From Pelomonas aquatica (GTDB taxonomy: Bacteria > Pseudomonadota > Gammaproteobacteria > Burkholderiales > Burkholderiaceae_C): a stretch of 64,000 bases of DNA. The stretch is taken from NCBI RefSeq assembly GCF_026712205.1, contig NZ_JAPPUW010000009.1, forward strand, positions 62,001-126,000. Direction: 5' to 3'. Both the position numbers and the translations under genes were made by a program. This document shows positions 1 through 64,000 of this stretch, piece after piece (the first letter of the stretch is position 1; each line of letters opens with the position of its first letter). Under the pieces are notes generated by a model. That model saw only the letters and a program-made list of their open reading frames with translations. It was not told the origin of the DNA and searched no databases.

Positions 1-263
1 GTCAGCGCTTCGTCCAGGCTCTTGCCCTTGACCCATTCGGTCACGAGGGAGCTGGAGGCGATGGCCGAGCCGCAGCCATAGGTCTTGAACTTGGCGTCCT
101 CGATGAGGCCGGTCGCCGGGTTGACCTTGATCTGCAGCTTCATCACGTCGCCGCAGGCCGGGGCGCCGACCATGCCGGTGCCGACGTCCTCGTCGCCGTT
201 TTCAAACTTGCCGACGTTGCGGGGGTTCTCGTAGTGGTCGACGACCTTTTCGCTGTATGCCAT
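1..263 (-). CDS. iscU: Fe-S cluster assembly scaffold IscU, 3' end cut by window edge
   Basis: This is the scaffold on which IscS-derived sulfur and iron are assembled into [2Fe-2S] clusters in the cytoplasm. The visible 87 residues begin MAYSEKVVDHYENPRNVGKF and contain two of the three cluster-ligand cysteines, Cys37 in ACGDVM and Cys64 in YGCGSA. The third cysteine lies outside the window. The family is about 128 residues, so roughly the last 40 are missing. The gene follows iscS by 10 nt on the same strand and is the third gene of iscR-iscS-iscU. The identification is essentially certain from the near-identical N-terminus known for IscU. Confidence 0.97.
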   Translation of the reverse strand, partial: MAYSEKVVDHYENPRNVGKFENGDEDVGTGMVGAPACGDVMKLQIKVNPATGLIEDAKFKTYGCGSAIASSSLVTEWVKGKSLDEAL

Positions 264-273
264 GGTGTTCTCC

Positions 274-1494
274 TCAGTGGGCGGCCCACTGGATGGTGCT
301 CAGGTCCACGCCGTCCTTGTACATGTCCCACAGCGGGGACAGCTCGCGCAGCTTGGCGACGCGGTCGGTCAGCACGCTGACGGCGTAGGCTATCTCTTCC
401 TCGGTCGTGAAGCGGCCGATGGTCATGCGCAGCGAGCTGTGGGCCAGTTCGTCGCTGCGGCCCAGTGCGCGCAGCACATAGCTGGGCTCCAGGCTGGCCG
501 AGGTGCAGGCCGAGCCGGACGACACCGCCAGGCCCTTCACGCCCATGATGAGCGACTCGCCCTCGACGTAGTTGAACGAGATGTTCAGGTTGTGCGGCAC
601 GCGCTGTTCGAGGTCGCCGTTGATGAAGGTCTGCTCGATGCCCGACAGGCCCTGGATCAGCCGGTTGTGCAGCACGCGAATGCGCTCGTTCTCGGTGCCC
701 ATCTCCTCGCGGGCGATGCGGAAGGCCTCGCCCATGCCGACGATCTGGTGCACGGGCAGCGTGCCCGAGCGCATGCCGCGCTCATGGCCGCCACCGTGCA
801 TCTGCGCCTCCAGGCGCACGCGCGGCTTGCGGCGCACGTAGAGCGCGCCGATGCCCTTGGGGCCATAGGTCTTGTGCGAGGCCAGGCTCATCAGGTCGAT
901 GGGCAGTTGGGCCATGTCGATCTCGACCTTGCCGGTGGCCTGGGCCGCGTCGACGTGGAAGATGATGCCGCGCTCGCGGCAGATATTGCCCAGCGCGACC
1001 ACGTCCTGGATGACGCCGATCTCGTTGTTGACGTACATGACCGAGGCCAGGATGGTGTCCGGGCGCAACGCGGCCTTGAAGGCTTCCAGGTCGACGAGGC
1101 CGTTCTCCAGCACATCGAGATAGCTCACGTCGAAGCCCTGGCGCTCCAGCTCGCGCATCGTGTCGAGCACGGCCTTGTGCTCGGTCTTCACGGTGATGAG
1201 GTGCTTGCCGCGGGTCTTGTAGAACTGGGCGGCGCCCTTCAGTGCCAAGTTATTGGACTCGGTGGCGCCCGAGGTCCAGACGATCTCGCGCGGGTCGGCG
1301 CCGATCAGCTCGGCCACCTGCGTGCGCGCCTTCTCGACCGCCTCTTCCGCCTCCCAGCCCCAGGCGTGGCTGCGCGACGCCGGGTTGCCGAAGTGCTCGC
1401 GCAGCCAGGGGATCATCGCGTCCACCACGCGGGGGTCGCACGGCGTCGTCGCGCCGTAGTCGAGGTAGATCGGGAAATGCGGGGTCATGTCCAT
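274..1494 (-). CDS. iscS: Cysteine desulfurase IscS
   Basis: PLP enzyme that converts cysteine to alanine and hands persulfide sulfur to IscU and to tRNA thiolation enzymes. It has 406 residues, the usual IscS length. The N-terminus [20 protein letters not shown] is typical. The PLP lysine is Lys208 in [12 protein letters not shown] and the persulfide-forming cysteine is Cys330 in [14 protein letters not shown]. The ATG at 1494 is followed by a second ATG two codons on (1488); either could serve, and no strong Shine-Dalgarno separates them. It lies 23 nt after iscR and 10 nt before iscU, so it is cotranscribed and presumably under IscR control. Confidence 0.97.
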
Positions 1495-1517
1495 GGAACG
1501 ACTACTTTTGAGTTCTG

Positions 1518-2063
1518 TTACTTGCTGAACGCGCCGCTGAGATTTCCACCCAGGGCGAACACGGAGTTCGGCGCCGTCACGCGGATGGGCTTGAGCACCG
1601 GCTGGCTGGAGATGGCGCGCTTGACCGGCGCCGCCTCGACCTCGAAGCCCTTGGCCAGCTGCTCGTCGGCGAGCTTGCGCAGGGACACGGAGTCGAGGTA
1701 CTCGATCATCTTGGCGTTCAGATTGGTCCAGAGTTCATGGGTGATGCAGCGGCCGCTGTCCTCGCCCATGCAGTTTTCCTTGCCGCCGCAGCCGGTGGCG
1801 TCCAGCGCCTCGTCCACGGCGACGATGATGTCGGCGACGGTGATGTTCTCGGCCTTGCGGCCGAGGGAGTAGCCACCGCCCGGGCCACGGGTACTTTCCA
1901 CCAATTCGTGGCGGCGCAGCTTGCCGAACAGCTGCTCCAGGTAGGAGAGCGAAATCTGCTGCCTTTGGCTGATCGCCGCCAGGGCCACGGGGCCGGTATT
2001 CTCGCGCAGCGCCAGGTCCAACATCGCGGTGACGGCAAACCGGCCTTTGGTGGTGAGACGCAT
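1518..2063 (-). CDS. iscR: Fe-S cluster regulator IscR (Rrf2 family)
   Basis: Rrf2-family winged-helix repressor that senses [2Fe-2S] status and represses the isc operon. The start at 2063 gives the canonical [18 protein letters not shown] and has AGGAG just upstream; an upstream in-frame start at 2093 would add ten non-family residues. The protein is 181 residues. The cluster ligands are visible as Cys92, Cys98 and Cys106 with His109. The last cysteine-histidine pair is shifted by two residues relative to E. coli (104/107) because of a two-residue insertion. First gene of iscR-iscS-iscU. Confidence 0.96.
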
Positions 2064-2142
2064 ACAAAACTCCTTTGCGAGATGCCCGGACACGATTTGT
2101 CCAGGCCAAATGATTTGGGGTTAACCCGGGATGACCGGGACA

Positions 2143-2181
2143 ATAGCCGACTGAATCATTTCCGATTATTTTACTCGACTA
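2143..2181 (-). promoter_or_regulatory. IscR-like binding elements in the iscR promoter region
   Basis: Upstream of iscR the plus strand carries ATAGCCGACT (2143-2152), which matches the left arm of the type 1 IscR site (ATASYYGACT) at every position. A second copy, TTACTCGACT at 2171-2180, has one mismatch. In neither case is the opposite arm well conserved, so these are two co-oriented half sites 28 bp apart rather than one full palindrome. Position 80-120 nt before the iscR start fits autoregulation, as in E. coli, where two sites precede iscR. The consensus is established knowledge; function here is inference. Confidence 0.5.
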
Positions 2182-2249
2182 ATCGCGCGAGTCCCAGGGG
2201 CGCCGGGTAGCCCCAGGCATCGGCGGGTTTTAGCTGCGGCGCTGCAGCA

Positions 2250-4379
<2,130 letters not shown>

Positions 4380-4494
4380 GGGGGATTCCCTGGGTTCACG
4401 GGCAAAATTGCTGCCCTGCGCAATCCGTCAGCTTAAGCGCACCGCCCAGCTGACCGCGTTCCCCTGCTGCCAACGCCCTTTCAGGAATCCCGCC

Positions 4495-5688
4495 ATGTCC
4501 CAGTCGCTTTTCGCCGATGTCGCCCTTGCTCCCCGTGATCCCATCCTCGGCCTGAACGAGCAGTTCAATGCCGACACCCGCCCGGGCAAGGTCAACCTCG
4601 GCGTCGGCGTCTACTACGACGAGAACGGCAAGCTGCCGCTGCTGAAATGCGTGCGCGAAGCCGAAGCCGCGATGGCCGCCGCCCCCAAGCCGCGCGGCTA
4701 CCTGCCCATCGACGGCATCGCCGCCTACGACAAGGCCGTGCAGAAGCTGGTCTTCGGCGCCGAGCTGAAGAACGTGGCCACCGTGCAGGCCCTGGGCGGT
4801 ACCGGCGCGCTGAAGATCGGCGCCGACTTCCTGAAGCATGTCAGCCCCGGTGCCAAGGTACTGATCTCCGACCCGAGCTGGGAAAACCACCGCGCGCTGT
4901 TCACGCAGGCCGGCTTCACGGTCGAGACCTACCCCTACTACGACGCCGCCAACAAGGGCGTCAACTTCGACGGCATGCTGGCCGCGCTGAACGCCGCCCC
5001 GGCCGGCACCGTCGTCGTGCTACACGCCTGCTGCCACAACCCGACCGGCTACGACATCTCGGCCGCGCAATGGGCCCAGGTCGTCGCCACGGTCAAGGCC
5101 AAAGGCCTGACGCCCTTCCTGGACATGGCCTACCAGGGCTTCGGCTTCGGCCTGAAGGAGGACGGCGAGGCGGTGCGCCAGTTCCTCGCCGCCGGCCTGG
5201 GCTTCTTCGTGTCCACCAGCTTCTCCAAGAGCTTCTCGCTGTACGGCGAACGCGTCGGCGCGCTGAGCGTCGTCTGCACCGGCGACGAAGAAGCCGTGCG
5301 CGTGCTGTCGCAGCTGAAGATCATGATCCGCACCAACTACTCCAACCCGCCGACGCATGGCGCCCAGGTCGTCGCCCAGGTGCTGGCCGACGACGGGCTG
5401 CGCGGCCTGTGGGAAGAGGAACTGGCCGGCATGCGCGTGCGCATCAAGGCCATGCGCTCGGCGCTGGTCGCCGCGCTGAAGGCCGCCGGCGTCACGCAGG
5501 ACCTCGGCTTCGTGACCGAGCAGCTCGGCATGTTCAGCTACTCGGGCCTGTCGGCCACGCAGATGCAGCGGCTGCGCAGCGAGTTCGGCGTCTACGGCGT
5601 GGACTCGGGCCGCATCTGCGTGGCGGCGTTGAACGAAGGCAATCTGCCCACCGTCGCCGCGGCGATGGCGGCCGTCATCAAGGGCTGA
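4495..5688 (+). CDS. Aspartate/aromatic amino acid aminotransferase (class I)
   Basis: Fold-type I PLP aminotransferase that transfers the amino group of aspartate or aromatic amino acids to 2-oxoglutarate. It has 397 residues and starts MSQSLFADVALAPRDPILGL, the typical N-terminus of the AspC/TyrB homodimer family. The PLP lysine lies in STSFSKSFSLYGERVG, and the HACCHNPTGYD segment holds the conserved NPTG. The start at 4495 has AGGA upstream; the frame is open to 4324, but that part is not family-like. AspC and TyrB specificities cannot be separated from sequence alone. Divergent from uvrB over a 115-bp intergenic region. Confidence 0.92.
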   Translation: MSQSLFADVALAPRDPILGLNEQFNADTRPGKVNLGVGVYYDENGKLPLLKCVREAEAAMAAAPKPRGYLPIDGIAAYDKAVQKLVFGAELKNVATVQALGGTGALKIGADFLKHVSPGAKVLISDPSWENHRALFTQAGFTVETYPYYDAANKGVNFDGMLAALNAAPAGTVVVLHACCHNPTGYDISAAQWAQVVATVKAKGLTPFLDMAYQGFGFGLKEDGEAVRQFLAAGLGFFVSTSFSKSFSLYGERVGALSVVCTGDEEAVRVLSQLKIMIRTNYSNPPTHGAQVVAQVLADDGLRGLWEEELAGMRVRIKAMRSALVAALKAAGVTQDLGFVTEQLGMFSYSGLSATQMQRLRSEFGVYGVDSGRICVAALNEGNLPTVAAAMAAVIKG

Positions 5689-5709
5689 AACGCGGCTTTG
5701 AAGTGCGCA

Positions 5710-5734
5710 GGATTGGCGGTTTGACCGCCAATCC
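5710..5734. terminator. Perfect 11-bp hairpin between aminotransferase and phaZ
   Basis: GGATTGGCGGT and ACCGCCAATCC flank a 3-nt loop (ttg), a perfect inverted repeat 22 nt after the aminotransferase stop codon. No T-tract follows on either strand, so it may be a weak or Rho-assisted terminator, an mRNA 3'-end stabiliser, or an operator for the downstream PHB depolymerase gene. Confidence 0.5.
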
Positions 5735-5809
5735 CATGCTGCGCCGCACAACCAAGAAAGCGTTTTCTGGCACCATCGCCGCATCCCGGTCCCCAGTACA
5801 AGGCTTGCC

Positions 5810-7135
5810 ATGCTGTATCAGTTCTTCGAAACCCAGCGCGCACTGCTCAGCCCCTTCTCCGAGTTCGCCGCCGCATCGGCCAAGCTCTACAGCCATCCGC
5901 TGTCGCCGTTCGCGCACACGCCGATGTCGCAGCGCCTGTCCGCCGGCCTGGACCTGATGCACCGCCTGGCCAAGGACTACGAGAAGCCCGAGTTCGAGAT
6001 CAAGTCGGTCGAGGTCGACGGCGTCGACGTCGCCGTGCAGGAACTGGTGGCGCTTGAAAAACCCTTCTGCCGGCTGCTGCGCTTCAAGCGCTACACCGAC
6101 GACTCCAAGGTGCTGGCCAAGATGAAGGACCAGCCCACCGTGCTGGTCGTGGCGCCGCTGTCCGGCCACCACAGCACGCTGCTGCGCGAGACCGTCAAGC
6201 AGCTGCTGAAGGACCACAAGGTCTACGTCACCGACTGGACCGACGCCCGCATGGTGCCGCTTGAAGTGGGCCCCTTCCACCTGGACGACTACATCCACTA
6301 CGTGCAGGAGTTCATCCGCCACGTCGGCGGCGCGGACTGCCATGTGATGTCCGTCTGCCAGCCCACGGTGCCCGTGCTGGCCGCCATCTCGCTGATGGCC
6401 AGCGCCGGCGAGCCCACGCCGCGCAGCATGACGATGATGGGCGGCCCCATCGACGCCCGCAAGAGCCCGACGGCCGTCAACAACCTGGCGATGAACCGCA
6501 GCTTCAACTGGTTCGAGAACAACGTCATCTACCGTGTGCCGACCAACTTCCCCGGCGCCGGCCGCGAGGTCTACCCGGGCTTCCTGCAGCACACCGGCTT
6601 CGTCGCGATGAACCCGGACCGCCACCTGTCCTCGCACTACGACTACTTCCTCGACCTGGTGCGCGGCGACGACGACAGTGCCGAGGCCCACCGCCGCTTC
6701 TACGACGAATACAACGCCGTGCTGGACATGCCGGCCGAGTATTACCTCGACACCATCAAGACGGTGTTCCAGGACTTCGCGCTGGTGAACGGCACCTGGC
6801 AAGTGGACGGCGCCTTCGTGCGCCCGCAGGACATCACGACGACGGCCCTGCTGACCGTCGAGGGCGAGCTGGACGACATCTCCGGCGCCGGCCAGACCCG
6901 CGCCGCCCACGACCTCTGCGCCGGCGTGCCCAAGGCCCACCAGTACCACTACGACGCCATCGGCGCGGGCCATTACGGCATCTTCTCGGGTCGCCGCTGG
7001 CGCGAGAAGGTCTACCCCGAGGTGCGCGACTTCATCGCCAAATACGAGGCCGCGCCGCTGAAGAAGACGCCCAAGGCCGCGCCGCTCAAGGCCGTCGCCA
7101 AGCCTGCCGCCAGGCGCAGCCGACGCGCCGCGTGA
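5810..7135 (+). CDS. phaZ: Intracellular polyhydroxybutyrate depolymerase
   Basis: Mobilises native PHB granules by hydrolysis or thiolysis of the polyester. It has 441 residues and an alpha/beta-hydrolase fold. Where classic lipases have Ser, the nucleophile here is Cys183 in [12 protein letters not shown], as in the Cupriavidus-type intracellular enzymes. Other family hallmarks are the N-terminal [17 protein letters not shown] and the [15 protein letters not shown] segment carrying the probable catalytic His. The C-terminus is Lys/Ala/Pro-rich and may bind granules or nucleoid. It overlaps the next gene by 4 nt (GTGA). Confidence 0.94.
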
Positions 7136-7776
7136 ACCTCGCGGCCCGCATCGACGCCGCGCTGCCGCAGACCCAATGCACCCGCTGCGGCTACCCGGAC
7201 TGCCGCCGCTACGCCGACGCCATTGCGGCCGGTGAGGCCGACATCAACCAATGCCCGCCCGGCGGCGCCGAGGGCGTGGCCCGCCTGGCCGCCCTCACCG
7301 GCCGGCCCGCGCTGCCGCTGAACCCCGCCAATGGCGTCGAAGCCACGCGCGGCGTCGCCGTCATCGACGAGGCCTGGTGCATCGGCTGCACGCTGTGCAT
7401 CAAGGCCTGCCCGGCGGACTGTATCGTCGGTGCGCCGAAGGCCATGCACGTCGTCGTCGCGGCCCAGTGCACCGGCTGCGAGCTCTGCGTGCCGGCCTGC
7501 CCGATCGACTGCATCTCCATGCCCGAGGTCACGACGACCACCGGCTGGGCCGCCTGGAGCCTGCCCCAGGCCGACGAGGCCCGCGAGCGCTACGCCTTCC
7601 GCCAGTTCCGCCGCCACCGCGAGGCCGAGGAAAACGAGGCCCGGCTGATGGCCAAGGCCGAAGCCAAGCTGGCCGACCTGCCCGCGGCGTCGGCCATCAC
7701 CGACCCGGCCCAGCTCTCCGCCAAGCGCGCCGTCATCGAGGCCGCGCTCGCCCGCGCGCGGGCCAAACGGACATGA
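7132..7776 (+). CDS. rsxB: RnfB/RsxB-like ferredoxin, soluble form
   Basis: Electron carrier with three Fe-S sites in 214 residues. An N-terminal 4Fe-4S domain has CTRCGYPDC plus a distal CPPGG. Two ferredoxin clusters follow, [15 protein letters not shown] and [15 protein letters not shown]. The RnfB family normally begins with a membrane helix; here the protein starts directly at the Fe-S domain, so it is probably soluble. A basic, Ala-rich tail follows residue about 140. The start is GTG, overlapping the phaZ stop. nth follows after 10 nt, suggesting co-expression with another 4Fe-4S protein. The physiological partner is unknown. Confidence 0.85.
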
Positions 7777-7786
7777 CAATGCCGGC

Positions 7787-8431
7787 ATGAACGCCGCGCA
7801 GATCGAACGCTTCTTCGCCACTCTGAAGGCCGCCAACCCGGCGCCGCAGACCGAGCTGGAGTTTTCCAGCGTCTTCGAGTTGTTGACGGCCGTGCTGCTG
7901 TCGGCCCAGGCCACCGACGTCGGCGTGAACAAGGCGACGAAGCGCCTGTTCGCCGTCGCCAACACGCCGGCGCAGATCCTGGCGCTCGGCACCGAGGGGC
8001 TGGAGAGCCACATCAAGACCATCGGCCTGTATCGCAGCAAGGCCAGGCATCTGCTGCAGACCTGCCGGATCCTGATCGACCGGCATGGCGGCGAGGTGCC
8101 GCGCTCGCGCGAGGCGCTGGAGGCCCTGCCCGGCGTCGGCCGCAAGACCGCCAACGTCGTGCTCAACGTCGCCTTCGGCGAGCCGACGATGGCCGTCGAC
8201 ACCCACATCTTCCGCGTCGGCAACCGCACCGGCCTCGCGCCGGGCAAGACGCCGTTGGCCGTCGAACTCGGGCTGCTCAAGCGCGTGCCGGCGGCTTATC
8301 TCGTCGATGCCCACCACTGGCTGATCCTGCACGGCCGCTATGTCTGCCAGGCGCGCAAGCCGCTGTGCAGCGCCTGCGCCGTCGCCGACGAGTGCGACCA
8401 CGGCCGGCAACTAAAATCGGCGGCCGCCTGA
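7787..8431 (+). CDS. nth: Endonuclease III
   Basis: Bifunctional DNA glycosylase/AP lyase removing oxidised pyrimidines in base-excision repair. It has 214 residues, the normal length. The helix-hairpin-helix reads LPGVGRKTANVVLN with catalytic Lys120, and the catalytic Asp138 is in MAVDTHIFR. The C-terminal [4Fe-4S] ligands follow the C-x6-C-x2-C-x5-C pattern in CQARKPLCSACAVADEC. It follows the RnfB-like gene by 10 nt, an arrangement common in Burkholderiales. Confidence 0.97.
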   Translation: MNAAQIERFFATLKAANPAPQTELEFSSVFELLTAVLLSAQATDVGVNKATKRLFAVANTPAQILALGTEGLESHIKTIGLYRSKARHLLQTCRILIDRHGGEVPRSREALEALPGVGRKTANVVLNVAFGEPTMAVDTHIFRVGNRTGLAPGKTPLAVELGLLKRVPAAYLVDAHHWLILHGRYVCQARKPLCSACAVADECDHGRQLKSAAA

Positions 8432-8445
8432 CCCCGAGCCCATCC

Positions 8446-8661
8446 ATGGCCAGCCTGACCGACCTGACCGACCGCGTGGAGCGCCTGCTCCTTCGCCACG
8501 ACGAAATCCTGCGCACCAACCTGCTGCTGCAGGTGCAGCTCACCGCCATCACGCAGGAGCGCGACAGCCTGCGCTCGCGCCTGAACGCCGCGCGCGCCCG
8601 CGTCGAGGCGCTGCTGGAGCGCCTGCCGGCCGAGACGCCGAAGGAAGAAGAACAGCCATGA
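8446..8661 (+). CDS. ZapB-like short coiled-coil protein (TIGR02449-type)
   Basis: This 71-residue, almost entirely helical protein has heptad-like Leu spacing (RVERLLLRHDEILRTNLLLQ) and an acidic tail EEEQP. Small coiled-coil proteins of this kind sit directly before zapA in many proteobacteria, and by analogy with ZapB it may act at the Z ring through ZapA. The ATG at 8446 was chosen because the frame upstream lies inside nth. The stop overlaps the zapA start (ATGA), implying translational coupling. Function is inferred from position and shape. Confidence 0.75.
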   Translation: MASLTDLTDRVERLLLRHDEILRTNLLLQVQLTAITQERDSLRSRLNAARARVEALLERLPAETPKEEEQP

Positions 8662-8957
8662 AGCAGATGGAAGTGACCATCATGGGCCAGAGCTATCTGC
8701 TCGGCTGCCCGGAAGGCGGCGAGGCCGCCCTGACCGCGGCCGTGGGCCAGGTGGACCGCGAAATGAGCGCCATCCGCGACGCCGGCAAGGTCAAGGCGCG
8801 CGAGCGCATCGCCGTGCTGGCCGCACTGAACCTGGCCTACCAGCTCGCCGAGGCGCCGCGCGAGGCCCCGGCGCTGCCGGCCATGGGCGGCCCCGACATG
8901 GATGCCCTCATCAAGCGCCTGGACGAAGCCCTCGGGCACGACGGGCAGCTGCTCTGA
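8658..8957 (+). CDS. zapA: Cell division protein ZapA
   Basis: Cytoplasmic FtsZ-associated protein that bundles protofilaments and stabilises the Z ring. It has 99 residues. The N-terminal motif MEVTIMGQSYLLGCPEGGE and the following helix ERIAVLAALNLAYQLAEA are typical. ATGA overlap with the preceding coiled-coil gene. Downstream lies a structured non-coding stretch interpreted as 6S RNA, matching the zapA-ssrS order known from other proteobacteria. Confidence 0.93.
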   Translation: MKQMEVTIMGQSYLLGCPEGGEAALTAAVGQVDREMSAIRDAGKVKARERIAVLAALNLAYQLAEAPREAPALPAMGGPDMDALIKRLDEALGHDGQLL

Positions 8958-8974
8958 AACCGTAGAATCCGCCC

Positions 8975-9152
8975 GTCCATCGCTTTCCTCTGGGGCTTTA
9001 ATTTCCTTCATCCGATGCTCTATGAGCAAGGGCTTGGAAAATTCCGGACGGGCGTGATCGTCTCGCGTCAGATGAACCCGAAGTCCGGCTGACCTCGCCC
9101 ACCTGATTACCCCTGGGTGTTCAGGATCTCGGCCCCCAGGATTGCGGTGGAC
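8975..9152 (+). ncRNA. ssrS: Candidate 6S RNA
   Basis: The 215-nt gap between zapA and the EVE-domain gene can form one long rod. GTCCATCGC (8975-8983) pairs with GCGGTGGAC (9144-9152) with a single G-U. After a 3/3 internal loop, CCT pairs with AGG, and then GGGG (8992-8995) pairs with CCCC (9133-9136). This gives a 178-nt molecule with paired 5' and 3' ends, matching the size and closing stem of 6S RNA, which sequesters sigma70 RNA polymerase. Interior helices include GTCAG/CTGAC (9067-9093) and TGCTC/GAGCA (9016-9028). Synteny after zapA is the second argument. The conserved central bubble could not be confirmed by eye. Confidence 0.6.
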
Positions 9153-9172
9153 ACCTCCTTTAGCATCAGGCC

Positions 9173-9631
<459 letters not shown>

Positions 9632-9637
9632 CAACTT

Positions 9638-10651
9638 TCAGCCGAAGGCGATCGACGCCAGCACGACCTGGTTGCCGCCGCGGCGCTGGGCCTCGTGCAC
9701 GGCGCTTTCACTGGCCGTCATCAGCTCGTCCTGGCGCGAGGCCGTGTGCGGGAAGCTGGACACGCCCATCGAGATCGACAGGCCCAGGTCCTGGCCGTTC
9801 AGCACGACAATCTGCGCCGCGCACTGCCGGCGTAATTGCTCCATGCGCGCATGCGCCGTCGCCAGGCCGACGCCCGACAGCAGCACGGCGAAGCGCTGCG
9901 GCCCGATACGGCAGGCCGAGTCCATCGCCCGCGTGTTGGCACGCAGCATGCGGCCCATGCCTTCGAGCAGGCGCTGCTGGGCTTCGTCGCCCAGGCCGGT
10001 GACGGACTGGGTCACATCCAGCGCGATGACGACGAGGGCGAACTCGCGGTGCTCGCGCGTGGACAGGTCGATCTCGCGCAGCAGCTGGTCGTCGAACTGC
10101 GGGCGCATATAGAGGCCGGAGGCGTCGTCGCGGCCCGAGCCCTGCTGCAGTTCGCGGCGGATTTGCTCGATGGCGTTCTGCTGCTGCTCGATCTGCGCCA
10201 GCGCGCGCTGCAGATGGGCCTCGCGGTGGCGCTCCTCGGTGCGCTCATGCCAGACCGACAGCAGGAAATCCTGGCCCAGGGCCAGGCGCGTCACGCCGAA
10301 CTCGCGGCGGCGGCCGTTGATCTCCAGCTTGTGCTCGCTGACGACCGGATGGCGCTGGGCCATGACGGTCTGCTCGACACGGCGCAGCGCGGTCGTCTCG
10401 TCGGCCCTCAGCAACTCGGCATCCGTGTGACCGACAACGGCCGCGCACTCGAACATCTCCGCCAGTCCAGCGCTCGCAAACAGATAGCGGCCGCTGGATA
10501 CCGCCTTGATCGCCGCCTGGCTGCCCAGGGGCTCGATCAGCGCCACCAGGCCTTCGAGCGTCTCTCCTCCGAGTTCTGCATGAGCGGCCAGCCATTGGGC
10601 CAGGCTGCCGGGCTGCGGCTGCATCGCGGTCGGGGCGACAGTCATGGGCAT
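9638..10651 (-). CDS. PAS-like/GGDEF-domain protein with degenerate active site
   Basis: This 337-residue protein has an N-terminal PAS-like sensor (about residues 20-150), a coiled linker (HREAHLQRALAQIEQQQNAIEQ) and a C-terminal GGDEF fold (about 175-335). Where cyclases read R-x-G-G-D-E-F, this one reads RIGPQRF, so the catalytic acidic residues are lost. The protein is probably enzymatically inactive and may bind GTP or c-di-GMP, or act through partners. The ATG at 10651 (MPMTVAPTAM) was chosen; the frame is open to 10813, but that part overlaps the divergent promoter area. Convergent with the EVE gene. Confidence 0.82.
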   Translation of the reverse strand: MPMTVAPTAMQPQPGSLAQWLAAHAELGGETLEGLVALIEPLGSQAAIKAVSSGRYLFASAGLAEMFECAAVVGHTDAELLRADETTALRRVEQTVMAQRHPVVSEHKLEINGRRREFGVTRLALGQDFLLSVWHERTEERHREAHLQRALAQIEQQQNAIEQIRRELQQGSGRDDASGLYMRPQFDDQLLREIDLSTREHREFALVVIALDVTQSVTGLGDEAQQRLLEGMGRMLRANTRAMDSACRIGPQRFAVLLSGVGLATAHARMEQLRRQCAAQIVVLNGQDLGLSISMGVSSFPHTASRQDELMTASESAVHEAQRRGGNQVVLASIAFG

Positions 10652-10869
10652 GAAATCGTTTTGATCGGGACGCAAGGCACGAGCCGCGAAGCCGGCGCAC
10701 TTTCGAGGGTATCGAGGGGGACTGTAGTGGGGCGCCGACGGGCCCAGCAAGGCCGCGCCACCCCATGAATCGGGCCTCCCCCCTAGAAGGCCCGCCAGCC
10801 GGGACGAATGCATCGTACCGAGTTTCGACCGAGCCCCCGCGACAATGCCGCCCGATTCAAGGGAGGTTT

Positions 10870-12090
10870 ATGCAGGCTTTCGATGCGGTGGTGGTGGGCG
10901 CGGGCGCGGCGGGGCTGTTCTGCGCCGGGCAGGCCGGGCAACGGGGCCTGCGGGTGCTGCTGATCGACCACGCCGCCAGGCTGGCTGAAAAAATCCGTAT
11001 CTCCGGCGGCGGGCGTTGCAATTTCACGAATCGCGAGGCCGGCCCGGCGAACTTCCTGTCCGAGAACCCGGCCTTCTGCCGCTCTGCGCTGGCCCGCTAC
11101 ACGCCGCAGGACTTCATCAAGCTGGTGCGGAGCCACGGCATCGCCTTCCACGAGAAGCACAAGGGCCAGCTGTTCTGCGACGGCTCCAGCGAGCAGGTCA
11201 TCCAGATGCTGGTCAGCGAGTGCGAGGCCGGCGGCGTCACGCGCTGGCAGCCCTGCACCGCGGCGGACGTGAGGCCGCTGCCCGACGGCGGCTTCGAGCT
11301 GGACACGGGCCATGGCCCGGTGCGCACCCCGCGCGTCGTCGTCGCGACCGGCGGCCTGCCGGTGCCCAAGATCGGCGCCAGCGACTGGGGCCTGCGCCTG
11401 GCCAGGCGCCTCGATCACGCCATCGTCGAGCCGCGCCCCGCGCTGGTGCCGCTGACCTTCGATGCCGACGCCTGGGCGCCGTTCGCCGCGTTGGCGGGGT
11501 TGTCGCTGCCGGTCGAGGTGTCGGTCGGCAGCGGCAAGGCCCGCGGGCGCTTCCTGGAAGACCTGCTGTTCACCCACCGCGGCCTCAGCGGCCCGGCCGT
11601 CCTGCAGATCTCCAGCTACCGCACGGCCGCCGACCAGCCTTTGCAGATCAATCTCGCACCCGAGCTGCAACTGGACAGGGAGCTCGTCGAAGCCAAGTCC
11701 GCATCGCGCCGCCAGCTCGGCAACGAGTTCGCCACCCGCCTGCCGCAACGCCTGGCCGCGGCCTGGCTGGAGCGCGCCGGGCTGGACGCCGCCCGCCCGC
11801 TGGCCGAATGCCGCGACGCCGACCTGCAGCGCCTGGGCCGCAGCGTGCACGACTGGCAGCTGATGCCCAGCGGCGACGAGGGCTGGCGCAAGGCCGAGGT
11901 CATGCGCGGTGGCGTGTCGACCCGGGACCTGAGCTCGCAGACGCTGGAGAGCAAGCGTGTGCCGGGCCTGTACTTCATCGGTGAAGTGGTCGACGTGACC
12001 GGGTGGCTGGGGGGCTACAACTTCCAGTGGGCCTGGGCCAGTGCGGCCGCCTGCGCGCAGGCCATGGCTCTGGCTTCAGCGCCGGCCTGA
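10870..12090 (+). CDS. HI0933/YhiN-family flavoprotein (NAD(P)/FAD-dependent oxidoreductase)
   Basis: This 406-residue FAD protein has an N-terminal Rossmann motif VVVGAGAAGLFCAGQ and the signature RISGGGRCNFTN that defines the HI0933 family. A second conserved block near the C-terminus (GLYFIGEVVDVTGWLGGYN) closes the FAD site. Some homologues act on bile acids (BaiN), but the substrate in proteobacteria is not established. The start at 10870 has GGGAGG at ideal spacing; the upstream in-frame part (from 10765) is not conserved. Divergent from the degenerate GGDEF gene. Confidence 0.9.
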   Translation: MQAFDAVVVGAGAAGLFCAGQAGQRGLRVLLIDHAARLAEKIRISGGGRCNFTNREAGPANFLSENPAFCRSALARYTPQDFIKLVRSHGIAFHEKHKGQLFCDGSSEQVIQMLVSECEAGGVTRWQPCTAADVRPLPDGGFELDTGHGPVRTPRVVVATGGLPVPKIGASDWGLRLARRLDHAIVEPRPALVPLTFDADAWAPFAALAGLSLPVEVSVGSGKARGRFLEDLLFTHRGLSGPAVLQISSYRTAADQPLQINLAPELQLDRELVEAKSASRRQLGNEFATRLPQRLAAAWLERAGLDAARPLAECRDADLQRLGRSVHDWQLMPSGDEGWRKAEVMRGGVSTRDLSSQTLESKRVPGLYFIGEVVDVTGWLGGYNFQWAWASAAACAQAMALASAPA

Positions 12091-12097
12091 GCAAATC

Positions 12098-12127
12098 TTG
12101 GCAAGTCCTTGATTTCCCGGCTACAAT
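12098..12127 (+). promoter_or_regulatory. Sigma70-type promoter candidate for rpsU
   Basis: TTGGCA at 12098-12103 and TACAAT at 12122-12127 are separated by 18 nt, 120 nt upstream of the rpsU start and just after the flavoprotein stop. This is one of the better matches to a housekeeping promoter in the window. The remaining roughly 110 nt would form an rpsU leader. Confidence 0.55.
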
Positions 12128-12247
12128 CCTCGGCTTTGCTGGCAAACCCGCGCGTCGATTCGCTGTGCCTATCCAAGGTAAGGCAGTCATCCGGAACCTG
12201 CTGCTGAGCCCCAGCCGCGAACACCGAGCGCAATTTGAAGGAAATAC

Positions 12248-12460
12248 ATGACCACCATCCGCGTCAAGGAAAACGAGCCGTTCGACGTCGCCCTGCGCCG
12301 CTTCAAGCGCACCATCGAAAAGCTGGGCCTGCTGACCGAACTCCGCGCCCGCGAGTTCTACGAGAAGCCCACCGCCGAAAGGAAGCGCAAGAAGGCCGCC
12401 GCCGTCAAGCGCCACTACAAGCGCGTGCGCAGCATGCAGCTGCCCAAGAAGCTGTACTGA
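12248..12460 (+). CDS. rpsU: 30S ribosomal protein S21
   Basis: Small-subunit protein needed for initiation through the anti-Shine-Dalgarno region. Seventy residues, beginning [20 protein letters not shown], with a strongly basic C-terminal half ([16 protein letters not shown]). AAGGAA precedes the ATG. A clear intrinsic terminator follows. The usual macromolecular-synthesis partners dnaG and rpoD are not downstream; yqeY is. Confidence 0.97.
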
Positions 12461-12516
12461 TCGTCTCTGACGCGACCCGGAGCCTGTTTCGAGACGGACA
12501 GCTCCGGTGAACTCCG

Positions 12517-12556
12517 AAACCCGCCACAGGACGCTGTCGCGGGTTTTTGTCTTTTT
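12517..12556 (+). terminator. Intrinsic terminator after rpsU
   Basis: AAACCCGC (12517-12524) pairs with GCGGGTTT (12539-12546). An inner ACAG/CTGT stem around a GACG loop continues the helix past a single C-C mismatch. The T-rich run TTTTTGTCTTTTT follows. It separates rpsU from yqeY, so yqeY must rely on readthrough or its own promoter. Confidence 0.9.
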
Positions 12557-12571
12557 GAACCGGACCTCCCC

Positions 12572-13018
12572 ATGAGCCTGAAAGACCGCATCACCGAAGA
12601 CATGAAGGCCGCCATGCGCGCCAAGGAAAGCGACCGTCTGCTGACCATCCGCATGCTGCTGGCCGCCGTCAAGCAGAAGGAAGTGGACGAGCGCATCACC
12701 GTGGACGACGCCGGCCTCGTGGCCATCGTCGACAAGCTGATCAAGCAGCGCAAGGACTCGATCCGCCAGTTCGGCGCCGCGGGCCGCGACGACCTCGTCG
12801 CCAAGGAAACGGCCGAGCTCGCCGTGCTGCAGGCCTATCTGCCCGAGCGCCTGAGCGCCGAGGCCGTGGCCGAGAAGGTCGCCGCCATCGTCGCCGAACT
12901 GGGCGCCAGCGGCCCCGGCGACATGGGCAAGGTCATGGCCGCCGCCAAGGCGGCTCTGGGCGGCGTGGCCGAGATGAGCACGGTGTCGGCCGCGGTCAAG
13001 GCCGCGCTGGCCAAGTAA
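12572..13018 (+). CDS. GatB/YqeY domain-containing protein
   Basis: A 148-residue homologue of the tRNA-binding tail domain of the GatB amidotransferase subunit (YqeY family). It has an N-terminal helical part with MSLKDRITEDMKAAMRAKE and a C-terminal YqeY-type helical domain with GDMGKVMAAAKAALGG. Family members lie beside rpsU in many bacteria, and a role in transamidation or tRNA quality has been suggested but not settled. The start follows the rpsU terminator by about 16 nt. The next gene follows after 10 nt and is probably cotranscribed. Confidence 0.92.
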   Translation: MSLKDRITEDMKAAMRAKESDRLLTIRMLLAAVKQKEVDERITVDDAGLVAIVDKLIKQRKDSIRQFGAAGRDDLVAKETAELAVLQAYLPERLSAEAVAEKVAAIVAELGASGPGDMGKVMAAAKAALGGVAEMSTVSAAVKAALAK

Positions 13019-13028
13019 GGAGCCCCCA

Positions 13029-13373
13029 ATGAGCCTGCCCCTGCAAGCCATCGCACCCGATATCTGCGCCGCCCCGCAGCTGACGCCTGAAGCCATGGCC
13101 GAGGCCGCGGCCATGGGCTTCAAGAGCGTCATCAACAACCGCCCGGACTTCGAGCACGGCCCGGACCAGCCGACCTCCGCCGCCATCCAGGCCGCGGCCG
13201 AGGCCGCCGGCCTGCAATACCGCCATCTGCCGGTGGCCGGCGGCTACCAGTCGCCGGAAGAGATCGCCGCCTTCGCGAAGCTGCTCGAAGAACTGCCGCG
13301 GCCGCTGCTGGTCTTCTGCCGTTCCGGCGCCCGCTCGACCCGCCTGTTCGTGCAGGCGCAGCAGCTCGGCTGA
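13029..13373 (+). CDS. TIGR01244/DUF442 family sulfurtransferase- or phosphatase-like protein
   Basis: This 114-residue protein has a dual-specificity-phosphatase-like fold and a rhodanese-type loop, Cys97 in VFCRSGARSTRL. The N-terminal GFKSVINNRPDFEHGPDQP segment is the hallmark of the family that is fused to beta-lactamase-like hydrolases (Blh/ETHE1 type) in sulfide metabolism. Here it stands alone. The thiol probably carries sulfur or phosphate; the substrate is unknown. Placed 10 nt after yqeY; convergent with livF, with one base between the stops. Confidence 0.85.
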   Translation: MSLPLQAIAPDICAAPQLTPEAMAEAAAMGFKSVINNRPDFEHGPDQPTSAAIQAAAEAAGLQYRHLPVAGGYQSPEEIAAFAKLLEELPRPLLVFCRSGARSTRLFVQAQQLG

Positions 13374-13374
13374 T

Positions 13375-14086
<712 letters not shown>

Positions 14087-14094
<8 letters not shown>

Positions 14095-14848
14095 CGTCGT
14101 CGCGCCCCAGATAGGCCTCGATGACCTGCGGATCGTTGCGCACGGCATCCGGCCCGCCCTCGGCAATGATGCGGCCGAAGTTCAGCACGGCGATGTGCTC
14201 GCACAGGCCCATCACGAAGCGCATGTCGTGCTCGATCATGAAGATGGTGTAGCCGCGCGCCTGGATGTTGCGGATCTCGGCCATCAGCTCGGCCTTCTCG
14301 GTGCCGTTCATGCCAGCCACGGGCTCGTCCAGCAGCAGCAGCCTGGGCTCGGTGGCCAGCGCGCGCGCCAGTTCGAGCTTGCGCTGCTCGCCGTAGCTGA
14401 GCTTGTCGGCGATGTCGTCGGCCTTGTGGTCCAGCTTCATCCACGACAGCAGCTCGCGGGCGCGGTCACGCGCGGCGCGCTCGGCGGCACGAAAGGCCGG
14501 CAGGCGCAGCAGCAGGGCGGCCGCACCATAGCCCAGGCGGCCGTGCATGCCGACGATGACGTTCTCCAGCAGCGTCATCTCCTTGAAGACGCGGATGTTC
14601 TGGAAGGTGCGCGCGATGCCGCCCGTCGTGATGCGGTGCGGCTTGCGGCCGACGAGGCTCGCGCCGTTGAAGAGGATGTCTCCCGACGTGGGCGGCAGCA
14701 GGCCGGTGACGAGGTTGACCACCGTGGTCTTGCCCGCGCCGTTGGGGCCGATCAGGCCGAAGATGCCGCCCTGCGGCACCTCGAAGCTGACGTCCTGCAG
14801 CACCTTGAGGCCGCCGAAATGACGCGAGACCGATTGCAGCTTCAGCAT
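14087..14848 (-). CDS. livG: Branched-chain amino acid ABC transporter ATP-binding protein LivG
   Basis: Second ATPase of the importer, 253 residues. Motifs are the Walker A GPNGAGKT, signature LSYGEQRKLELARAL and Walker B LLLDEPVAGMN. The LivG-specific C-terminal GGPDAVRNDPQVIEAYLG is present. The ATG at 14848 (MLKLQSVSRHFGG) lies 5 nt after livM. The C-terminal DDDE tail runs into the livF start (8-nt overlap), indicating translational coupling. Confidence 0.94.
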
Positions 14849-14853
14849 CGTCG

Positions 14854-15708
14854 TCAACCCCGCCGTGCCAGCAGCGCGCGCACGCGCGCCGGGTCCCACA
14901 ACCCGCGCGGCAGGAAGAGCACGATGCCGACCAGGATCAGCCCGTTCACGACGTTGCGGAAGTCGGCCAGGCCGCGCAGCAGCTCGGGCAGCAGCGTCAG
15001 GATGACGGCGCCGGAAATCGGCCCCATCAGGCCATTGATGCCGCCGAGGATGGTCATGGTCATGATCTCCACGCCGCGGTCGAAGCCGTATTCGTTGGGG
15101 CCGATGAAGAAGGTCAGGTGGGCGTTCAGCGCGCCGGCCAGGCCCGCGAGCATGGCGCCCAGCACGAAGGCCAGCATCTTGTGGGCGTTGACGGCTATGC
15201 CCATCAGCCCGGCGGCCGTCTCGTCGAGCTTGATGGCCTCGAAGGCGCGCCCGACCTTGGAGCGGCGCAGCAGGGCCAGCACGGAGCAGGCCAGGGCCAG
15301 GGCGAGGGCGACATGCCACCACTCGGTCTGCGGCGGGATGCCGTTCAGGCCCAGCGCGCCGCCGGTCCAGCCCTCGGTGTTCAGCACGAAGATGCGCACC
15401 ACCTCGCCGAAGGCCAGCGTCGCCATCGCCAGGTAGACGCCCGACAGCCGCAGCGTCGGCCCGCCGATCAGCAGCGCCACCACGGCGGGCGCGACCATGC
15501 CGCCGGCCAGCGCGACCGGGAAGGGCATACCGGCGTTCATCGTCAGCAGCGCGGCCGTGTAGGCGCCGATGCCCATGAAGGCCGCGTTCGCCATGGCCAG
15601 CATGCCGCAGGACAGGGTCAGGTAGATGGACAGGGCCAGCAGCGAGTTGGTGCCCAGCGTCAGCACCAGGTTGCTGTAGACGGCCCAGAAGCTGTCGAAG
15701 GCTTCCAT
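14854..15708 (-). CDS. livM: Branched-chain amino acid ABC transporter permease LivM
   Basis: Inner-membrane permease, 284 residues with about eight hydrophobic segments. The family loop GLNGIPP (about residues 120-126) and the cytoplasmic coupling segment GRAFEAIKLDETAAGLMGI (about 155-173), which contacts the ATPases, are visible. The ATG overlaps the livH stop (TGATG). It is compact for LivM because it lacks the long N-terminal extension of the E. coli protein. Confidence 0.93.
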   Translation of the reverse strand: MEAFDSFWAVYSNLVLTLGTNSLLALSIYLTLSCGMLAMANAAFMGIGAYTAALLTMNAGMPFPVALAGGMVAPAVVALLIGGPTLRLSGVYLAMATLAFGEVVRIFVLNTEGWTGGALGLNGIPPQTEWWHVALALALACSVLALLRRSKVGRAFEAIKLDETAAGLMGIAVNAHKMLAFVLGAMLAGLAGALNAHLTFFIGPNEYGFDRGVEIMTMTILGGINGLMGPISGAVILTLLPELLRGLADFRNVVNGLILVGIVLFLPRGLWDPARVRALLARRG

Positions 15709-16589
15709 CAGACTTTCCGCTCGTTGGTGGTGCCGAACAGGCCCTTGGGCCGCAGCAGCAGCACGGCGAACAGCAGGCCGAAGCCGACGGCGTCGCGCAT
15801 CGTCGAGCCGATATAGGCCACCGACAGCACCTCGGCAAAGCCCAGGAAGAGGCCGGCCAGCATCGCACCGCGGATGTCGCCCATGCCGCCCAGGATGATG
15901 ACGGCGATGCCCTTGTGCAGGATGGGCTGGCCCATCAGCGGGAACAGCGCGTTCGAGTACAGGCCGATCAGCACGCCGGCCACGCCGCCCAGGCCGGCGG
16001 CGAAGAAGCTGGTCAGCATGAACAGCCCGCCGACGTTGATGCCCAGCAGCGCCGCCGCCCTGGGCGACTCGGCGATCGCGCGCAGCGCCCGGCCGAGCTG
16101 GGTGCCGCGCAGCACCAGCAGCAGCACGGCCATCAGGCCGAAGGACAGCGCGATGATGCCCAGCTCCAGCAGGGTCACGTGCAGGCCACCGAGGGTCAGC
16201 GTCTGCTGCGGCAGCACCTCGGCCGGGAAGCGCAGGTTCTCGGCGCCGAAGAGGCCCTGTGCCAGGCTGTTCAGCGCGATGGCGAGACCGATGGTGGCGA
16301 TCATCGGGATCAGATGCGGCGCATTGCGCGCCCGCAGCGGCCGCAGCACGAGCAGGTCGATGAGCAGCCCCAGCAGGCCCGACGCGAGGAAGGCCACGGC
16401 CAGCGCCCCGGCCAGCGGCAGGTTCAGCCGCGTGACGGCCTGCAGCGCCGCGTAGGCGCCGACCATGAAGACGGCGCCATGCGACAGGTTGACGACGCCC
16501 AGCACACCGAAGACCAGCGTGAAGCCGAGCGCGAACAGCGCGTAGACGCTGCCGAGCGAGAGGGCATTGAAGAGCTGCTGTTCGAGCAC
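15708..16589 (-). CDS. livH: Branched-chain amino acid ABC transporter permease LivH
   Basis: Second permease, 293 residues. The GTG at 16589 gives VLEQQLFNALSLGSVYALFA, matching the LivH N-terminus; the open frame continues upstream through the terminator hairpin and cannot be genuine there. The coupling helix GRALRAIAESPRAAALLGI is present (about residues 160-178). No good Shine-Dalgarno is seen, and an intrinsic terminator lies only 13-45 nt upstream, so permease expression is probably much lower than that of the binding protein. Confidence 0.92.
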   Translation of the reverse strand: MLEQQLFNALSLGSVYALFALGFTLVFGVLGVVNLSHGAVFMVGAYAALQAVTRLNLPLAGALAVAFLASGLLGLLIDLLVLRPLRARNAPHLIPMIATIGLAIALNSLAQGLFGAENLRFPAEVLPQQTLTLGGLHVTLLELGIIALSFGLMAVLLLVLRGTQLGRALRAIAESPRAAALLGINVGGLFMLTSFFAAGLGGVAGVLIGLYSNALFPLMGQPILHKGIAVIILGGMGDIRGAMLAGLFLGFAEVLSVAYIGSTMRDAVGFGLLFAVLLLRPKGLFGTTNERKV

Positions 16590-16601
16590 GTCGTGAGCTT
16601 G

Positions 16602-16634
16602 AAAAAAGGAGGCCCGCGGTGCAGGCCGCGGGCC
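16602..16634 (-). terminator. Intrinsic terminator between the binding-protein gene and livH
   Basis: Read on the minus strand, GGCCCGCGG and CCGCGGGCC form a perfect 9-bp stem with a 6-nt loop, followed by TCC and six T residues. It sits between the binding-protein stop and the livH start and would end most transcripts there. This is a known way to keep the binding protein in excess over the permease. Confidence 0.9.
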
Positions 16635-16651
16635 GCTGCGGCGGGGCGCGC

Positions 16652-17803
16652 TTATTTCTCGATGGCGTAGCGGCCGTTCTTGGTCACGCTGACGATGGCG
16701 GTCTGCTCGGCGTCGTAGCCGGCCGGCTTGCCGGCCCTGTCCAGCGCGCGGCGGAAGCTGAAGCCGCCGGTGGCACCGGCCCACTTCACGGCGGGTAGCG
16801 CGTCGCGCAGCGCGGCACGGTCCTTGGCGAGGTCGCCGCTGAGCTTGACCTTCTTCAGCGCCTGGGCCGCGATGTACATCGCGTCATAGGCCTGGGCCGC
16901 GAACTGGTCGGGCGCGGCCTTGTGCTGCTTGGTGTAGGCGACGATGAAGGCGCCGTTCTCCTTGGTCTGGTTCTCTATGGACCAGGGGCTGCCGATCCAC
17001 AGGCCGTCGGAGGCGCCCTTGGCGAGATCGAAGACCTTGACCGAGTTCATGCCATTGCCGCCGATGACCGGCAGGTTCAGCCCCAGCTGGCGGGCCTGCA
17101 CCATGATGGGCGCGCCCTCGGCGATCAGCGCCGACAGCACCAGCGCGTCCGGCGCGCTGGCCTTGATCTTGGTCAGCTGGGCCTTGAAGTCGACGTCGCC
17201 CTTGGCGAAGGTCTCGGTCGTCGTGACGGCGATCTTCTGCGCCTCAAGCGCCTTCTTGAAGTTGTCGTAGCCGCTCTTCGTGAAGACGTCGTCGTTGCCG
17301 TAGAGCACCGCGACCTTCCTGATGCCCAGCTTCTTCACCGCGGTGGACAGCGTGACCGGCAGCACGTCGGCCTCGGTGACGGAGTTGCGGAAGACGTGGT
17401 CGCCGATGGCGGTGATGCCGTCGGCCGTGTTGGAGGTGCCGAAGACCACGGTCTTGGCGGCCTGCGCGATCGGGTCGGCGGCCTGCGCGGAATTGGACAG
17501 CGTGGGGCCGAACAGCATCAGCACCCTGTCCTGGAAGATCAGCTTCTTGAAGGCGTTGATCGCCTCTTCCTTCTTGCCCTGCTCGTCCTCGACGACCAGC
17601 ACCAGCTTGCTGCCGTTGATGCCGCCGGCCGCGTTGATCTCGTCGGCCGCGAGCTGGAAGCCGTTGCGGATGCTCTGGCCGTACTGCGCGGCACCGCCCG
17701 ACAAGGCCTCGGCCACACCCAGCCTGATGTCGGCGGCCTGGGCCACGCCGGCCAGCGCCATGAACGCGGCGACGGCGAGCGGCTTGAAGGTGCGAGTGAT
17801 CAT
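16652..17803 (-). CDS. ABC transporter substrate-binding protein, LivK type
   Basis: Periplasmic type-I binding protein, 383 residues. The signal peptide (about residues 1-23) ends ALAGVAQAADIRLG. The mature part starts with the family pattern IRLGVAEALSGGAAQYGQS and includes AADEINAAGGINGSKLVLVVEDEQ. AGGAG precedes the ATG. The ligand cannot be read from sequence: LivK relatives bind leucine, other amino acids, urea or aromatic compounds. It lies between pmbA (58 nt) and the livHMGF genes, separated from the latter by a terminator. Confidence 0.92.
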   Translation of the reverse strand: MITRTFKPLAVAAFMALAGVAQAADIRLGVAEALSGGAAQYGQSIRNGFQLAADEINAAGGINGSKLVLVVEDEQGKKEEAINAFKKLIFQDRVLMLFGPTLSNSAQAADPIAQAAKTVVFGTSNTADGITAIGDHVFRNSVTEADVLPVTLSTAVKKLGIRKVAVLYGNDDVFTKSGYDNFKKALEAQKIAVTTTETFAKGDVDFKAQLTKIKASAPDALVLSALIAEGAPIMVQARQLGLNLPVIGGNGMNSVKVFDLAKGASDGLWIGSPWSIENQTKENGAFIVAYTKQHKAAPDQFAAQAYDAMYIAAQALKKVKLSGDLAKDRAALRDALPAVKWAGATGGFSFRRALDRAGKPAGYDAEQTAIVSVTKNGRYAIEK

Positions 17804-17861
17804 CTCCGGGGTCTCCTGCTTCGGTTCGGTGGAATCGGTTTTCGATGATAGGGCGGCTGCT

Positions 17862-19229
17862 TCAGTTGCCGGCCAGCTTCATGCCCGTGACGAGCACGGA
17901 GCCGACGGTCTTGGTGCCCATCGTGTACTCGTCGGCGCCGATGCCGACGATGTTGTGCAGCATGTCCTTCAGGTTGCCGGCGATGGTCACCTCGTGGACC
18001 GGGTAGGCGATCTCGCCGTTCTCGACCCAGTAGCCGCTGGCGCCGCGCGAGTAGTCGCCGGTCACGTAGTTGACGCCCTGCCCCATCAGCTCGGTGACGA
18101 GCAGGCCGCGGCCCAGGCGCCGCACCATCGTCGCGAGGTCGTCGCCGGGCGCCGTCGCGCGGCTGATCATGCGCAGGTTGTGCGAGCCGCCGGCGTGCCC
18201 GGTCGTCTGCATGCCGAGCTTGCGCGCCGAGTAGCTGGACAGGAAATAGCCCTGCAGCACACCGCCCTGCACGACCGAGCGGACGCGCGTGACGACGCCC
18301 TCGTCGTCGAAAGGCGAGCTGCCCTTGCCCTTTTTCACGTGCGGATCCTCGGCGATGTCGATATGCGGCGCCATGACGGGCTTGCCCAGGCTGTCGAGCA
18401 GGAAGGTCGTGCGGCGGTACAGTGCGCCGCCACTGGTGGCCTGCACCAGCGCGCCGAGCAGGCCGATGGCGACCGTGCTCTCGAACAGCACCGGCACCTC
18501 GGCCGTCGCGACCTTGCGCGCCTTCAGCCTGGAGAGAGCACGCTCCGACGCATAGCGGCCCACGGCCTCGGCCGAGGCCAGCTCGGCCGCGTCGCGCATG
18601 GAGCTGTACCAGGCGTCGCGCTGCATGCCGGCGCCGCGGCCGGCAATCGGCGCCACCGACAGCGAATGCCGCGAGCTCGCGTAGCCGCCGCGGAAGCCGC
18701 GCGTATTGCCCATCCAGAAGTGGGACTGCTGGGCCGACACGGCCGCGCCTTCGCTGTTGGTGATGCGCTTGTCCACGGCCAGCGCCGCGGCCTCGCAGCG
18801 CAGCGCGATCTCGGCGGCCTGGGCCGCGTCGAGGGCCCAGGGGTGGAAGAGATCGAGCTCGGGCCGCCCGGCCGGGTCGAGCGCGAGGTCGGCCGCGTCG
18901 GGCAGGCCGGCAAACTCGTCCTCGGCCGTGAAGCGGGCGATGTCGTAGGCCGCGCGCACCGTGTCGCGGATGGCCTGGGGCGAGAAGTCCGACGTGCTGG
19001 CATTGCCGCGGCGCTGGCCCAGGTAGACCGAGATGCCGAGGGACTTGTCGCGGTTGCGCTCGACGTTCTCGAGCTGGCCTAGGCGCGCCGACACCGACAG
19101 GCCGCAGCCCTCGGAGACCTCGGCGCCGGCGTCGCTGGCACCGAGCTTGCCCGCCTCCGCGAGGGCGTCCTCGATCCACTGCTGGAACTGCTCGGGGCTG
19201 TAGGCGAAACCGTCTTGGGCTTGGGACAT
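17862..19229 (-). CDS. pmbA: Metalloprotease PmbA/TldE
   Basis: TldE partner of the TldD-TldE protease, which in E. coli trims peptides such as microcin B17 and degrades CcdA. It has 455 residues. Conserved landmarks are GLSVSARLGQLENVERNRDK (TldE N-domain) and the C-terminal GSHNLRMISR and NYVTGDYSRGASGYW. TldE lacks the zinc motif, and no TldD gene is in the window. The ATG at 19229 (MSQAQDGFAYSPEQF) was chosen over an upstream frame that overlaps the divergent darP gene. Divergent from darP, a pairing common in proteobacteria. Confidence 0.94.
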   Translation of the reverse strand: MSQAQDGFAYSPEQFQQWIEDALAEAGKLGASDAGAEVSEGCGLSVSARLGQLENVERNRDKSLGISVYLGQRRGNASTSDFSPQAIRDTVRAAYDIARFTAEDEFAGLPDAADLALDPAGRPELDLFHPWALDAAQAAEIALRCEAAALAVDKRITNSEGAAVSAQQSHFWMGNTRGFRGGYASSRHSLSVAPIAGRGAGMQRDAWYSSMRDAAELASAEAVGRYASERALSRLKARKVATAEVPVLFESTVAIGLLGALVQATSGGALYRRTTFLLDSLGKPVMAPHIDIAEDPHVKKGKGSSPFDDEGVVTRVRSVVQGGVLQGYFLSSYSARKLGMQTTGHAGGSHNLRMISRATAPGDDLATMVRRLGRGLLVTELMGQGVNYVTGDYSRGASGYWVENGEIAYPVHEVTIAGNLKDMLHNIVGIGADEYTMGTKTVGSVLVTGMKLAGN

Positions 19230-19286
19230 GAAGGGCGCTGAATTCGAGTGGGCGACAATGATAGGCCCGCGCCCAAGCTGCTTCCG

Positions 19287-19820
19287 ATGCAAGAGAACAC
19301 GCCCGAATTCGAAGACGACGACGACTTCGACCGCCCCAGCAAGTCCCAGATGAAGCGCGACATGACCGCGCTGCAGAAGCTGGGCGAGGAGCTGCTGGCC
19401 CTGCCCGAGAGCCGCTGGGAGCCGCTGGCGCTGCCCGAGATCCTCTACGACGCGCTGCGCGCGGCCAAGAAGATCACCAACTTCGAGGGCCGGCGCCGCC
19501 AGATGCAGTACATCGGCAAACTGATGCGCAAGATCGACGCCGAGCCGGTGCGCGAGGCGGTCGCCGCCTTCAAGCTCGGCCACGCGCAGGACAGCCTGAA
19601 GCTGCACCAGTCCGAGCGCTGGCGCGAGCGCCTGCTGGCCAGCGACGACGCGCTGCAGGAGTTCCTGAACGCGCACGCCGACATCGACATCCAGCAGCTG
19701 CGCAACCTCGTGCGCGCCGCGCGCAAGGACGCCGCCAATGCACCGGAAAAGCGCAGCGGCCGCGCCTTCCGCGAGCTGTTCCAGTTCATCAAGGCCTCCG
19801 AGGGCGTTGGCGATGAGTGA
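19287..19820 (+). CDS. darP: Ribosome maturation factor DarP (YjgA, DUF615)
   Basis: Small basic-acidic protein that binds late 50S precursors and supports large-subunit maturation. It has 177 residues counted from the ATG at 19287 (MQENTPEFEDDDDFDRPSKS). A GTG 13 codons upstream is possible but would add non-family residues. The acidic N-terminus, the SKSQMKRDMTALQKLGEELL block and the RAFRELFQFIK end are family features. The stop overlaps mogA by 8 nt. Divergent from pmbA. Confidence 0.93.
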   Translation: MQENTPEFEDDDDFDRPSKSQMKRDMTALQKLGEELLALPESRWEPLALPEILYDALRAAKKITNFEGRRRQMQYIGKLMRKIDAEPVREAVAAFKLGHAQDSLKLHQSERWRERLLASDDALQEFLNAHADIDIQQLRNLVRAARKDAANAPEKRSGRAFRELFQFIKASEGVGDE

Positions 19821-20388
19821 CCCGGTCCGCATCGGCATCGTCTCCATCAGCGACCGCGCCTCCAGCGGCGTCTACGAGGACAAGGGCCTGCCCGCGCTGA
19901 AGGACTGGCTGGGCGCCGCGCTGCTCAACCCCGTCGAGTTCCTGCCCCGCCTGATCCCCGACGAGCAGGCCGGCATCTCGCAGGCGCTCATCGACCTCGT
20001 CGATGCCGAGCACTGCGACCTCGTGCTGACCACCGGCGGCACCGGCCCCGCGCCGCGCGACGTGACGCCCGAGGCGACGCTGGCCGTCGCCGACCGCGTG
20101 ATGCCGGGCTTCGGCGAGCAGATGCGCCAGATCTCGCTGCGCTTCGTGCCGACGGCCATCCTGTCGTGCCAGGTGGCCGTCATCCGCGGCCGGGCCCTCA
20201 TCATCAACCTGCCGGGCCAGCCCAAGGCGATCGCCGAGACGCTGGCCGGCCACGAGAAGGCCGGCGGCATCTTCGCCGCCGTGCCCTATTGCCTCGACCT
20301 GATCGGCGGCCCCTACCTCGAGACCCGCGACGAGGTCTGCAAGGCCTTCAGGCCCAAGAGCGCGCAGCGGCCGCCGGCCGCGGGCTGA
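19813..20388 (+). CDS. mogA: Molybdopterin adenylyltransferase MogA
   Basis: Adenylates molybdopterin to prepare it for molybdate insertion. It has 191 residues. The MoCF-biosynthesis motif TTGGTGPAPRDVTPEAT holds the conserved GGTG loop, and RGRALIINLPGQPKAIAE is the second signature. The ATG at 19813 overlaps the darP stop. The protein ends one base from the convergent GGDEF sensor stop. No other molybdenum-cofactor gene is in the window. Confidence 0.93.
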   Translation: MSDPVRIGIVSISDRASSGVYEDKGLPALKDWLGAALLNPVEFLPRLIPDEQAGISQALIDLVDAEHCDLVLTTGGTGPAPRDVTPEATLAVADRVMPGFGEQMRQISLRFVPTAILSCQVAVIRGRALIINLPGQPKAIAETLAGHEKAGGIFAAVPYCLDLIGGPYLETRDEVCKAFRPKSAQRPPAAG

Positions 20389-20389
20389 C

Positions 20390-23300
20390 TCAGTCGGACG
20401 CCAGCACGGCGCCCGGCGCCGCCGGTGAGCGCATCGCGGCGGCCACGGCCTCCAGTGCGCGGTTGCTGGTCACGCAGAACTCGCCCACCTCGCGCCGCCC
20501 CGGCGCGCAGGGGCCGGCATGCACGCCGACCCAGGCATTGCGGCCCGAACGCTTGGCCGCGTAGAGGCCGAGGTCGGCAATGTTGACGACCTGCTGCCAG
20601 CTGCGTCCCAGCGGGCGCTCGAACTCGAAGGGCATGCAGGCGAAACCGATGGAGCAGCTCACGGCCAGCCTGCTGCCGTCGTCCAGCACGAAGGGCGTGT
20701 CGGCGATGACGGCGCGCATGCGCTCGGCCAGCTCCTCGGCGCGCACGCGGTCGGTGTCGCGGGCGACGGCCAGGAACTCCTCGCCGCCCCAGCGCACCAG
20801 GTAGTCGGACTCGCGCAGCACGCTGCGCAGCCGCGCGCCGAACTGCACCAGCACCGCGTCGCCGACCGCATGGCCGCGGCGGTCGTTGATGCGCTTGAAT
20901 GCGTCGATGTCCAGCAGCAGGAAGACGCTGTCCGTGTCCAGCGGCTGGCCGCCCGCGGCACGGGCCTCCTGGGCACGGCGCAGGCTGGCGGCCAGGTCGT
21001 GCTCGATGTGCTCGCTCAGGAAGCGGCGGTTGTGCAGGCCGGTCAGCGGGTCGGTCACGCTGCTCATCTGCAGCTGGGCCGACTTCTCCTCCAGCGCGTG
21101 ATGCAGGGCCTCCAGCTCGGCCGTGCGCTGGCGCACCTTGAGTTCGAGCTCGCGCTGGCGGCGCTGCAGCAGCCGGGTGCGCGCCCGCACGGCGGCCAGC
21201 ATCAGCAGGCCCAGGGCCAGCACGACGGCGGCTCGGAACCACCAGGTCTGGTGCCAGGCCGGCAGCACGCGGACGGGCAGGGCCAGATCCTGCTCGCCCC
21301 ATTGGCCGTCGCGGTTGGAGGCGCGCAGGCGCAGGCGGTAGTCGCCCGGCGGCAGGTTGGCATAGGCCGCGAGGCGGCGCGTCGGGTCGGTCGCCACCCA
21401 ATCGGCGTCATAGCCTTCGAGCTTGAAGGCGTAGCGGTTGCGCTCGGGGGCCGAGAAGTCGGTCGAGGCGAACTCGACGGCCAGGCTGTTGGCTCCGGGC
21501 GCCACCGTCAGCGACGCGTCGCCGGCCGGGGCGGGCACGGCCCGGCCTCCCAGCTTGACGTCGGTGACCAGCACATGGGGGCGGTAGTTCCAGGCCCGCA
21601 GCTTGTCGGGCCGCACGACGGTCATGCCACCGCTGCCGCCGAAGAGCAGTTCGCCCTGCGCGGTGCGCGCGGCCGAGGCCGTCCAGTAGGTCTGGAAGGC
21701 GACGCCCTCGGCGCGGCGCAGCGCCGTGACGGCCAGCGTGTTGGCGTCGACGCGGGCCAGACCGTTGTCGGTGCTGGCCCAGACATGCCCCTGCCGGTCG
21801 TCCAGCAGCGTGTTGATGGTGCCGTCGGGCAGGCCCTGGGCCAGGCCCAGGCGCTGCGGCAGCGCGTCGGCGCCCTGCCCCGGCGCCGGCAGCACGTCGA
21901 TGCCGCCGCCGTAGCTGCCGACCCAGAGCCGGCCCCGCGCGTCGGTCAGCAACGCGGTGATGAAGCCGGCCGACAGCGAGCCCATCTGCACCGGCCCCGG
22001 CAGCCAGCGCGTGACGGTGCGCCGGACGATGTCGACGCGGTTCAGGCCGTGCCGGGTGCCGACCCAGAGCCGGCCCGGTTCCTGCCCGTCGCGCGCCAGC
22101 ACGGTCACGCGCCGGTCGCTCAGGCCCGGCGCGGGCAGCGCGACGGCCTCGGCCCTGCCGCGCCTCAGGTCCAGCCGCCACAGGCCGTCGGCCTGGCCGC
22201 CGATCCACAGCTCGTCGCCGTCCGCCAGCAGCGCCCAGACCGAGGCGGCCGGGTCGCGGCCGGCCAGCGCGACGCGCGCGACGCGCCGCCCCGCGGCGTC
22301 CGCGCGGTAGAGGCCGCGCTTGGTGGCGATGAAGACGCCGCCGTCGGGTGCCGGCGCCATCGCCAGCACGATGTCGGGCGGCAGCGCGGCCTCGGGCCGG
22401 CCCGCGTCGGGCCGCAGTGCGCCGACGCGCACGCCCGCCGCGTCGAGGATGTCGACGCCGCCGCTGTGCGTGCCCAGCCAGATGCGGCCGTCGGACATGG
22501 GCTGTATCCAGCTGATCTCGGTGCCGACGAAGCGGCCGTCGAAGGCATTGCCGCCGTCGGGCACGACGCCGAAGCGCGTCAGCACGCCGGTCTGGTGCGG
22601 GTCGTAGCGGCTCAGGCCGCGGTTGGTGGCCACCCAGATCAGGCCGGCGCGATCGCGGTAGAGGGCGCGCAGCGCGTTGTCGGCCAGGCTCATCGGCCAG
22701 GCCGGCACATGGCGGATGCGCCGCGTCTGCCCCTGCGCGAAGTCCACCGCGACGAGGCCCTGGGTCTGCGTCGCCACCCACATCTCGCCCGGCGCGACCT
22801 CGGCCAGGCCGACGATCTGGCTCGCGTCCAGCAGGTCCAGGCCGTCCGGCGAGCTGCTCTCGTGCAGAGGCAGGGCGGGTGCGAGGCCGTCGTCCGGCAG
22901 CACGAAAACGCCGTGGCGCAGGCTGCCGACCCAGATGCGCCCGGCGCCATCCTGGCCGAGCACCTCGGGCTGGATCGTGGCACCCGGGCTCAGCGACACC
23001 GGCTGCAGCGGGCCGCCGCCGGGCTCGCGCCTGAACAGGCCGGCCGCACTGCCCAGCCAGAGCGCGCCGCGGCGGTCGCGCAGCAGCACGCTCACCTGGG
23101 CTCCGGCGGCCGCGGCCCAGCCCTGGCTGGCATGCTCGACGCGCCCGTCGGTGAGGTTCAGCCGGTCCAGGCCGCCGTCGGTGACGACCCAGAGCCCGCC
23201 GTCGCCGTCGTCCAGCATCTGGCGCACGCTGACGTGGCTGAGCCCGCCCTCGCCGCCCACCGGATAGCGCACGAAACCATCCGTGGCCGGGTCGTAGCGC

Positions 23301-23716
23301 AGCAGCCCGGCCGAGGTCGTGCCCACCCAGAGTCGGCCGCGGGCATCGCCGTGCAGGGCCTGCACATAGTTGTCGGGCAGGGCATCCGCGCGCTTCGAGT
23401 CGGCCTGGTAGACGCGGAAGCGGTAGCCGTCCCAGCGCGACAGGCCGCCGGGGCTGCCTATCCACAGAAAGCCCTGGCCGTCCTGCGCCAGCGCCGCCGC
23501 GATGGCGTTGGGCATGCCCTGGTCCTGCGTGATGTGCTGGAAGCTGATGTCGGCCAGGCGCTCCTGCATGGGCTGCGGTGCCGCCACGGTCGCCGCGACC
23601 AGTGCCAGGCCCAGCGCGAGGCCGCACGCCAGGCGCCAGCCCTTGGAAAGCCGCAGTCTGAACTCGCTAGGAAACACGACGGTCGTGAGAGGCGGGCCTT
23701 GCGGCCTGGAGCTCAC
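20390..23716 (-). CDS. Two-component-propeller sensor diguanylate cyclase
   Basis: This 1108-residue one-protein sensor has an N-terminal hydrophobic segment (about 27-46), then a long periplasmic run of reg_prop repeats of the type GxLWVGT (about 60-705), a Y_Y_Y domain (about 755-818), one transmembrane helix (about 826-845), a coiled coil (850-888) and a GGDEF domain (888-1062). The active loop is intact, RWGGEEF at 975-981, with the product-inhibition site RESD at 968-971. It should make c-di-GMP in response to an extracytoplasmic signal. The start at 23716 is GTG; a second GTG 13 codons in is equally possible. Confidence 0.88.
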   Translation of the reverse strand: MSSRPQGPPLTTVVFPSEFRLRLSKGWRLACGLALGLALVAATVAAPQPMQERLADISFQHITQDQGMPNAIAAALAQDGQGFLWIGSPGGLSRWDGYRFRVYQADSKRADALPDNYVQALHGDARGRLWVGTTSAGLLRYDPATDGFVRYPVGGEGGLSHVSVRQMLDDGDGGLWVVTDGGLDRLNLTDGRVEHASQGWAAAAGAQVSVLLRDRRGALWLGSAAGLFRREPGGGPLQPVSLSPGATIQPEVLGQDGAGRIWVGSLRHGVFVLPDDGLAPALPLHESSSPDGLDLLDASQIVGLAEVAPGEMWVATQTQGLVAVDFAQGQTRRIRHVPAWPMSLADNALRALYRDRAGLIWVATNRGLSRYDPHQTGVLTRFGVVPDGGNAFDGRFVGTEISWIQPMSDGRIWLGTHSGGVDILDAAGVRVGALRPDAGRPEAALPPDIVLAMAPAPDGGVFIATKRGLYRADAAGRRVARVALAGRDPAASVWALLADGDELWIGGQADGLWRLDLRRGRAEAVALPAPGLSDRRVTVLARDGQEPGRLWVGTRHGLNRVDIVRRTVTRWLPGPVQMGSLSAGFITALLTDARGRLWVGSYGGGIDVLPAPGQGADALPQRLGLAQGLPDGTINTLLDDRQGHVWASTDNGLARVDANTLAVTALRRAEGVAFQTYWTASAARTAQGELLFGGSGGMTVVRPDKLRAWNYRPHVLVTDVKLGGRAVPAPAGDASLTVAPGANSLAVEFASTDFSAPERNRYAFKLEGYDADWVATDPTRRLAAYANLPPGDYRLRLRASNRDGQWGEQDLALPVRVLPAWHQTWWFRAAVVLALGLLMLAAVRARTRLLQRRQRELELKVRQRTAELEALHHALEEKSAQLQMSSVTDPLTGLHNRRFLSEHIEHDLAASLRRAQEARAAGGQPLDTDSVFLLLDIDAFKRINDRRGHAVGDAVLVQFGARLRSVLRESDYLVRWGGEEFLAVARDTDRVRAEELAERMRAVIADTPFVLDDGSRLAVSCSIGFACMPFEFERPLGRSWQQVVNIADLGLYAAKRSGRNAWVGVHAGPCAPGRREVGEFCVTSNRALEAVAAAMRSPAAPGAVLASD

Positions 23717-23750
23717 GATTCTGAGGCACGGCAGCGTCCAGGCACCCGAC

Positions 23751-23762
23751 TTGGCCGGCCAA
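23751..23762. promoter_or_regulatory. 12-bp perfect palindrome upstream of the sensor cyclase gene
   Basis: TTGGCCGGCCAA lies 35 nt before the start of the propeller-GGDEF gene. A short hairpin TTGCGC/GCGCAA (23793-23808) lies further upstream. The palindrome could be an operator, but no regulator can be assigned; a 12-mer of this composition can also arise by chance in GC-rich DNA. Confidence 0.3.
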
Positions 23763-23828
23763 AACGGTCATTTCACCGCCGGCGCGGCCCGTTTGCGCCA
23801 AAGCGCAACGCCGCGGGCGGGCTGCGGC

Positions 23829-24605
23829 TCACTTCACGAGCCGGTTCATCTCGGCCGCGTCGAAGGCCTCGCTGCGCTGGGCGTCGTCGGGCACGCAGTC
23901 GCCGACCGGCTTGCCCATCTGCGTGGACAGCTTGCAGACCGCGCTCCACAGCAGCGCGATCTGGTGCTCATGCCCCGAGGCGCTGTCGATCAGGCCGCGC
24001 ATGGCCAGGGCCACCGGGTCGTCGCCCTGGGTCACGCCATAGGCCGAGAAGCCCATCTTGGCGGCGGCCTCCTCGCGGGCCTGGTCGCTGGCGGCCTCGA
24101 TGATGCGGGCCGGGTTGCCCACGGCCGTCGCGCCCGCGGGCACCGGCTTGGTCACGACCGCGCCCGAGCCGATGCGCGCGCCGGCGCCCACCGTGAAGCC
24201 GCCCAGCACGCTGGCATTGGCGCCGACGATGACGCCCGGGCCCAGCGTCGGGTGGCGCTTGGCGCCCTTGACGAGGGAGGTGCCGCCCAGCGTCACGCCC
24301 TGGTAGATGGTGCAGCCCTCGCCGATCTCGGCCATTTCGCCGATGACGATGCCCATGCCGTGGTCGATGAAGACCTTGCGGCCGATCTTGGCGCCGGGGT
24401 GGATCTCGATGCCGGTCAGGAAGCGCCCCCAGTGCGAGACCCAGCGGCCCAGCCACAGCAAGCCGTGCGTCCAGAGCCAGTGCGCGCGGCGATGCAGCCA
24501 CAGCGCATGCAGGCCCGGGTAACAGGTCAGCACCTCCCAGGCCGAGCGGGCGGCCGGGTCGCGTTCGAGGATCAGGGCGATGTCTTCGCGCAGGCGCTGG
24601 AACAT
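23829..24605 (-). CDS. cysE: Serine O-acetyltransferase
   Basis: Transfers acetyl from acetyl-CoA to serine, the first step of cysteine synthesis. It has 258 residues. The left-handed beta-helix hexapeptide repeats run from about residue 65 ([20 protein letters not shown]) to 170. The catalytic Asp-His pair lies in [12 protein letters not shown] and the CoA-site segment in GAKRHPTLG. The C-terminal tail is longer than in E. coli CysE and ends in ordinary charged sequence rather than the Ile that docks CysK. Cysteine supply links it loosely to the isc genes. Confidence 0.93.
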
Positions 24606-24645
24606 GGTGCTGCCAGAGGGAGAAAGGCCAGCCAGTGTAGGCGGC

Positions 24646-25383
24646 CTAGCTTGGGCTTGCCGGGTTTGCGGTCTTGCTCATCTGGCGGGCGATGCCGCGC
24701 AGGATGTGCACTTCCTCGTTCGTGAGGCCGGCGCGGTTGAAGAGCTGGTTGAGCCGCGGCATCAGCTTCTTCGGCGCGGCGGGGTCGAGGTAGCCGATGT
24801 CGGTCAGCGCCGCCTGCAGGTGGTCGAGCAGGCCCTGCACGGCACGGGCATCGGCCAGCTCGGGGTCGGGCGTGCGGGCCTGCACGCCGAAGCCGCCGAG
24901 CGCCTGGCGCAGGTCGTAGGCCAGCAGCTGCACGGCCTGGGCGAGGTTGAGCGAGCCGTAGTCGGGGTTCGTCGGGATGCTCAGCACCGCATGGCAGCGG
25001 TAGACGTCTTCGTTGGCCATGCCGTAGCGCTCCGAGCCGAACACCAGGGCCAGGCGCGGCGCGGCCTCGCGCGCGGCCAGCCCGGCGAACAGCGCACGCG
25101 GCTCGTGCGTCGGCGGGCCGAAGTCGCGCGGCGTCATCGCGGTGGCGCAGGCGAAGTCCACGCCGTCCAGCGCCTCGGCCAGCGTCGGCACGACGCTGGC
25201 GCGTGCCAGGATGTCGGCCGCGCCGCTGGCCATGGCCACGGCCTCCTCGTGGCAGAGCACGTCGGCAAAGCGCGGCGCCACCAGCACGAGGTCGCCGAAG
25301 CCCATCACCTTCATCGCCCGCGCTGCTGAGCCGACGTTGCCGGCATGGCTGGTGTTGATCAGGACGAAGCGTGTGGATTCCAC
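24646..25383 (-). CDS. trmJ: tRNA (cytidine/uridine-32-2'-O)-methyltransferase TrmJ
   Basis: SPOUT-class methyltransferase that 2'-O-methylates position 32 of several tRNAs. It has 245 residues. The N-terminal segment [24 protein letters not shown] and the trefoil-knot SAM-binding residues in [19 protein letters not shown] and [24 protein letters not shown] are diagnostic. The start is GTG at 25383. Divergent from suhB, a common arrangement. Confidence 0.93.
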
Positions 25384-25496
25384 GGGTTTGTACGGGGTCA
25401 GCGGTTAGAATCGCCGATTATCCCGGCCCAGCCTTCGTATGCTGGCCGTCGCTCTTTCCCTCCGCCAGCCCCTTCCTCTCTTTTGCGAGTGCCCGC

Positions 25497-26429
25497 ATGC
25501 TGCAGACGTCCCTCCATCCCATGCTCAATGTCGCCATCAAGGCGGCGCGCGCGGCCGGCGCCCTCATCAACCGCGCCTCGCTGGACCTGGAGGCGCTGCG
25601 GATCAACACCAAGAGCCCGAACGACTTCGTGACCGAGGTCGATCACGCGGCGGAAGGGGTCATCATCGAGACGCTGCTGGGCGCCTACCCCGACCACGGC
25701 ATCCTGGCCGAAGAGTCGGGACGCACCCACGGCGCCAAGCATTCCGAATACGTCTGGATCATCGATCCGCTGGACGGCACCACCAACTTCATCCACGGCC
25801 TGCCGGTCTACTGCGTGTCCATCGCGCTGGCCCACCGTGGCGTCGTGCAGCAGGCCGTCGTCTACGACCCGACGCGCAACGACCTCTTCTACGCGACCAA
25901 GGGCCGCGGCGCCTTCCTGAACGACCGCCGCCTGCGCGTGTCCAAGCGCACCCGCATGAGCGACGCGCTGATCGGCACCGGCTTTCCCTTCCGCCGCGGC
26001 GACAACTTCAAGCGCTACGTGAAGATGTTCGAGGAAGTCATGCAGCACTGCGCCGGCCTGCGCCGTCCGGGCGCCGCGGCCCTGGACCTCTGCTACGTCG
26101 CCGCCGGCCACTACGACGCCTTCTTCGAGACCGGCCTGCAGCCCTGGGACATCGCGGCCGGCTCGCTCATCATCACCGAGGCCGGCGGCCTGATCGGCAA
26201 CTTCACCGGCGAGGCCGACTTCCTGCACCAGCGCGAAGTCGTGGCCGGCAACCCCAAGATCTACGCCCAGCTCGTCACCCTCCTGTCGCCCTACAGCCGC
26301 GTCATCAAGGAAGACGAGGCGCCGGCCGCTGCGCCCCTGGTCGAAGTCGCCGCACCCGCTCCGGCGCCGAAGAAGCGCGGCCCGGTGCGCCTCAAGAAGG
26401 ACGAGAGCGGCAGCGACGCACCGCTCTGA
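25497..26429 (+). CDS. suhB: Inositol-1-monophosphatase SuhB
   Basis: Mg-dependent phosphatase that in E. coli also joins the rRNA antitermination complex. It has 310 residues, including a C-terminal Ala/Pro/Lys-rich tail (about 40 residues) absent from the E. coli protein. Metal motifs are [10 protein letters not shown] and [15 protein letters not shown]. The ATG at 25497 ([18 protein letters not shown]) was chosen; an internal ATG at 25521 is the alternative, since HPML is the family N-terminus. A hairpin terminator follows. Confidence 0.92.
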
Positions 26430-26450
26430 CCGGCCCGCAGCGCCCTCACC

Positions 26451-26472
26451 AAGCCCTCCCCGCGGAGGGCTT
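26451..26472 (+). terminator. Hairpin terminator after suhB
   Basis: AAGCCCTCC (26451-26459) and GGAGGGCTT (26464-26472) form a perfect 9-bp stem with a 4-nt loop, 22 nt after the suhB stop. The following cgtcggttt is only weakly T-rich, so termination may be incomplete. Confidence 0.7.
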
Positions 26473-26653
26473 CGTCGGTTTCGGCCGTGACGGAATTGGC
26501 GACTCGGGCGCCCACGCCCCAGGCCGGCCCGCCGCCCGTGACTTGTGCACGGCCCTCCCCCTTACCCGAGGGGGATGCGCTGGCCAGAATGCGAGCTTCA
26601 GCGCGGCCACAAGCCGCAACCGCAACAGACCCAAAGCCCGAAAGACCCGTCCG

Positions 26654-26968
26654 ATGTTCGCCCGCTCCGCTATCGCCCTCGCCCTCGTCGCCGCTGCTTC
26701 CCTGGCCCACGCCGATGCCAAGGTCCTGAAGAAGGTGGCGCCCGAGTACCCCAACGAGGCCGTGAAGAAGAGCATCACCGCCGGCAGCGTGCGCGCCAAG
26801 ATGACCATTGCCGGCGACGGCAAGGTCTCGGGCGTCGAAGTCGTCGAAGCCGAACCCAAGCGCGTGTTCGACCGCGCTGCCGTGGACGCGCTGAGCCAGT
26901 GGCGCTTCGAAGGCACGGGCGCCCCGCAGACCCACGAAGTCAAGCTGGTGTTCAAGTCCGAGGACTGA
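26654..26968 (+). CDS. Periplasmic TonB C-terminal-domain protein
   Basis: A 104-residue protein made of a signal peptide (about 1-21, FARSAIALALVAAASLAHADA) and a single TonB C-terminal domain with the motif APEYPNEAVKKSITAGSVRAKMTI and the end ALSQWRFEGTG. It lacks the N-terminal membrane anchor and Pro-rich spacer that couple TonB to ExbBD. It therefore cannot work as a classical energy transducer and may be a periplasmic adaptor. Promoter and partner are not obvious. Flanked by hairpins on both sides. Confidence 0.8.
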   Translation: MFARSAIALALVAAASLAHADAKVLKKVAPEYPNEAVKKSITAGSVRAKMTIAGDGKVSGVEVVEAEPKRVFDRAAVDALSQWRFEGTGAPQTHEVKLVFKSED

Positions 26969-26980
26969 GTGAGCACCGAA

Positions 26981-27000
26981 GACAGGCCCTGCGGCCTGTC
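26981..27000. terminator. Hairpin after the TonB-domain gene
   Basis: GACAGGCC and GGCCTGTC form a perfect 8-bp stem with a CTGC loop 12 nt after the stop codon. An outer GTGAGC/GCTCAC pairing (26969-26974 with 27006-27011) may extend it. There is no T-tract. Confidence 0.55.
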
Positions 27001-27072
27001 TGACGGCTCACGAAGGACAGTGCCATGCAGGGCGCTGGCATGATCAGCCTCACGGCTCCCGACCCAAGCCCG

Positions 27073-27106
27073 AAGGCCCGCGCAAGCGGGCCTTTCGCTT
27101 TTCCAG
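27073..27106 (+). terminator. Intrinsic terminator upstream of mutS
   Basis: AAGGCCCGC (27073-27081) and GCGGGCCTT (27086-27094) pair perfectly around a GCAA tetraloop, followed by TCGCTTTTCC. It is the strongest terminator of the three hairpins between the TonB-domain gene and mutS. The stem is also nearly symmetric on the other strand. Confidence 0.8.
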
Positions 27107-27171
27107 CCCAGCTCATCGTGGGCGACGGCCCGACCGCGACCAAGGCGCCGCTTAAACTTCCGTCCATTCTG

Positions 27172-27194
27172 AAGCCCTCCGCCGAGGGCTTTTC
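27172..27194 (+). terminator. Terminator-like hairpin 19 nt before mutS
   Basis: AAGCCCTC (27172-27179) pairs with GAGGGCTT (27184-27191) around a 4-nt loop, followed by TTTCC. It lies so close to the mutS start that it must be part of the mutS leader or end transcripts arriving from upstream. No convincing promoter was found between it and mutS. Confidence 0.6.
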
Positions 27195-27212
27195 CATTCC
27201 CGAACGCCGCCG

Positions 27213-29774
27213 ATGACCCAGCCCGCTGACTTCAGCGCCCACACGCCCATGATGGCCCAGTATCTGGGCCTGAAAGCCGACTTCCCGGACACGCTGCTGC
27301 TGTACCGGATGGGTGATTTCTACGAGGTCTTCTACGACGATGCACGCAAGTGCAATGCGCTGCTGGACATCACGCTGACCCAGCGCGGCACAAGCGCCGG
27401 CCAGCCCGTCGTCATGGCCGGCGTGCCGGTGCATGCGCTGGAGAGCTATCTCGCCAAGCTCATCAAGCTGGGCGAGGCGGTCGCGATTGCCGAGCAGGTC
27501 GGCGAGGTCGGCGCCGGCAAGGGGCCGGTGGAGCGCAAGGTCGTGCGCGTCGTCACGCCCGGCACCATCACCGACACCGAGCTGCTGGCCGACAAGCAGG
27601 ATGCCGTGCTGCTCAGCGTCAGCGGTCACGGCCGCCGGCATGGCCTGGCGTGGCTGTCGTTGACACAGGGCGAGATCGGCTTGGCCGAGTGCAGCGACGC
27701 GGAGCTGCCGGGCTGGCTGGCGCGGCTGATGCCGGCGGAGATCCTCGTCAACCGCGAGCATCAACCCGCAGGCGTCATGCGGGCGCGCTTCCCGGTCACG
27801 AACCGGCCGGGCTGGCAGTTCGACGGCGCTTTAGGCCAGCGCAAACTGTGCGAGCAGCTGGGCGTGGCCAATCTGCAGGGCTTCAACGCCCACGAGCTGA
27901 CGCTGGCCCACGCCGCCGCGAGCGCGCTGCTGGCGTTCGCCGAGCACACCCAGGGCCGCGCGCTGGCCCATGTGCGCTCGCTGCGCGTGCAGCGCGCCAG
28001 CGACCTGATGGACCTGCCGCCGGCCACGCAGCGCAACCTGGAACTGGTGCAGACGCTGCGCGGCGAATCCAGCCCCACCCTCTTCTCGCTGATCGATACC
28101 TGCAAAAGCGGCATGGGCAGCCGCATGCTGCGCCAGTGGCTGCTGCATCCCAGGCGCGAGCGCGGCGAGGCGATGGCCCGCCACAACGCCATCGCCGCGC
28201 TGCACGCCGAAGGCTTCGAGCCGCTGCGAGACGCGCTGAAGTCGGTCAGCGACGTGGAGCGCATCGCCGCCCGCATCGCGCTGCGTCAGGTGCGCCCGCG
28301 CGAGCTGACCGGCCTGCGCGCGACGCTGCGGGTGCTGCCGCAGCTGCGCGCCGTGACGCCTGCCGCGCTGCGCGACGCCACGCTGAACCCGCCGGGCGAC
28401 ATCCTCGAACTGCTGGAACGCGCCGTCGCCGAGGAGCCCGCGCTGCTGCCGCGCGACGGCGGCGTCATCGCCAACGGCTTCGACGCCGAGCTGGACGAGC
28501 TGCGCGGCATCCAGCAGAACTGCGACGGCTTCCTGCTGGACCTGGAGACACGCGAGCGCGCCCGCACCGGCATCGCCAACCTGCGCGTGCAGTTCAACCG
28601 CGTGCATGGCTTCTACATCGAGGTCACGCAGGGCCAGGTCGACAAGGTGCCGATGGACTACCAGCGCCGCCAGACGCTGAAGAACGCCGAGCGCTACATC
28701 ACGCCGGAGCTGAAGGCCTTCGAGGACAAGGCGCTGTCCGCCCAGGAGCGAGCGCTGGCGCGCGAGAAGCTGCTGTACGAGCAGGTCATCGACGCCCTCA
28801 TCACCCGGCTGGAGCCGCTGACCGCGCTGGGCCGCACGCTGGCCGGCCTGGATGCGCTGGCCGCGCTGGCCGAGCGCGCGGTCACACTGAACTGGTGCCG
28901 GCCGGAGTTCGTCTCGCAGCCCTGCCTGGAGATCGAGGCCGGCCGCCATCCGGTCGTGCAGGCGCGCCTGGCCGAGACCGGTGGTGCCGAGTTCATGCCC
29001 AACGACTGCCGGCTCGATGCGCGCACGAAGCTGCTGGTCATCACCGGCCCCAATATGGGCGGCAAGAGCACCTTCATGCGCCAGGTCGCGCTGATCGCGC
29101 TGCTGGCCGCCATCGGCAGCTATGTGCCCGCGACGAGCTGCCGGCTCGGGCCGATGGACGCCATCCACACCCGCATCGGCGCGGCGGACGACCTCGCCAA
29201 CGCGCAATCCACCTTCATGCTGGAGATGACCGAGGGCGCGGCCATCCTGCACTCGGCGACCGACCAGTCGCTGGTGCTGATGGACGAGATCGGGCGCGGC
29301 ACGTCGACCTTCGACGGCCTGGCCCTGGCCTCGGCCATCGCCACCCACCTGCACGACAAGACCCGCGCCTTCACGCTGTTCGCGACGCACTACTTCGAGC
29401 TGACCGAGTTCCCGGCCAAGCACCCGCTGGCGCAGAACTGGCATGTGTCGGCCGTCGAGAGCGGCGAGGACATCGTCTTCCTGCACGAGCTGCAGGCCGG
29501 CCCGGCCAGCCGCAGCTACGGCGTGCAGGTCGCCAGGCTGGCCGGCATGCCCGCCAGCCTGGTGCGCCAGGCGCGCGCGACGCTGGAGGCGCTGGAGGCG
29601 CGCTCGAATGCCGAGGACGACCAGTTCGACCTCTTCGCCGCGCCCCCCGCCCCACCGCCGCCGCCCGAACCGAGCGAACTGGTCACGGCGCTGGACGGCA
29701 TCGACCCCGACGCGCTGTCGCCGCGCGAGGCGCTGGAAGCGCTCTACAAGCTGAAGCGCTTGGCCAAGGCATGA
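27213..29774 (+). CDS. mutS: DNA mismatch repair protein MutS
   Basis: Recognises mismatches and recruits MutL. It has 853 residues, full length. The mismatch-wedge Phe-x-Glu is F36-Y37-E38 in [12 protein letters not shown]. The ATPase has the Walker [11 protein letters not shown], the Walker [16 protein letters not shown] and the dimer-interface [12 protein letters not shown]. The C-terminal tetramerisation tail (about the last 40 residues) is present. The ATG follows terminator-like hairpins. The stop overlaps the hydrolase start by 4 nt (ATGA). Confidence 0.97.
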
Positions 29775-30568
29775 GTCAGAAAACGATCGTCTTCTCCCAC
29801 GCCAACAGCTACCCCGCCGGCTGCTACCGCCTGCTGTTCGAGCGCTGGCGCGCGGCCGGCTGGCGCGTCGAGGCGCTGGACCGCCTGGGCCACGACCCGC
29901 GCTTCCCCGTCACCGGCGACTGGCGCAAGCTGCGCGACCAGTTGCTGCACTTCATCGACACCGAGGTGAAGCCCGAAGGCCAGGTGGCGCTGGTGGGCCA
30001 CTCGCTGGGCGGCATGGTCAGCCTGCTGGCCGCCTGCCGCCGGCCGGAACTGGTCAGCCGCCTCGTCATGCTGGACTCGCCGGTCGTCTCCGGCTGGAAG
30101 GCCGCCGCCATCGCCGTCGCCAAGACGACGGGGCTGATCCACCGCTACGGCCCGTCCAAGATCGCCCGCGAGCGCCGCCATGTGTGGCCGGACCGCGAGG
30201 CCGTCCACAAGCATTTCGCCGCCAAGAAGCTCTTCGCCCGCTGGGACCCGCGCGTGCTGGCCGACTACATCGCCGCCGGCTTCGAGGAGGCGGAAGACGG
30301 CCAGGTGAGGCTGCGCTTCACGCGCGAGGTCGAGGCCCACATCTACCGCACGCTGCCCCACCACCTGCCGCTGCTGCTGCGCCTGCGCCCGCCGCAATGC
30401 CCGGTCGCCTTCGTCGGCGGCACGCGTTCCAGCGAGCTGCGCCAGGCCGGCGCCGCGGCGTCCAGGCAGCTGGCCGGCGACAACTGGCGCTGGATGGAGG
30501 GCTCGCACCTCTACCCCTTTGAAAAGCCCGACGAAACGGCGGATCTGGTACTGGAACTCCTGGGCTGA
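29771..30568 (+). CDS. Alpha/beta hydrolase
   Basis: This 265-residue hydrolase has the nucleophile elbow GHSLGG (about residues 77-82), the N-terminal oxyanion segment [16 protein letters not shown] and a probable catalytic His in [12 protein letters not shown] near the C-terminus. The substrate is unknown; the family includes esterases and haloperoxidase-like enzymes. The ATGA overlap with mutS implies coupled translation, though no functional link to mismatch repair is known. Confidence 0.85.
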
Positions 30569-32266
<1,698 letters not shown>

Positions 32267-32267
32267 C

Positions 32268-33125
32268 ATGGAACTCTGCGGCTTCCAGGTCGGCATCGAC
32301 CGCCCGTTCTTCCTGATCGCCGGCACCTGCTCCATCGAAGGCCTGCAGATGTCGCTCGATGTCGCCGGCCTGCTCAAGGAGGCCTGCACGACGCTTGGCA
32401 TCCCGCTGATCTACAAGGGATCGTTCGACAAGGCCAACCGCTCGTCGGGCACCACCAAGCGTGGCCTCGGCATGGAAGCCGGCCTGAAGATCCTCGCCGA
32501 GGTGCGCCGCCAGACCGGCCTGCCCGTGCTCACCGACGTGCACGACGCGGCCCAGGTGGACGAGGTCGCCAGCGTCGTCGACGTGCTGCAGACGCCGGCC
32601 TTCCTGTGCCGCCAGACCGACTTCATCCGCGCCGTCGCGCAGTCCGGCAAGCCGGTCAACATCAAGAAGGGCCAGTTCCTCGCGCCCTGGGACATGAAGA
32701 ACGTCATCGACAAGGCGCGGGCGGCAGCACGCGAGAAGAGCCTTCCCGAAGACAGCTTCCTCGCCTGCGAGCGCGGCGTCAGCTTCGGCTACAACAACCT
32801 CGTGGCCGACATGACCAGCCTGGCCGAGATGCGCAACAGCGGCGCGCCGGTGGTGTTCGACGTGACCCACTCGGTGCAGAAGCCCGGCGGCCTCGGCGGC
32901 TCCAGCGGCGGTGCGCGCGAGATGGTGCCGGTGCTTGCCCGTGCCGGCGTCGGCGTCGGCGTGGCGGGCCTGTTCATGGAGACGCACCCCAACCCGGCCG
33001 AAGCCTTCAGCGACGGCCCCAACGCCGTGCCGCTCAAGCACATGAAGACGCTGCTGGAGCAGCTCGTCGCGCTGGACCGCGTCGTCAAGCAGCAGCCTCT
33101 TCTCGAAAATGATTTCTCCTGCTAA
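32268..33125 (+). CDS. kdsA: 3-deoxy-8-phosphooctulonate synthase
   Basis: Condenses PEP with arabinose-5-phosphate to Kdo-8-phosphate for the LPS core. It has 285 residues. Motifs include [23 protein letters not shown] and [11 protein letters not shown]. The last codons (ENDFSC-stop) fall in an inverted repeat and have a near copy 68 nt downstream. Cotranscribed with pyrG; followed by DUF1330, eno and ftsB in the usual Burkholderiales order. Confidence 0.96.
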
Positions 33126-33193
33126 GGGGAAATCATTTCGACGAACTGACTTGTATTGACTTGGCCCTTCGTCAAAACGATTTTTCCTGCTGA
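33106..33193. repeat. Imperfect direct repeat and inverted repeat at the kdsA 3' end
   Basis: The 20-nt stretch at 33106-33125, covering the last kdsA codons and stop, recurs at 33174-33193 with three mismatches. In addition AAATGATTTC (33107-33116) is the reverse complement of GAAATCATTT (33129-33138), giving a 10-bp stem over the stop codon. A TTGACT hexamer at 33156-33161 could be a -35 for the next gene, but no matching -10 is clear. Confidence 0.6.
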
Positions 33194-33200
33194 CCCCCGC

Positions 33201-33491
33201 ATGGCCGCCTACATCATTGCCGACGTCACCGTCACCAACCCCGAGCAGATGGCCAAGTACCGCGAATGGAGTACCAAGGCCATGCAGGAGCACGGCGCCC
33301 AGGTGCTGGTGCGCGGCGGCGAGTTCGAGGTGCTCGAAGGGTCCTGGACGCCTTCGCGGCTGATCGTGCTGGGGTTCCAGGATCGCGCAGCGGCCAAGGC
33401 CTTCTACGACTCGCAAACCTATCAGGACGCCAAGTCCCTGCGCCTGGACGCGGGCGTCATGCGCATGGTGGTGGTCGACGGCGTGAGCTGA
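33201..33491 (+). CDS. DUF1330 domain-containing protein
   Basis: A 96-residue, ferredoxin-like dimeric alpha/beta barrel protein (DUF1330). It starts MAAYIIADVTVTNPEQMAKYREW and contains the family block VLEGSWTPSRLIVLGFQDRAAAKAFYDSQTYQ. The family has no assigned reaction. The start at 33201 is the family start; the frame is open 15 codons further up, inside the repeat. The gene lies between kdsA and eno in many Burkholderiales. Confidence 0.9.
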   Translation: MAAYIIADVTVTNPEQMAKYREWSTKAMQEHGAQVLVRGGEFEVLEGSWTPSRLIVLGFQDRAAAKAFYDSQTYQDAKSLRLDAGVMRMVVVDGVS

Positions 33492-33567
33492 TCTTGTTCA
33501 GCGCCGGTAACGAATCCACGCCACCATTTGCCCCCTCGAATTGATTCAACTCCCTGGAGACTACTGA

Positions 33568-34854
<1,287 letters not shown>

Positions 34855-34857
34855 GCG

Positions 34858-35157
34858 TTGAAGGCGCTCACCCTGGTCCTGGCCGTATTTCTCGCGGTCA
34901 TCCAAGCCCAGCTCTGGGTGGGCCGGGGCAGCATTCCTCATGTGGCCCAGCTCCGGGAGGAGCTGGGCAAGGCCCAGGCCGACAACGACAAGGCCCGGGC
35001 CCGCAACGCCCAGCTGCAGGCCGAACTGCGCGACCTGCGCGAAGGCCTGGAGATGGTCGAGGAGAAGGCTCGCTTCGAGCTGGGCATGATCAAGTCCGAC
35101 GAGGTCTTCGTGCCCGTCGCGACGGCCGCCGCCGCGTCGTCGCCGGCCAAACGCTGA
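34858..35157 (+). CDS. ftsB: Cell division protein FtsB
   Basis: Bitopic inner-membrane protein of the FtsQLB divisome complex. It has 99 residues: a short N-terminal membrane helix (about 3-20), a coiled coil (about 30-68, LREELGKAQADNDKARARNA) and the conserved EEKARFELGMIKSDEVFV. The start codon is TTG at 34858, three nt after the eno stop. The Ala-rich tail is unremarkable. The stop overlaps pnuC (TGATG). The eno-ftsB pairing is widely conserved. Confidence 0.93.
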   Translation: MKALTLVLAVFLAVIQAQLWVGRGSIPHVAQLREELGKAQADNDKARARNAQLQAELRDLREGLEMVEEKARFELGMIKSDEVFVPVATAAAASSPAKR

Positions 35158-35768
35158 TGCTCGCCGCAGCCTGGGCGGCGCTGCTGGCGCCGGCCTTCAC
35201 CGCTTTCGGCAGCCCCATCTCCTGGCTGGAGCTGGTCGCCTTCGTGCTGGCCGTCTGGATGGTGGTCTGCAATATGCGCGTCCATCTGCTGGCCTGGCCG
35301 CTGGCCCTGGTCAGCTCGCTGATGTACTTCGCCCTCTTCTGGGACGGCCAGCTCTACGGCGAGGCCTCGCTGCAGCTGCTGTTTGCCGCGCTGGCGCTGT
35401 GGGGCTGGTGGCAATGGCGCTTCGGCCGCACCCGCGAGGGCGACGCGCTCACCGTGCGGCGCCTGGGCCTGCGCGGCCTCGTGAAGCCCGCGCTGCTGAC
35501 GCTGGCCGCCTGGCCGCTGCTGGGCCTCTTCCTCGCCAGGTTCACCGACAGCCCCCTGCCCTACTGGGACGCCTTCCCCACCGTCGCCAGCCTGCTCGGC
35601 CAGTGGCTGCTGGCGCGCAAGTACGAGGAGAACTGGCCGACCTGGATCGTCGTCAACGCGGTCAGCGTCGTGCTGTTCGGCATCAAGGGCTATTGGCTGA
35701 CCGTCATCCTCTATGGCGGCTTCATCCCGCTGAGCGTCGTCGGCTGGCGGGCTTGGAGACAGGTTTGA
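35157..35768 (+). CDS. pnuC: Nicotinamide riboside transporter PnuC
   Basis: Inner-membrane facilitator for nicotinamide riboside. It has 203 residues and about seven hydrophobic segments. Typical blocks are MRVHLLAWPLALVSSLMYFALFW, YGEASLQLLFAALALWGWWQW and ENWPTWIVVNAVSVVLFGIKGYW. The WxxW-type aromatic motif that binds the pyridine ring is visible as LWGWWQW. The ATG overlaps the ftsB stop, and the following kinase overlaps its own stop, giving a tightly coupled NAD-salvage pair. Confidence 0.92.
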   Translation: MLAAAWAALLAPAFTAFGSPISWLELVAFVLAVWMVVCNMRVHLLAWPLALVSSLMYFALFWDGQLYGEASLQLLFAALALWGWWQWRFGRTREGDALTVRRLGLRGLVKPALLTLAAWPLLGLFLARFTDSPLPYWDAFPTVASLLGQWLLARKYEENWPTWIVVNAVSVVLFGIKGYWLTVILYGGFIPLSVVGWRAWRQV

Positions 35769-36283
35769 GCCGACTCGTCACCTTGCTCGGTGCGGAATGC
35801 ACCGGCAAGTCCACGCTGGCCAAGGCGCTGGCCCGCGACCTCGGCGCCGGCCTCGTCACCGAATACCTGCGCGAATGGTGCGCCGCGCATGGCCGCACGC
35901 CGCAGCGGCAGGAGCAGGCCCACATCGCCGCCGAGCAGGCCGCGCGCATCGAGGCCGCGGCGCTCCGGCACGAGCTGGTGGTCTGCGACACCACGCCGCT
36001 GATCACGGCCCTGTGCAGCGAGCACTATTTTGGCGACGACTCGCTGACCGCCGCCGCCCTCGCCTTCCAGCGCCGCTGCGACCTGACGCTGCTGTGCGGG
36101 CCGGACCTGCCCTGGCAGGCCGACGGCTTCATGCGCGACGGCCCGGCCGTGCGCGCCGCCTTCGACGCGCGGCTGCGCGGCGTCATGCAGGCCCATGGCC
36201 TGGGCTGGATCGACATCACCGGCAATGACGCCGAGCGCCGCACCGCGGCCATCGCCGCGCTTCAGCGCCCCAGCAGCAGATAG
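35765..36283 (+). CDS. NadR-type nicotinamide riboside kinase (AAA ATPase domain only)
   Basis: A 172-residue P-loop kinase. Walker A is GAECTGKST (residues 9-17), followed by TEYLREWCAAHGR and the Walker B-like ELVVCDTTPLITALC. This matches the ribosylnicotinamide-kinase domain of NadR; the HTH and NMN-adenylyltransferase domains of E. coli NadR are absent. The start is TTG at 35765, inside the pnuC stop region. Phosphorylation would trap imported nicotinamide riboside as NMN. The 3' end overlaps the opposite-strand gene by 22 nt. Confidence 0.85.
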   Translation: MSRLVTLLGAECTGKSTLAKALARDLGAGLVTEYLREWCAAHGRTPQRQEQAHIAAEQAARIEAAALRHELVVCDTTPLITALCSEHYFGDDSLTAAALAFQRRCDLTLLCGPDLPWQADGFMRDGPAVRAAFDARLRGVMQAHGLGWIDITGNDAERRTAAIAALQRPSSR

Positions 36284-39200
36284 TCGAACAGCTGCGTGCC
36301 GCCGGCGCCGCCCAGCGGCACCAGCACGGCCTTCAGCAGCGGCTGCTCGAAGAAGGGCGCGAAGGCGCCGCGCTGCTCGTTCTCGACCTGGGCGATCAGC
36401 CGCTTGAAGGGCTCCTGCAGGCCCGACAGCGGCGCCGCGCTGCCGGCCAGCCAGCGCAGGTCGGCCTGCATGGACTCCAGCGCGCGTCGGCGTGCGTTCT
36501 CGGCCGCCTGCTTCAGCAGCAAGGTCAGGCCGACCAGCGCCGCGACGTAGAAGCTCACGCCGGCGGCGATGGCCGGCGTCAGCGACCAGTTGTCGAACAG
36601 CCGGCTGCGCGCGACGACGAGCAGGGCCAGCACGACGAAGGGCCCGATGACGAGGCGTGCGACCGGCGCGCTGCGGCGCGCCACGACCTGCACGTCGATC
36701 CAGTCGTCCAGCAGCGTGTGCCTCGTGAAGCCGCCGCCGTCCGCAACGCGCTCCTCGGGGCGGGCGCAGAAGCGCTGCGCCCACAGCCCCTTGTGCTCGC
36801 TGCCGAGCGCCTGGGCGAAGCCTTCGATGGTCGGGTCGGGGTAGAAGCTGCGCCCGACGTTCATGTGACGCACGAATCGGGTCAGCAGCACGGTCGCGTC
36901 GGCGACGGCCACGACCAGCAGCGGCAGCAGCAGCAGGGCCGCGTAGAGGGTCACGCGCACGAGGCCGCGGTGCTCGCTGCCGCGCGCCGGCACCTCGGGG
37001 ATCTGGCCGTCGTTCAGGCCGAGGAAGAGCAGTGTCACGACGCCCAGCGTCAGCGCATACCAGAACAGCGTGCGCGCCGCGCGCGGCGTGGCCTCGCCGC
37101 GCTCGCCGTATTCGATCCACAGCTGCCTGAAATCGCAGCTGTAGCCCACGCCCGGCTTCCAGAACAGCACGCTGACCTGCGAGAACCAGCCGCGCAGCAC
37201 CGCCACCACGCTGGGGTGCTCGGGCGGCCGTGGCAGGCACAGCCAGTCGGAATCGCGGCACAGCTGCTCCTGGGTGTCGGCCCAGGCCCAGTCCAGAGTC
37301 CACAGCAGCGTGAACAGGGCCAGCAGATGCAGCAGATGCGAGGGCCAGGAACTCACGCCCTCCAGCCAGACCGTGGGCTCGCAGGTCCGGCAGACGCCGC
37401 CCGGCCGCCAGCCGCCTTCCGGCCAGGCCAGGGCCAGCCACGCGGCGCCCAGCAGCGCCAGCCCCGTGGCGAGCAGCAGCGTCGGCCGGCGGGCCTGCCC
37501 GGTCTTGAGGCCCGCCAGCCCGACGAGCAGCGCCGCGCCGACAGCCAGCGCGGCCAGCATCGGCGTGCGGTTGAACTGCATGCGGCCCGGCAGCACGAAC
37601 TCGACGAGGCTGACCACGCCGTAGGACAGCAGCAGCGCATGCATGCTCACGAGCACGATGGCCGTCGGCTCCATGCGCAGGGCCGCCTCGCCGGGGCTAC
37701 GCGGCAGCAGCACACGCCGGGCCTGGCGCATCGCGGGCGTGGACGGCCAGCCGAACAGCAGGCAGCCGAACACCGCCGCCATCAGCAGCGCGACGAAGAT
37801 GCGCCCCGCCGCGCTCTGCGGCGGGCGCTCGTCCAGCGTGTAGCCCGACAGCGCCACCGTGCCGGAGCGCCCGATCTCGTAGACCGAGGTGTTCTTCAGC
37901 ACCGCGTCCAGCGCCCGGCCCTCGCGCTGCTTGCAGGCCTCGCTGCGGCAGCCGGCGCGGCGGGCGGCGGCATAGGTGCTGGTCTGGTAGATGTCGCGCA
38001 GCGGCGGCGTGCCGGCCTGCAGGTCCACGGCGCTGCCGGCCTTCTCGGGCGGCACCGGGTAGAAGGCCAGCGGCAGGCTGCTGGCGACGACGAGGTTGCG
38101 CGTGAAGGCCTGGGTGCGCGGGTGCAGATAGCGCGCGTCCATGTCGGTCGTGAAGAACACGCGGTCGGAGAAGTCCTCGTGCAGGGCCTGCAGCACCAGC
38201 AGCTTGTCGTGCACGTCGTTGGCGAAGATGCCGACGGCGCCGATGGGCAGGCTGCCGCTGCTGCTTTCGCTGCGCTTGAGCTCGGCGCCCAGCCGGCGCA
38301 GATAGTCCAGCTGGTCGCGGCTCTCGGGCCATTCCAGCGGCGGTACCTTGGCCGCGGCCGTGGCCAGCGCGGCGGCGGCGCTGGCCTCGGTCGTCGTCAC
38401 GCCGTCGATGCCGCGGAAAAAGTAGATGACGCGCAGGCTCTCCTTCAGCCCGGCGGGCAACTGGTCGCGGAACTGCTCCACCAGCGCCTGCGCGTAGATG
38501 GAATCGCGCTCGGCCACGATGACGACGCGGCGGTGCCGCTGCGGCAGGCGCAGCTTCAGCTCCGCCACCAGCTTGGCGATCAGGTCGGCATCGCTGCCCA
38601 CGGTGCGCACCATATGCACCGGCGGCGGCCTGCCCTGCGTGCCGGTGAGGCGGCTGAAGTGCTGGGTCAGGAAGGCGTCGATGCCGTCGTCCAGGCCGGT
38701 CACGGCGCGGGTGTAGCCCTGCAGCTCGGGCAGCATGCGCTCGGGCGCGGTGGACGAGGGGTTGTAGAACTCGGCGCGGGCCAGCAGCTGGTAGCCGGCC
38801 AGCACGTCGGCCGGCAGGCCGGCTCGGACGTCCTCGCCGCGGCGCAGGCAGCGCGCCGCGTCGCTCTCGGCCAGCGGGCTGCTGCCGATGCCGGCGGTGT
38901 TGTTCAGTTCGGCGGCGCAGCGCAGGTCGCGCAGCGCGGTGCGCAACGCATCGGTGGACGAGGGCCCGATGACGGCCAGCCGCGGCAGTGCGTCCTGGGC
39001 ATCGAGCTTGAAGCGCAGATGCGCGCGGTCGCGCGCCTCGCGGCCCATCAGCTGCTCGGCCAGCCGCGCCACGGCGTCCAGCTTGCGCAGCGGCAGCGCC
39101 GTCTCGTCCACCCACAGCAGCGCCACCTGGGCATAGCGCGACGGCGACTGCTCGCTGCCCGGGCGGCGCAGCGACAGCAGCTCGTAGGGCACCATATAGC

Positions 39201-39741
39201 CCGGGCTGCCGGTATCGGCCTTGGCGTCCAGCAGCCGGAACTCCAGCAGGCTCAGCCGCTCGGCGTTGTCGGGCACATAGTCCTGGGCCAGCAGGCCGGC
39301 CAGCGTCGCATAGCGGATGCGCCGGCGCGCCTCCTCGGCGCCGACGAAATCCGCGCCCGGCATCAGGCCCAGGATGACGAGGGTGTCGTCGAAGCGCTTG
39401 TTCTGGTCGGCGTCCAGCCGCGCCAGCAGGTTGCGCGGGTCGCGCAGCCGGGGCATCTGCTGGCCGCAGTCGCCGTCCACCGGCTGTGCGGCCTTGCGCT
39501 GACGCTCGCAGCGCTCGGATCGCTCCAGCTGGTAGCGGCGCAGCGCCGCAAAGGGGTCTTCCCAGAGCCGGGCGTTGATCTCGAGGTCGGGGTCCAGCGG
39601 CGCCTGGGCCCGCGCCTTCTCGGCCGGGCGCAGCGCGTCGAAGGCATGCGGCACGAGCTGGGTGCTGGCCACGAAGGCCATCAGCACCGCCAGGCTCGCC
39701 CACGGAAAGCTGCCGAGCACGCCGCCCTTGGAATCCGCCAT
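36262..39741 (-). CDS. Large membrane protein of unknown function
   Basis: Not recognised. This 1159-residue protein has one N-terminal membrane segment (about 12-32), then a roughly 600-residue soluble region. Part of that region (about 375-560) has alternating strand/helix segments such as RRVVIVAERDSIYAQALVEQF, GAVGIFANDVHDKLLVLQAL and RVFFTTDMDARYLHP, resembling a type-I periplasmic-binding-protein fold. From about 645 follow nine or so hydrophobic helices, and a cytosolic-looking tail (about 1078-1159). Paired Cys (599/603, 784/787) suggest disulfides. GC and codon use match its neighbours. A receptor-like role is inference only. Confidence 0.8.
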   Translation of the reverse strand: MADSKGGVLGSFPWASLAVLMAFVASTQLVPHAFDALRPAEKARAQAPLDPDLEINARLWEDPFAALRRYQLERSERCERQRKAAQPVDGDCGQQMPRLRDPRNLLARLDADQNKRFDDTLVILGLMPGADFVGAEEARRRIRYATLAGLLAQDYVPDNAERLSLLEFRLLDAKADTGSPGYMVPYELLSLRRPGSEQSPSRYAQVALLWVDETALPLRKLDAVARLAEQLMGREARDRAHLRFKLDAQDALPRLAVIGPSSTDALRTALRDLRCAAELNNTAGIGSSPLAESDAARCLRRGEDVRAGLPADVLAGYQLLARAEFYNPSSTAPERMLPELQGYTRAVTGLDDGIDAFLTQHFSRLTGTQGRPPPVHMVRTVGSDADLIAKLVAELKLRLPQRHRRVVIVAERDSIYAQALVEQFRDQLPAGLKESLRVIYFFRGIDGVTTTEASAAAALATAAAKVPPLEWPESRDQLDYLRRLGAELKRSESSSGSLPIGAVGIFANDVHDKLLVLQALHEDFSDRVFFTTDMDARYLHPRTQAFTRNLVVASSLPLAFYPVPPEKAGSAVDLQAGTPPLRDIYQTSTYAAARRAGCRSEACKQREGRALDAVLKNTSVYEIGRSGTVALSGYTLDERPPQSAAGRIFVALLMAAVFGCLLFGWPSTPAMRQARRVLLPRSPGEAALRMEPTAIVLVSMHALLLSYGVVSLVEFVLPGRMQFNRTPMLAALAVGAALLVGLAGLKTGQARRPTLLLATGLALLGAAWLALAWPEGGWRPGGVCRTCEPTVWLEGVSSWPSHLLHLLALFTLLWTLDWAWADTQEQLCRDSDWLCLPRPPEHPSVVAVLRGWFSQVSVLFWKPGVGYSCDFRQLWIEYGERGEATPRAARTLFWYALTLGVVTLLFLGLNDGQIPEVPARGSEHRGLVRVTLYAALLLLPLLVVAVADATVLLTRFVRHMNVGRSFYPDPTIEGFAQALGSEHKGLWAQRFCARPEERVADGGGFTRHTLLDDWIDVQVVARRSAPVARLVIGPFVVLALLVVARSRLFDNWSLTPAIAAGVSFYVAALVGLTLLLKQAAENARRRALESMQADLRWLAGSAAPLSGLQEPFKRLIAQVENEQRGAFAPFFEQPLLKAVLVPLGGAGGTQLFDYLLLGR

Positions 39742-39864
39742 CGCTGCCGCCTCCCGGCCCTTGCGAAAACAGGCCAGGCAGCAAAGCTCTCAGCTCGGCT
39801 CGTGGCCGTCAATCACCAGACCGGCGGACATCCTCAGAAGTCGGGATGCCCCGTTGCCGCGCGG

Positions 39865-40824
39865 CTACTGCAGCGTCGCGCTGGCGCCTTGCGGCTGGTC
39901 GTTGCCGGCGGTGAACAGCGCGCCGACGTCGACCGCGTCGAAGCGGTAGTGCCGGCCGCAGAAGTCGCAGCCGATCTCGATCTCGCCGCGCTCGGCCAGC
40001 ACGCCGTCGGCCTCCTCACGGCCCAGGCCGCGCAGCATCTGCGCGACGCGCTCGCGCGAGCAGGTGCAGGCGAAGCGCGTCCGCAGGGGCTCGAAGCGCG
40101 TCACCGTCTCCTCCCAGAACAGGCGGCGCAGGACGGTGTCGGCGTCCAGCGTCAGCAGTTCCTCGGAGGTCAGCGTGGACGCGAGCATGGCGATGCGGTT
40201 GAAGGCGTCGGACAGCCCGATGTCGTCTTCATTCCTTTTGCCTTCGAGGTTGCCCTCGCCCTCGACCGGCAGGCGCTGTATCAGCAGGCCAGCGGCGATG
40301 TCGCCGCTGGCGGCCAGCACCAGCCGGGTGTCGAGCTGCTCGGACTGCAGCATGTAGTGCTCCAGCACCTCGCTCATCTTCTGCAGCGGCTCACGCTGGT
40401 CGCCGTGCAGCGGCACGACGCCCTGGTAGGGTTGCTGGCCGGGCAGCTTGTCGCGCGGGTCCAGCGTGATCGCGCAGCGGCCCTTGCCGTGCACGTTCAG
40501 CATGCCCTCCAGCGTCGCGCCGGCCGGGATCTCGCCGACGCATTTGGCCGTGGTCCGGAAGCTCAGGTCGTGCTGGGCCTCGGCCACGGCGAGCTTGACC
40601 GGGCCGTCGCCGAAGACCTGCAGCACCAGCGCGCCGTTGAACTTGATGTTGGCCTGCATCAGCACGGCCGCGGCGCTCATCTGGCCGAGCAGGTCGCGCA
40701 GCTCGGGCGGGTATTCATGGCCGGCCTCGCGGCGGCTCAGCAGCTCGCGCCAGGACTCCGTCAGGCGCACCAGCATGCCGCGCACGGGCAGGCCTTCGAA
40801 CAGAAATTTGTGCAGTTCACTCAT
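39865..40824 (-). CDS. hslO: Redox-regulated chaperone Hsp33
   Basis: Cytoplasmic holdase activated by oxidative unfolding. It has 319 residues. The C-terminal zinc switch is Cys253-x-Cys255 and Cys286-x2-Cys289 (CTC and CDFC), with the expected 30-residue spacing. The N-terminal domain shows [21 protein letters not shown]. The ATG overlaps the preceding gene stop by 8 nt, so it is translated from the gamma-carbonic-anhydrase-like transcript. Confidence 0.95.
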
Positions 40825-41344
40825 CGGTCTTCTTCAGGCCCGCACGGTAGCGGCGGGCGTTCTCCACGTAATGGGCCGCGCTGGCGCGCAGGCCTTCGAT
40901 CTGGGCGGGCTCCAGCGGGCGCGCCACCTTGGCCGGGCTGCCGATGATCAGCGAGCCGTCCGGGAACTCCTTGCCTTCGGTGACCAGGGCCCCGGCGCCG
41001 ACCACGCAGTTGCGGCCGATGCGGGCGCCATTCAAGACCACCGCGCCAATGCCGATCAAGGAGTTGTCGCCCACCGTGCAGCCATGCAGCATGACCTGGT
41101 GGCCCACCGTCACGCCCTCGCCCAGCACGAGGGGGAAGCCATGGTCGGCATGCAGCACCGAGCCGTCCTGGATGTTGCTGCCGCGGCCGATGTGCAGCGT
41201 CGAGCTGTCGCCGCGCAGCACGGCCTGGAACCAGACGCTGGTGTCGGCCTCCAGCGTCACGCGGCCGATGACCTCGGCGCTGCCCGCCACCCAGGCGCTG
41301 TCGTCGACCTCGGGCTGCCAGTCGCCCAGCTGATAGATGGCCAT
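40817..41344 (-). CDS. Gamma-carbonic anhydrase-like hexapeptide-repeat protein
   Basis: A 175-residue left-handed beta-helix protein of the YrdA/PaaY/CaiE type. The metal-ligand histidines are seen in [25 protein letters not shown], and the N-terminal Arg/Asp site in [24 protein letters not shown]. True carbonic anhydrase activity is variable in this subfamily. The ATG at 41344 gives [15 protein letters not shown]; the frame upstream overlaps the divergent gene. Cotranscribed with hslO. Confidence 0.88.
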
Positions 41345-41428
41345 TGCATGTACTCCCGCACGCTGCGGCCGGCAAGGCACGCAAAGCCCGGATTTTAGGA
41401 GGGGCACTCCTGCTAGGCTGGCCCGCCT

Positions 41429-42310
41429 ATGCCCGTGAGCCGCCATCGCAGGCACTGCCTGTCCGCCCTCGGCCTGCTGCCCGCCCTGGCGGCGGGGGCG
41501 CCGCCGGCCGCGCCGCTGATCCGCCATTCCCTGGTGCAGCTGCCCGAAGGCGTGCCCAACTACGAGCTGGCCGTGCTGCGCCTGCTGCTGGACCGCACCC
41601 AGGCCAGCCACGGCCCCTGCCGCCTCGAGGCCGCGCCGGCGATGACGCAAAGCCGCGCCTTCCTGCAGCTAGGCAGCGGCGAACTCGACATCGCCTCCTC
41701 GGTCACGACCACCGAGCACGAGGCCCAGACCCTGGCCGTGCGCGTCTGCCTCTACCGCGGCCTGCTGGGCATCCGCCTGCCCATCGCACTGAAGCGCCGC
41801 CGCGCCGAGCTGCAGGCCGTCACCGGCCTGCAGCAGGCGCGCCGGCTGCGCCTGGCCCAGGTCGAGAGCTGGCCCGACACCCAGATCCTGAAGGCCAACG
41901 GCTGGCCGGTGCAGGCCATCGCCAGGCGCGACAGCTTCCCCGCCCTGCTGGAGCGCGAACGCATCGACCTGTTCGCCCTCGGCGCCATCGAGGTCTATCC
42001 CCTGGTCGACGCCCTGCCCGCCCTGTGCGTGCTGGACGGCTGGCTGATCGCCTACCCGGCGCCGCTGTACTTCTTCGCCAGCCCGCGCCGGCCCGAACTG
42101 GCCGCGCGCCTGCGCCGCGGCTGGGAACTGGCCCTGGCCGACGGCGGCTTCGCCGCGCTGTTCGAGCAGTGGGTCGGCCCGCAGCTGCAGCGCGCGGGCC
42201 TCAACGACAGGCGCTGGCTCAAGCTGCGCAACCCCGACCTGCCGCCCGACACGCCGCTGCGGGACGAGAGGCTCTGGCACCCGCTGGTGGCGGCCCGGCT
42301 GCGGGCTTAG
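41429..42310 (+). CDS. Periplasmic solute-binding-like protein (SBP family 3-like)
   Basis: This 293-residue protein has a probable signal peptide (about 1-23, [19 protein letters not shown]). The mature part resembles extracytoplasmic amino-acid-type binding proteins ([60 protein letters not shown]). No transporter genes flank it, so it may be an orphan sensor or binding protein. Divergent from the gamma-carbonic-anhydrase-like gene; followed 20 nt later by a truncated DUF455 gene. Confidence 0.7.
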
Positions 42311-42330
42311 CCGCCGGGATAATCCCGGGC

Positions 42331-42592
42331 ATGGAAGCCCGTGCCCGCGCCCTGCAGATCCTCGCCCTGACCGACCCGCTGGCCAAGGCGGCGGCCGCCC
42401 GGGCGCTGGACGAGGCGGCGCCTCTCGATCCCGATGCCATCCTGGCCGAGCCCGCCGGCATTCCGGGCCGGCCCGAGCGGCCGCTGCTGGTCGGGCACCT
42501 CCAGCTCAAGCCGCCGTCGATGCGCACGCCGGCCGGCATCGCGGCCCTGGTGCATGCCATCGCCCACATCGAGTTCAACGCCATCAAGACCA
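42331..42592 (+). pseudogene. Truncated DUF455 ferritin-like gene (5' fragment)
   Basis: The first 87 codons encode a DUF455 N-terminus (MEARARALQILALTDPLAKA ... LAEPAGIPGRPERPLLV ... HAIAHIEFNAI). Homology stops abruptly at the conserved HIEFNAI motif, where the intact family continues N-L-A-L-D. The frame then runs into unrelated sequence and the insertion sequence. The helices with the remaining ligands are gone, so it should be non-functional. A complete paralogue lies 2.1 kb downstream. Confidence 0.8.
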
Positions 42593-42610
42593 GTTTAATG
42601 ATTGACAAAA

Positions 42611-43761
42611 GGGCACTTCTCGAAACCTCCCTCACGCCTGACAGGCTGATCGGGCACGATGTGGGCCATGAACACGCCGCGCATCAAGCCCTCGACGTTC
42701 TGGCGCCGCCAGCCCTCGACGGACCTGTTCGTGCAGGAGCAGCGCCAGGACAAGATGGGCGGCTTCATCGCCAACCTGGCGGCGATGGACGAGTTGATCG
42801 ACTTCGCGGCCATTGCGGCCCAGGTGGACAGCGCCTGCCCGCGGCCCGATCGCAGCAAGGGCGGTCGCCCGCCGTACCCCACCGAGATCATGGTGCGGCT
42901 GCTGTTCATCCAGTCGCTGTACAACCTCTCGGACGAATACTGCGAGTACCAGGTGCTGGACCGCATGAGCTTCCAGCACTTCTGCCGGCTCGATGGGATG
43001 CTGCACATCCCGGATGCGCGCACGCTGTGGCACTTCAAGCAGCACCTGGCCCAAGGCGGGCTGGGCGGGCGGGCCATCTTCGATGCGGTGAGCCAACAGC
43101 TCCAGGCCCACGGCTACATCCCGCGTGGCGGGCAGATCGTGGACGCCAGCATCGTGCAGGCGCCGGTCACCCAGGCCAAGAGCGAAGAGCGGGAAGCCCT
43201 CAACGAGGGGAAGCCTCCCGAAGGCTGGTCATCCAAGCGGGTGCGCCACACCGACCGCGATGCGCGCTGGACCAAGAAGCACGGCAAGAGCTACTACGGC
43301 TACAAGGTCCATGCCAACAGCGACGCGCGCTACAAGCTGATCCGCAAGCTCAAGGTGACGCCAGCCAACGTGGACGACGGCCAGACCTTGGCGGACGTGC
43401 TGGACGCGAGCAACACCGGCAAACGCGCGCGGGGCGAGCATGTGTTCGCGGGGCTGGAACAACTGGGTGGCAAGTGCGTGCGGGCACTGACGCTGGCCAG
43501 GAACGAACTGGCGATCCTGCTCAAGTGCTCGGCCTACAACGTCAAGCGACTGGTCTGGCTGGTGGGCAACGACCCACTGCCCTGGGCGCGCTGAGGGGCG
43601 AGGTGCGTCCGCGGAGCCCGAAAACGGGGTTGTGCAGGGCTCTGGCCACCGACGAAGACCGCCCCGGCGCGCTTGTGGTGCTGCCGAAACCCCTGAACCG
43701 GCCACTGCGGGCGGTCTCACGTCGGATCAGCCGGAGAAAACGGGGGTTATGCGAAGTGCCC
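42611..43761 (+). mobile_element. IS5-family insertion sequence
   Basis: A 1151-bp element bounded by imperfect inverted repeats. The left end starts GGGCACTTCTCGAAACC, and the reverse complement of the right end starts GGGCACTTCGCATAACC. The 4-bp sequence AAAA flanks both ends (42607-42610 and 43762-43765), consistent with the 4-bp duplication of IS5-type elements. It encodes one transposase, which carries an internal deletion. The element inserted into DNA that already separated the two DUF455 genes. Confidence 0.85.
42659..43594 (+). CDS. IS5-family transposase, internally deleted
   Basis: A 311-residue DDE transposase (DUF772 N-domain: RPDRSKGGRPPYPTEIMVR, SDEYCEYQVLDRMSFQHFC). The first catalytic Asp is in GGQIVDASIVQAP, and the Glu region is RARGEHVFAGLEQLGGK. 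In the family about 45-55 residues with the second Asp (a YADxGY-like motif) lie between these; here ADVLDASNTG joins directly to KRARGEHVF. The deletion is in frame but removes a catalytic residue, so the enzyme is probably inactive. An ATG four codons in is an alternative start. Confidence 0.85.
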   Translation: MWAMNTPRIKPSTFWRRQPSTDLFVQEQRQDKMGGFIANLAAMDELIDFAAIAAQVDSACPRPDRSKGGRPPYPTEIMVRLLFIQSLYNLSDEYCEYQVLDRMSFQHFCRLDGMLHIPDARTLWHFKQHLAQGGLGGRAIFDAVSQQLQAHGYIPRGGQIVDASIVQAPVTQAKSEEREALNEGKPPEGWSSKRVRHTDRDARWTKKHGKSYYGYKVHANSDARYKLIRKLKVTPANVDDGQTLADVLDASNTGKRARGEHVFAGLEQLGGKCVRALTLARNELAILLKCSAYNVKRLVWLVGNDPLPWAR

Positions 43762-43811
43762 AAAAGGGTCACCGGGATTAACGTGAGCAAACTGGCATAG
43801 AGGGAGCTGCG

Positions 43812-44639
43812 ATGGATTTCCTGGCAATGGCGTTTGGAAGTGCGCTTGCTGAGTCTGCGATCTTCTTTCCGATCACATATCTCGCGCTCGCCAAGCAGCT
43901 CAACCTTGAACCGCTGCGCGCAGCGTGGCGCCCGTGGGGCTCCTACGTCGTGGTGCGCACCATCGTTGTGATGCTATTCGGCGTGCCCACGACTAACTCC
44001 GTCTCGGGAGTCGTGTCGGTATTCTTTGTCCCAATTTTTGTCGCCTCCCTCGTCCTTCTCGTTTGGTCGCGGTTGGGTCAAGTCTCTGGGTCAACAAAAC
44101 CTAAACCAGCGTCTTCGCCAGAAAGGTCGGCTGACCACCAGGGCGACTTTGTCGTGGATGCAGAGCAGCGGAAGCTCAATGTGAAGCGAGGGCTGTTGCG
44201 CCTCTGGCTCGTTGGGGCGGTGACCTGGATAGTGGGTCTCGCCGCGATTGATGGTGTCCCCGAAAAGATCGTATACGCGCGGCGATACCACGCTAACTAT
44301 GCGGCCCTAAAGGCAGAACAAGACGGCCTCGATAGTCTGGCGGCGACAACCCGCCCGCCAACTCTCGCGGAAGCGCAGTGCGAGCAGCAAGAGCGGGCTC
44401 GAAGCGCCAAGAGTCCAGCTTTGCCCAGCAGCGACTCAAATCCCTACGCCGCGTTCGCCGCTGACTACGTAATCGAACAAAAGTGCAGAGTGATCGTTCA
44501 TCACAAACCTGCCCTCCCGGACTGGTCATGGCTAGTGCCCGTGTTCGTCCCTCCAACGATTGGAGTTCTCGCCATGTTCATCGCCGGCTGGTTCGTTGCG
44601 CGTATATCGCGATGGGTTTGGCGTGGCTTTTCGAGCTAG
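43812..44639 (+). CDS. Orphan membrane protein of lower GC, probable transferred gene
   Basis: Not recognised. This 275-residue protein has two or three N-terminal hydrophobic segments (about 8-28, 44-62, 66-86), a helix at about 133-150, a soluble Ala/Gln/Glu-rich stretch (155-235, with Cys residues at about 193 and 220) and a C-terminal helix (about 243-265). GGGAG precedes the ATG. Base composition and codon choice (gat, ttt, gtt, ata-type codons) are visibly less GC-biased than in its neighbours, and it lies between an IS element and a DUF455 copy, so horizontal acquisition is likely. Confidence 0.7.
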   Translation: MDFLAMAFGSALAESAIFFPITYLALAKQLNLEPLRAAWRPWGSYVVVRTIVVMLFGVPTTNSVSGVVSVFFVPIFVASLVLLVWSRLGQVSGSTKPKPASSPERSADHQGDFVVDAEQRKLNVKRGLLRLWLVGAVTWIVGLAAIDGVPEKIVYARRYHANYAALKAEQDGLDSLAATTRPPTLAEAQCEQQERARSAKSPALPSSDSNPYAAFAADYVIEQKCRVIVHHKPALPDWSWLVPVFVPPTIGVLAMFIAGWFVARISRWVWRGFSS

Positions 44640-44710
44640 GAAGTGCCGGTTCCGTTAGGGTGCACTGGCATGGCAGGCCGGTTGTGATCAAGTCCGTCAA
44701 AATTTTAGAA

Positions 44711-45511
44711 ATGGAACTCAGACATGGCTGCCTGCAGGCCTTAGCCCTGCCCGGCACGAGCGACAAGCTGGCCGCCGTGGCAGCCCTGTGGGCGGCGCGC
44801 GAGACGCTCGCGACCCATGCCGATGCCCGGCTCGCAGCCCAGCCCGATTTGCCCGCCCTGCCCGGCCGCCCACCCCTGCCGCGGCTGGTGGACCCAAGCG
44901 CAGTACCACAGCGCTCGCCCTTCACAGACGAAGGCCGCGCCGCGCTGCTGCACGCCATCGCGCACATCGAGTTCAATGCGATCAACCTGGCCCTGGACGT
45001 CGCCTGGCGCTTCGCCGGCATGCCGGCCGCCTTCTACCGCGACTGGCTGCGCATCGCCGCCGAGGAGGCCCTGCACTTCACGCTGCTGCGCGAGCATCTG
45101 CTGACCCTGGGCTTCGACTACGGCGACTTCGACGCCCACAACGCGCTGTGGGACATGGCCGAGCGCACGCGCCACGACCTGCTGGCCCGCATCGCCCTGG
45201 TGCCGCGCACGCTGGAGGCCCGCGGCCTGGACGCCTCGCCGGCCGTCAAGCGCAAGCTGGTCGGCGCCGGCGACCTGCGCGCCGGCGAGATCCTGGACCT
45301 CATCCTGCGCGACGAGATCGGCCATGTGGCGGCCGGCAACCGCTGGTACCGCTTCGTCTGCGGGCAGCGCGGCCTGGACCCCGTCGCCACCTATGCCGAG
45401 CTGGCCGCCCGCTACCAGGCGCCCAAGCTGCGCGCCCCCTTCAACCTCGAAGCCCGCCGCGCCGCCGGTTTCGACGAGGCCGAACTGGCCGCCTTGCAGC
45501 GGGCCTGCTGA
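44711..45511 (+). CDS. DUF455 family ferritin-like protein
   Basis: This 266-residue member of the DUF455 ferritin-like family is predicted to be a four-helix bundle with a di-metal site. Ligand-type motifs are HAIAHIEFNAINLALD, AAEEALHFTLLREHL and RDEIGHVAAGNRWY. The family occurs near tRNA-hydroxylase-like (MiaE-type) proteins in fold space, but its reaction is not known. The ATG at 44711 gives MELRHGCLQALALPG, the normal N-terminus; the frame upstream overlaps the low-GC gene. It is the intact relative of the fragment at 42331 (about one third identical over the shared N-terminus). Confidence 0.85.
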   Translation: MELRHGCLQALALPGTSDKLAAVAALWAARETLATHADARLAAQPDLPALPGRPPLPRLVDPSAVPQRSPFTDEGRAALLHAIAHIEFNAINLALDVAWRFAGMPAAFYRDWLRIAAEEALHFTLLREHLLTLGFDYGDFDAHNALWDMAERTRHDLLARIALVPRTLEARGLDASPAVKRKLVGAGDLRAGEILDLILRDEIGHVAAGNRWYRFVCGQRGLDPVATYAELAARYQAPKLRAPFNLEARRAAGFDEAELAALQRAC

Positions 45512-45621
45512 GGCGGCGGGTCCGGTGTCCGGCTCTGGTGGGAACCCTGAGATGCCGGCAAATTCTGACCATCCCGTCAAATTGACTCTAGACTTTGCCG
45601 TCCCTTGCCGAGGAGCCCCGC

Positions 45622-46938
45622 ATGAGCGCAGACGTTTCCAAGCTTGACGCCTACTGGATGCCCTTCACTGCCAACCGGCAGTTCAAGCAGTCGCCGCGGC
45701 TGCTGACGAAGGCCGATGGCATGTTCTTCCGCGACGACAAGGGCCGCGAGGTGCTCGACGGCATCGCCGGCCTGTGGTGCGTCAACGCCGGCCACAACCG
45801 GCCCCGCATCGTCCAGGCCATCCAGCAGCAGGCGGCCGAGCTGGACTTCGCGCCGCCCTTCCAGATGGGCCATCCCAAGGCCTTCGAGCTGGCCGAGCGC
45901 CTGGCCGCCATCGCGCCGGCGGGCATGAACCGCGTGTTCTTCACGAACTCCGGCTCCGAGTCCGTCGAGACCGCGCTGAAGATGGCCATCGCCTACCACC
46001 GCGTGCGCGGCGAAGGCGCGCGCACCCGCCTCATCGGCCGCGAGCGCGGCTACCACGGCGTCAACTTCGGCGGCATCTCGGTGGGCGGCATGGTGGCCAA
46101 CCGCAAGATGTTCGGCAGCCTGCTGGCCGGCGTCGACCACATCCGCCACACGCACGACCCGGCGCGCAATGCCTTCTCGGTCGGCATCCCCCGGCACGGC
46201 GCCGAGTTCGCCGACGACCTGGAGCGCCTGGTCGCGCTGCACGACGCGTCGACCATCGCCGCCGTCATCGTCGAGCCGGTGGCCGGCTCCACCGGCGTGC
46301 TGATCCCGCCCCAAGGCTATCTGCAGCGCCTGCGCGAGATCTGCGACAGGCACGGCATCCTCTTGATCTTCGACGAGGTCATCACCGGCTTCGGCCGCAC
46401 CGGCAAGCCCTTCGGCGCCCAGACCTTCGGCGTCACGCCCGACCTGATGACGGTGGCCAAGGGCCTGACGAACGGCTGCGTGCCGATGGGCGCCGTCTTC
46501 GCCCAGCAGAAGATCCACGACGCCTTCATGACCGGGCCCGAGCACCTGATCGAGTTCTTCCACGGCTACACCTACTCGGCCCACCCGCTGGCCTGCGCCG
46601 CCGGCCTGGCCACGCTGGACACCTATGCCGACGACGACCTGCTGACGCGCGCCGCGCGCATGCAGGACGAGTTCGCGAAGGCGCTGCACTCGCTGCGCGA
46701 CGAGCCCAATGTCATCGACGTGCGCAGCATCGGCCTGGTCGGCGGCGTCGAGCTCAAGCCCCTGCCCGGCGAGCCGGCCAAGCGCGCCTTCAATGTCTTC
46801 CTGGACTGCTGGGACAAGGGCCTGCTGATCCGCACGACCGGCGACACCATCGCGCTGTCGCCGCCGCTGATCATCGAGAGCAGCCACATCGAACGCATCA
46901 TCGACACGCTGCGCGGCGCCTTGCGCCGGGCGGCCTGA
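45622..46938 (+). CDS. Omega-amino acid:pyruvate aminotransferase (class III)
   Basis: PLP class-III aminotransferase using beta-alanine or similar omega-amines with pyruvate. It has 438 residues. The N-terminus LDAYWMPFTANRQFKQSPRLL is characteristic of this group. PLP contacts are in FFTNSGSESVETALKMA and LIFDEVITGFGRTG, and the Lys is in MTVAKGLTNGCVPMGAV. GAGG precedes the ATG at 45622. An EamA exporter follows 18 nt later and may be cotranscribed. Confidence 0.9.
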   Translation: MSADVSKLDAYWMPFTANRQFKQSPRLLTKADGMFFRDDKGREVLDGIAGLWCVNAGHNRPRIVQAIQQQAAELDFAPPFQMGHPKAFELAERLAAIAPAGMNRVFFTNSGSESVETALKMAIAYHRVRGEGARTRLIGRERGYHGVNFGGISVGGMVANRKMFGSLLAGVDHIRHTHDPARNAFSVGIPRHGAEFADDLERLVALHDASTIAAVIVEPVAGSTGVLIPPQGYLQRLREICDRHGILLIFDEVITGFGRTGKPFGAQTFGVTPDLMTVAKGLTNGCVPMGAVFAQQKIHDAFMTGPEHLIEFFHGYTYSAHPLACAAGLATLDTYADDDLLTRAARMQDEFAKALHSLRDEPNVIDVRSIGLVGGVELKPLPGEPAKRAFNVFLDCWDKGLLIRTTGDTIALSPPLIIESSHIERIIDTLRGALRRAA

Positions 46939-46955
46939 GGGGCTGACCGGTCCCC

Positions 46956-47843
46956 ATGCATCCCGTTCCCTGGCGCGCCTATGCGCTGCTGGCCGCCAGC
47001 ACCAGCCTGGTCGGCAGCTATGTCGGCCTGTCGAAGCTGCTGGTCGCGGCCTTTCCGGTCTTCCTGCTCGCCGGCCTGCGCTTCGGCATCGCGGCGCTGC
47101 TGATGCTGCCCTGGCTGAAGAAGCCGGCCGCCGAGGCGCCGCTGGACGCGCACTCGCGCTGGCTGCTCTTCCTCGAATCCTTCCTCGGCAACTTCCTGTT
47201 CTCCATCTGCATGCTGTTCGGCCTGCGGCAGAGCTCGGCCGTCGTGGCCGGCGTCATCATGGCCGGCATCCCGGCGGCGGTGGCGCTGCTGAGCCGGGTC
47301 TTGCTGCGCGAGCAGCTCAGCCGCCGCGTGCTGGCCGGCATCGCCTGCGCGGTGGGCGGCATTGCGCTGGTCGCCAGCGGCCGGCAGGGCGGCGCCGCGA
47401 CGACGCCCGCCGGCGCGTTGCTGCTGCTCGCCGCGGTGTTCTGCGAGGCCTGCTATGTCGTCATCGGCAAGAAGCTGACCGCCGGCCTGGGGCCCAGGCG
47501 CATCAGCGCGCTGATCAACCTCTGGGGCCTGGTGCTCGTCGCGCCGCTGGCCGTCTGGCAGGCCTTGAGCTTCGACTTCGCCGCGCCACGCGCGCTGGAC
47601 TGGGGCCTGCTGGCCTATTACGCGGCGACCGCCAGCGTCGTCACCGTCTGGCTGTGGATGGCCGGCCTGCGCCGCCTGCCGGCCGCCAAGGCGGGCGTGT
47701 TCATGGTCTTCCTGCCCATCAGCACGGCGCTGGTCGGCCTGCTGCTCGGCGAGAGCCTGTCCACCGCCCAGGCCCTGGCCTATGGCCTGGCGCTATTGGG
47801 CGTGCTGCTGGCGACATGGCCGGCCAAGCCCGCGCCTCGTTAG
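46956..47843 (+). CDS. EamA/RhaT-family (DMT superfamily) transporter
   Basis: This 295-residue inner-membrane protein has about ten transmembrane helices arranged as two EamA repeats. The repeat signatures are GVIMAGIPAAVALLSRVLLRE and AKAGVFMVFLPISTALVGLLLGES. Family members export amino acids, amines or metabolites; the substrate here is unknown. Co-location with the aminotransferase might suggest amine or amino-acid export. This is inference. Confidence 0.88.
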   Translation: MHPVPWRAYALLAASTSLVGSYVGLSKLLVAAFPVFLLAGLRFGIAALLMLPWLKKPAAEAPLDAHSRWLLFLESFLGNFLFSICMLFGLRQSSAVVAGVIMAGIPAAVALLSRVLLREQLSRRVLAGIACAVGGIALVASGRQGGAATTPAGALLLLAAVFCEACYVVIGKKLTAGLGPRRISALINLWGLVLVAPLAVWQALSFDFAAPRALDWGLLAYYAATASVVTVWLWMAGLRRLPAAKAGVFMVFLPISTALVGLLLGESLSTAQALAYGLALLGVLLATWPAKPAPR

Positions 47844-47896
47844 CATCTCGTCCTGCCGCGCCTGCGCCGGCCCCGACTTCCGCCCCGTTTCAAGCC

Positions 47897-48877
47897 ATGA
47901 CTCCCACGACCCACCTCCGCGTCCACCAGTTCGCCGGCCTGCAGCCCGGCCCCCGCCTGCTCGTGACCGGCGCGGTCCATGGCAACGAGATCCACGGCAC
48001 CCAGGCCATGGCCGAGATCATTCGCCAGCTCGATGCCGGCGAGCTGACGCTGCTGCGCGGCACGCTGACCCTCGTGCCCATCGTCAACCCGCTCGCGAAC
48101 CAGCTCAACCGCCGCGAGGGCGACCGCAACCTGAACCGCAACCTGCGCCCGCCCGTCATCGCCCACGACTACGAGGACCGCATCGCGCGCGTGCTGTGCC
48201 CGCTGATCGCCCGGCACGACGGCCTGCTGGACCTGCACAGCTTCCAGGGCCAGGGCCCCGCCTTCGCGATGATCGGCCCGCGCAACAACGCCGGCGAGCT
48301 GGAGCCCTTCGCGCAGGAGGCCACCGAGTCCGCGCTGGCCGCGCGCCTGGGCGTGGGCCGCATCGTCGAGGGCTGGCTGTCCACCTATGCGCTCGGCCTG
48401 CAGCGCCGCCGGCAGCGCGAGCACGACGGCTCGCGCCGCGCCGCGCTGATCTCCGACCCGCACTACGGCGTCGGCACGACCGAATACATGCGCTCCACCG
48501 GCGGCTGGGCCATCACGCTGGAATGCGGCCAGCACCTGGACCCGAACGGCCCCGAGGTGGCCCGCCTGGCCATCCTGCGCGCGCTGGTCTTCCTCGGCAT
48601 GCTGGACGAGGGCGCCGTCGAGCCCCACCGCCCGGCGCAGGCGCCGGAGCTGCTGCAGCTCTACGACGTCATCGACCGCGAGGACATGGGCGACAGCTTC
48701 GAGCGCGAATGGGCCAGCTTCGACGCCATCGAGAAGGGCCAGAAGATCGGCACCCGCGCCAGCGGCGCGGCCGTGCTGGCGCCGGGCGAGGGACGCATCG
48801 TGTTCCCGAACGTGAAGTCGCAGCCGGGGACGGAATGGTTCTACCTGGCGCGGCCGAGCGACCGCAGCCTCGGTTGA
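47897..48877 (+). CDS. Succinylglutamate desuccinylase/aspartoacylase family protein
   Basis: This 326-residue zinc-dependent M14-like hydrolase has zinc ligands seen as GAVHGNEIHG (His and Glu), LDLHS (His), the Arg-Asn substrate pair in REGDRNLNRNL, and the likely catalytic Glu in WAITLECGQH. It may remove acyl groups from an amino acid. The ATG at 47897 (MTPTTHLRVHQFAG) was chosen; the frame is open far upstream through the EamA gene. No arginine-degradation genes are nearby. Confidence 0.87.
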   Translation: MTPTTHLRVHQFAGLQPGPRLLVTGAVHGNEIHGTQAMAEIIRQLDAGELTLLRGTLTLVPIVNPLANQLNRREGDRNLNRNLRPPVIAHDYEDRIARVLCPLIARHDGLLDLHSFQGQGPAFAMIGPRNNAGELEPFAQEATESALAARLGVGRIVEGWLSTYALGLQRRRQREHDGSRRAALISDPHYGVGTTEYMRSTGGWAITLECGQHLDPNGPEVARLAILRALVFLGMLDEGAVEPHRPAQAPELLQLYDVIDREDMGDSFEREWASFDAIEKGQKIGTRASGAAVLAPGEGRIVFPNVKSQPGTEWFYLARPSDRSLG

Positions 48878-48903
48878 CGGCGGCAACGCGCCGGCGGTCG
48901 CGC

Positions 48904-49515
48904 ATGACCCGCATCCCCCTGCTGCTGACGGCGCTGCGGGCGGCGCTGGCGCCCGTCGTCGCGCTGCTGGCCCTGCGCTTCCCCTCGGGCCTCGCCTTCG
49001 CCCTCTGCCTGGCCGGTGCATTCCTGTCCGACGTCTTCGACGGCATCCTCGCGCGACGCTGGGGCGTGGCCACGCAGACGCTGCGCCGCCTGGACAGCGC
49101 CGCGGACAGCCTGTTCTACGTGGCCGCCACCTTCGCCGTCTGGCATCTCCATCCCGCCACGCTGCAAAGCCGCTGGCCGTGGCTGGCCGTCCTGCTGGCG
49201 CTGGAACTGTCCCGCTACGCCTTCGACCTGCTGAAGTTCCGGCGCGAGGCCTCGTACCACATGTGGTCCTCGAAGGCCTGGGGCCTGGCCCTGTTCATCG
49301 GCTTCCTGTCCATCCTCGGTTTCGGCCACGATGGCGCCGCGGTCGATGCGGCCATCGGCCTCGGGATCGCGGCGGACCTGGAGGGCCTGGCCATTTCCAT
49401 CGTGCTGCAGCGCTGGCAGAGCGACGTCCCCAGCCTCTACCACGCACTCCGGCAGCGGCGCGCACGCCTGAGCGGCCCGGCGGACGGTGCCCCTGCAAAC
49501 GTCAACCGATCATGA
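48904..49515 (+). CDS. CDP-alcohol phosphatidyltransferase family protein
   Basis: A 203-residue, multi-pass membrane enzyme that transfers a substituted phosphate from a CDP-alcohol to an acceptor alcohol. The signature is visible as DVFDGILARRWGVATQTLRRLDSAADS. The four metal Asp residues and the DG and AR pairs are present, but the Gly normally ninth after AR is Leu here. The ATG at 48904 follows the peptidase stop by 26 nt. Substrate unknown. Confidence 0.82.
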   Translation: MTRIPLLLTALRAALAPVVALLALRFPSGLAFALCLAGAFLSDVFDGILARRWGVATQTLRRLDSAADSLFYVAATFAVWHLHPATLQSRWPWLAVLLALELSRYAFDLLKFRREASYHMWSSKAWGLALFIGFLSILGFGHDGAAVDAAIGLGIAADLEGLAISIVLQRWQSDVPSLYHALRQRRARLSGPADGAPANVNRS

Positions 49516-49570
49516 TCGCGCCGGACTTGCAAGCCGTGGGGACATGCCTTTGCCGCGGACAATCTCCGTC

Positions 49571-50221
49571 ATGCGCATAGATTTCATCTCCGACGTCGTC
49601 TGCCCCTGGTGCGCGATCGGCCTGTACTCGCTGGAGGCCGCCGCCGCCCGCATCCCCGGGCTGACGCTGGACCTGCACTTCCACCCCTTCGAACTCAACC
49701 CCGGCATGGGGCCCGAGGGCCAGGACATCGAGGAGCACCTGGCCGAGAAATACGGCGCCGGCCCCGAAGCGCTGGCCGGCACGCGCCAGGCCATCCGCGA
49801 GCGCGGCGCGGCCCTGGGCTTCGACTTCCGCATGGAAGCGCGCAGCCGCATCTACAACACCCGCAGCGCCCACCGCCTGCTGCACTGGGCCGGCGAGGCC
49901 TTGGGCGGCACCGTGCAGCGCCGCCTCAAGGTCGCGCTGCTGACGGCCTATTTCACCGAGGGCCGCAATGTGTCCGACCCGGCCGTGCTGCTGGCCGTGG
50001 CCAGCGCCGCCGGCCTGCCCGAGGCCGAGGCGCGCGAGCTGCTGGCCGGCGACCGCTACGCCGACGACGTGGCCGCGGCCGAGGCCGAGGTGCAGGCCCA
50101 GGGCATCCACGCGGTGCCCGCCATCGTCGTCAACCAGCGCCACCTGATCCAGGGCGGCCAGTCGGTCGAGGTCTTCGAGAAGCTGCTGCGCCAGGTGATG
50201 GCCGAGCCGGCGACCGCCTGA
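49571..50221 (+). CDS. FrnE-like DsbA family oxidoreductase
   Basis: This 216-residue cytoplasmic thioredoxin-fold protein lacks a signal peptide. The active site is CPWC in FISDVVCPWCAIGLY, and the cis-Pro is in GIHAVPAIVVN. FrnE-type proteins are 2-hydroxychromene-isomerase or dithiol-disulfide-isomerase relatives. The ATG at 49571 is the family start. A hairpin terminator follows the stop. Confidence 0.9.
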   Translation: MRIDFISDVVCPWCAIGLYSLEAAAARIPGLTLDLHFHPFELNPGMGPEGQDIEEHLAEKYGAGPEALAGTRQAIRERGAALGFDFRMEARSRIYNTRSAHRLLHWAGEALGGTVQRRLKVALLTAYFTEGRNVSDPAVLLAVASAAGLPEAEARELLAGDRYADDVAAAEAEVQAQGIHAVPAIVVNQRHLIQGGQSVEVFEKLLRQVMAEPATA

Positions 50222-50246
50222 GCCTGCGACAATCGCCGCATCCCCA

Positions 50247-50276
50247 GAAGCCCGCCGCCGGCGGGCTTCGCCTTTC
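50247..50276 (+). terminator. Intrinsic terminator after the DsbA-family gene
   Basis: GAAGCCCGCC (50247-50256) pairs perfectly with GGCGGGCTTC (50260-50269) around a 3-nt loop, followed by GCCTTTCTC. It ends the upstream transcript 26 nt after the stop and lies in the rdgC leader. Confidence 0.8.
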
Positions 50277-50294
50277 TCTGGAGCTCCGTTTCCC

Positions 50295-51266
50295 GTGTTC
50301 AAGAACCTGATCGCCTACCGCATCGGCGAAGGCTGGGCCACCGATGCCCAGCAACTCGCCGAGCAGCTCGCCAAGGAACCCTTCCTGCCCTGCGCGCCCA
50401 CACAGCCGCTGGCCGTGGGCTGGGCCCCGCCGCGCGGCATCGAGCATGCGCCCCTCGTCGAGGTCGTCGACGGCCACTGGCTCGTCAAGCTCAAGCGCGA
50501 AGTGCGCCTGCTGCCTTCCTCCGTCGTGCAGGAGCGCGTGGACGAGCTGGCCGAGCACATCGAGGAAACCACCGGCCGCAAGCCCGGCAAGAAGGCCAAG
50601 AAGGACTTGAAGGAGCAGGCCCAGCACGAGCTGCTGCCGCGCGCCTTCACCAAGACCTCGGCCACCCAGGTCTGGATCGCGCCGCAGCAGCGCCTGCTGT
50701 TCGTCGATGCCGGCTCCAGCAGCCGCGCGGACGAGGTCATCACGCTGCTGATCCAGGCCAGCCCGGGCCTGAGCCTGCAGCTGGTGCAGACCGCCGAGAG
50801 CCCCGCCGCCGTGATGGCCGCCTGGCTGATGGACGGCGTGACGCCCGAAGGCTTCCAGATCGAGCGCGAATGCGAGCTCAAGGGCAGCGACGAGCAGAAG
50901 CCCGTCGTGCGCTATGCCCGCCACGCGTTGGACATCGACGAGGTGCGCGCCCACCTGACCAGCGGCAAGATGCCCACGCGCCTGGCGCTGAGCTGGAAGG
51001 AGCGCGTCGCCTTCACGCTGACCGAGGGCTTCGCGATCAAGAAGATCAGCTTCCTGGACCTGGCCTTCGAGGGCAGGCCCGAAACAAGCGGCGACGAGGC
51101 CTTCGACGCCGACCTGGCCCTGGCCACGGGCGAGCTGGGCGGCCTGATCCCGGCGCTGATCGAGGGCCTGGGCGGCGAGCACGACTTCGCCGCGGGCGCC
51201 GCGGTGCCGGCAGCCGCGGTGCTGCCGCCGGCCGAAGCCCTGGCCGCGGACGCGCCGCCCTGGTGA
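50295..51266 (+). CDS. rdgC: Recombination-associated protein RdgC
   Basis: Ring-shaped DNA-binding protein that modulates RecA activity. It has 323 residues starting (GTG) VFKNLIAYRIGEGW, with LPSSVVQERVDELAEHIEETTGRKPGKKAKKDLKEQAQHELLPRAF split here as LPSSVVQERVDEL and TGRKPGKKAKKDLKEQA family blocks. The Ala-rich C-terminal end is slightly longer than usual. The stop abuts the convergent TonB-receptor stop with no intervening base. Confidence 0.93.
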   Translation: MFKNLIAYRIGEGWATDAQQLAEQLAKEPFLPCAPTQPLAVGWAPPRGIEHAPLVEVVDGHWLVKLKREVRLLPSSVVQERVDELAEHIEETTGRKPGKKAKKDLKEQAQHELLPRAFTKTSATQVWIAPQQRLLFVDAGSSSRADEVITLLIQASPGLSLQLVQTAESPAAVMAAWLMDGVTPEGFQIERECELKGSDEQKPVVRYARHALDIDEVRAHLTSGKMPTRLALSWKERVAFTLTEGFAIKKISFLDLAFEGRPETSGDEAFDADLALATGELGGLIPALIEGLGGEHDFAAGAAVPAAAVLPPAEALAADAPPW

Positions 51267-53393
51267 TCAGAAACCCAGCTTGAGCGTCACGCGCAGCGTG
51301 CGCGGCTCGGCCGGGTGGACATGCCGGTCCGCGACCGGCGCCGCCTCGCCGGGCAGTTGCGACGCGTAGAAATACTCGATGTCGTTGACCTTGCGGTCGA
51401 ACAGGTTGAAGACATCCAGCGTCAGCTCGCCGCGCGCCCGGAGCTTGCGGGCGACGCGCAGATTGGTCGTCAGCGAAGGCCGGGAGCGCACGCGGTTGTC
51501 CTCGACCAGCGCGCCGGTGCCGAGGTAGCGCCATTGCAGGCTGGCCGACCAGGGGCCGAGCTCGCGCAGGGTCACGGCGATGGAGCCGACCCGGTCGACC
51601 GCGTTGGGGATGCGGTCGCCAGCCGCATCGAAGTCCGCGAAGCGGGCATGCGTCCACGCAAGGTCGGCATCGACCAGCAGCCAGCGCATGGGCACGTAGC
51701 GGTTGTTCCACTCGATGCCGCGGCGCGTGCTGGGGCGGTTGGGTTCGGTGGCGCCGCTGTCGCCGGAGTAGACGAGCTCGGAGTCGAAGTCCAGCTTCCA
51801 CAGCGCCAGCGAGCTCTGCAGGCCCGGCACCCACTCGGTCCGCGCGCCCAGCTCCATGCCGCGCGCGGCCACCAGGCCGGGCACCTTGTCCACGGCCGCG
51901 CCGGTCCTGGGGTCGACGGTGGCGGTGGTGCCGCGCGCGTCGTTGCTGTGGAAGCCGCGCCCCGCGTTGAAGAAGAATTCGGTCCTGGCCCAGGGGCCGG
52001 CGATCAGCGAGAACTTCGGCGAGAACAGATGAGCCGAGGCGCGGCCGGAGTTGGCCGCGTTGCTCAGGCTGTCGACCTTGAAGCGGGCCTGGTCGGCACG
52101 CAGGCCGGCGACGCCGCGCAGCCAGGGCGTCAGCTCCACCGCGGTCTGGCCATACAGGCCGGCGAGCGTCTCGCCCACCTCGTCGTCGCGCGTCGTGCCG
52201 GTGATGCGGCGCTGCACGCTGTCAAACAGGCCGACGCGGATGCGGTCGTGGCGCAGCTGCAGCCCGACCTCGGTCCGGGCTTGCAGCGCGCCCAGGCCGT
52301 GATCGAAGCCGTGCGACAGGCTGGCGCCGTAGATGCTGCGGCGGTCCTGCTGCGAGAACTGGTCGCCCGCCGCCGGCCGCTCCATCGCATAGCTGAAGTT
52401 GGAGAACAGCTGCAGCCGGTAGCCGATGGCATAGGCCGCGACCTGCGTCGCCTGGCCGTCGGCCGCCCGATGCCATTCGCCAGACAGGCTGGTGCGGCGC
52501 GTCTGGCCGCCATCGCTCGGGTCCACCGCGTCGAAGCGGCCAAAGGGTCGGCCGTCGAGCAGGCCGGCATCGATGAGGCGTTCGGGGATCTGGTCCGTCG
52601 AATTCCACCTCGCGTCATAGCCCATCAGGCTGGCGCTCCAGCCCTCGGTGCGGTTGCCGCCCGACAGCGTCAGCACGCCATTGCTCTTGCGCAGCCGCTC
52701 CGGCTGCTTCCACGGCCCGTCGTTGCGCTGCAGCTCGACGGCGCCGAGCAGGTTCAGGCCGCCGCCCAGCGCCGTGGAGCCGGCGCCGACGAAGCGCTGG
52801 AACCCGCGCCGGCCCAGCGTCAGCGCGGCGAAGCCCTCGTCCAGCGTCTGCCGGTAGGCGATGTCGGCCGAGCCGGCGGCCGCGAAGTCGCCGTTCCTCG
52901 CGAAGTAAGGGCCCTTGCGGTACTCGATGCGGTCGACCAGTTCGGGGATCAGGAAGTTCAGGTCGGAATAGCCCTGGCCGTGGCCGTGGGTGGGCATGTT
53001 GACCGGCAGGCCGTTGACGGTGGTCGCGAAGTCGGTGCCATGGTCGAGGTTGAAGCCGCGCAGGAAATACTGGTTGGCCTTGCCGTCGCCCGAGTGCTGG
53101 GTGACGATGACGCCGGGCACGAACTCCAGCACCTCGCCCGGCCGCAGCGCGGGGCGGCTTTTCAGCAGCTCGGCGCGTATCGCCCCCTGCGAGGCGGCAT
53201 CGGTGCTGCCGACGGCGTTGTCGTAGTGGCGGCCGCTGACCTCCACGCGCTCCAGCGCCGCGACCACCGCGTCGCCCTCGGCATGGCCATGGGCGCTGGC
53301 CACGGCGAACAGGCAGGCGGCGGCCAGCAGCTTGCGGTTGAACGAGGCGGGGTCTCGCGGGCGCCGGCGCAGCGGCGAACGGGCTTCGGGCAT
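51267..53393 (-). CDS. TonB-dependent outer-membrane receptor
   Basis: This 708-residue receptor has a probable signal peptide (about 18-40, FNRKLLAAACLFAVASAHGHA), a TonB box-like LERVEVSG, a plug domain (about 65-170, with GVIVTQHSGDGKANQYFLRG) and a 22-strand barrel ending in VTLKLGF with the C-terminal Phe. A His/Gly-rich loop (NMPTHGHGQGYSD) lies in the plug. The ligand is unknown; His residues and the His-rich neighbour suggest a metal. The ATG at 53393 was chosen; the Shine-Dalgarno is poor. Confidence 0.9.
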   Translation of the reverse strand: MPEARSPLRRRPRDPASFNRKLLAAACLFAVASAHGHAEGDAVVAALERVEVSGRHYDNAVGSTDAASQGAIRAELLKSRPALRPGEVLEFVPGVIVTQHSGDGKANQYFLRGFNLDHGTDFATTVNGLPVNMPTHGHGQGYSDLNFLIPELVDRIEYRKGPYFARNGDFAAAGSADIAYRQTLDEGFAALTLGRRGFQRFVGAGSTALGGGLNLLGAVELQRNDGPWKQPERLRKSNGVLTLSGGNRTEGWSASLMGYDARWNSTDQIPERLIDAGLLDGRPFGRFDAVDPSDGGQTRRTSLSGEWHRAADGQATQVAAYAIGYRLQLFSNFSYAMERPAAGDQFSQQDRRSIYGASLSHGFDHGLGALQARTEVGLQLRHDRIRVGLFDSVQRRITGTTRDDEVGETLAGLYGQTAVELTPWLRGVAGLRADQARFKVDSLSNAANSGRASAHLFSPKFSLIAGPWARTEFFFNAGRGFHSNDARGTTATVDPRTGAAVDKVPGLVAARGMELGARTEWVPGLQSSLALWKLDFDSELVYSGDSGATEPNRPSTRRGIEWNNRYVPMRWLLVDADLAWTHARFADFDAAGDRIPNAVDRVGSIAVTLRELGPWSASLQWRYLGTGALVEDNRVRSRPSLTTNLRVARKLRARGELTLDVFNLFDRKVNDIEYFYASQLPGEAAPVADRHVHPAEPRTLRVTLKLGF

Positions 53394-53487
53394 GGCAGTT
53401 CTCGGTGATCGCGCCGGCGGGCAGGCGCAGGCACCGCCTGTCATCGGGACGGGCGGAAGTCGAAGGGGCGGACGGCGGGGGCGCGTT

Positions 53488-54042
53488 TCAGCCGCGTGGC
53501 GGCGTCAGCGGCGGTGCGATGGCGCGATCGCGCCAGTCGATGGCGACCATGGCGGGGCGTTCGCCGACCTGGCGGGCCAGCGGTGCGACACCGCTCGGCA
53601 GCCAGGCCAGGAAGGCCGTCGCATCGCCCTGCGCAGAGTCGTCGGCCGGATCGCCGACGTCGACCACATCGTGCGTGTCAGCCATATGCTCGTGAAAGAT
53701 GCCGCCGTGGGCGTGCATGCCGGCAGCCGGCCCTTTGCTGACCACCCAGCCGAGGCGGGGGCCCTGCAGCCGGGGATCCTGGGCCGCGTGCAGGCGGTCC
53801 AGCGCGGCGCGCAGCGGCTGGGTGAGGCTGGCGAGCACCGAGCCCTGCGGCGCCGCGCCGGTGTGCAGATGGCGATGCCCTTGAACCCCGGCCACCCACT
53901 GCACCACGCTCTGCAGCGGCAGCACGACGAGCAGCAGCACGAGGATGGCGGCGCGCGTTCGATGCAGCAGCGATGACAGGATGAGCGGCACGGGCTTGAC
54001 GCGAAGAATGCTGGGCAGCCGACGAGATCGGCCAGGATGCAT
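53488..54042 (-). CDS. His-rich membrane-anchored protein of unknown function
   Basis: Not assigned to a family with certainty. This 184-residue protein has one hydrophobic segment (about 28-48, AAILVLLLVVLPLQSVVQWV) and then an exported-looking region rich in His (HRHLHTG near 56-62; MHAHGGIFHEHMADTHD near 107-124). The size, single anchor and His clusters resemble the DUF2946 or CzcI-type accessory proteins found beside metal-uptake or efflux genes. It sits 94 nt upstream of the TonB receptor on the same strand. The start may be an internal GTG about 16 codons later. Confidence 0.6.
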   Translation of the reverse strand: MHPGRSRRLPSILRVKPVPLILSSLLHRTRAAILVLLLVVLPLQSVVQWVAGVQGHRHLHTGAAPQGSVLASLTQPLRAALDRLHAAQDPRLQGPRLGWVVSKGPAAGMHAHGGIFHEHMADTHDVVDVGDPADDSAQGDATAFLAWLPSGVAPLARQVGERPAMVAIDWRDRAIAPPLTPPRG

Positions 54043-54139
54043 CGTCGTCCGCAGGCATTGCCCGCGTGTGACATGGCTTGCCGGTTCTACGCAGGCTCTG
54101 CGCGACTGGACGCATCGCGACGCCCCAGCCCCGGCGCCG

Positions 54140-54604
54140 TCACCAGTTCGTGAAGGGCCTCACGGCGAGATTGGCGTTGACGTAGCGCGCATCGCCGGTG
54201 ACCTCCGCGCCCAGCCAGGCCGGCCTTGCGAAGGCCTGGCCTTCGGACTGCAGCTCGATCTCGGCGACGACGAGGCCGGCGTTGGCGTCCAGGAACTCGT
54301 CGACCTCCCAGGTCATGCCTTCATGCGGGCACAGGTGGCGGATCTTCTCGACGACGGGGCCGTCGCACATCGTCAGCAATTGCTCGACATCGGCGACCGG
54401 GATGCGGTATTCGAACTCGGCCCGCGTCGCGCCGGTCGTCGCGCCCTTGATGGTCAGGAAGGCCTGCTCGCCGGCCATGCGCACGCGTACCGTGCGCGCC
54501 GGGTCGCGGCTCAGATAGCCCTGGCTGAAGCGGGTCTGCGCGCTGGCCTGCCGGCGCCAGCCGTCGCCGCGGACGAGGAATTTGCGTTCGATCTCGATGC
54601 CCAT
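54140..54604 (-). CDS. CYTH domain (triphosphate tunnel metalloenzyme) protein
   Basis: This 154-residue protein has the ExExK signature Glu4-Glu6-Lys8 in GIEIERKFLV, the tunnel Arg/Lys residues in VRVRMAGEQAFLTIKG and acidic strands in TWEVDEFLDANAGLVVAEIELQ. Single-domain CYTH proteins hydrolyse inorganic triphosphate or ThTP; class IV adenylate cyclases share the fold. The length fits the short NeuTTM-like phosphatases. It lies directly downstream (32 nt) of the oxidase subunit IV gene on another transcription unit of opposite upstream context; both are on the minus strand. Confidence 0.88.
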   Translation of the reverse strand: MGIEIERKFLVRGDGWRRQASAQTRFSQGYLSRDPARTVRVRMAGEQAFLTIKGATTGATRAEFEYRIPVADVEQLLTMCDGPVVEKIRHLCPHEGMTWEVDEFLDANAGLVVAEIELQSEGQAFARPAWLGAEVTGDARYVNANLAVRPFTNW

Positions 54605-54636
54605 GATGCGGCCATTGTCGACTCACTGCCCCCGCA

Positions 54637-54954
54637 TCACTTGAAGAACAACAGCCGGCTGACCAGCGTGTGGTTGGCCTCGGACGCCATCAGCCCGACC
54701 AGCACCAGCAGCGCCAGCGGCGGCAGCAGGATGGCGCAGATCAGCGCGAGCCGCTCCCAGGCCATGTGCATGAAGACGGCCACGATGAGGCCGGCTTTGA
54801 GCAGCATCAGGATGACGATCAGGCTCCAGCGCAGCAGACCCTGGACGTGGAAGTAGTCGACCAGATAGGACAGCGTGCTGAGCACGAAGAGCAGCAGCCA
54901 GACCTTCAGGTACAGGCCGACCGGGTGTTGCTGGGGCGTTCCGGGAGCGTTCAT
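54637..54954 (-). CDS. Cytochrome c oxidase subunit IV-like protein
   Basis: A 105-residue, three-helix membrane protein of the prokaryotic subunit IV (CtaF/CyoD-like) family. Segments are LKVWLLLFVLSTLSYLVDYF, LLRWSLIVILMLLKAGLIVAVFMHM and LALICAILLPPLALLVLVGLM. The central GLIVAVFMHMAWER is the family signature. Last gene of the oxidase operon, 8 nt after ctaE. Confidence 0.88.
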   Translation of the reverse strand: MNAPGTPQQHPVGLYLKVWLLLFVLSTLSYLVDYFHVQGLLRWSLIVILMLLKAGLIVAVFMHMAWERLALICAILLPPLALLVLVGLMASEANHTLVSRLLFFK

Positions 54955-54962
54955 GCTGCACC

Positions 54963-55652
54963 TCACCAGAGGTAGAAGACCGCGAAGATGAAGACCCAGA
55001 CCAGGTCGACGAAGTGCCAGTAGAGACCGGCGATCTCGACGATCTGGTAGTTGCTGCGCTTCTCGTAGAAGCCGCGCAGCAGCCGTGTCGCGACGACGCT
55101 GAGATAGATGACGCCGGCCGACACGTGCAGGCCATGGAAGCCGGTGATCATGAAGAAGCTTGAGCCGAACTGGGCCGCACCCATGGGGTTGCCCCAGGGC
55201 CGCACGCCTTCGTCGACGATCAGCTTGGTCCACTCGAAGGCCTGCATGGACACGAACATCACGCCGAACGCGGCGGTCGCGAACATCAGGGCCGCCGCCT
55301 TCCTGCGGTTGCGCTGGTAGGCGAAGTTCACGGCCATGGCCATCGTGCCGCTGCTGCTGATCAGCACGAAGGTCATGATGGCGATCAGCAGCAGCGGCAG
55401 CTCGGCGCCGCCGATGCGCAGCGAGAAGACCTCGCTCGGGTTGGGCCACGGCACGGTGGTCGACGCACGCACCGTCATGTAGCCGGTCAGGAAGCTGCCG
55501 AAGATGAAGGTGTCGCTGAGCAGGAAGATCCACATCATCACCTTGCCCCAGGCGACGTGGAAGGCCTGGCGGTCGGAAGACCAGTCGGCAACCAGGCCGC
55601 GCAGGCCGGGGAGCGGGGCCTGCGAGGGGGCGGCGGAGGGGATGGCGCTCAT
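54963..55652 (-). CDS. ctaE: Cytochrome c oxidase subunit III
   Basis: A 229-residue, seven-helix subunit III of the heme-copper oxidase. Characteristic segments are WIFLLSDTFIFGSFLTGY, FMITGFHGLHVSAGVIYL and IAGLYWHFVDLVWVFIFAVFYLW. The conserved Glu and His residues in VSMQAFEWTKLI and GFHGLHV are present. It follows the shorter subunit III-like gene by 15 nt. Confidence 0.93.
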   Translation of the reverse strand: MSAIPSAAPSQAPLPGLRGLVADWSSDRQAFHVAWGKVMMWIFLLSDTFIFGSFLTGYMTVRASTTVPWPNPSEVFSLRIGGAELPLLLIAIMTFVLISSSGTMAMAVNFAYQRNRRKAAALMFATAAFGVMFVSMQAFEWTKLIVDEGVRPWGNPMGAAQFGSSFFMITGFHGLHVSAGVIYLSVVATRLLRGFYEKRSNYQIVEIAGLYWHFVDLVWVFIFAVFYLW

Positions 55653-55667
55653 GGCGTTGGGTCCTCG

Positions 55668-56258
55668 TCAACGGGTGCCGCAGATCCGGGCGGCCACCTC
55701 CGGATCGATGGTGCTGAAGGCGACGAACAGCGCAATCCAGACCAGCAGCAGGAAATGCCAGTAGCGTGCGCACAGCGCAATGCGCCAGGCGGCGCGATCG
55801 GGCGCGCGCTGCACCCAGGCCCAGGCCAGCAGCCCGCCGGCCACATGCAGCCCATGCAGGGCCGTCAGCACGTAGAAGAAGCTGCCCGCCGGGTTGCCCG
55901 TAAACGACACCCTGGCGCCGAGCAGGGCCTGCCAGGCCCAGGCCTGGCAGGCCATGAAGAGCAGGGCGCAAGCACCGCCGGCCAGCAGCGGCGCCTGCGC
56001 CGCCCCGCCGCGCCGCGCGCGCCATGCAGCAAGCTGCAGCAGCACGCTGCCCGCCAGCAGCCAGGCGGTGCTCAGCCAGAGCTGCCAGGGCAGGCCGATG
56101 GCGACCGCATCGCTGGCGCTCAGCCGCATCACATAGGCCGCGCCGAACAGCGAGAACAGCGTCGTCGCGACGCCGATGAAGACCCACAGCCCGACGCTTG
56201 GCGCAGCGCCCGGCCGCAAGGGCCAGGCCAACGGCGAGTTCAGTACGCCGGCGGTCAT
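55668..56258 (-). CDS. Second, divergent subunit III-like protein of the oxidase
   Basis: A 196-residue protein with about six hydrophobic helices. It keeps the subunit III C-terminal signature (FYVLTALHGLHVAGGLLAWAW, LCARYWHFLLLVWIALFVAF), but the N-terminal half is weakly conserved and shorter. The start overlaps the ctaD stop by 4 nt, so it is coupled to subunit I. Together with the ctaE protein it gives the operon two subunit III homologues, which may correspond to a split or duplicated subunit. Confidence 0.82.
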   Translation of the reverse strand: MTAGVLNSPLAWPLRPGAAPSVGLWVFIGVATTLFSLFGAAYVMRLSASDAVAIGLPWQLWLSTAWLLAGSVLLQLAAWRARRGGAAQAPLLAGGACALLFMACQAWAWQALLGARVSFTGNPAGSFFYVLTALHGLHVAGGLLAWAWVQRAPDRAAWRIALCARYWHFLLLVWIALFVAFSTIDPEVAARICGTR

Positions 56259-58042
56259 GCGGGCGCCCCCTTCGACACGGTGGCGCCTTGGCCCTCATGC
56301 GACTCGGGCTCCAATCCCCCGGCCGCCAGCGGCGCGGTCTGAGGAATGAAGTCCTCGGCCGCACCGGGCACGCTGTAGGCATAGGCCCAGCGATGCACCG
56401 CCGGCAGCTGCGCCCCCCAGTTGCCATGCGCCGGCGGCGTCTGCGGCGTGAACCATTCCAGCGACGCGGCGCACCACGGGTTTGGGTCGGCCCGGCGGCC
56501 GCGGAAGGTGCTCCACACAAGGTTGAAGACGAACACCAGCTGCGCGGCACCGACGACCAGCGCGACGACGGTGATGAAGGCGTTCAGCTGATGGGCCGAC
56601 GGCGGGATGAACTGGTAGCCGTCGAAGTTGTAATAGCGCCGCGGCATGCCGAGCACGCCGAGATAGTGCATCGGGAAATAGATCAGGTAGGTGCCGATGA
56701 AGGTGGTCCAGAAGTGCAGGTGGCCGAGCCGGTCGTCCAGCATGCGGCCGCTGATCTTGGGGAACCAGTGGTAGATGGCGCCGAAAACCACCAGCAGCGG
56801 CGCCACGCCCATGACCATGTGGAAGTGGGCCACGACGAAATAGGTGCCCGACAGCGGGATGTCGACGCTGACGTTGCCGAGGAAGAGGCCGGTCAGCCCG
56901 CCGGACAGGAAGGTCAGCATGAAGGCCAGCGTGAACAGCATGGGCACCGACAGGTGTATGTCGCCGCGCCACAGCGTCAGCACCCAGTTGTAGACCTTGA
57001 TCGCGGTGGGCACCGCGATGATCAGCGTGCTGGTCGCGAAGAAGAAGCCGAACCACGGGTTCATGCCGCTGACGAACATGTGGTGGGCCCAGACGACGAA
57101 GCTCAAGGCGCCGATGACGACGATGGCCCAGACCATCATGCGGTAGCCGAAGATGGCCTTGCGCGCATGCACGCTGATGAGGTCCGACACGATGCCGAAG
57201 GCCGGCAGCGCGACGATGTAGACCTCGGGGTGGCCGAAGAACCAGAACAGGTGCTGGAACAGCAGCGGGCTGCCGCCCTTGTAGCCGGTGAGCTGCCCCA
57301 TGGATACCAGGGCCGGCATGAAGAAGCTGGTGCCCAAAGTCTTGTCCAGCAGCATCATGACGCCGCTGACGAACAGCGCCGGGAAGGCCAGCAGCGCCAA
57401 CACCGTGGCCGTGAAGATGCCCCACACCGACAGCGGCATGCGCAGCAGCGTCATGCCCTCGCAGCGTGCCTGCAGCACGGTGGTGACGTAGTTGAGGCCG
57501 CCCATCGTCGTCGCGACGATGAAGATCAGCAGCGACACGAGCATCAGGATGATGCCCCAGTCGTGCCCCGGCGTGCCGGGCAGGATGGACTGCGGCGGGT
57601 AGAGCGTCCAGCCCGCGCCGGTGGGACCGCCGGGCGCGAAGAAGCTCGCCATCAGCACGACGACCGACAGCAGATAGACCCAGAAGCTCAGCATGTTCAT
57701 GTAGGGGAACACCATGTCCCGCGCGCCGACCATCAGCGGGATCAGGTAGTTGCCGAAGCCGCCGAGGAAGAGTGCCGTCAGCAGGTAGATCACCATGATC
57801 ATCCCGTGCATCGTGACGAACTGGTAGTAGCGCTCCGGCGTGATGAAGGCGAAGTGGCCGGGGAAGCCGATCTGCAGCCGCATCAGGTTGGACAGCATCA
57901 CGCCGACCAGCCCCACGACGATGGCCGTGCTCGCGTACTGGACCGCGATGACCTTGTGGTCCTGGCTCCAGACGTATTTGGTGATGAACGACGTCGGCTC
58001 GTGCAGGGCGTCGTCGTGGTCGTCGGCAGCTGGGTGGGCCAT
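56255..58042 (-). CDS. ctaD: Cytochrome c oxidase subunit I
   Basis: Catalytic subunit with heme a and the heme a3-CuB centre. It has 595 residues and about 12 helices. The CuB ligands lie in FWFFGHPEVYIVALPAFG, where the Glu is the D-channel gate typical of A1-type oxidases, and in VVWAHHMFVSGMN. The heme ligand region is YFVVAHFHMVMG. The hydrophilic N-terminus (about 20 residues) and a C-terminal extension of about 70 residues are present. It lies 12 nt after ctaC and overlaps the next gene. Confidence 0.95.
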   Translation of the reverse strand: MAHPAADDHDDALHEPTSFITKYVWSQDHKVIAVQYASTAIVVGLVGVMLSNLMRLQIGFPGHFAFITPERYYQFVTMHGMIMVIYLLTALFLGGFGNYLIPLMVGARDMVFPYMNMLSFWVYLLSVVVLMASFFAPGGPTGAGWTLYPPQSILPGTPGHDWGIILMLVSLLIFIVATTMGGLNYVTTVLQARCEGMTLLRMPLSVWGIFTATVLALLAFPALFVSGVMMLLDKTLGTSFFMPALVSMGQLTGYKGGSPLLFQHLFWFFGHPEVYIVALPAFGIVSDLISVHARKAIFGYRMMVWAIVVIGALSFVVWAHHMFVSGMNPWFGFFFATSTLIIAVPTAIKVYNWVLTLWRGDIHLSVPMLFTLAFMLTFLSGGLTGLFLGNVSVDIPLSGTYFVVAHFHMVMGVAPLLVVFGAIYHWFPKISGRMLDDRLGHLHFWTTFIGTYLIYFPMHYLGVLGMPRRYYNFDGYQFIPPSAHQLNAFITVVALVVGAAQLVFVFNLVWSTFRGRRADPNPWCAASLEWFTPQTPPAHGNWGAQLPAVHRWAYAYSVPGAAEDFIPQTAPLAAGGLEPESHEGQGATVSKGAPA

Positions 58043-58054
58043 GGATTTCCTCGG

Positions 58055-59158
58055 TCAATGGGTCGCCTGGATGTAGGCCACCAGCGCGTCGAGCTCGTCA
58101 TCCTTGACGTCGAGCCTGGGCATCAGCGGCTGGAAGCCCTTGACCGTCCTCGACTGCGGATCGCGGATCTTCTGCCTCAGCGCCGCCGCGTCCATCAGCG
58201 CCGTCGAGCCGTCCATGAAGGTCTCGGTCTTGCCGAACAGCCCCTTCCAGGTCGGGCCGACGATGGTGCTGCCGTCGACCGAGTGGCAGCCGACGCAGCC
58301 CTTGCTCTGCGCCAGCGCCTTGCCGCGGGCCGCCAGGTCGCCCGCGACGACATTGGCCGGCGCAGCCGGCGCCAGCGTCGCGGCGAAGGTCGGCTGCGCA
58401 CTCAGCCAGGCCTCGAAGGCCGCCTCGTCCTCGACCACCACGGTGCCGCGCATGTTCGGGTGGCCGATGCCGCAGAGCTGGGCGCACATCGCCTCGAAGC
58501 GCCCGGCGACCGTCGGCGTGAACCAGAAACTGCTGACCTGGCCGGGCACGATGTTCATGCGCGCGCGCATCGGCGGCACGAAGAAGTCGTGCAGCACATC
58601 GTGCGAGCGCGCCAGCACCTTGACCGGCCGGTTCAGCGGCAGATGGACCTCGTTGCCGGTGATGATGATGTTGGCGCGCGCCGCCGCGTCATCGGGATCG
58701 AGCCCGAGCGGGTTGGCGCCGTTGACGAAGCGGGCATCGCTGGCGCCGAGCTTCCCGGCGGCGCCGATGAAGCGGTAGCGCCACTGCCATTGCTGGCCGA
58801 CCACCTCGAGCACCAGCGCGCCGGGCGGCGGATCCACATAGCTCGCGTAGACCTTCAATCCCGGCGCCAGCAGCGCGGCGATGCCGAGCGACGTGACGGC
58901 TATCAGCCAGCGCTCGAGGCGCCTGTTCTCGGGCTGGTAGGCGGCGCGCCGGCCGGCGCGATGGCGAAAGCGCAGCAGGCAGTAGACGACGAACAGGTTG
59001 ATGACGACGAAGAAGATGCCGGTGATGACGAGGGTGATCGTCAGCGTGTCGTCCATCTGCTTCCAGTTCGACGCCAGCGCCGTGGTCCACCACGGGCTGA
59101 GGAAGTGGAACAACAGCGAGCCGAAGACGATGGCGAGCAGGGTGATGACCATCCACAT
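58055..59158 (-). CDS. ctaC: Cytochrome c oxidase subunit II fused to cytochrome c (caa3 type)
   Basis: A 367-residue subunit II with three N-terminal hydrophobic segments (residues 3-20, 39-62 and 85-100), a CuA domain (about 115-250) and a C-terminal cytochrome c (about 272-365). The CuA ligands are His186, Cys225, Cys229, His233 and Met236 in CAQLCGIGHPNM. The heme site is CVGCH (288-292), with the probable axial Met346 in FQPLMPRL. The fusion marks the enzyme as caa3-type, so it may not need a separate soluble cytochrome c donor. No lipoprotein signal is seen. Confidence 0.94.
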   Translation of the reverse strand: MWMVITLLAIVFGSLLFHFLSPWWTTALASNWKQMDDTLTITLVITGIFFVVINLFVVYCLLRFRHRAGRRAAYQPENRRLERWLIAVTSLGIAALLAPGLKVYASYVDPPPGALVLEVVGQQWQWRYRFIGAAGKLGASDARFVNGANPLGLDPDDAAARANIIITGNEVHLPLNRPVKVLARSHDVLHDFFVPPMRARMNIVPGQVSSFWFTPTVAGRFEAMCAQLCGIGHPNMRGTVVVEDEAAFEAWLSAQPTFAATLAPAAPANVVAGDLAARGKALAQSKGCVGCHSVDGSTIVGPTWKGLFGKTETFMDGSTALMDAAALRQKIRDPQSRTVKGFQPLMPRLDVKDDELDALVAYIQATH

Positions 59159-59206
59159 GGGCGGCTGCTCCTCGTGATGGGCGGGTCGGTCCGGGCGGCA
59201 GGCGCT

Positions 59207-59710
59207 CTAGGTCGCCGCCGCCGCGCGGTTCAGCTTGCGGTAGACCAGCGCGGCGCTGACACCGAACGCGAGCTGCCCGAGGAAGGTGGCCTCGCCGCGC
59301 AGTTCCTCGAACCATGGGAACAGCGATGCCAGCACGTAGAAGTTGACGAAGTAGACGACGACGCCGAACACGTAGCCGACGACCTGCGTCATTGCGAGAC
59401 TGGCCTCCCAGCGCATCGCGGCGATCGCGAGGCCGATGACGAGGCCCGAAAGGACGCCCAGCGTGTAGTGGATCAGCAGTGCCGTGGCGACGACGCCGAC
59501 GTCGAACGCCGATGACTGCAGCACCTGCTGGCCCAGCACCAGCGCCGCGACCTTGTGCGATGTGGCCCACGGGTTGCCGTCACCGAAGGTCAGCGGCCAG
59601 CACAGGTCGAGCACCATCAGCACGGCACCGGCGGCGAGGCCGGCCACGGCAGCGGCCGACCCGTCGAACGCACGCCACGCCCAGCGGCGGGATTGCAATT
59701 GAAGCTCCAT
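59207..59710 (-). CDS. Small membrane protein at the head of the oxidase operon
   Basis: Not recognised. A 167-residue protein with four predicted membrane helices (about 18-38, 58-76 weak, 77-101, 108-135). The ATG at 59710 (MELQLQSRRWAWRAF) has AGGAGG at ideal spacing; the frame is open about 50 codons further up without family support. It is the first well-supported gene of the unit and lies 48 nt before ctaC, so a role in assembly or stability of the oxidase is a reasonable inference. Confidence 0.75.
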   Translation of the reverse strand: MELQLQSRRWAWRAFDGSAAAVAGLAAGAVLMVLDLCWPLTFGDGNPWATSHKVAALVLGQQVLQSSAFDVGVVATALLIHYTLGVLSGLVIGLAIAAMRWEASLAMTQVVGYVFGVVVYFVNFYVLASLFPWFEELRGEATFLGQLAFGVSAALVYRKLNRAAAAT

Positions 59711-59775
59711 GACTGCCTCCTTCTTCTTGGACGCCCGGCCTTTGCGGGACGGCGGGGATGCCCCGTTTCTCACCT

Positions 59776-60045
59776 TCAAGGCGGGCCGCGGGACGCGAGA
59801 CCTGCCGCACGCTTTCGCGCCCCGCCACGTTTCAAGCTCCCGCGGGGGAATGAGATGCCGGTCCACACGGGCTCTGCGCCACCGGGAACATCTGGCGATT
59901 GCCGCACCTCGGCCGCATGCACATCGGTCACGTCACGCGCCGGGATGGGCGTCTGCCCGAGCACGGCCAGCGCGAGCGGCAAAGCCTTGCCGGCGTTGCG
60001 CGTACTTTCGACGTTTGGCAACAGCCCATGAACGCGAGGCTCCAC
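59776..60045 (-). CDS. Possible small protein upstream of the oxidase operon
   Basis: An 89-codon GTG-started frame preceded by a perfect AGGAGG (60051-60056) with 5-nt spacing, encoding VEPRVHGLLPNVESTRNAGK onward with no signal peptide or recognisable domain. It ends 65 nt before the next gene. The strong ribosome-binding site is the only argument; frames of this size occur by chance in GC-rich DNA. The rest of the 59711-60324 interval holds only the regulatory-looking elements listed separately and no other supported gene. Confidence 0.35.
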   Translation of the reverse strand: MEPRVHGLLPNVESTRNAGKALPLALAVLGQTPIPARDVTDVHAAEVRQSPDVPGGAEPVWTGISFPRGSLKRGGARKRAAGLASRGPP

Positions 60046-60060
60046 CGCAACCTCCTGTGA

Positions 60061-60117
60061 CTCACGTACGTGAGACTGGGTCGTGTTGCCGGGTTTTATA
60101 CACCTCCCCCGAGGGGG
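60061..60117 (-). promoter_or_regulatory. Promoter/operator-like region of the oxidase operon
   Basis: The stretch contains the perfect 14-bp palindrome CTCACGTACGTGAG (60061-60074). On the minus strand it has GTATAAA (60096-60102), resembling a -10 box, directly next to the symmetric C5-TC-G5 element (60106-60117). The G/C-tract element recalls operators of the CsoR/RcnR family, which bind G-tracts flanked by AT pairs. Transcription would run toward the small ORF and oxidase genes. All functional assignment is inference. Confidence 0.4.
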
Positions 60118-60324
60118 TCGCAACGGTGCTGCCGCGGGATCCACAGGAAGCGGGGGGCCGCGAGCGGTCGCCCCAATGCCGCCATGAACGGCAGCCGCAA
60201 AGCATGGGCCGGGTTCTCGCGTCGGGGCCGCCAACCATGCGTCGGCAAGCCCTGGCACGCTGCAGCCTCTGCTGTGGGCCTTCAGCCCGCGAGGCCCGTT
60301 TTCCGGCGGCTCCAGGCGTCTGAT

Positions 60325-61587
60325 TCAGCAGGAATTTGCGTTGGCAGGCCCGTGATTCGCGGCCTTCGCCGCGGCCTCGCGCAGCTTGTCCTTCCTGCTC
60401 TTGCGCGTCGTGCTCTTGATGCCGCCCGTGGCCTGGGCCTCGGTCGCCACCGCGCGGGGCTCGAAGCCGTCCAGGCGCTCGCGCGGCACGCGCTGGCCCT
60501 GGCGCTTCTCGATCAGCCGGAAATGGCTCTCGGCGTTCTCGGCGCTGTCCGCGCAGATGAAGCTGACGGCCGTGCCGTTGGCGCCCGCGCGGCCGGTGCG
60601 GCCGATGCGGTGGGTGTAGTCGGCCGCGGAGCGGGGCAGCTCGTAGTTGACGACGGCGTCCAGCGCGTCGACGTGCAGGCCGCGCGCGGCCACGTCGGTG
60701 GCCACCAGCACCTCGACCGTGCCCGCCTTCAGCGCCGCCAGCACGTCGCGGCGCGCGCCCTGACTCAGCTCGCCGTGCAGCAGGCCGGCCTTGAAGCCGT
60801 GGGCGAAGAGCTTGTCCGACACCAGCTCGGCCGTGTAGCGGCTGGCCACGAAGACCAGGGTGCGCCCCCAGCCCTCGCTCTTCAGCAACTGCCGCAACGC
60901 CGGCAGGCGCTGGCCACGGTCGAGCTGGATGGCGCGCTGCGCGATCTGCGGCGGCGCCTCCTCGATGCGGATGCGCACCGGCTCGCGCAGCAGCTGCGCG
61001 GCCAGCGCCTCCACGGCCGGCGGGCAGGTGGCCGAGAACAGCAGGGTCTGGCGGCGGGCGGGCAGCTGGCCGAGCAGGCGCTGCAGCTCGTCGGCGAAGC
61101 CGGCGGCCAGCAGGCGGTCGGCCTCGTCCAGCACCAGGGTCTCGACGCCGGCCAGCGTCAGGCCGTTGTGATCCAGCAGGTCCAGCAGCCGGCCCGGCGT
61201 GGCCACCATCACGTCGCAGCCGCCGCGCAGCGCCATCAGCTGCGGGTTGATGGACACGCCGCCGAAGGCCAGCGCGACCCTCGGCCGGTGCATCAGCAGG
61301 GCCGCCAGTTCGCGCAGCAGCTCGGCCGTCTGCGCGGCCAGCTCGCGCGTCGGCGCCAGCACCAGTGCCCGCGGCCCGGGCCGCGGCAGCGACGCGACCA
61401 GGCGCTGCAGCAGCGGCAGCGCGAAGGCCGCGGTCTTGCCCGAGCCCGTCTGGGCCAGGGCCAGCAGGTCGTGGCCGGCCAGGGCCGGCGGCAGCGCGGC
61501 CGACTGCACGGCGGTGGGCGCGTGATAGCCCTGTTCGCGCACGGCGCGCAGCAGGGCGGGCGCGAGGCCCAGGGATGCGAAGGACAT
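60325..61587 (-). CDS. DEAD-box RNA helicase (RhlE-like)
   Basis: ATP-dependent RNA helicase, 420 residues. Motifs run Q (GYHAPTAVQSAALPPAL), I (AQTGSGKT), Ia (PTRELAAQ), II (LDEADRLL), III (FSATCPP), V (ATDVAARGLHVDALD) and VI (HRIGRTGRAG). The basic tail (STTRKSRKDKLREAAAKAA) is typical of RhlE/cold-shock helicases that act on structured RNA or ribosome precursors. It lies 18 nt downstream of ogt on the same strand. Confidence 0.92.
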   Translation of the reverse strand: MSFASLGLAPALLRAVREQGYHAPTAVQSAALPPALAGHDLLALAQTGSGKTAAFALPLLQRLVASLPRPGPRALVLAPTRELAAQTAELLRELAALLMHRPRVALAFGGVSINPQLMALRGGCDVMVATPGRLLDLLDHNGLTLAGVETLVLDEADRLLAAGFADELQRLLGQLPARRQTLLFSATCPPAVEALAAQLLREPVRIRIEEAPPQIAQRAIQLDRGQRLPALRQLLKSEGWGRTLVFVASRYTAELVSDKLFAHGFKAGLLHGELSQGARRDVLAALKAGTVEVLVATDVAARGLHVDALDAVVNYELPRSAADYTHRIGRTGRAGANGTAVSFICADSAENAESHFRLIEKRQGQRVPRERLDGFEPRAVATEAQATGGIKSTTRKSRKDKLREAAAKAANHGPANANSC

Positions 61588-61605
61588 GCGCCGATTGTCG
61601 GGGCG

Positions 61606-62211
61606 TCAGAACAAGGCCTGCTGGTCGCCCGCGAGCTGGCCGGCGGCACGCGCCTCGATCAGCAGCATGCGCCGCTTGGTCTCGATGCCGCCGGGCGCCG
61701 AGAAGCCCGTGGGCTCGCCGCCCGCGCCCATCACGCGGTGGCAGGGCACGATGGGCGGAAACGGGTTCTCGCCCTCGGCCCGGCCCACGGCGCGCGCGGC
61801 GCCGGGCTGGCCCAGGGCCGCGGCGATCTCGCCATAGGTGCGGGTCTGGCCGGGCGGGATCGCACGCGTCAGCGCATGCACCTGGCGGCGGAACTCCGGG
61901 ATGCCGCGCTCGTCGAGGACGACGCCGCTCAGGTCGTGCGCCTCGCCGGCCAGCAGCGCGCGTATGCCCTCCACGACGCGGGCGATGTCCGGCGGCAGCT
62001 CGGCCACCGGCCAGGCCGTCGGGTGGCGGCGCCGCAGCCGTGCCGGCGTCGCCTCGGGCAGCACCGAGGCGACGATGCCCTGCCCGCTCCAGACCACGCC
62101 GCAGCGGCCCAGCGCCGTGTCGAAGCCATGGCTCCACAATGGCTCGTCGGGCGGCAGCACGGGGCCGATGTCGGGGTCGTCGACGAAGTCCTTGGGTTGA
62201 CGCGCCACCAT
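61606..62211 (-). CDS. ogt: Methylated-DNA--protein-cysteine S-methyltransferase
   Basis: Suicide repair enzyme that removes alkyl groups from O6-alkylguanine. It has 201 residues. The acceptor is Cys157 in IVPCHRVMGAGG. The helix-turn-helix segment with the Arg finger is RTYGEIAAALGQPGAARAVG. The usual Asn in AxxxNP is Glu here (RAEGENPFPP), a mild deviation. It lies 7 nt downstream of rcnR. Confidence 0.92.
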   Translation of the reverse strand: MVARQPKDFVDDPDIGPVLPPDEPLWSHGFDTALGRCGVVWSGQGIVASVLPEATPARLRRRHPTAWPVAELPPDIARVVEGIRALLAGEAHDLSGVVLDERGIPEFRRQVHALTRAIPPGQTRTYGEIAAALGQPGAARAVGRAEGENPFPPIVPCHRVMGAGGEPTGFSAPGGIETKRRMLLIEARAAGQLAGDQQALF

Positions 62212-62218
62212 GCCGGGC

Positions 62219-62500
62219 CTACTTCAGATAGGTGCGCAGCACGGCAACGACTTCTTCGATCTCTTCATGCCGCTGCTCGGTCGTGAGGTTCTCGGCCGCC
62301 ACATGTTCGCGCAGATGGCCTTCCAGCACCTCGGCCATCAGGCCCGCCACGGCGCCGCGGATGGCGGCGATCTGCTGCAGCACCTTGCCACAGTCCAGAT
62401 CCTGGCCGGCCTCGATCAGCCGCTCCAACGCATCGGCCTGGCCCTTGATGCGACGCACCCGGGCCAGCAGGCTCTTCTGGCCATGGACGGTATGGGTCAT
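62219..62500 (-). CDS. rcnR: Nickel/cobalt-responsive repressor RcnR (CsoR/DUF156 family)
   Basis: A 93-residue all-helical tetrameric repressor. It matches E. coli RcnR closely over VLQQIAAIRGAVAGLMAEV. The Ni/Co ligands correspond to His3, Cys37, His62 and His66, that is RcnR His3, Cys35, His60 and His64 with a two-residue insertion after residue 30. Binding Ni or Co should release the operator and derepress the divergent rcnA. ogt follows and may be cotranscribed. Confidence 0.92.
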   Translation of the reverse strand: MTHTVHGQKSLLARVRRIKGQADALERLIEAGQDLDCGKVLQQIAAIRGAVAGLMAEVLEGHLREHVAAENLTTEQRHEEIEEVVAVLRTYLK

Positions 62501-62519
62501 GTTTCAGCCTTGGTCATGG

Positions 62520-62534
62520 TACTGGGGTAGAGTA
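62520..62534. promoter_or_regulatory. RcnR operator in the rcnR-rcnA intergenic region
   Basis: TACTGGGGTAGAGTA matches the RcnR recognition layout TACT-G-tract-AGTA; flanking bases extend it to the inverted repeat GTACT/AGTAC (62519-62535). The G-tract is four rather than six. A further CCTACCCT (62543-62550) could be a second half site. It lies 20 nt from the rcnR start and 30 nt from the rcnA start, so one tetramer could control both genes. Confidence 0.75.
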
Positions 62535-62563
62535 CCTGAAAACCTACCCTCGGGCGCCATGCA

Positions 62564-63646
62564 ATGACCGATTTCGCAGCACTTCTTCAGCAAGGCAATG
62601 CCTGGCTCTTCGTCCCCAGCGCCATCCTGCTGGGCGCGCTGCACGGCCTGGAGCCGGGGCATTCCAAGACGATGATGGCCGCTTTCATCATCGCCATCCG
62701 CGGCACGCTGACCCAGGCGGTGCTGCTGGGCCTGTCGGCCACGCTGTCGCACACGGCGGTGGTCTGGCTGGTGGCGCTGGCCGGGCTCTACTTCGGGCGC
62801 AACTGGAACGTCGAGGCCAGCGAGCCCTATTTCCAGCTTGCGTCCGGCCTGCTGATCATCGGCGTGGCGGCCTGGATGCTGTGGCGGACCTGGCACGACC
62901 AGCAGAGCCACGATCACGACCACGCGCATGACGGCCCGCAGCGCGTGGACACCGGGCATGGCGTCGTCGCGCTGGAGATCTTCGAGACCGGCGTGCCGCC
63001 GCGCTTCCGGCTGCGCACCGAGAAAGGCCATGCCTGGGCGGCCGGCGACGTCGAGGTCACGACCACGCGGCCCGACGGCACCACGCAGGCTTTCCGCTTC
63101 GCGGCCCGGGAGGGCTTCCTGGAGTCGGTCGACGAGATTCCCGAGCCGCATGAATTCGAGCTGCGGCTGAGCCTGGGCCATGCAGGCCACAGCCACGACT
63201 ACGACCTGAGCTTCAGCGAGCACGACCACGGCCACACCCATGACGGCCTGGAGGTCGGCGACCTCGAATACCAGGACGCCCACGAACGCGCCCATGCCAA
63301 CGACATCAAGCGCCGCTTCGCCAACCGCCAGGTGACGACGGGCCAGATCATCGTCTTCGGCCTGACCGGCGGCCTGATCCCCTGCCCGGCCTCGATCACG
63401 GTGCTGCTGCTGTGCCTGCAGCTCAAGCAGTTCACGCTGGGCGCGGCCCTGGTGCTGTGCTTCAGCATCGGCCTGGCCGCGACCATGGTCGCGTCGGGCG
63501 CGATGGCGGCGCTCAGCGTCAAGCATGTGTCCAGGCGCTGGAGCGGCTTCGGCGAGTTCGCGCGCAAGGCGCCCTATTTCTCGGGCGCCCTCATCGTGCT
63601 CGTCGGCCTCTACGTCGGCTGGCAGGGCCTGCGCGGGCTGGCTTGA
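62564..63646 (+). CDS. rcnA: Nickel/cobalt efflux protein RcnA
   Basis: Inner-membrane Ni/Co exporter. It has 360 residues, about 90 more than E. coli RcnA (274). The metal-translocation motif is His27 to His33 in LHGLEPGHSKTM. The second conserved segment is GLTGGLIPCPASITVLLLCLQ. Six hydrophobic helices flank a large central insert (about 112-228): a His/Asp-rich stretch (HDHDHAHD), a beta-rich domain (about 130-205) and a second His-rich stretch (HSHDYDLSFSEHDHGHTHD). The insert probably buffers metal in the cytoplasm or periplasm. Confidence 0.92.
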   Translation: MTDFAALLQQGNAWLFVPSAILLGALHGLEPGHSKTMMAAFIIAIRGTLTQAVLLGLSATLSHTAVVWLVALAGLYFGRNWNVEASEPYFQLASGLLIIGVAAWMLWRTWHDQQSHDHDHAHDGPQRVDTGHGVVALEIFETGVPPRFRLRTEKGHAWAAGDVEVTTTRPDGTTQAFRFAAREGFLESVDEIPEPHEFELRLSLGHAGHSHDYDLSFSEHDHGHTHDGLEVGDLEYQDAHERAHANDIKRRFANRQVTTGQIIVFGLTGGLIPCPASITVLLLCLQLKQFTLGAALVLCFSIGLAATMVASGAMAALSVKHVSRRWSGFGEFARKAPYFSGALIVLVGLYVGWQGLRGLA

Positions 63647-63710
63647 GCCGCGTCGTGCAGGGCCGGCGCGTCCGAATGGCCGGCATCCGGCGCCCAGGCG
63701 GATCAGGGGC

Positions 63711-64000
63711 TCATTCCACGCGAGCGCCACGCAGCCGTAACGCATTGCCGATGACGCTGATCGACGACAGCGCCATCGCCGCCGCCGCCACCACGGGCGA
63801 CAGCAGCACGCCGAAGAAGGGATAGAGCAGTCCGGCCGCCAGCGGCACGCCGGCGACGTTGTAGGCAAAGCTGAGGAAGAGGTTCTGGCGGATGTTGCGC
63901 ATCGTCGCGCGCGACAGCGTGCGCGCCCGCACGATGCCCAGCAGATCGCCCTTGAGCAGCGTGATGCCGGCGCTCTCCATCGCCACATCGGTGCCGGTGC
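63711..64000 (-). CDS. Heavy-metal (copper-type) P-type ATPase, C-terminal end only
   Basis: The last 96 residues of a P1B-type ATPase, 5' part beyond the window. Visible are the end of the hinge ([14 protein letters not shown]), the cytosolic helix [20 protein letters not shown] and the last two membrane helices, with the M-SS motif ([15 protein letters not shown]) typical of Cu+-exporting CopA/P1B-1 enzymes; the NxxY of helix 7 is FAYNV-adjacent. It ends 65 nt from the rcnA stop, convergent with it. Metal specificity is provisional without the CPC region. Confidence 0.9.

Follow-up and report, generated by a model that had tools for sequence, protein, structure and literature searches.

The two-lobed Venus-flytrap fold of type-I periplasmic-binding proteins such as LIVBP/LivK (Peripla_BP_6) recurs in the class C GPCRs (mGlu and GABA-B) and the natriuretic-peptide receptor, in which an extracellular flytrap is likewise followed by a membrane part, and receptors that join a flytrap to a membrane part have a central role in animal neurotransmission. 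Insect chemoreceptor channels (the ORs and GRs, termed 7TMICs) have an obscure prokaryotic past, and prokaryotic 7TMICs were reportedly described by Himmel et al. in 2023. The latter proteins are treated in the available part of a review (PMC11526382). Judging from the available part of PMC549065, bacterial Cys-loop channels fused to PBP-I are known as well; they carry the same type-I domain on a predicted bacterial ligand-gated channel, albeit with an unrelated channel domain of the Cys-loop type.

In the window, that is, the whole 64,000-nt stretch of Pelomonas aquatica DNA analyzed here, one gene encodes a protein comprising a type-I flytrap and a membrane half modeled with an insect-chemoreceptor-like helix arrangement. 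We tentatively read this protein as a ligand-gated, channel-like receptor of the inner membrane, and the whole reading seems nearly as apt to be right as wrong. We recognized no description of the receptor family in the literature within reach of our search, most subscription papers lying outside it, and the family may already be present, unnamed, in the data of Himmel et al. (2023).

The gene and its relatives

The ORF table and the translation indicated a genuine ORF of 1159 amino acids on the minus strand (36262..39741), preceded by a ribosome-binding-like GGGAGG (39750..39755, minus strand) 8 nt 5' of the ATG. The scan of the genome contigs detected relatives at 19 loci with identities of 40-89%, the Roseateles saccharophilus DSM 654 ortholog (L001) sharing 89%; thus, the ORF represents a conserved protein and not a chance ORF. 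The strand, like the insect-chemoreceptor-like membrane half and the hydrolase neighbors of relatives discussed below, was absent from the first-pass annotation. Directly upstream, across a gap of 123 nt, the ORF table places an hslO/Hsp33-like gene (39865..40824, minus strand), which shares a sequence cluster with the Pfam HSP33 protein preceding the relative in L059.

The window's genome possesses a single copy of the receptor gene, and the distribution of the family is very patchy. No tblastn match to the window protein was found among 72,556 plasmid and 50,697 phage records at an E-value of 1e-5, and none of the 17 pattern matches in viral contigs was confirmed. Neither the Pfam nor the NCBIfam scan gave the protein a family name, in agreement with the first-pass annotation, which had recognized no family.

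The periplasmic Venus-flytrap domain

As claimed at first pass, there is a single N-terminal membrane segment (residues ~14-32; 39646..39702, minus strand); it can be recognized directly from the sequence, lines up across relatives and would run from inside to outside. It is followed by a soluble half of ~615 residues, close to the ~600 estimated earlier. The type-I binding fold that had been guessed for residues 375-560 turned out to be the right fold with too small an extent, as the domain covers residues ~119-635 (37837..39387, minus strand). The AF2 model of this region (pLDDT 71.4, pTM 0.76) was subjected to the fold search named beforehand as the test of the guess, and its top structural matches were type-I binding folds. 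Foldseek returned 132 PDB matches at E <= 0.001 (E 6.8e-8 reported), the best 50 of which were, by title, type-I binding proteins, derived sensors, LpoA and eukaryotic receptors carrying that domain, and VIA aligned 306 residues with 4m88 at a Z of 17.2 and an rmsd of 3.8. The matches listed for the soluble half included no rival fold and no enzyme family, either of which had been named beforehand as grounds for refuting the receptor idea.

The profile comparison agreed with the fold search. The hhalign match between the flytrap and the Leu/Ile/Val-type binding proteins of the same genome received a P of 1.9e-5 and a probability of 77.5 over 277 columns (P 0.77 in the reversed control), the template being 12 own-genome ORFs weakened by several apparently miscalled ones. 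The window protein thus shares with LIVBP/LivK the two-lobed fold over residues ~119-635 and a colinear profile match, but differs from them in being anchored in the membrane at both ends, in long insertions and in lacking a Pfam match. No Pfam match of the window protein to the binding-protein fold was found at E <= 10, and no binding-protein family occurred among the best 25 of 32 Pfam families listed for 24 members; this absence limits the naming of the domain and not its fold, because a fold can have members that no Pfam model covers. At the computational level, the flytrap fold and its homology are established, and we regard it as near certain from the model and the profile that residues ~119-635 form a two-lobed type-I flytrap homologous to binding proteins.

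Two motifs stood out in the alignment of 37 rows. IGPSS (residues 258-262; 38956..38970, minus strand) lies in a lobe-1 loop, with G259 in 97% and P260 in all 37 of the rows, and was aligned by hhalign with the corresponding loop of the own-genome binding proteins; we take it to be the ligand loop. ANDVHDK (residues 507-513; 38203..38223, minus strand) lies in lobe 2, and its D509, D512 and K513 are invariant in 37/37 rows. In the periplasm, the flytrap would probably close around a small polar ligand, which would make the protein a ligand sensor.

The membrane half and insect chemoreceptor channels

Hydropathy and loop charges place a tether helix leaving the flytrap at residues 648-666 (37744..37800, minus strand), running from outside to inside. 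The membrane domain proper spans residues 695-1159 (36265..37659, minus strand), and the AF2 model of the membrane half (pLDDT 75.2, pTM 0.77) has an insect-chemoreceptor-like helix arrangement. It ends in an S6-like 45-residue helix (residues 1056-1100, model helix 416-460; 36442..36576, minus strand), an S7a-like cytosolic helix (1105-1120, model helix 465-480; 36382..36429, minus strand) and an S7b-like C-terminal helix (1134-1158, model helices 494-503 and 506-518; 36268..36342, minus strand), the putative pore helix, which is poorly modeled (pLDDT < 50). The lengths of S6, S7a, S7b and the S7a-S7b gap are 45, 16, ~25 and 13 in the model, and 45, 15, 21 and 14 in BmGr9 and 45, 15, 25 and 13 in MhOr5 according to the available part of PMC11100771.

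The first-pass count of about nine helices was borne out by a simple hydropathy scan, in which nine hydrophobic segments follow the soluble half, except that a further C-terminal segment was missed in the window member and scored in 26 of 38 members. The supposed cytosolic tail most likely contains a cytosolic helix and this last membrane helix, which would place the C-terminus on the periplasmic side. Two additional membrane helices are present in the window member. The order of the parts was established computationally, as was the topology that the charge rule predicts: loop charges alternate as expected for positive-inside and fit an intracellular N-terminus of the channel part, and typical relatives have, with topology by charge, three cytosolic core loops of ~40-115 residues and three periplasmic ones of ~4-26. 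Cytosolic loops longer than the extracellular ones, which the available part of PMC7746228 gives as a criterion for 7TMICs, were found here under the charge-inferred topology.

In Foldseek, the membrane half ranked Gr43a first (E 0.11) and insect ORs/GRs in 9 of the 11 top rows, and none of its matches reached E <= 0.001. Insect ORs/GRs filled all of the first 15 VIA rows with Z of 8.2-9.8, the best of them aligning 298 residues at an rmsd of 6.1; Z below ~13 may reflect a common arrangement alone in helical models, and the 15 rows are mutually related and do not count as independent pieces of evidence. Sequence comparison of the family with OR segments by hhalign gave a P of 0.25 and no support for homology, and the gustatory-receptor motif TYhhhhhQF of S7b (from the available part of PMC11100771) was absent from the family's conserved C-terminal segment.

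Neither of two candidate sequence links was confirmed. At E <= 10 the Pfam gustatory-receptor model (7tm_7) matched 2 of 38 members (best E 0.082), DUF4381 matching three among the best 25 of 47 Pfam families listed for these members, and in a genome-wide control 7tm_7 found the family locus in 1/25 genomes as one of 18 weak matches; it was dropped as proof of homology because equal or better weak matches occur elsewhere in the genomes. A match to OR10 (E 0.14) disappeared with the 20-row and 38-row alignments, and hhalign was not significant; we retain it as no more than a weak hint.

Altogether, as modeled, the receptor family resembles 7TMICs in the helix order, the S6/S7a/S7b lengths, an N-in topology predicted by the charge rule and the long cytosolic loops, and has them as its best fold rows, but differs in shorter S4 and S5, the flytrap fusion and the lack of a sequence match; moreover, the ligand site of ORs/GRs lies inside the membrane domain according to the part of PMC11100771 available. 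The models suggest a 7TM-channel fold for the membrane half. The family departs from class C GPCRs and the natriuretic-peptide receptor in a further helix ahead of the flytrap and, by the charge rule, in an inverted membrane domain. No GPCR family occurred among the Pfam families listed (the best 25 of 32 for 24 members and the best 25 of 47 for 38 members).

Conservation in the membrane half is concentrated in three periplasmic loops, as computed from positions conserved in at least 75% of 37 rows. Six of 30 positions are conserved in EL1 (EP.....GVSSWP, residues 788-800; 37342..37380, minus strand), 4 of 18 in EL2 (P..P.RG, 915-921; 36979..36999, minus strand) and 5 of 14 in EL3 (ARSRLFDNW, 1044-1052; 36586..36612, minus strand), amounting to 15/62 against 10/227 in the cytosolic loops.

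In the proposed mechanism, the first helix would send the chain outward to place the flytrap (119-635) in the periplasm, and the second would bring it back to the cytoplasm. The membrane core would consist of seven helices (S1-S6, with cytosolic S7a and C-terminal S7b) arranged as in insect OR/GR channels. Flytrap closure on the ligand would act on the conserved loops EL1-EL3, whose displacement would move S7b and open an ion pore within an oligomer. Channel activity is a prediction from the modeled fold. The Pfam and NCBIfam scans found no signaling or enzyme domain in the window protein, and therefore output via the membrane domain would be the economical reading. If true, the family would offer a simple, expressible bacterial model of a flytrap gating an insect-type channel fold, and a conserved family to which the Pfam and NCBIfam scans gave no name would gain one.

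Neighboring genes and alternative readings

The first-pass statement that no partner adjoins the gene is correct for the window, but a sizable share of the distant relatives do have such a neighbor. In the window's clade we saw no hydrolase neighbor and no partner beyond ordinary synteny, whereas in 12 of the 30 distant relatives fetched at full length a hydrolase or hydrolase-like gene precedes the receptor gene by 2-246 nt on the same strand. L098, for example, has an amidase-lipase-patatin-receptor set. A patatin gene lies within 6 kb at 8 of the 31 loci counted, against 0.42 expected, and on a quick tree the hydrolase-linkage label takes 6 changes, at least 5 of them on well-supported branches. 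This recurrent linkage argues for a poreless flytrap sensor, whose closure would be relayed through the membrane helices to cytosolic hydrolases (patatin, lipase or amidase in relatives) held or regulated by it. We consider this alternative unlikely but worth serious attention, as the window's clade keeps the same protein with no hydrolase neighbor seen and the cytosolic loops are weakly conserved.

The channel-like receptor can be extended to these neighbors. A bacterial ligand-gated channel uniting a glutamate-receptor-type flytrap with an insect-chemoreceptor-type fold may, in its operon form, be the trigger of a device for conflict or envelope lysis, in which a signal in the periplasm would open the channel and unleash co-encoded cytosolic phospholipases and peptidoglycan amidases, and lineages like the window's would retain the sensor alone. 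We rate this extension as distinctly doubtful; the hydrolase neighbors of relatives would then point to a putative bacterial coupling of an outside signal to envelope damage, in the cell itself or in another.

Type-I binding proteins classically supply transporters, and a flytrap tethered alongside many helices could also be a one-chain importer, a binding protein fused to a permease for ligand uptake. This is quite improbable: no ABC, TRAP or secondary transporter stood above the insect channels among the matches listed, which falls short of disproving one, and no ATPase gene is a recurrent neighbor, the single ABC-type ATPase seen by eye near a relative (L091) being on the opposite strand.

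A Tle1-like catalytic domain (PF09994) adjoins the relative in L063, and most partner enzymes have no clear signal peptide in N-termini inspected by eye, as would suit a protein that gives immunity to type VI effectors like those beside relatives (Tle1-like, amidase) or assists them; we find this highly unlikely, since TssK (PF05936) was detected in 8 of 27 genomes (the window's included) and in only one (G088) of the 10 with hydrolase-linked members, most genomes being drafts. An LpoA-like regulator of cell-wall synthesis, with the flytrap serving protein contact and not ligand binding, is scarcely credible despite the ninth rank of LpoA (5vbg) among the flytrap fold matches and the amidase and lysozyme-like neighbors of relatives, as LpoA ranked among general type-I folds and hence shows no special likeness, and to our knowledge has no multi-helix membrane half.

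The PADLOC defense models matched neither the window protein nor two relatives. The available part of a conflict-system paper (PMC7159879) mentions, for one variable region, membrane helices combined with a PBP domain, but neither TPR-S nor patatin. A SLATT effector domain was rejected for the family itself (11.8 bits against an NCBIfam cut-off of 41, in 1 of 24 members). The DUF4231 neighbor in L102 matched the PADLOC RTasSLATT model with an E-value of 3.7e-4.

Gene and distribution of the family

The putative receptor gene is intact and spans 1159 codons on the minus strand (36262-39741; ORF and translation). By inspection of the sequence, the ATG is preceded by GGGAGG at a distance of 8 nt and by an in-frame stop at 17 codons. 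A single copy was found in its own genome. Searches of Pfam and PDB sequences with the protein yielded no match, and the sole match in the NCBIfam scan was SLATT, below the threshold.

One genome_contigs scan detected 19 loci encoding relatives, the closest in Roseateles/Pelomonas and nearby MAGs (61-89% identity) and the next in Variovorax, Limnobacter, Rubrivivax and MAGs (40-46%). Searching with a profile of these first relatives brought in remoter full-length ones, about 957-1352 aa long. This search placed the family in 14 of the 300 genomes sampled from the order, in 6 of the 398 from the phylum and, with a wider profile, in 11 of the 369 from the class, some class matches being fragments (the samples overlap and the own genome is counted in each). 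Among the genomes around four carriers, the family was found in 3/61, 7/100, 2/3 and 3/74, carriers counted. The window protein matched none of the plasmid and phage records, and no family member was confirmed in the viral_contigs scan.

At one locus two family genes stand in tandem, the contig ending within the second (L064:780-5601). Stand-alone C-terminal pieces of 133 and 155 aa were found at L095:9473-9874 and L096:5864-6331, and transposase-like genes (by eye) lie near one of them; the pieces are either remnants of decayed family genes or a small protein in its own right. In the alignment, the 1352-aa member (L070:8263-12321) is expanded behind its first helix by a long charged stretch resembling a coiled coil, which is probably the source of the SMC/Rad50-type matches of single members.

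The flytrap half

The AlphaFold2 model of residues 32-655, built with 19 alignment rows, had a pLDDT of 71.4 and a pTM of 0.76. Foldseek returned 132 PDB matches at E <= 0.001 for this model, with Leu-type binding proteins at the top (4q6b, 6.8e-8) and mGlu, GABA-B, sweet-taste and natriuretic-peptide receptors and LpoA lower down. VIA gave a Z of 17.2 to 4m88 (306 aligned, rmsd 3.8), and the alignment spans model positions 88-600, i.e., residues 119-631 of the protein; therefore, the Venus flytrap domain has both lobes. The first-pass annotation had proposed a binding-protein-like stretch at 375-560. The fold was thus recovered, while its extent was understated, the proposed stretch being roughly the later part.

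As a structure-free test, the 38-row family profile was aligned by hhalign to 12 ORFs that encode binding proteins in this genome, and a colinear alignment over 277 columns was obtained (P 1.9e-5, probability 77.5%; P 0.77 for the reversed family profile), albeit with an imperfect template, as several of the 12 ORFs appear to be wrongly called. Nineteen positions are invariant over 37 rows, and 15 of them are polar or charged (E137, R139, R143, E187, E394, Q477, D479, Y480, D509, D512, K513, T532, N549, R582 and E622), a composition that would fit a polar ligand or a charged interface between the lobes. Of the genome's 12 Peripla_BP_6 matches, one is a substrate-binding protein gene inside the window (16736-17728, minus strand).

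The membrane half and insect receptors

The model of residues 641-1159 had a pLDDT of 75.2 (below 50 in the final 26 residues) and a pTM of 0.77. Foldseek found no match at E <= 0.001, and 9 of the 11 best rows were insect gustatory or odorant receptors (GRs/ORs), led by Gr43a at an E of 0.11, above that level, and a probability of 0.91. In VIA, rows 1-15 were all insect ORs/GRs (Z 8.2-9.8, 246-298 aligned, rmsd 5.7-7.1) and row 16 was a designed nanopore (Z 8.1). We regard the likeness in the model as a lead, because the tool warns that Z below ~13 for helical models may reflect mere common arrangement and the 15 receptor rows are kin of one another.

The predicted helix anatomy adds to this lead. 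With helices named after the insect receptors, S6, S7a and S7b measure 45, 16 and ~25 residues in the model, against 45, 15 and 21 in BmGr9 and 45, 15 and 25 in MhOr5, and the gaps between the three are similar (insect helix limits from PMC11100771); in contrast, S4 and S5 are shorter (39 and 37 vs 52-54). Across 38 members, hydropathy and loop charges alternate in the positive-inside manner. Behind the flytrap, a typical distant member has eight segments (the tether helix, then seven more); its cytosolic loops are basic and ~40-115 residues long, its periplasmic loops ~4-26. Segment counts, which vary with the hydropathy cut-off, were 7 in 10 members, 8 in 12, 9 in 6, 10 in 9 and 5 in 1; the window's clade has two additional helices and the same parity. 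A 2020 paper names inverted topology and longer cytosolic loops as superfamily criteria and reports no members in bacteria (PMC7746228). A later review describes 7TMICs as an ancient superfamily and cites evidence for transfer from eukaryotes to prokaryotes (PMC11526382).

Sequence comparisons left the kinship unconfirmed. The 24-row profile gave seven matches at E <= 10, namely OR10 (E 0.14), aligned colinearly along S4-S6, and six designed proteins or bacteriorhodopsin-like chains; the 20-row and 38-row profiles of the membrane half did not match OR10. The hhalign comparison of the membrane half with OR segments gave a P of 0.25 (reversed, 0.48). The Pfam GR model matched 2 of 38 members; run on 25 whole genomes as a control, it gave 18 weak matches, of which the family locus was just one. 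TYhhhhhQF, the GR motif, is missing from the family. Consequently, we claim that the modelled membrane half resembles insect ORs/GRs, not that it is a member.

Gene neighbours and proposed function

In the window, an hslO/Hsp33-like gene precedes the receptor gene with a gap of 123 nt, and a pnuC/nadR-like pair (by eye) faces it. The flanking genes of close relatives mostly cluster with those of the window, as expected from ordinary synteny. Hsp33 also lies directly upstream in a distant relative from a different bacterial family (L059:8159-12617), and the linkage may be old.

At 12 of 30 full-length loci (L060-L063, L070, L090, L098-L102 and L104), the nearest same-strand upstream gene, 2-246 nt away, encodes a hydrolase or hydrolase-like protein; this is not a census, as just 40 proteins were Pfam-scanned (one a family fragment) and the others annotated by eye at most. 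Among these neighbours are patatin, class-3 lipase, Amidase_2, Tle1-like lipase and papain-like protease. They also include a peptidoglycan-binding protein whose GH19 match is sub-threshold, an LCAT-like protein that carries TPR-S and scored slightly below the cut-off, a PGAP1-like protein, likewise sub-threshold, and, adjoining the family gene in L102, an alpha-amylase. The cargo differs between close relatives, PGAP1-like in L099 vs lipase and patatin in L098 and L100 (L100 lipase by eye). Upstream of the L102 member lies an operon-like array of papain-like protease, patatin, DUF4231/SLATT-like, Amidase_2 and alpha-amylase genes (L102:2341-8513), of which the DUF4231 protein matched PADLOC RTasSLATT (E 3.7e-4).

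Patatin occurred within 6 kb at 8 of 31 loci, where genome counts would predict 0.42 (Poisson 1.7e-8, the loci not being independent), and, after collapsing to genera, in 3 of 16 (P 0.0012); the own genome has eight patatin matches, none on the receptor gene's contig. A quick tree was built from 37 rows, without L100, and parts of it are unsure owing to long branches; on it, the linkage label required six changes, at least five via well-supported branches, and was clustered (1 of 500 shuffles equally low). The window's clade (8 rows) carries the unlinked label, the default where loci were unscanned.

We favour a ligand-gated, channel-like receptor, of which the fold, order of parts and conservation were computed and for which we infer the ligand, oligomer and conductance. 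The flytrap, placed in the periplasm, would close on a polar ligand and pull on the three periplasmic loops EL1-EL3, and S7b would move, permitting ion flux through a putative oligomer. With conservation called at 75% across 37 rows, 15 of 62 positions are conserved in EL1-EL3, 10 of 227 in cytosolic loops, 13 of 207 in helices of the membrane half and 0 of 13 in the additional short periplasmic loop of the window protein's extra-helix region, with segment limits set by us and columns filled in <70% of rows (e.g., the extra helices) unscorable. A flytrap acting via the periplasmic face of the membrane domain would be expected to show such conservation of EL1-EL3. The chief alternative is a poreless flytrap sensor that would regulate cytosolic enzymes; the low conservation of the cytosolic loops argues against any strongly conserved docking site on that side of the membrane. 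A bolder reading, in which the receptor triggers envelope lysis, has room, because most enzymes of the linked lineages bear no clear signal peptide (N-termini, by eye) and the type VI apparatus, judged by TssK, was found in only 1 of 10 hydrolase-linked genomes.

A full-text literature search of partial coverage found neither a flytrap joined to an insect-receptor-like membrane domain nor the family as such. Flytrap-bearing receptors are already known, and bacterial channels of the Cys-loop type fused to PBP-I are described in PMC549065.

Two ferritin-like/DUF455-type ORFs stand elsewhere in the window (~42330-45511): a short fragment, after which comes an IS5-like transposase ORF (42659-43594), and a longer one at 44483-45511, with a membrane-protein ORF in between (names by eye); it looks as if an insertion broke one of the copies.
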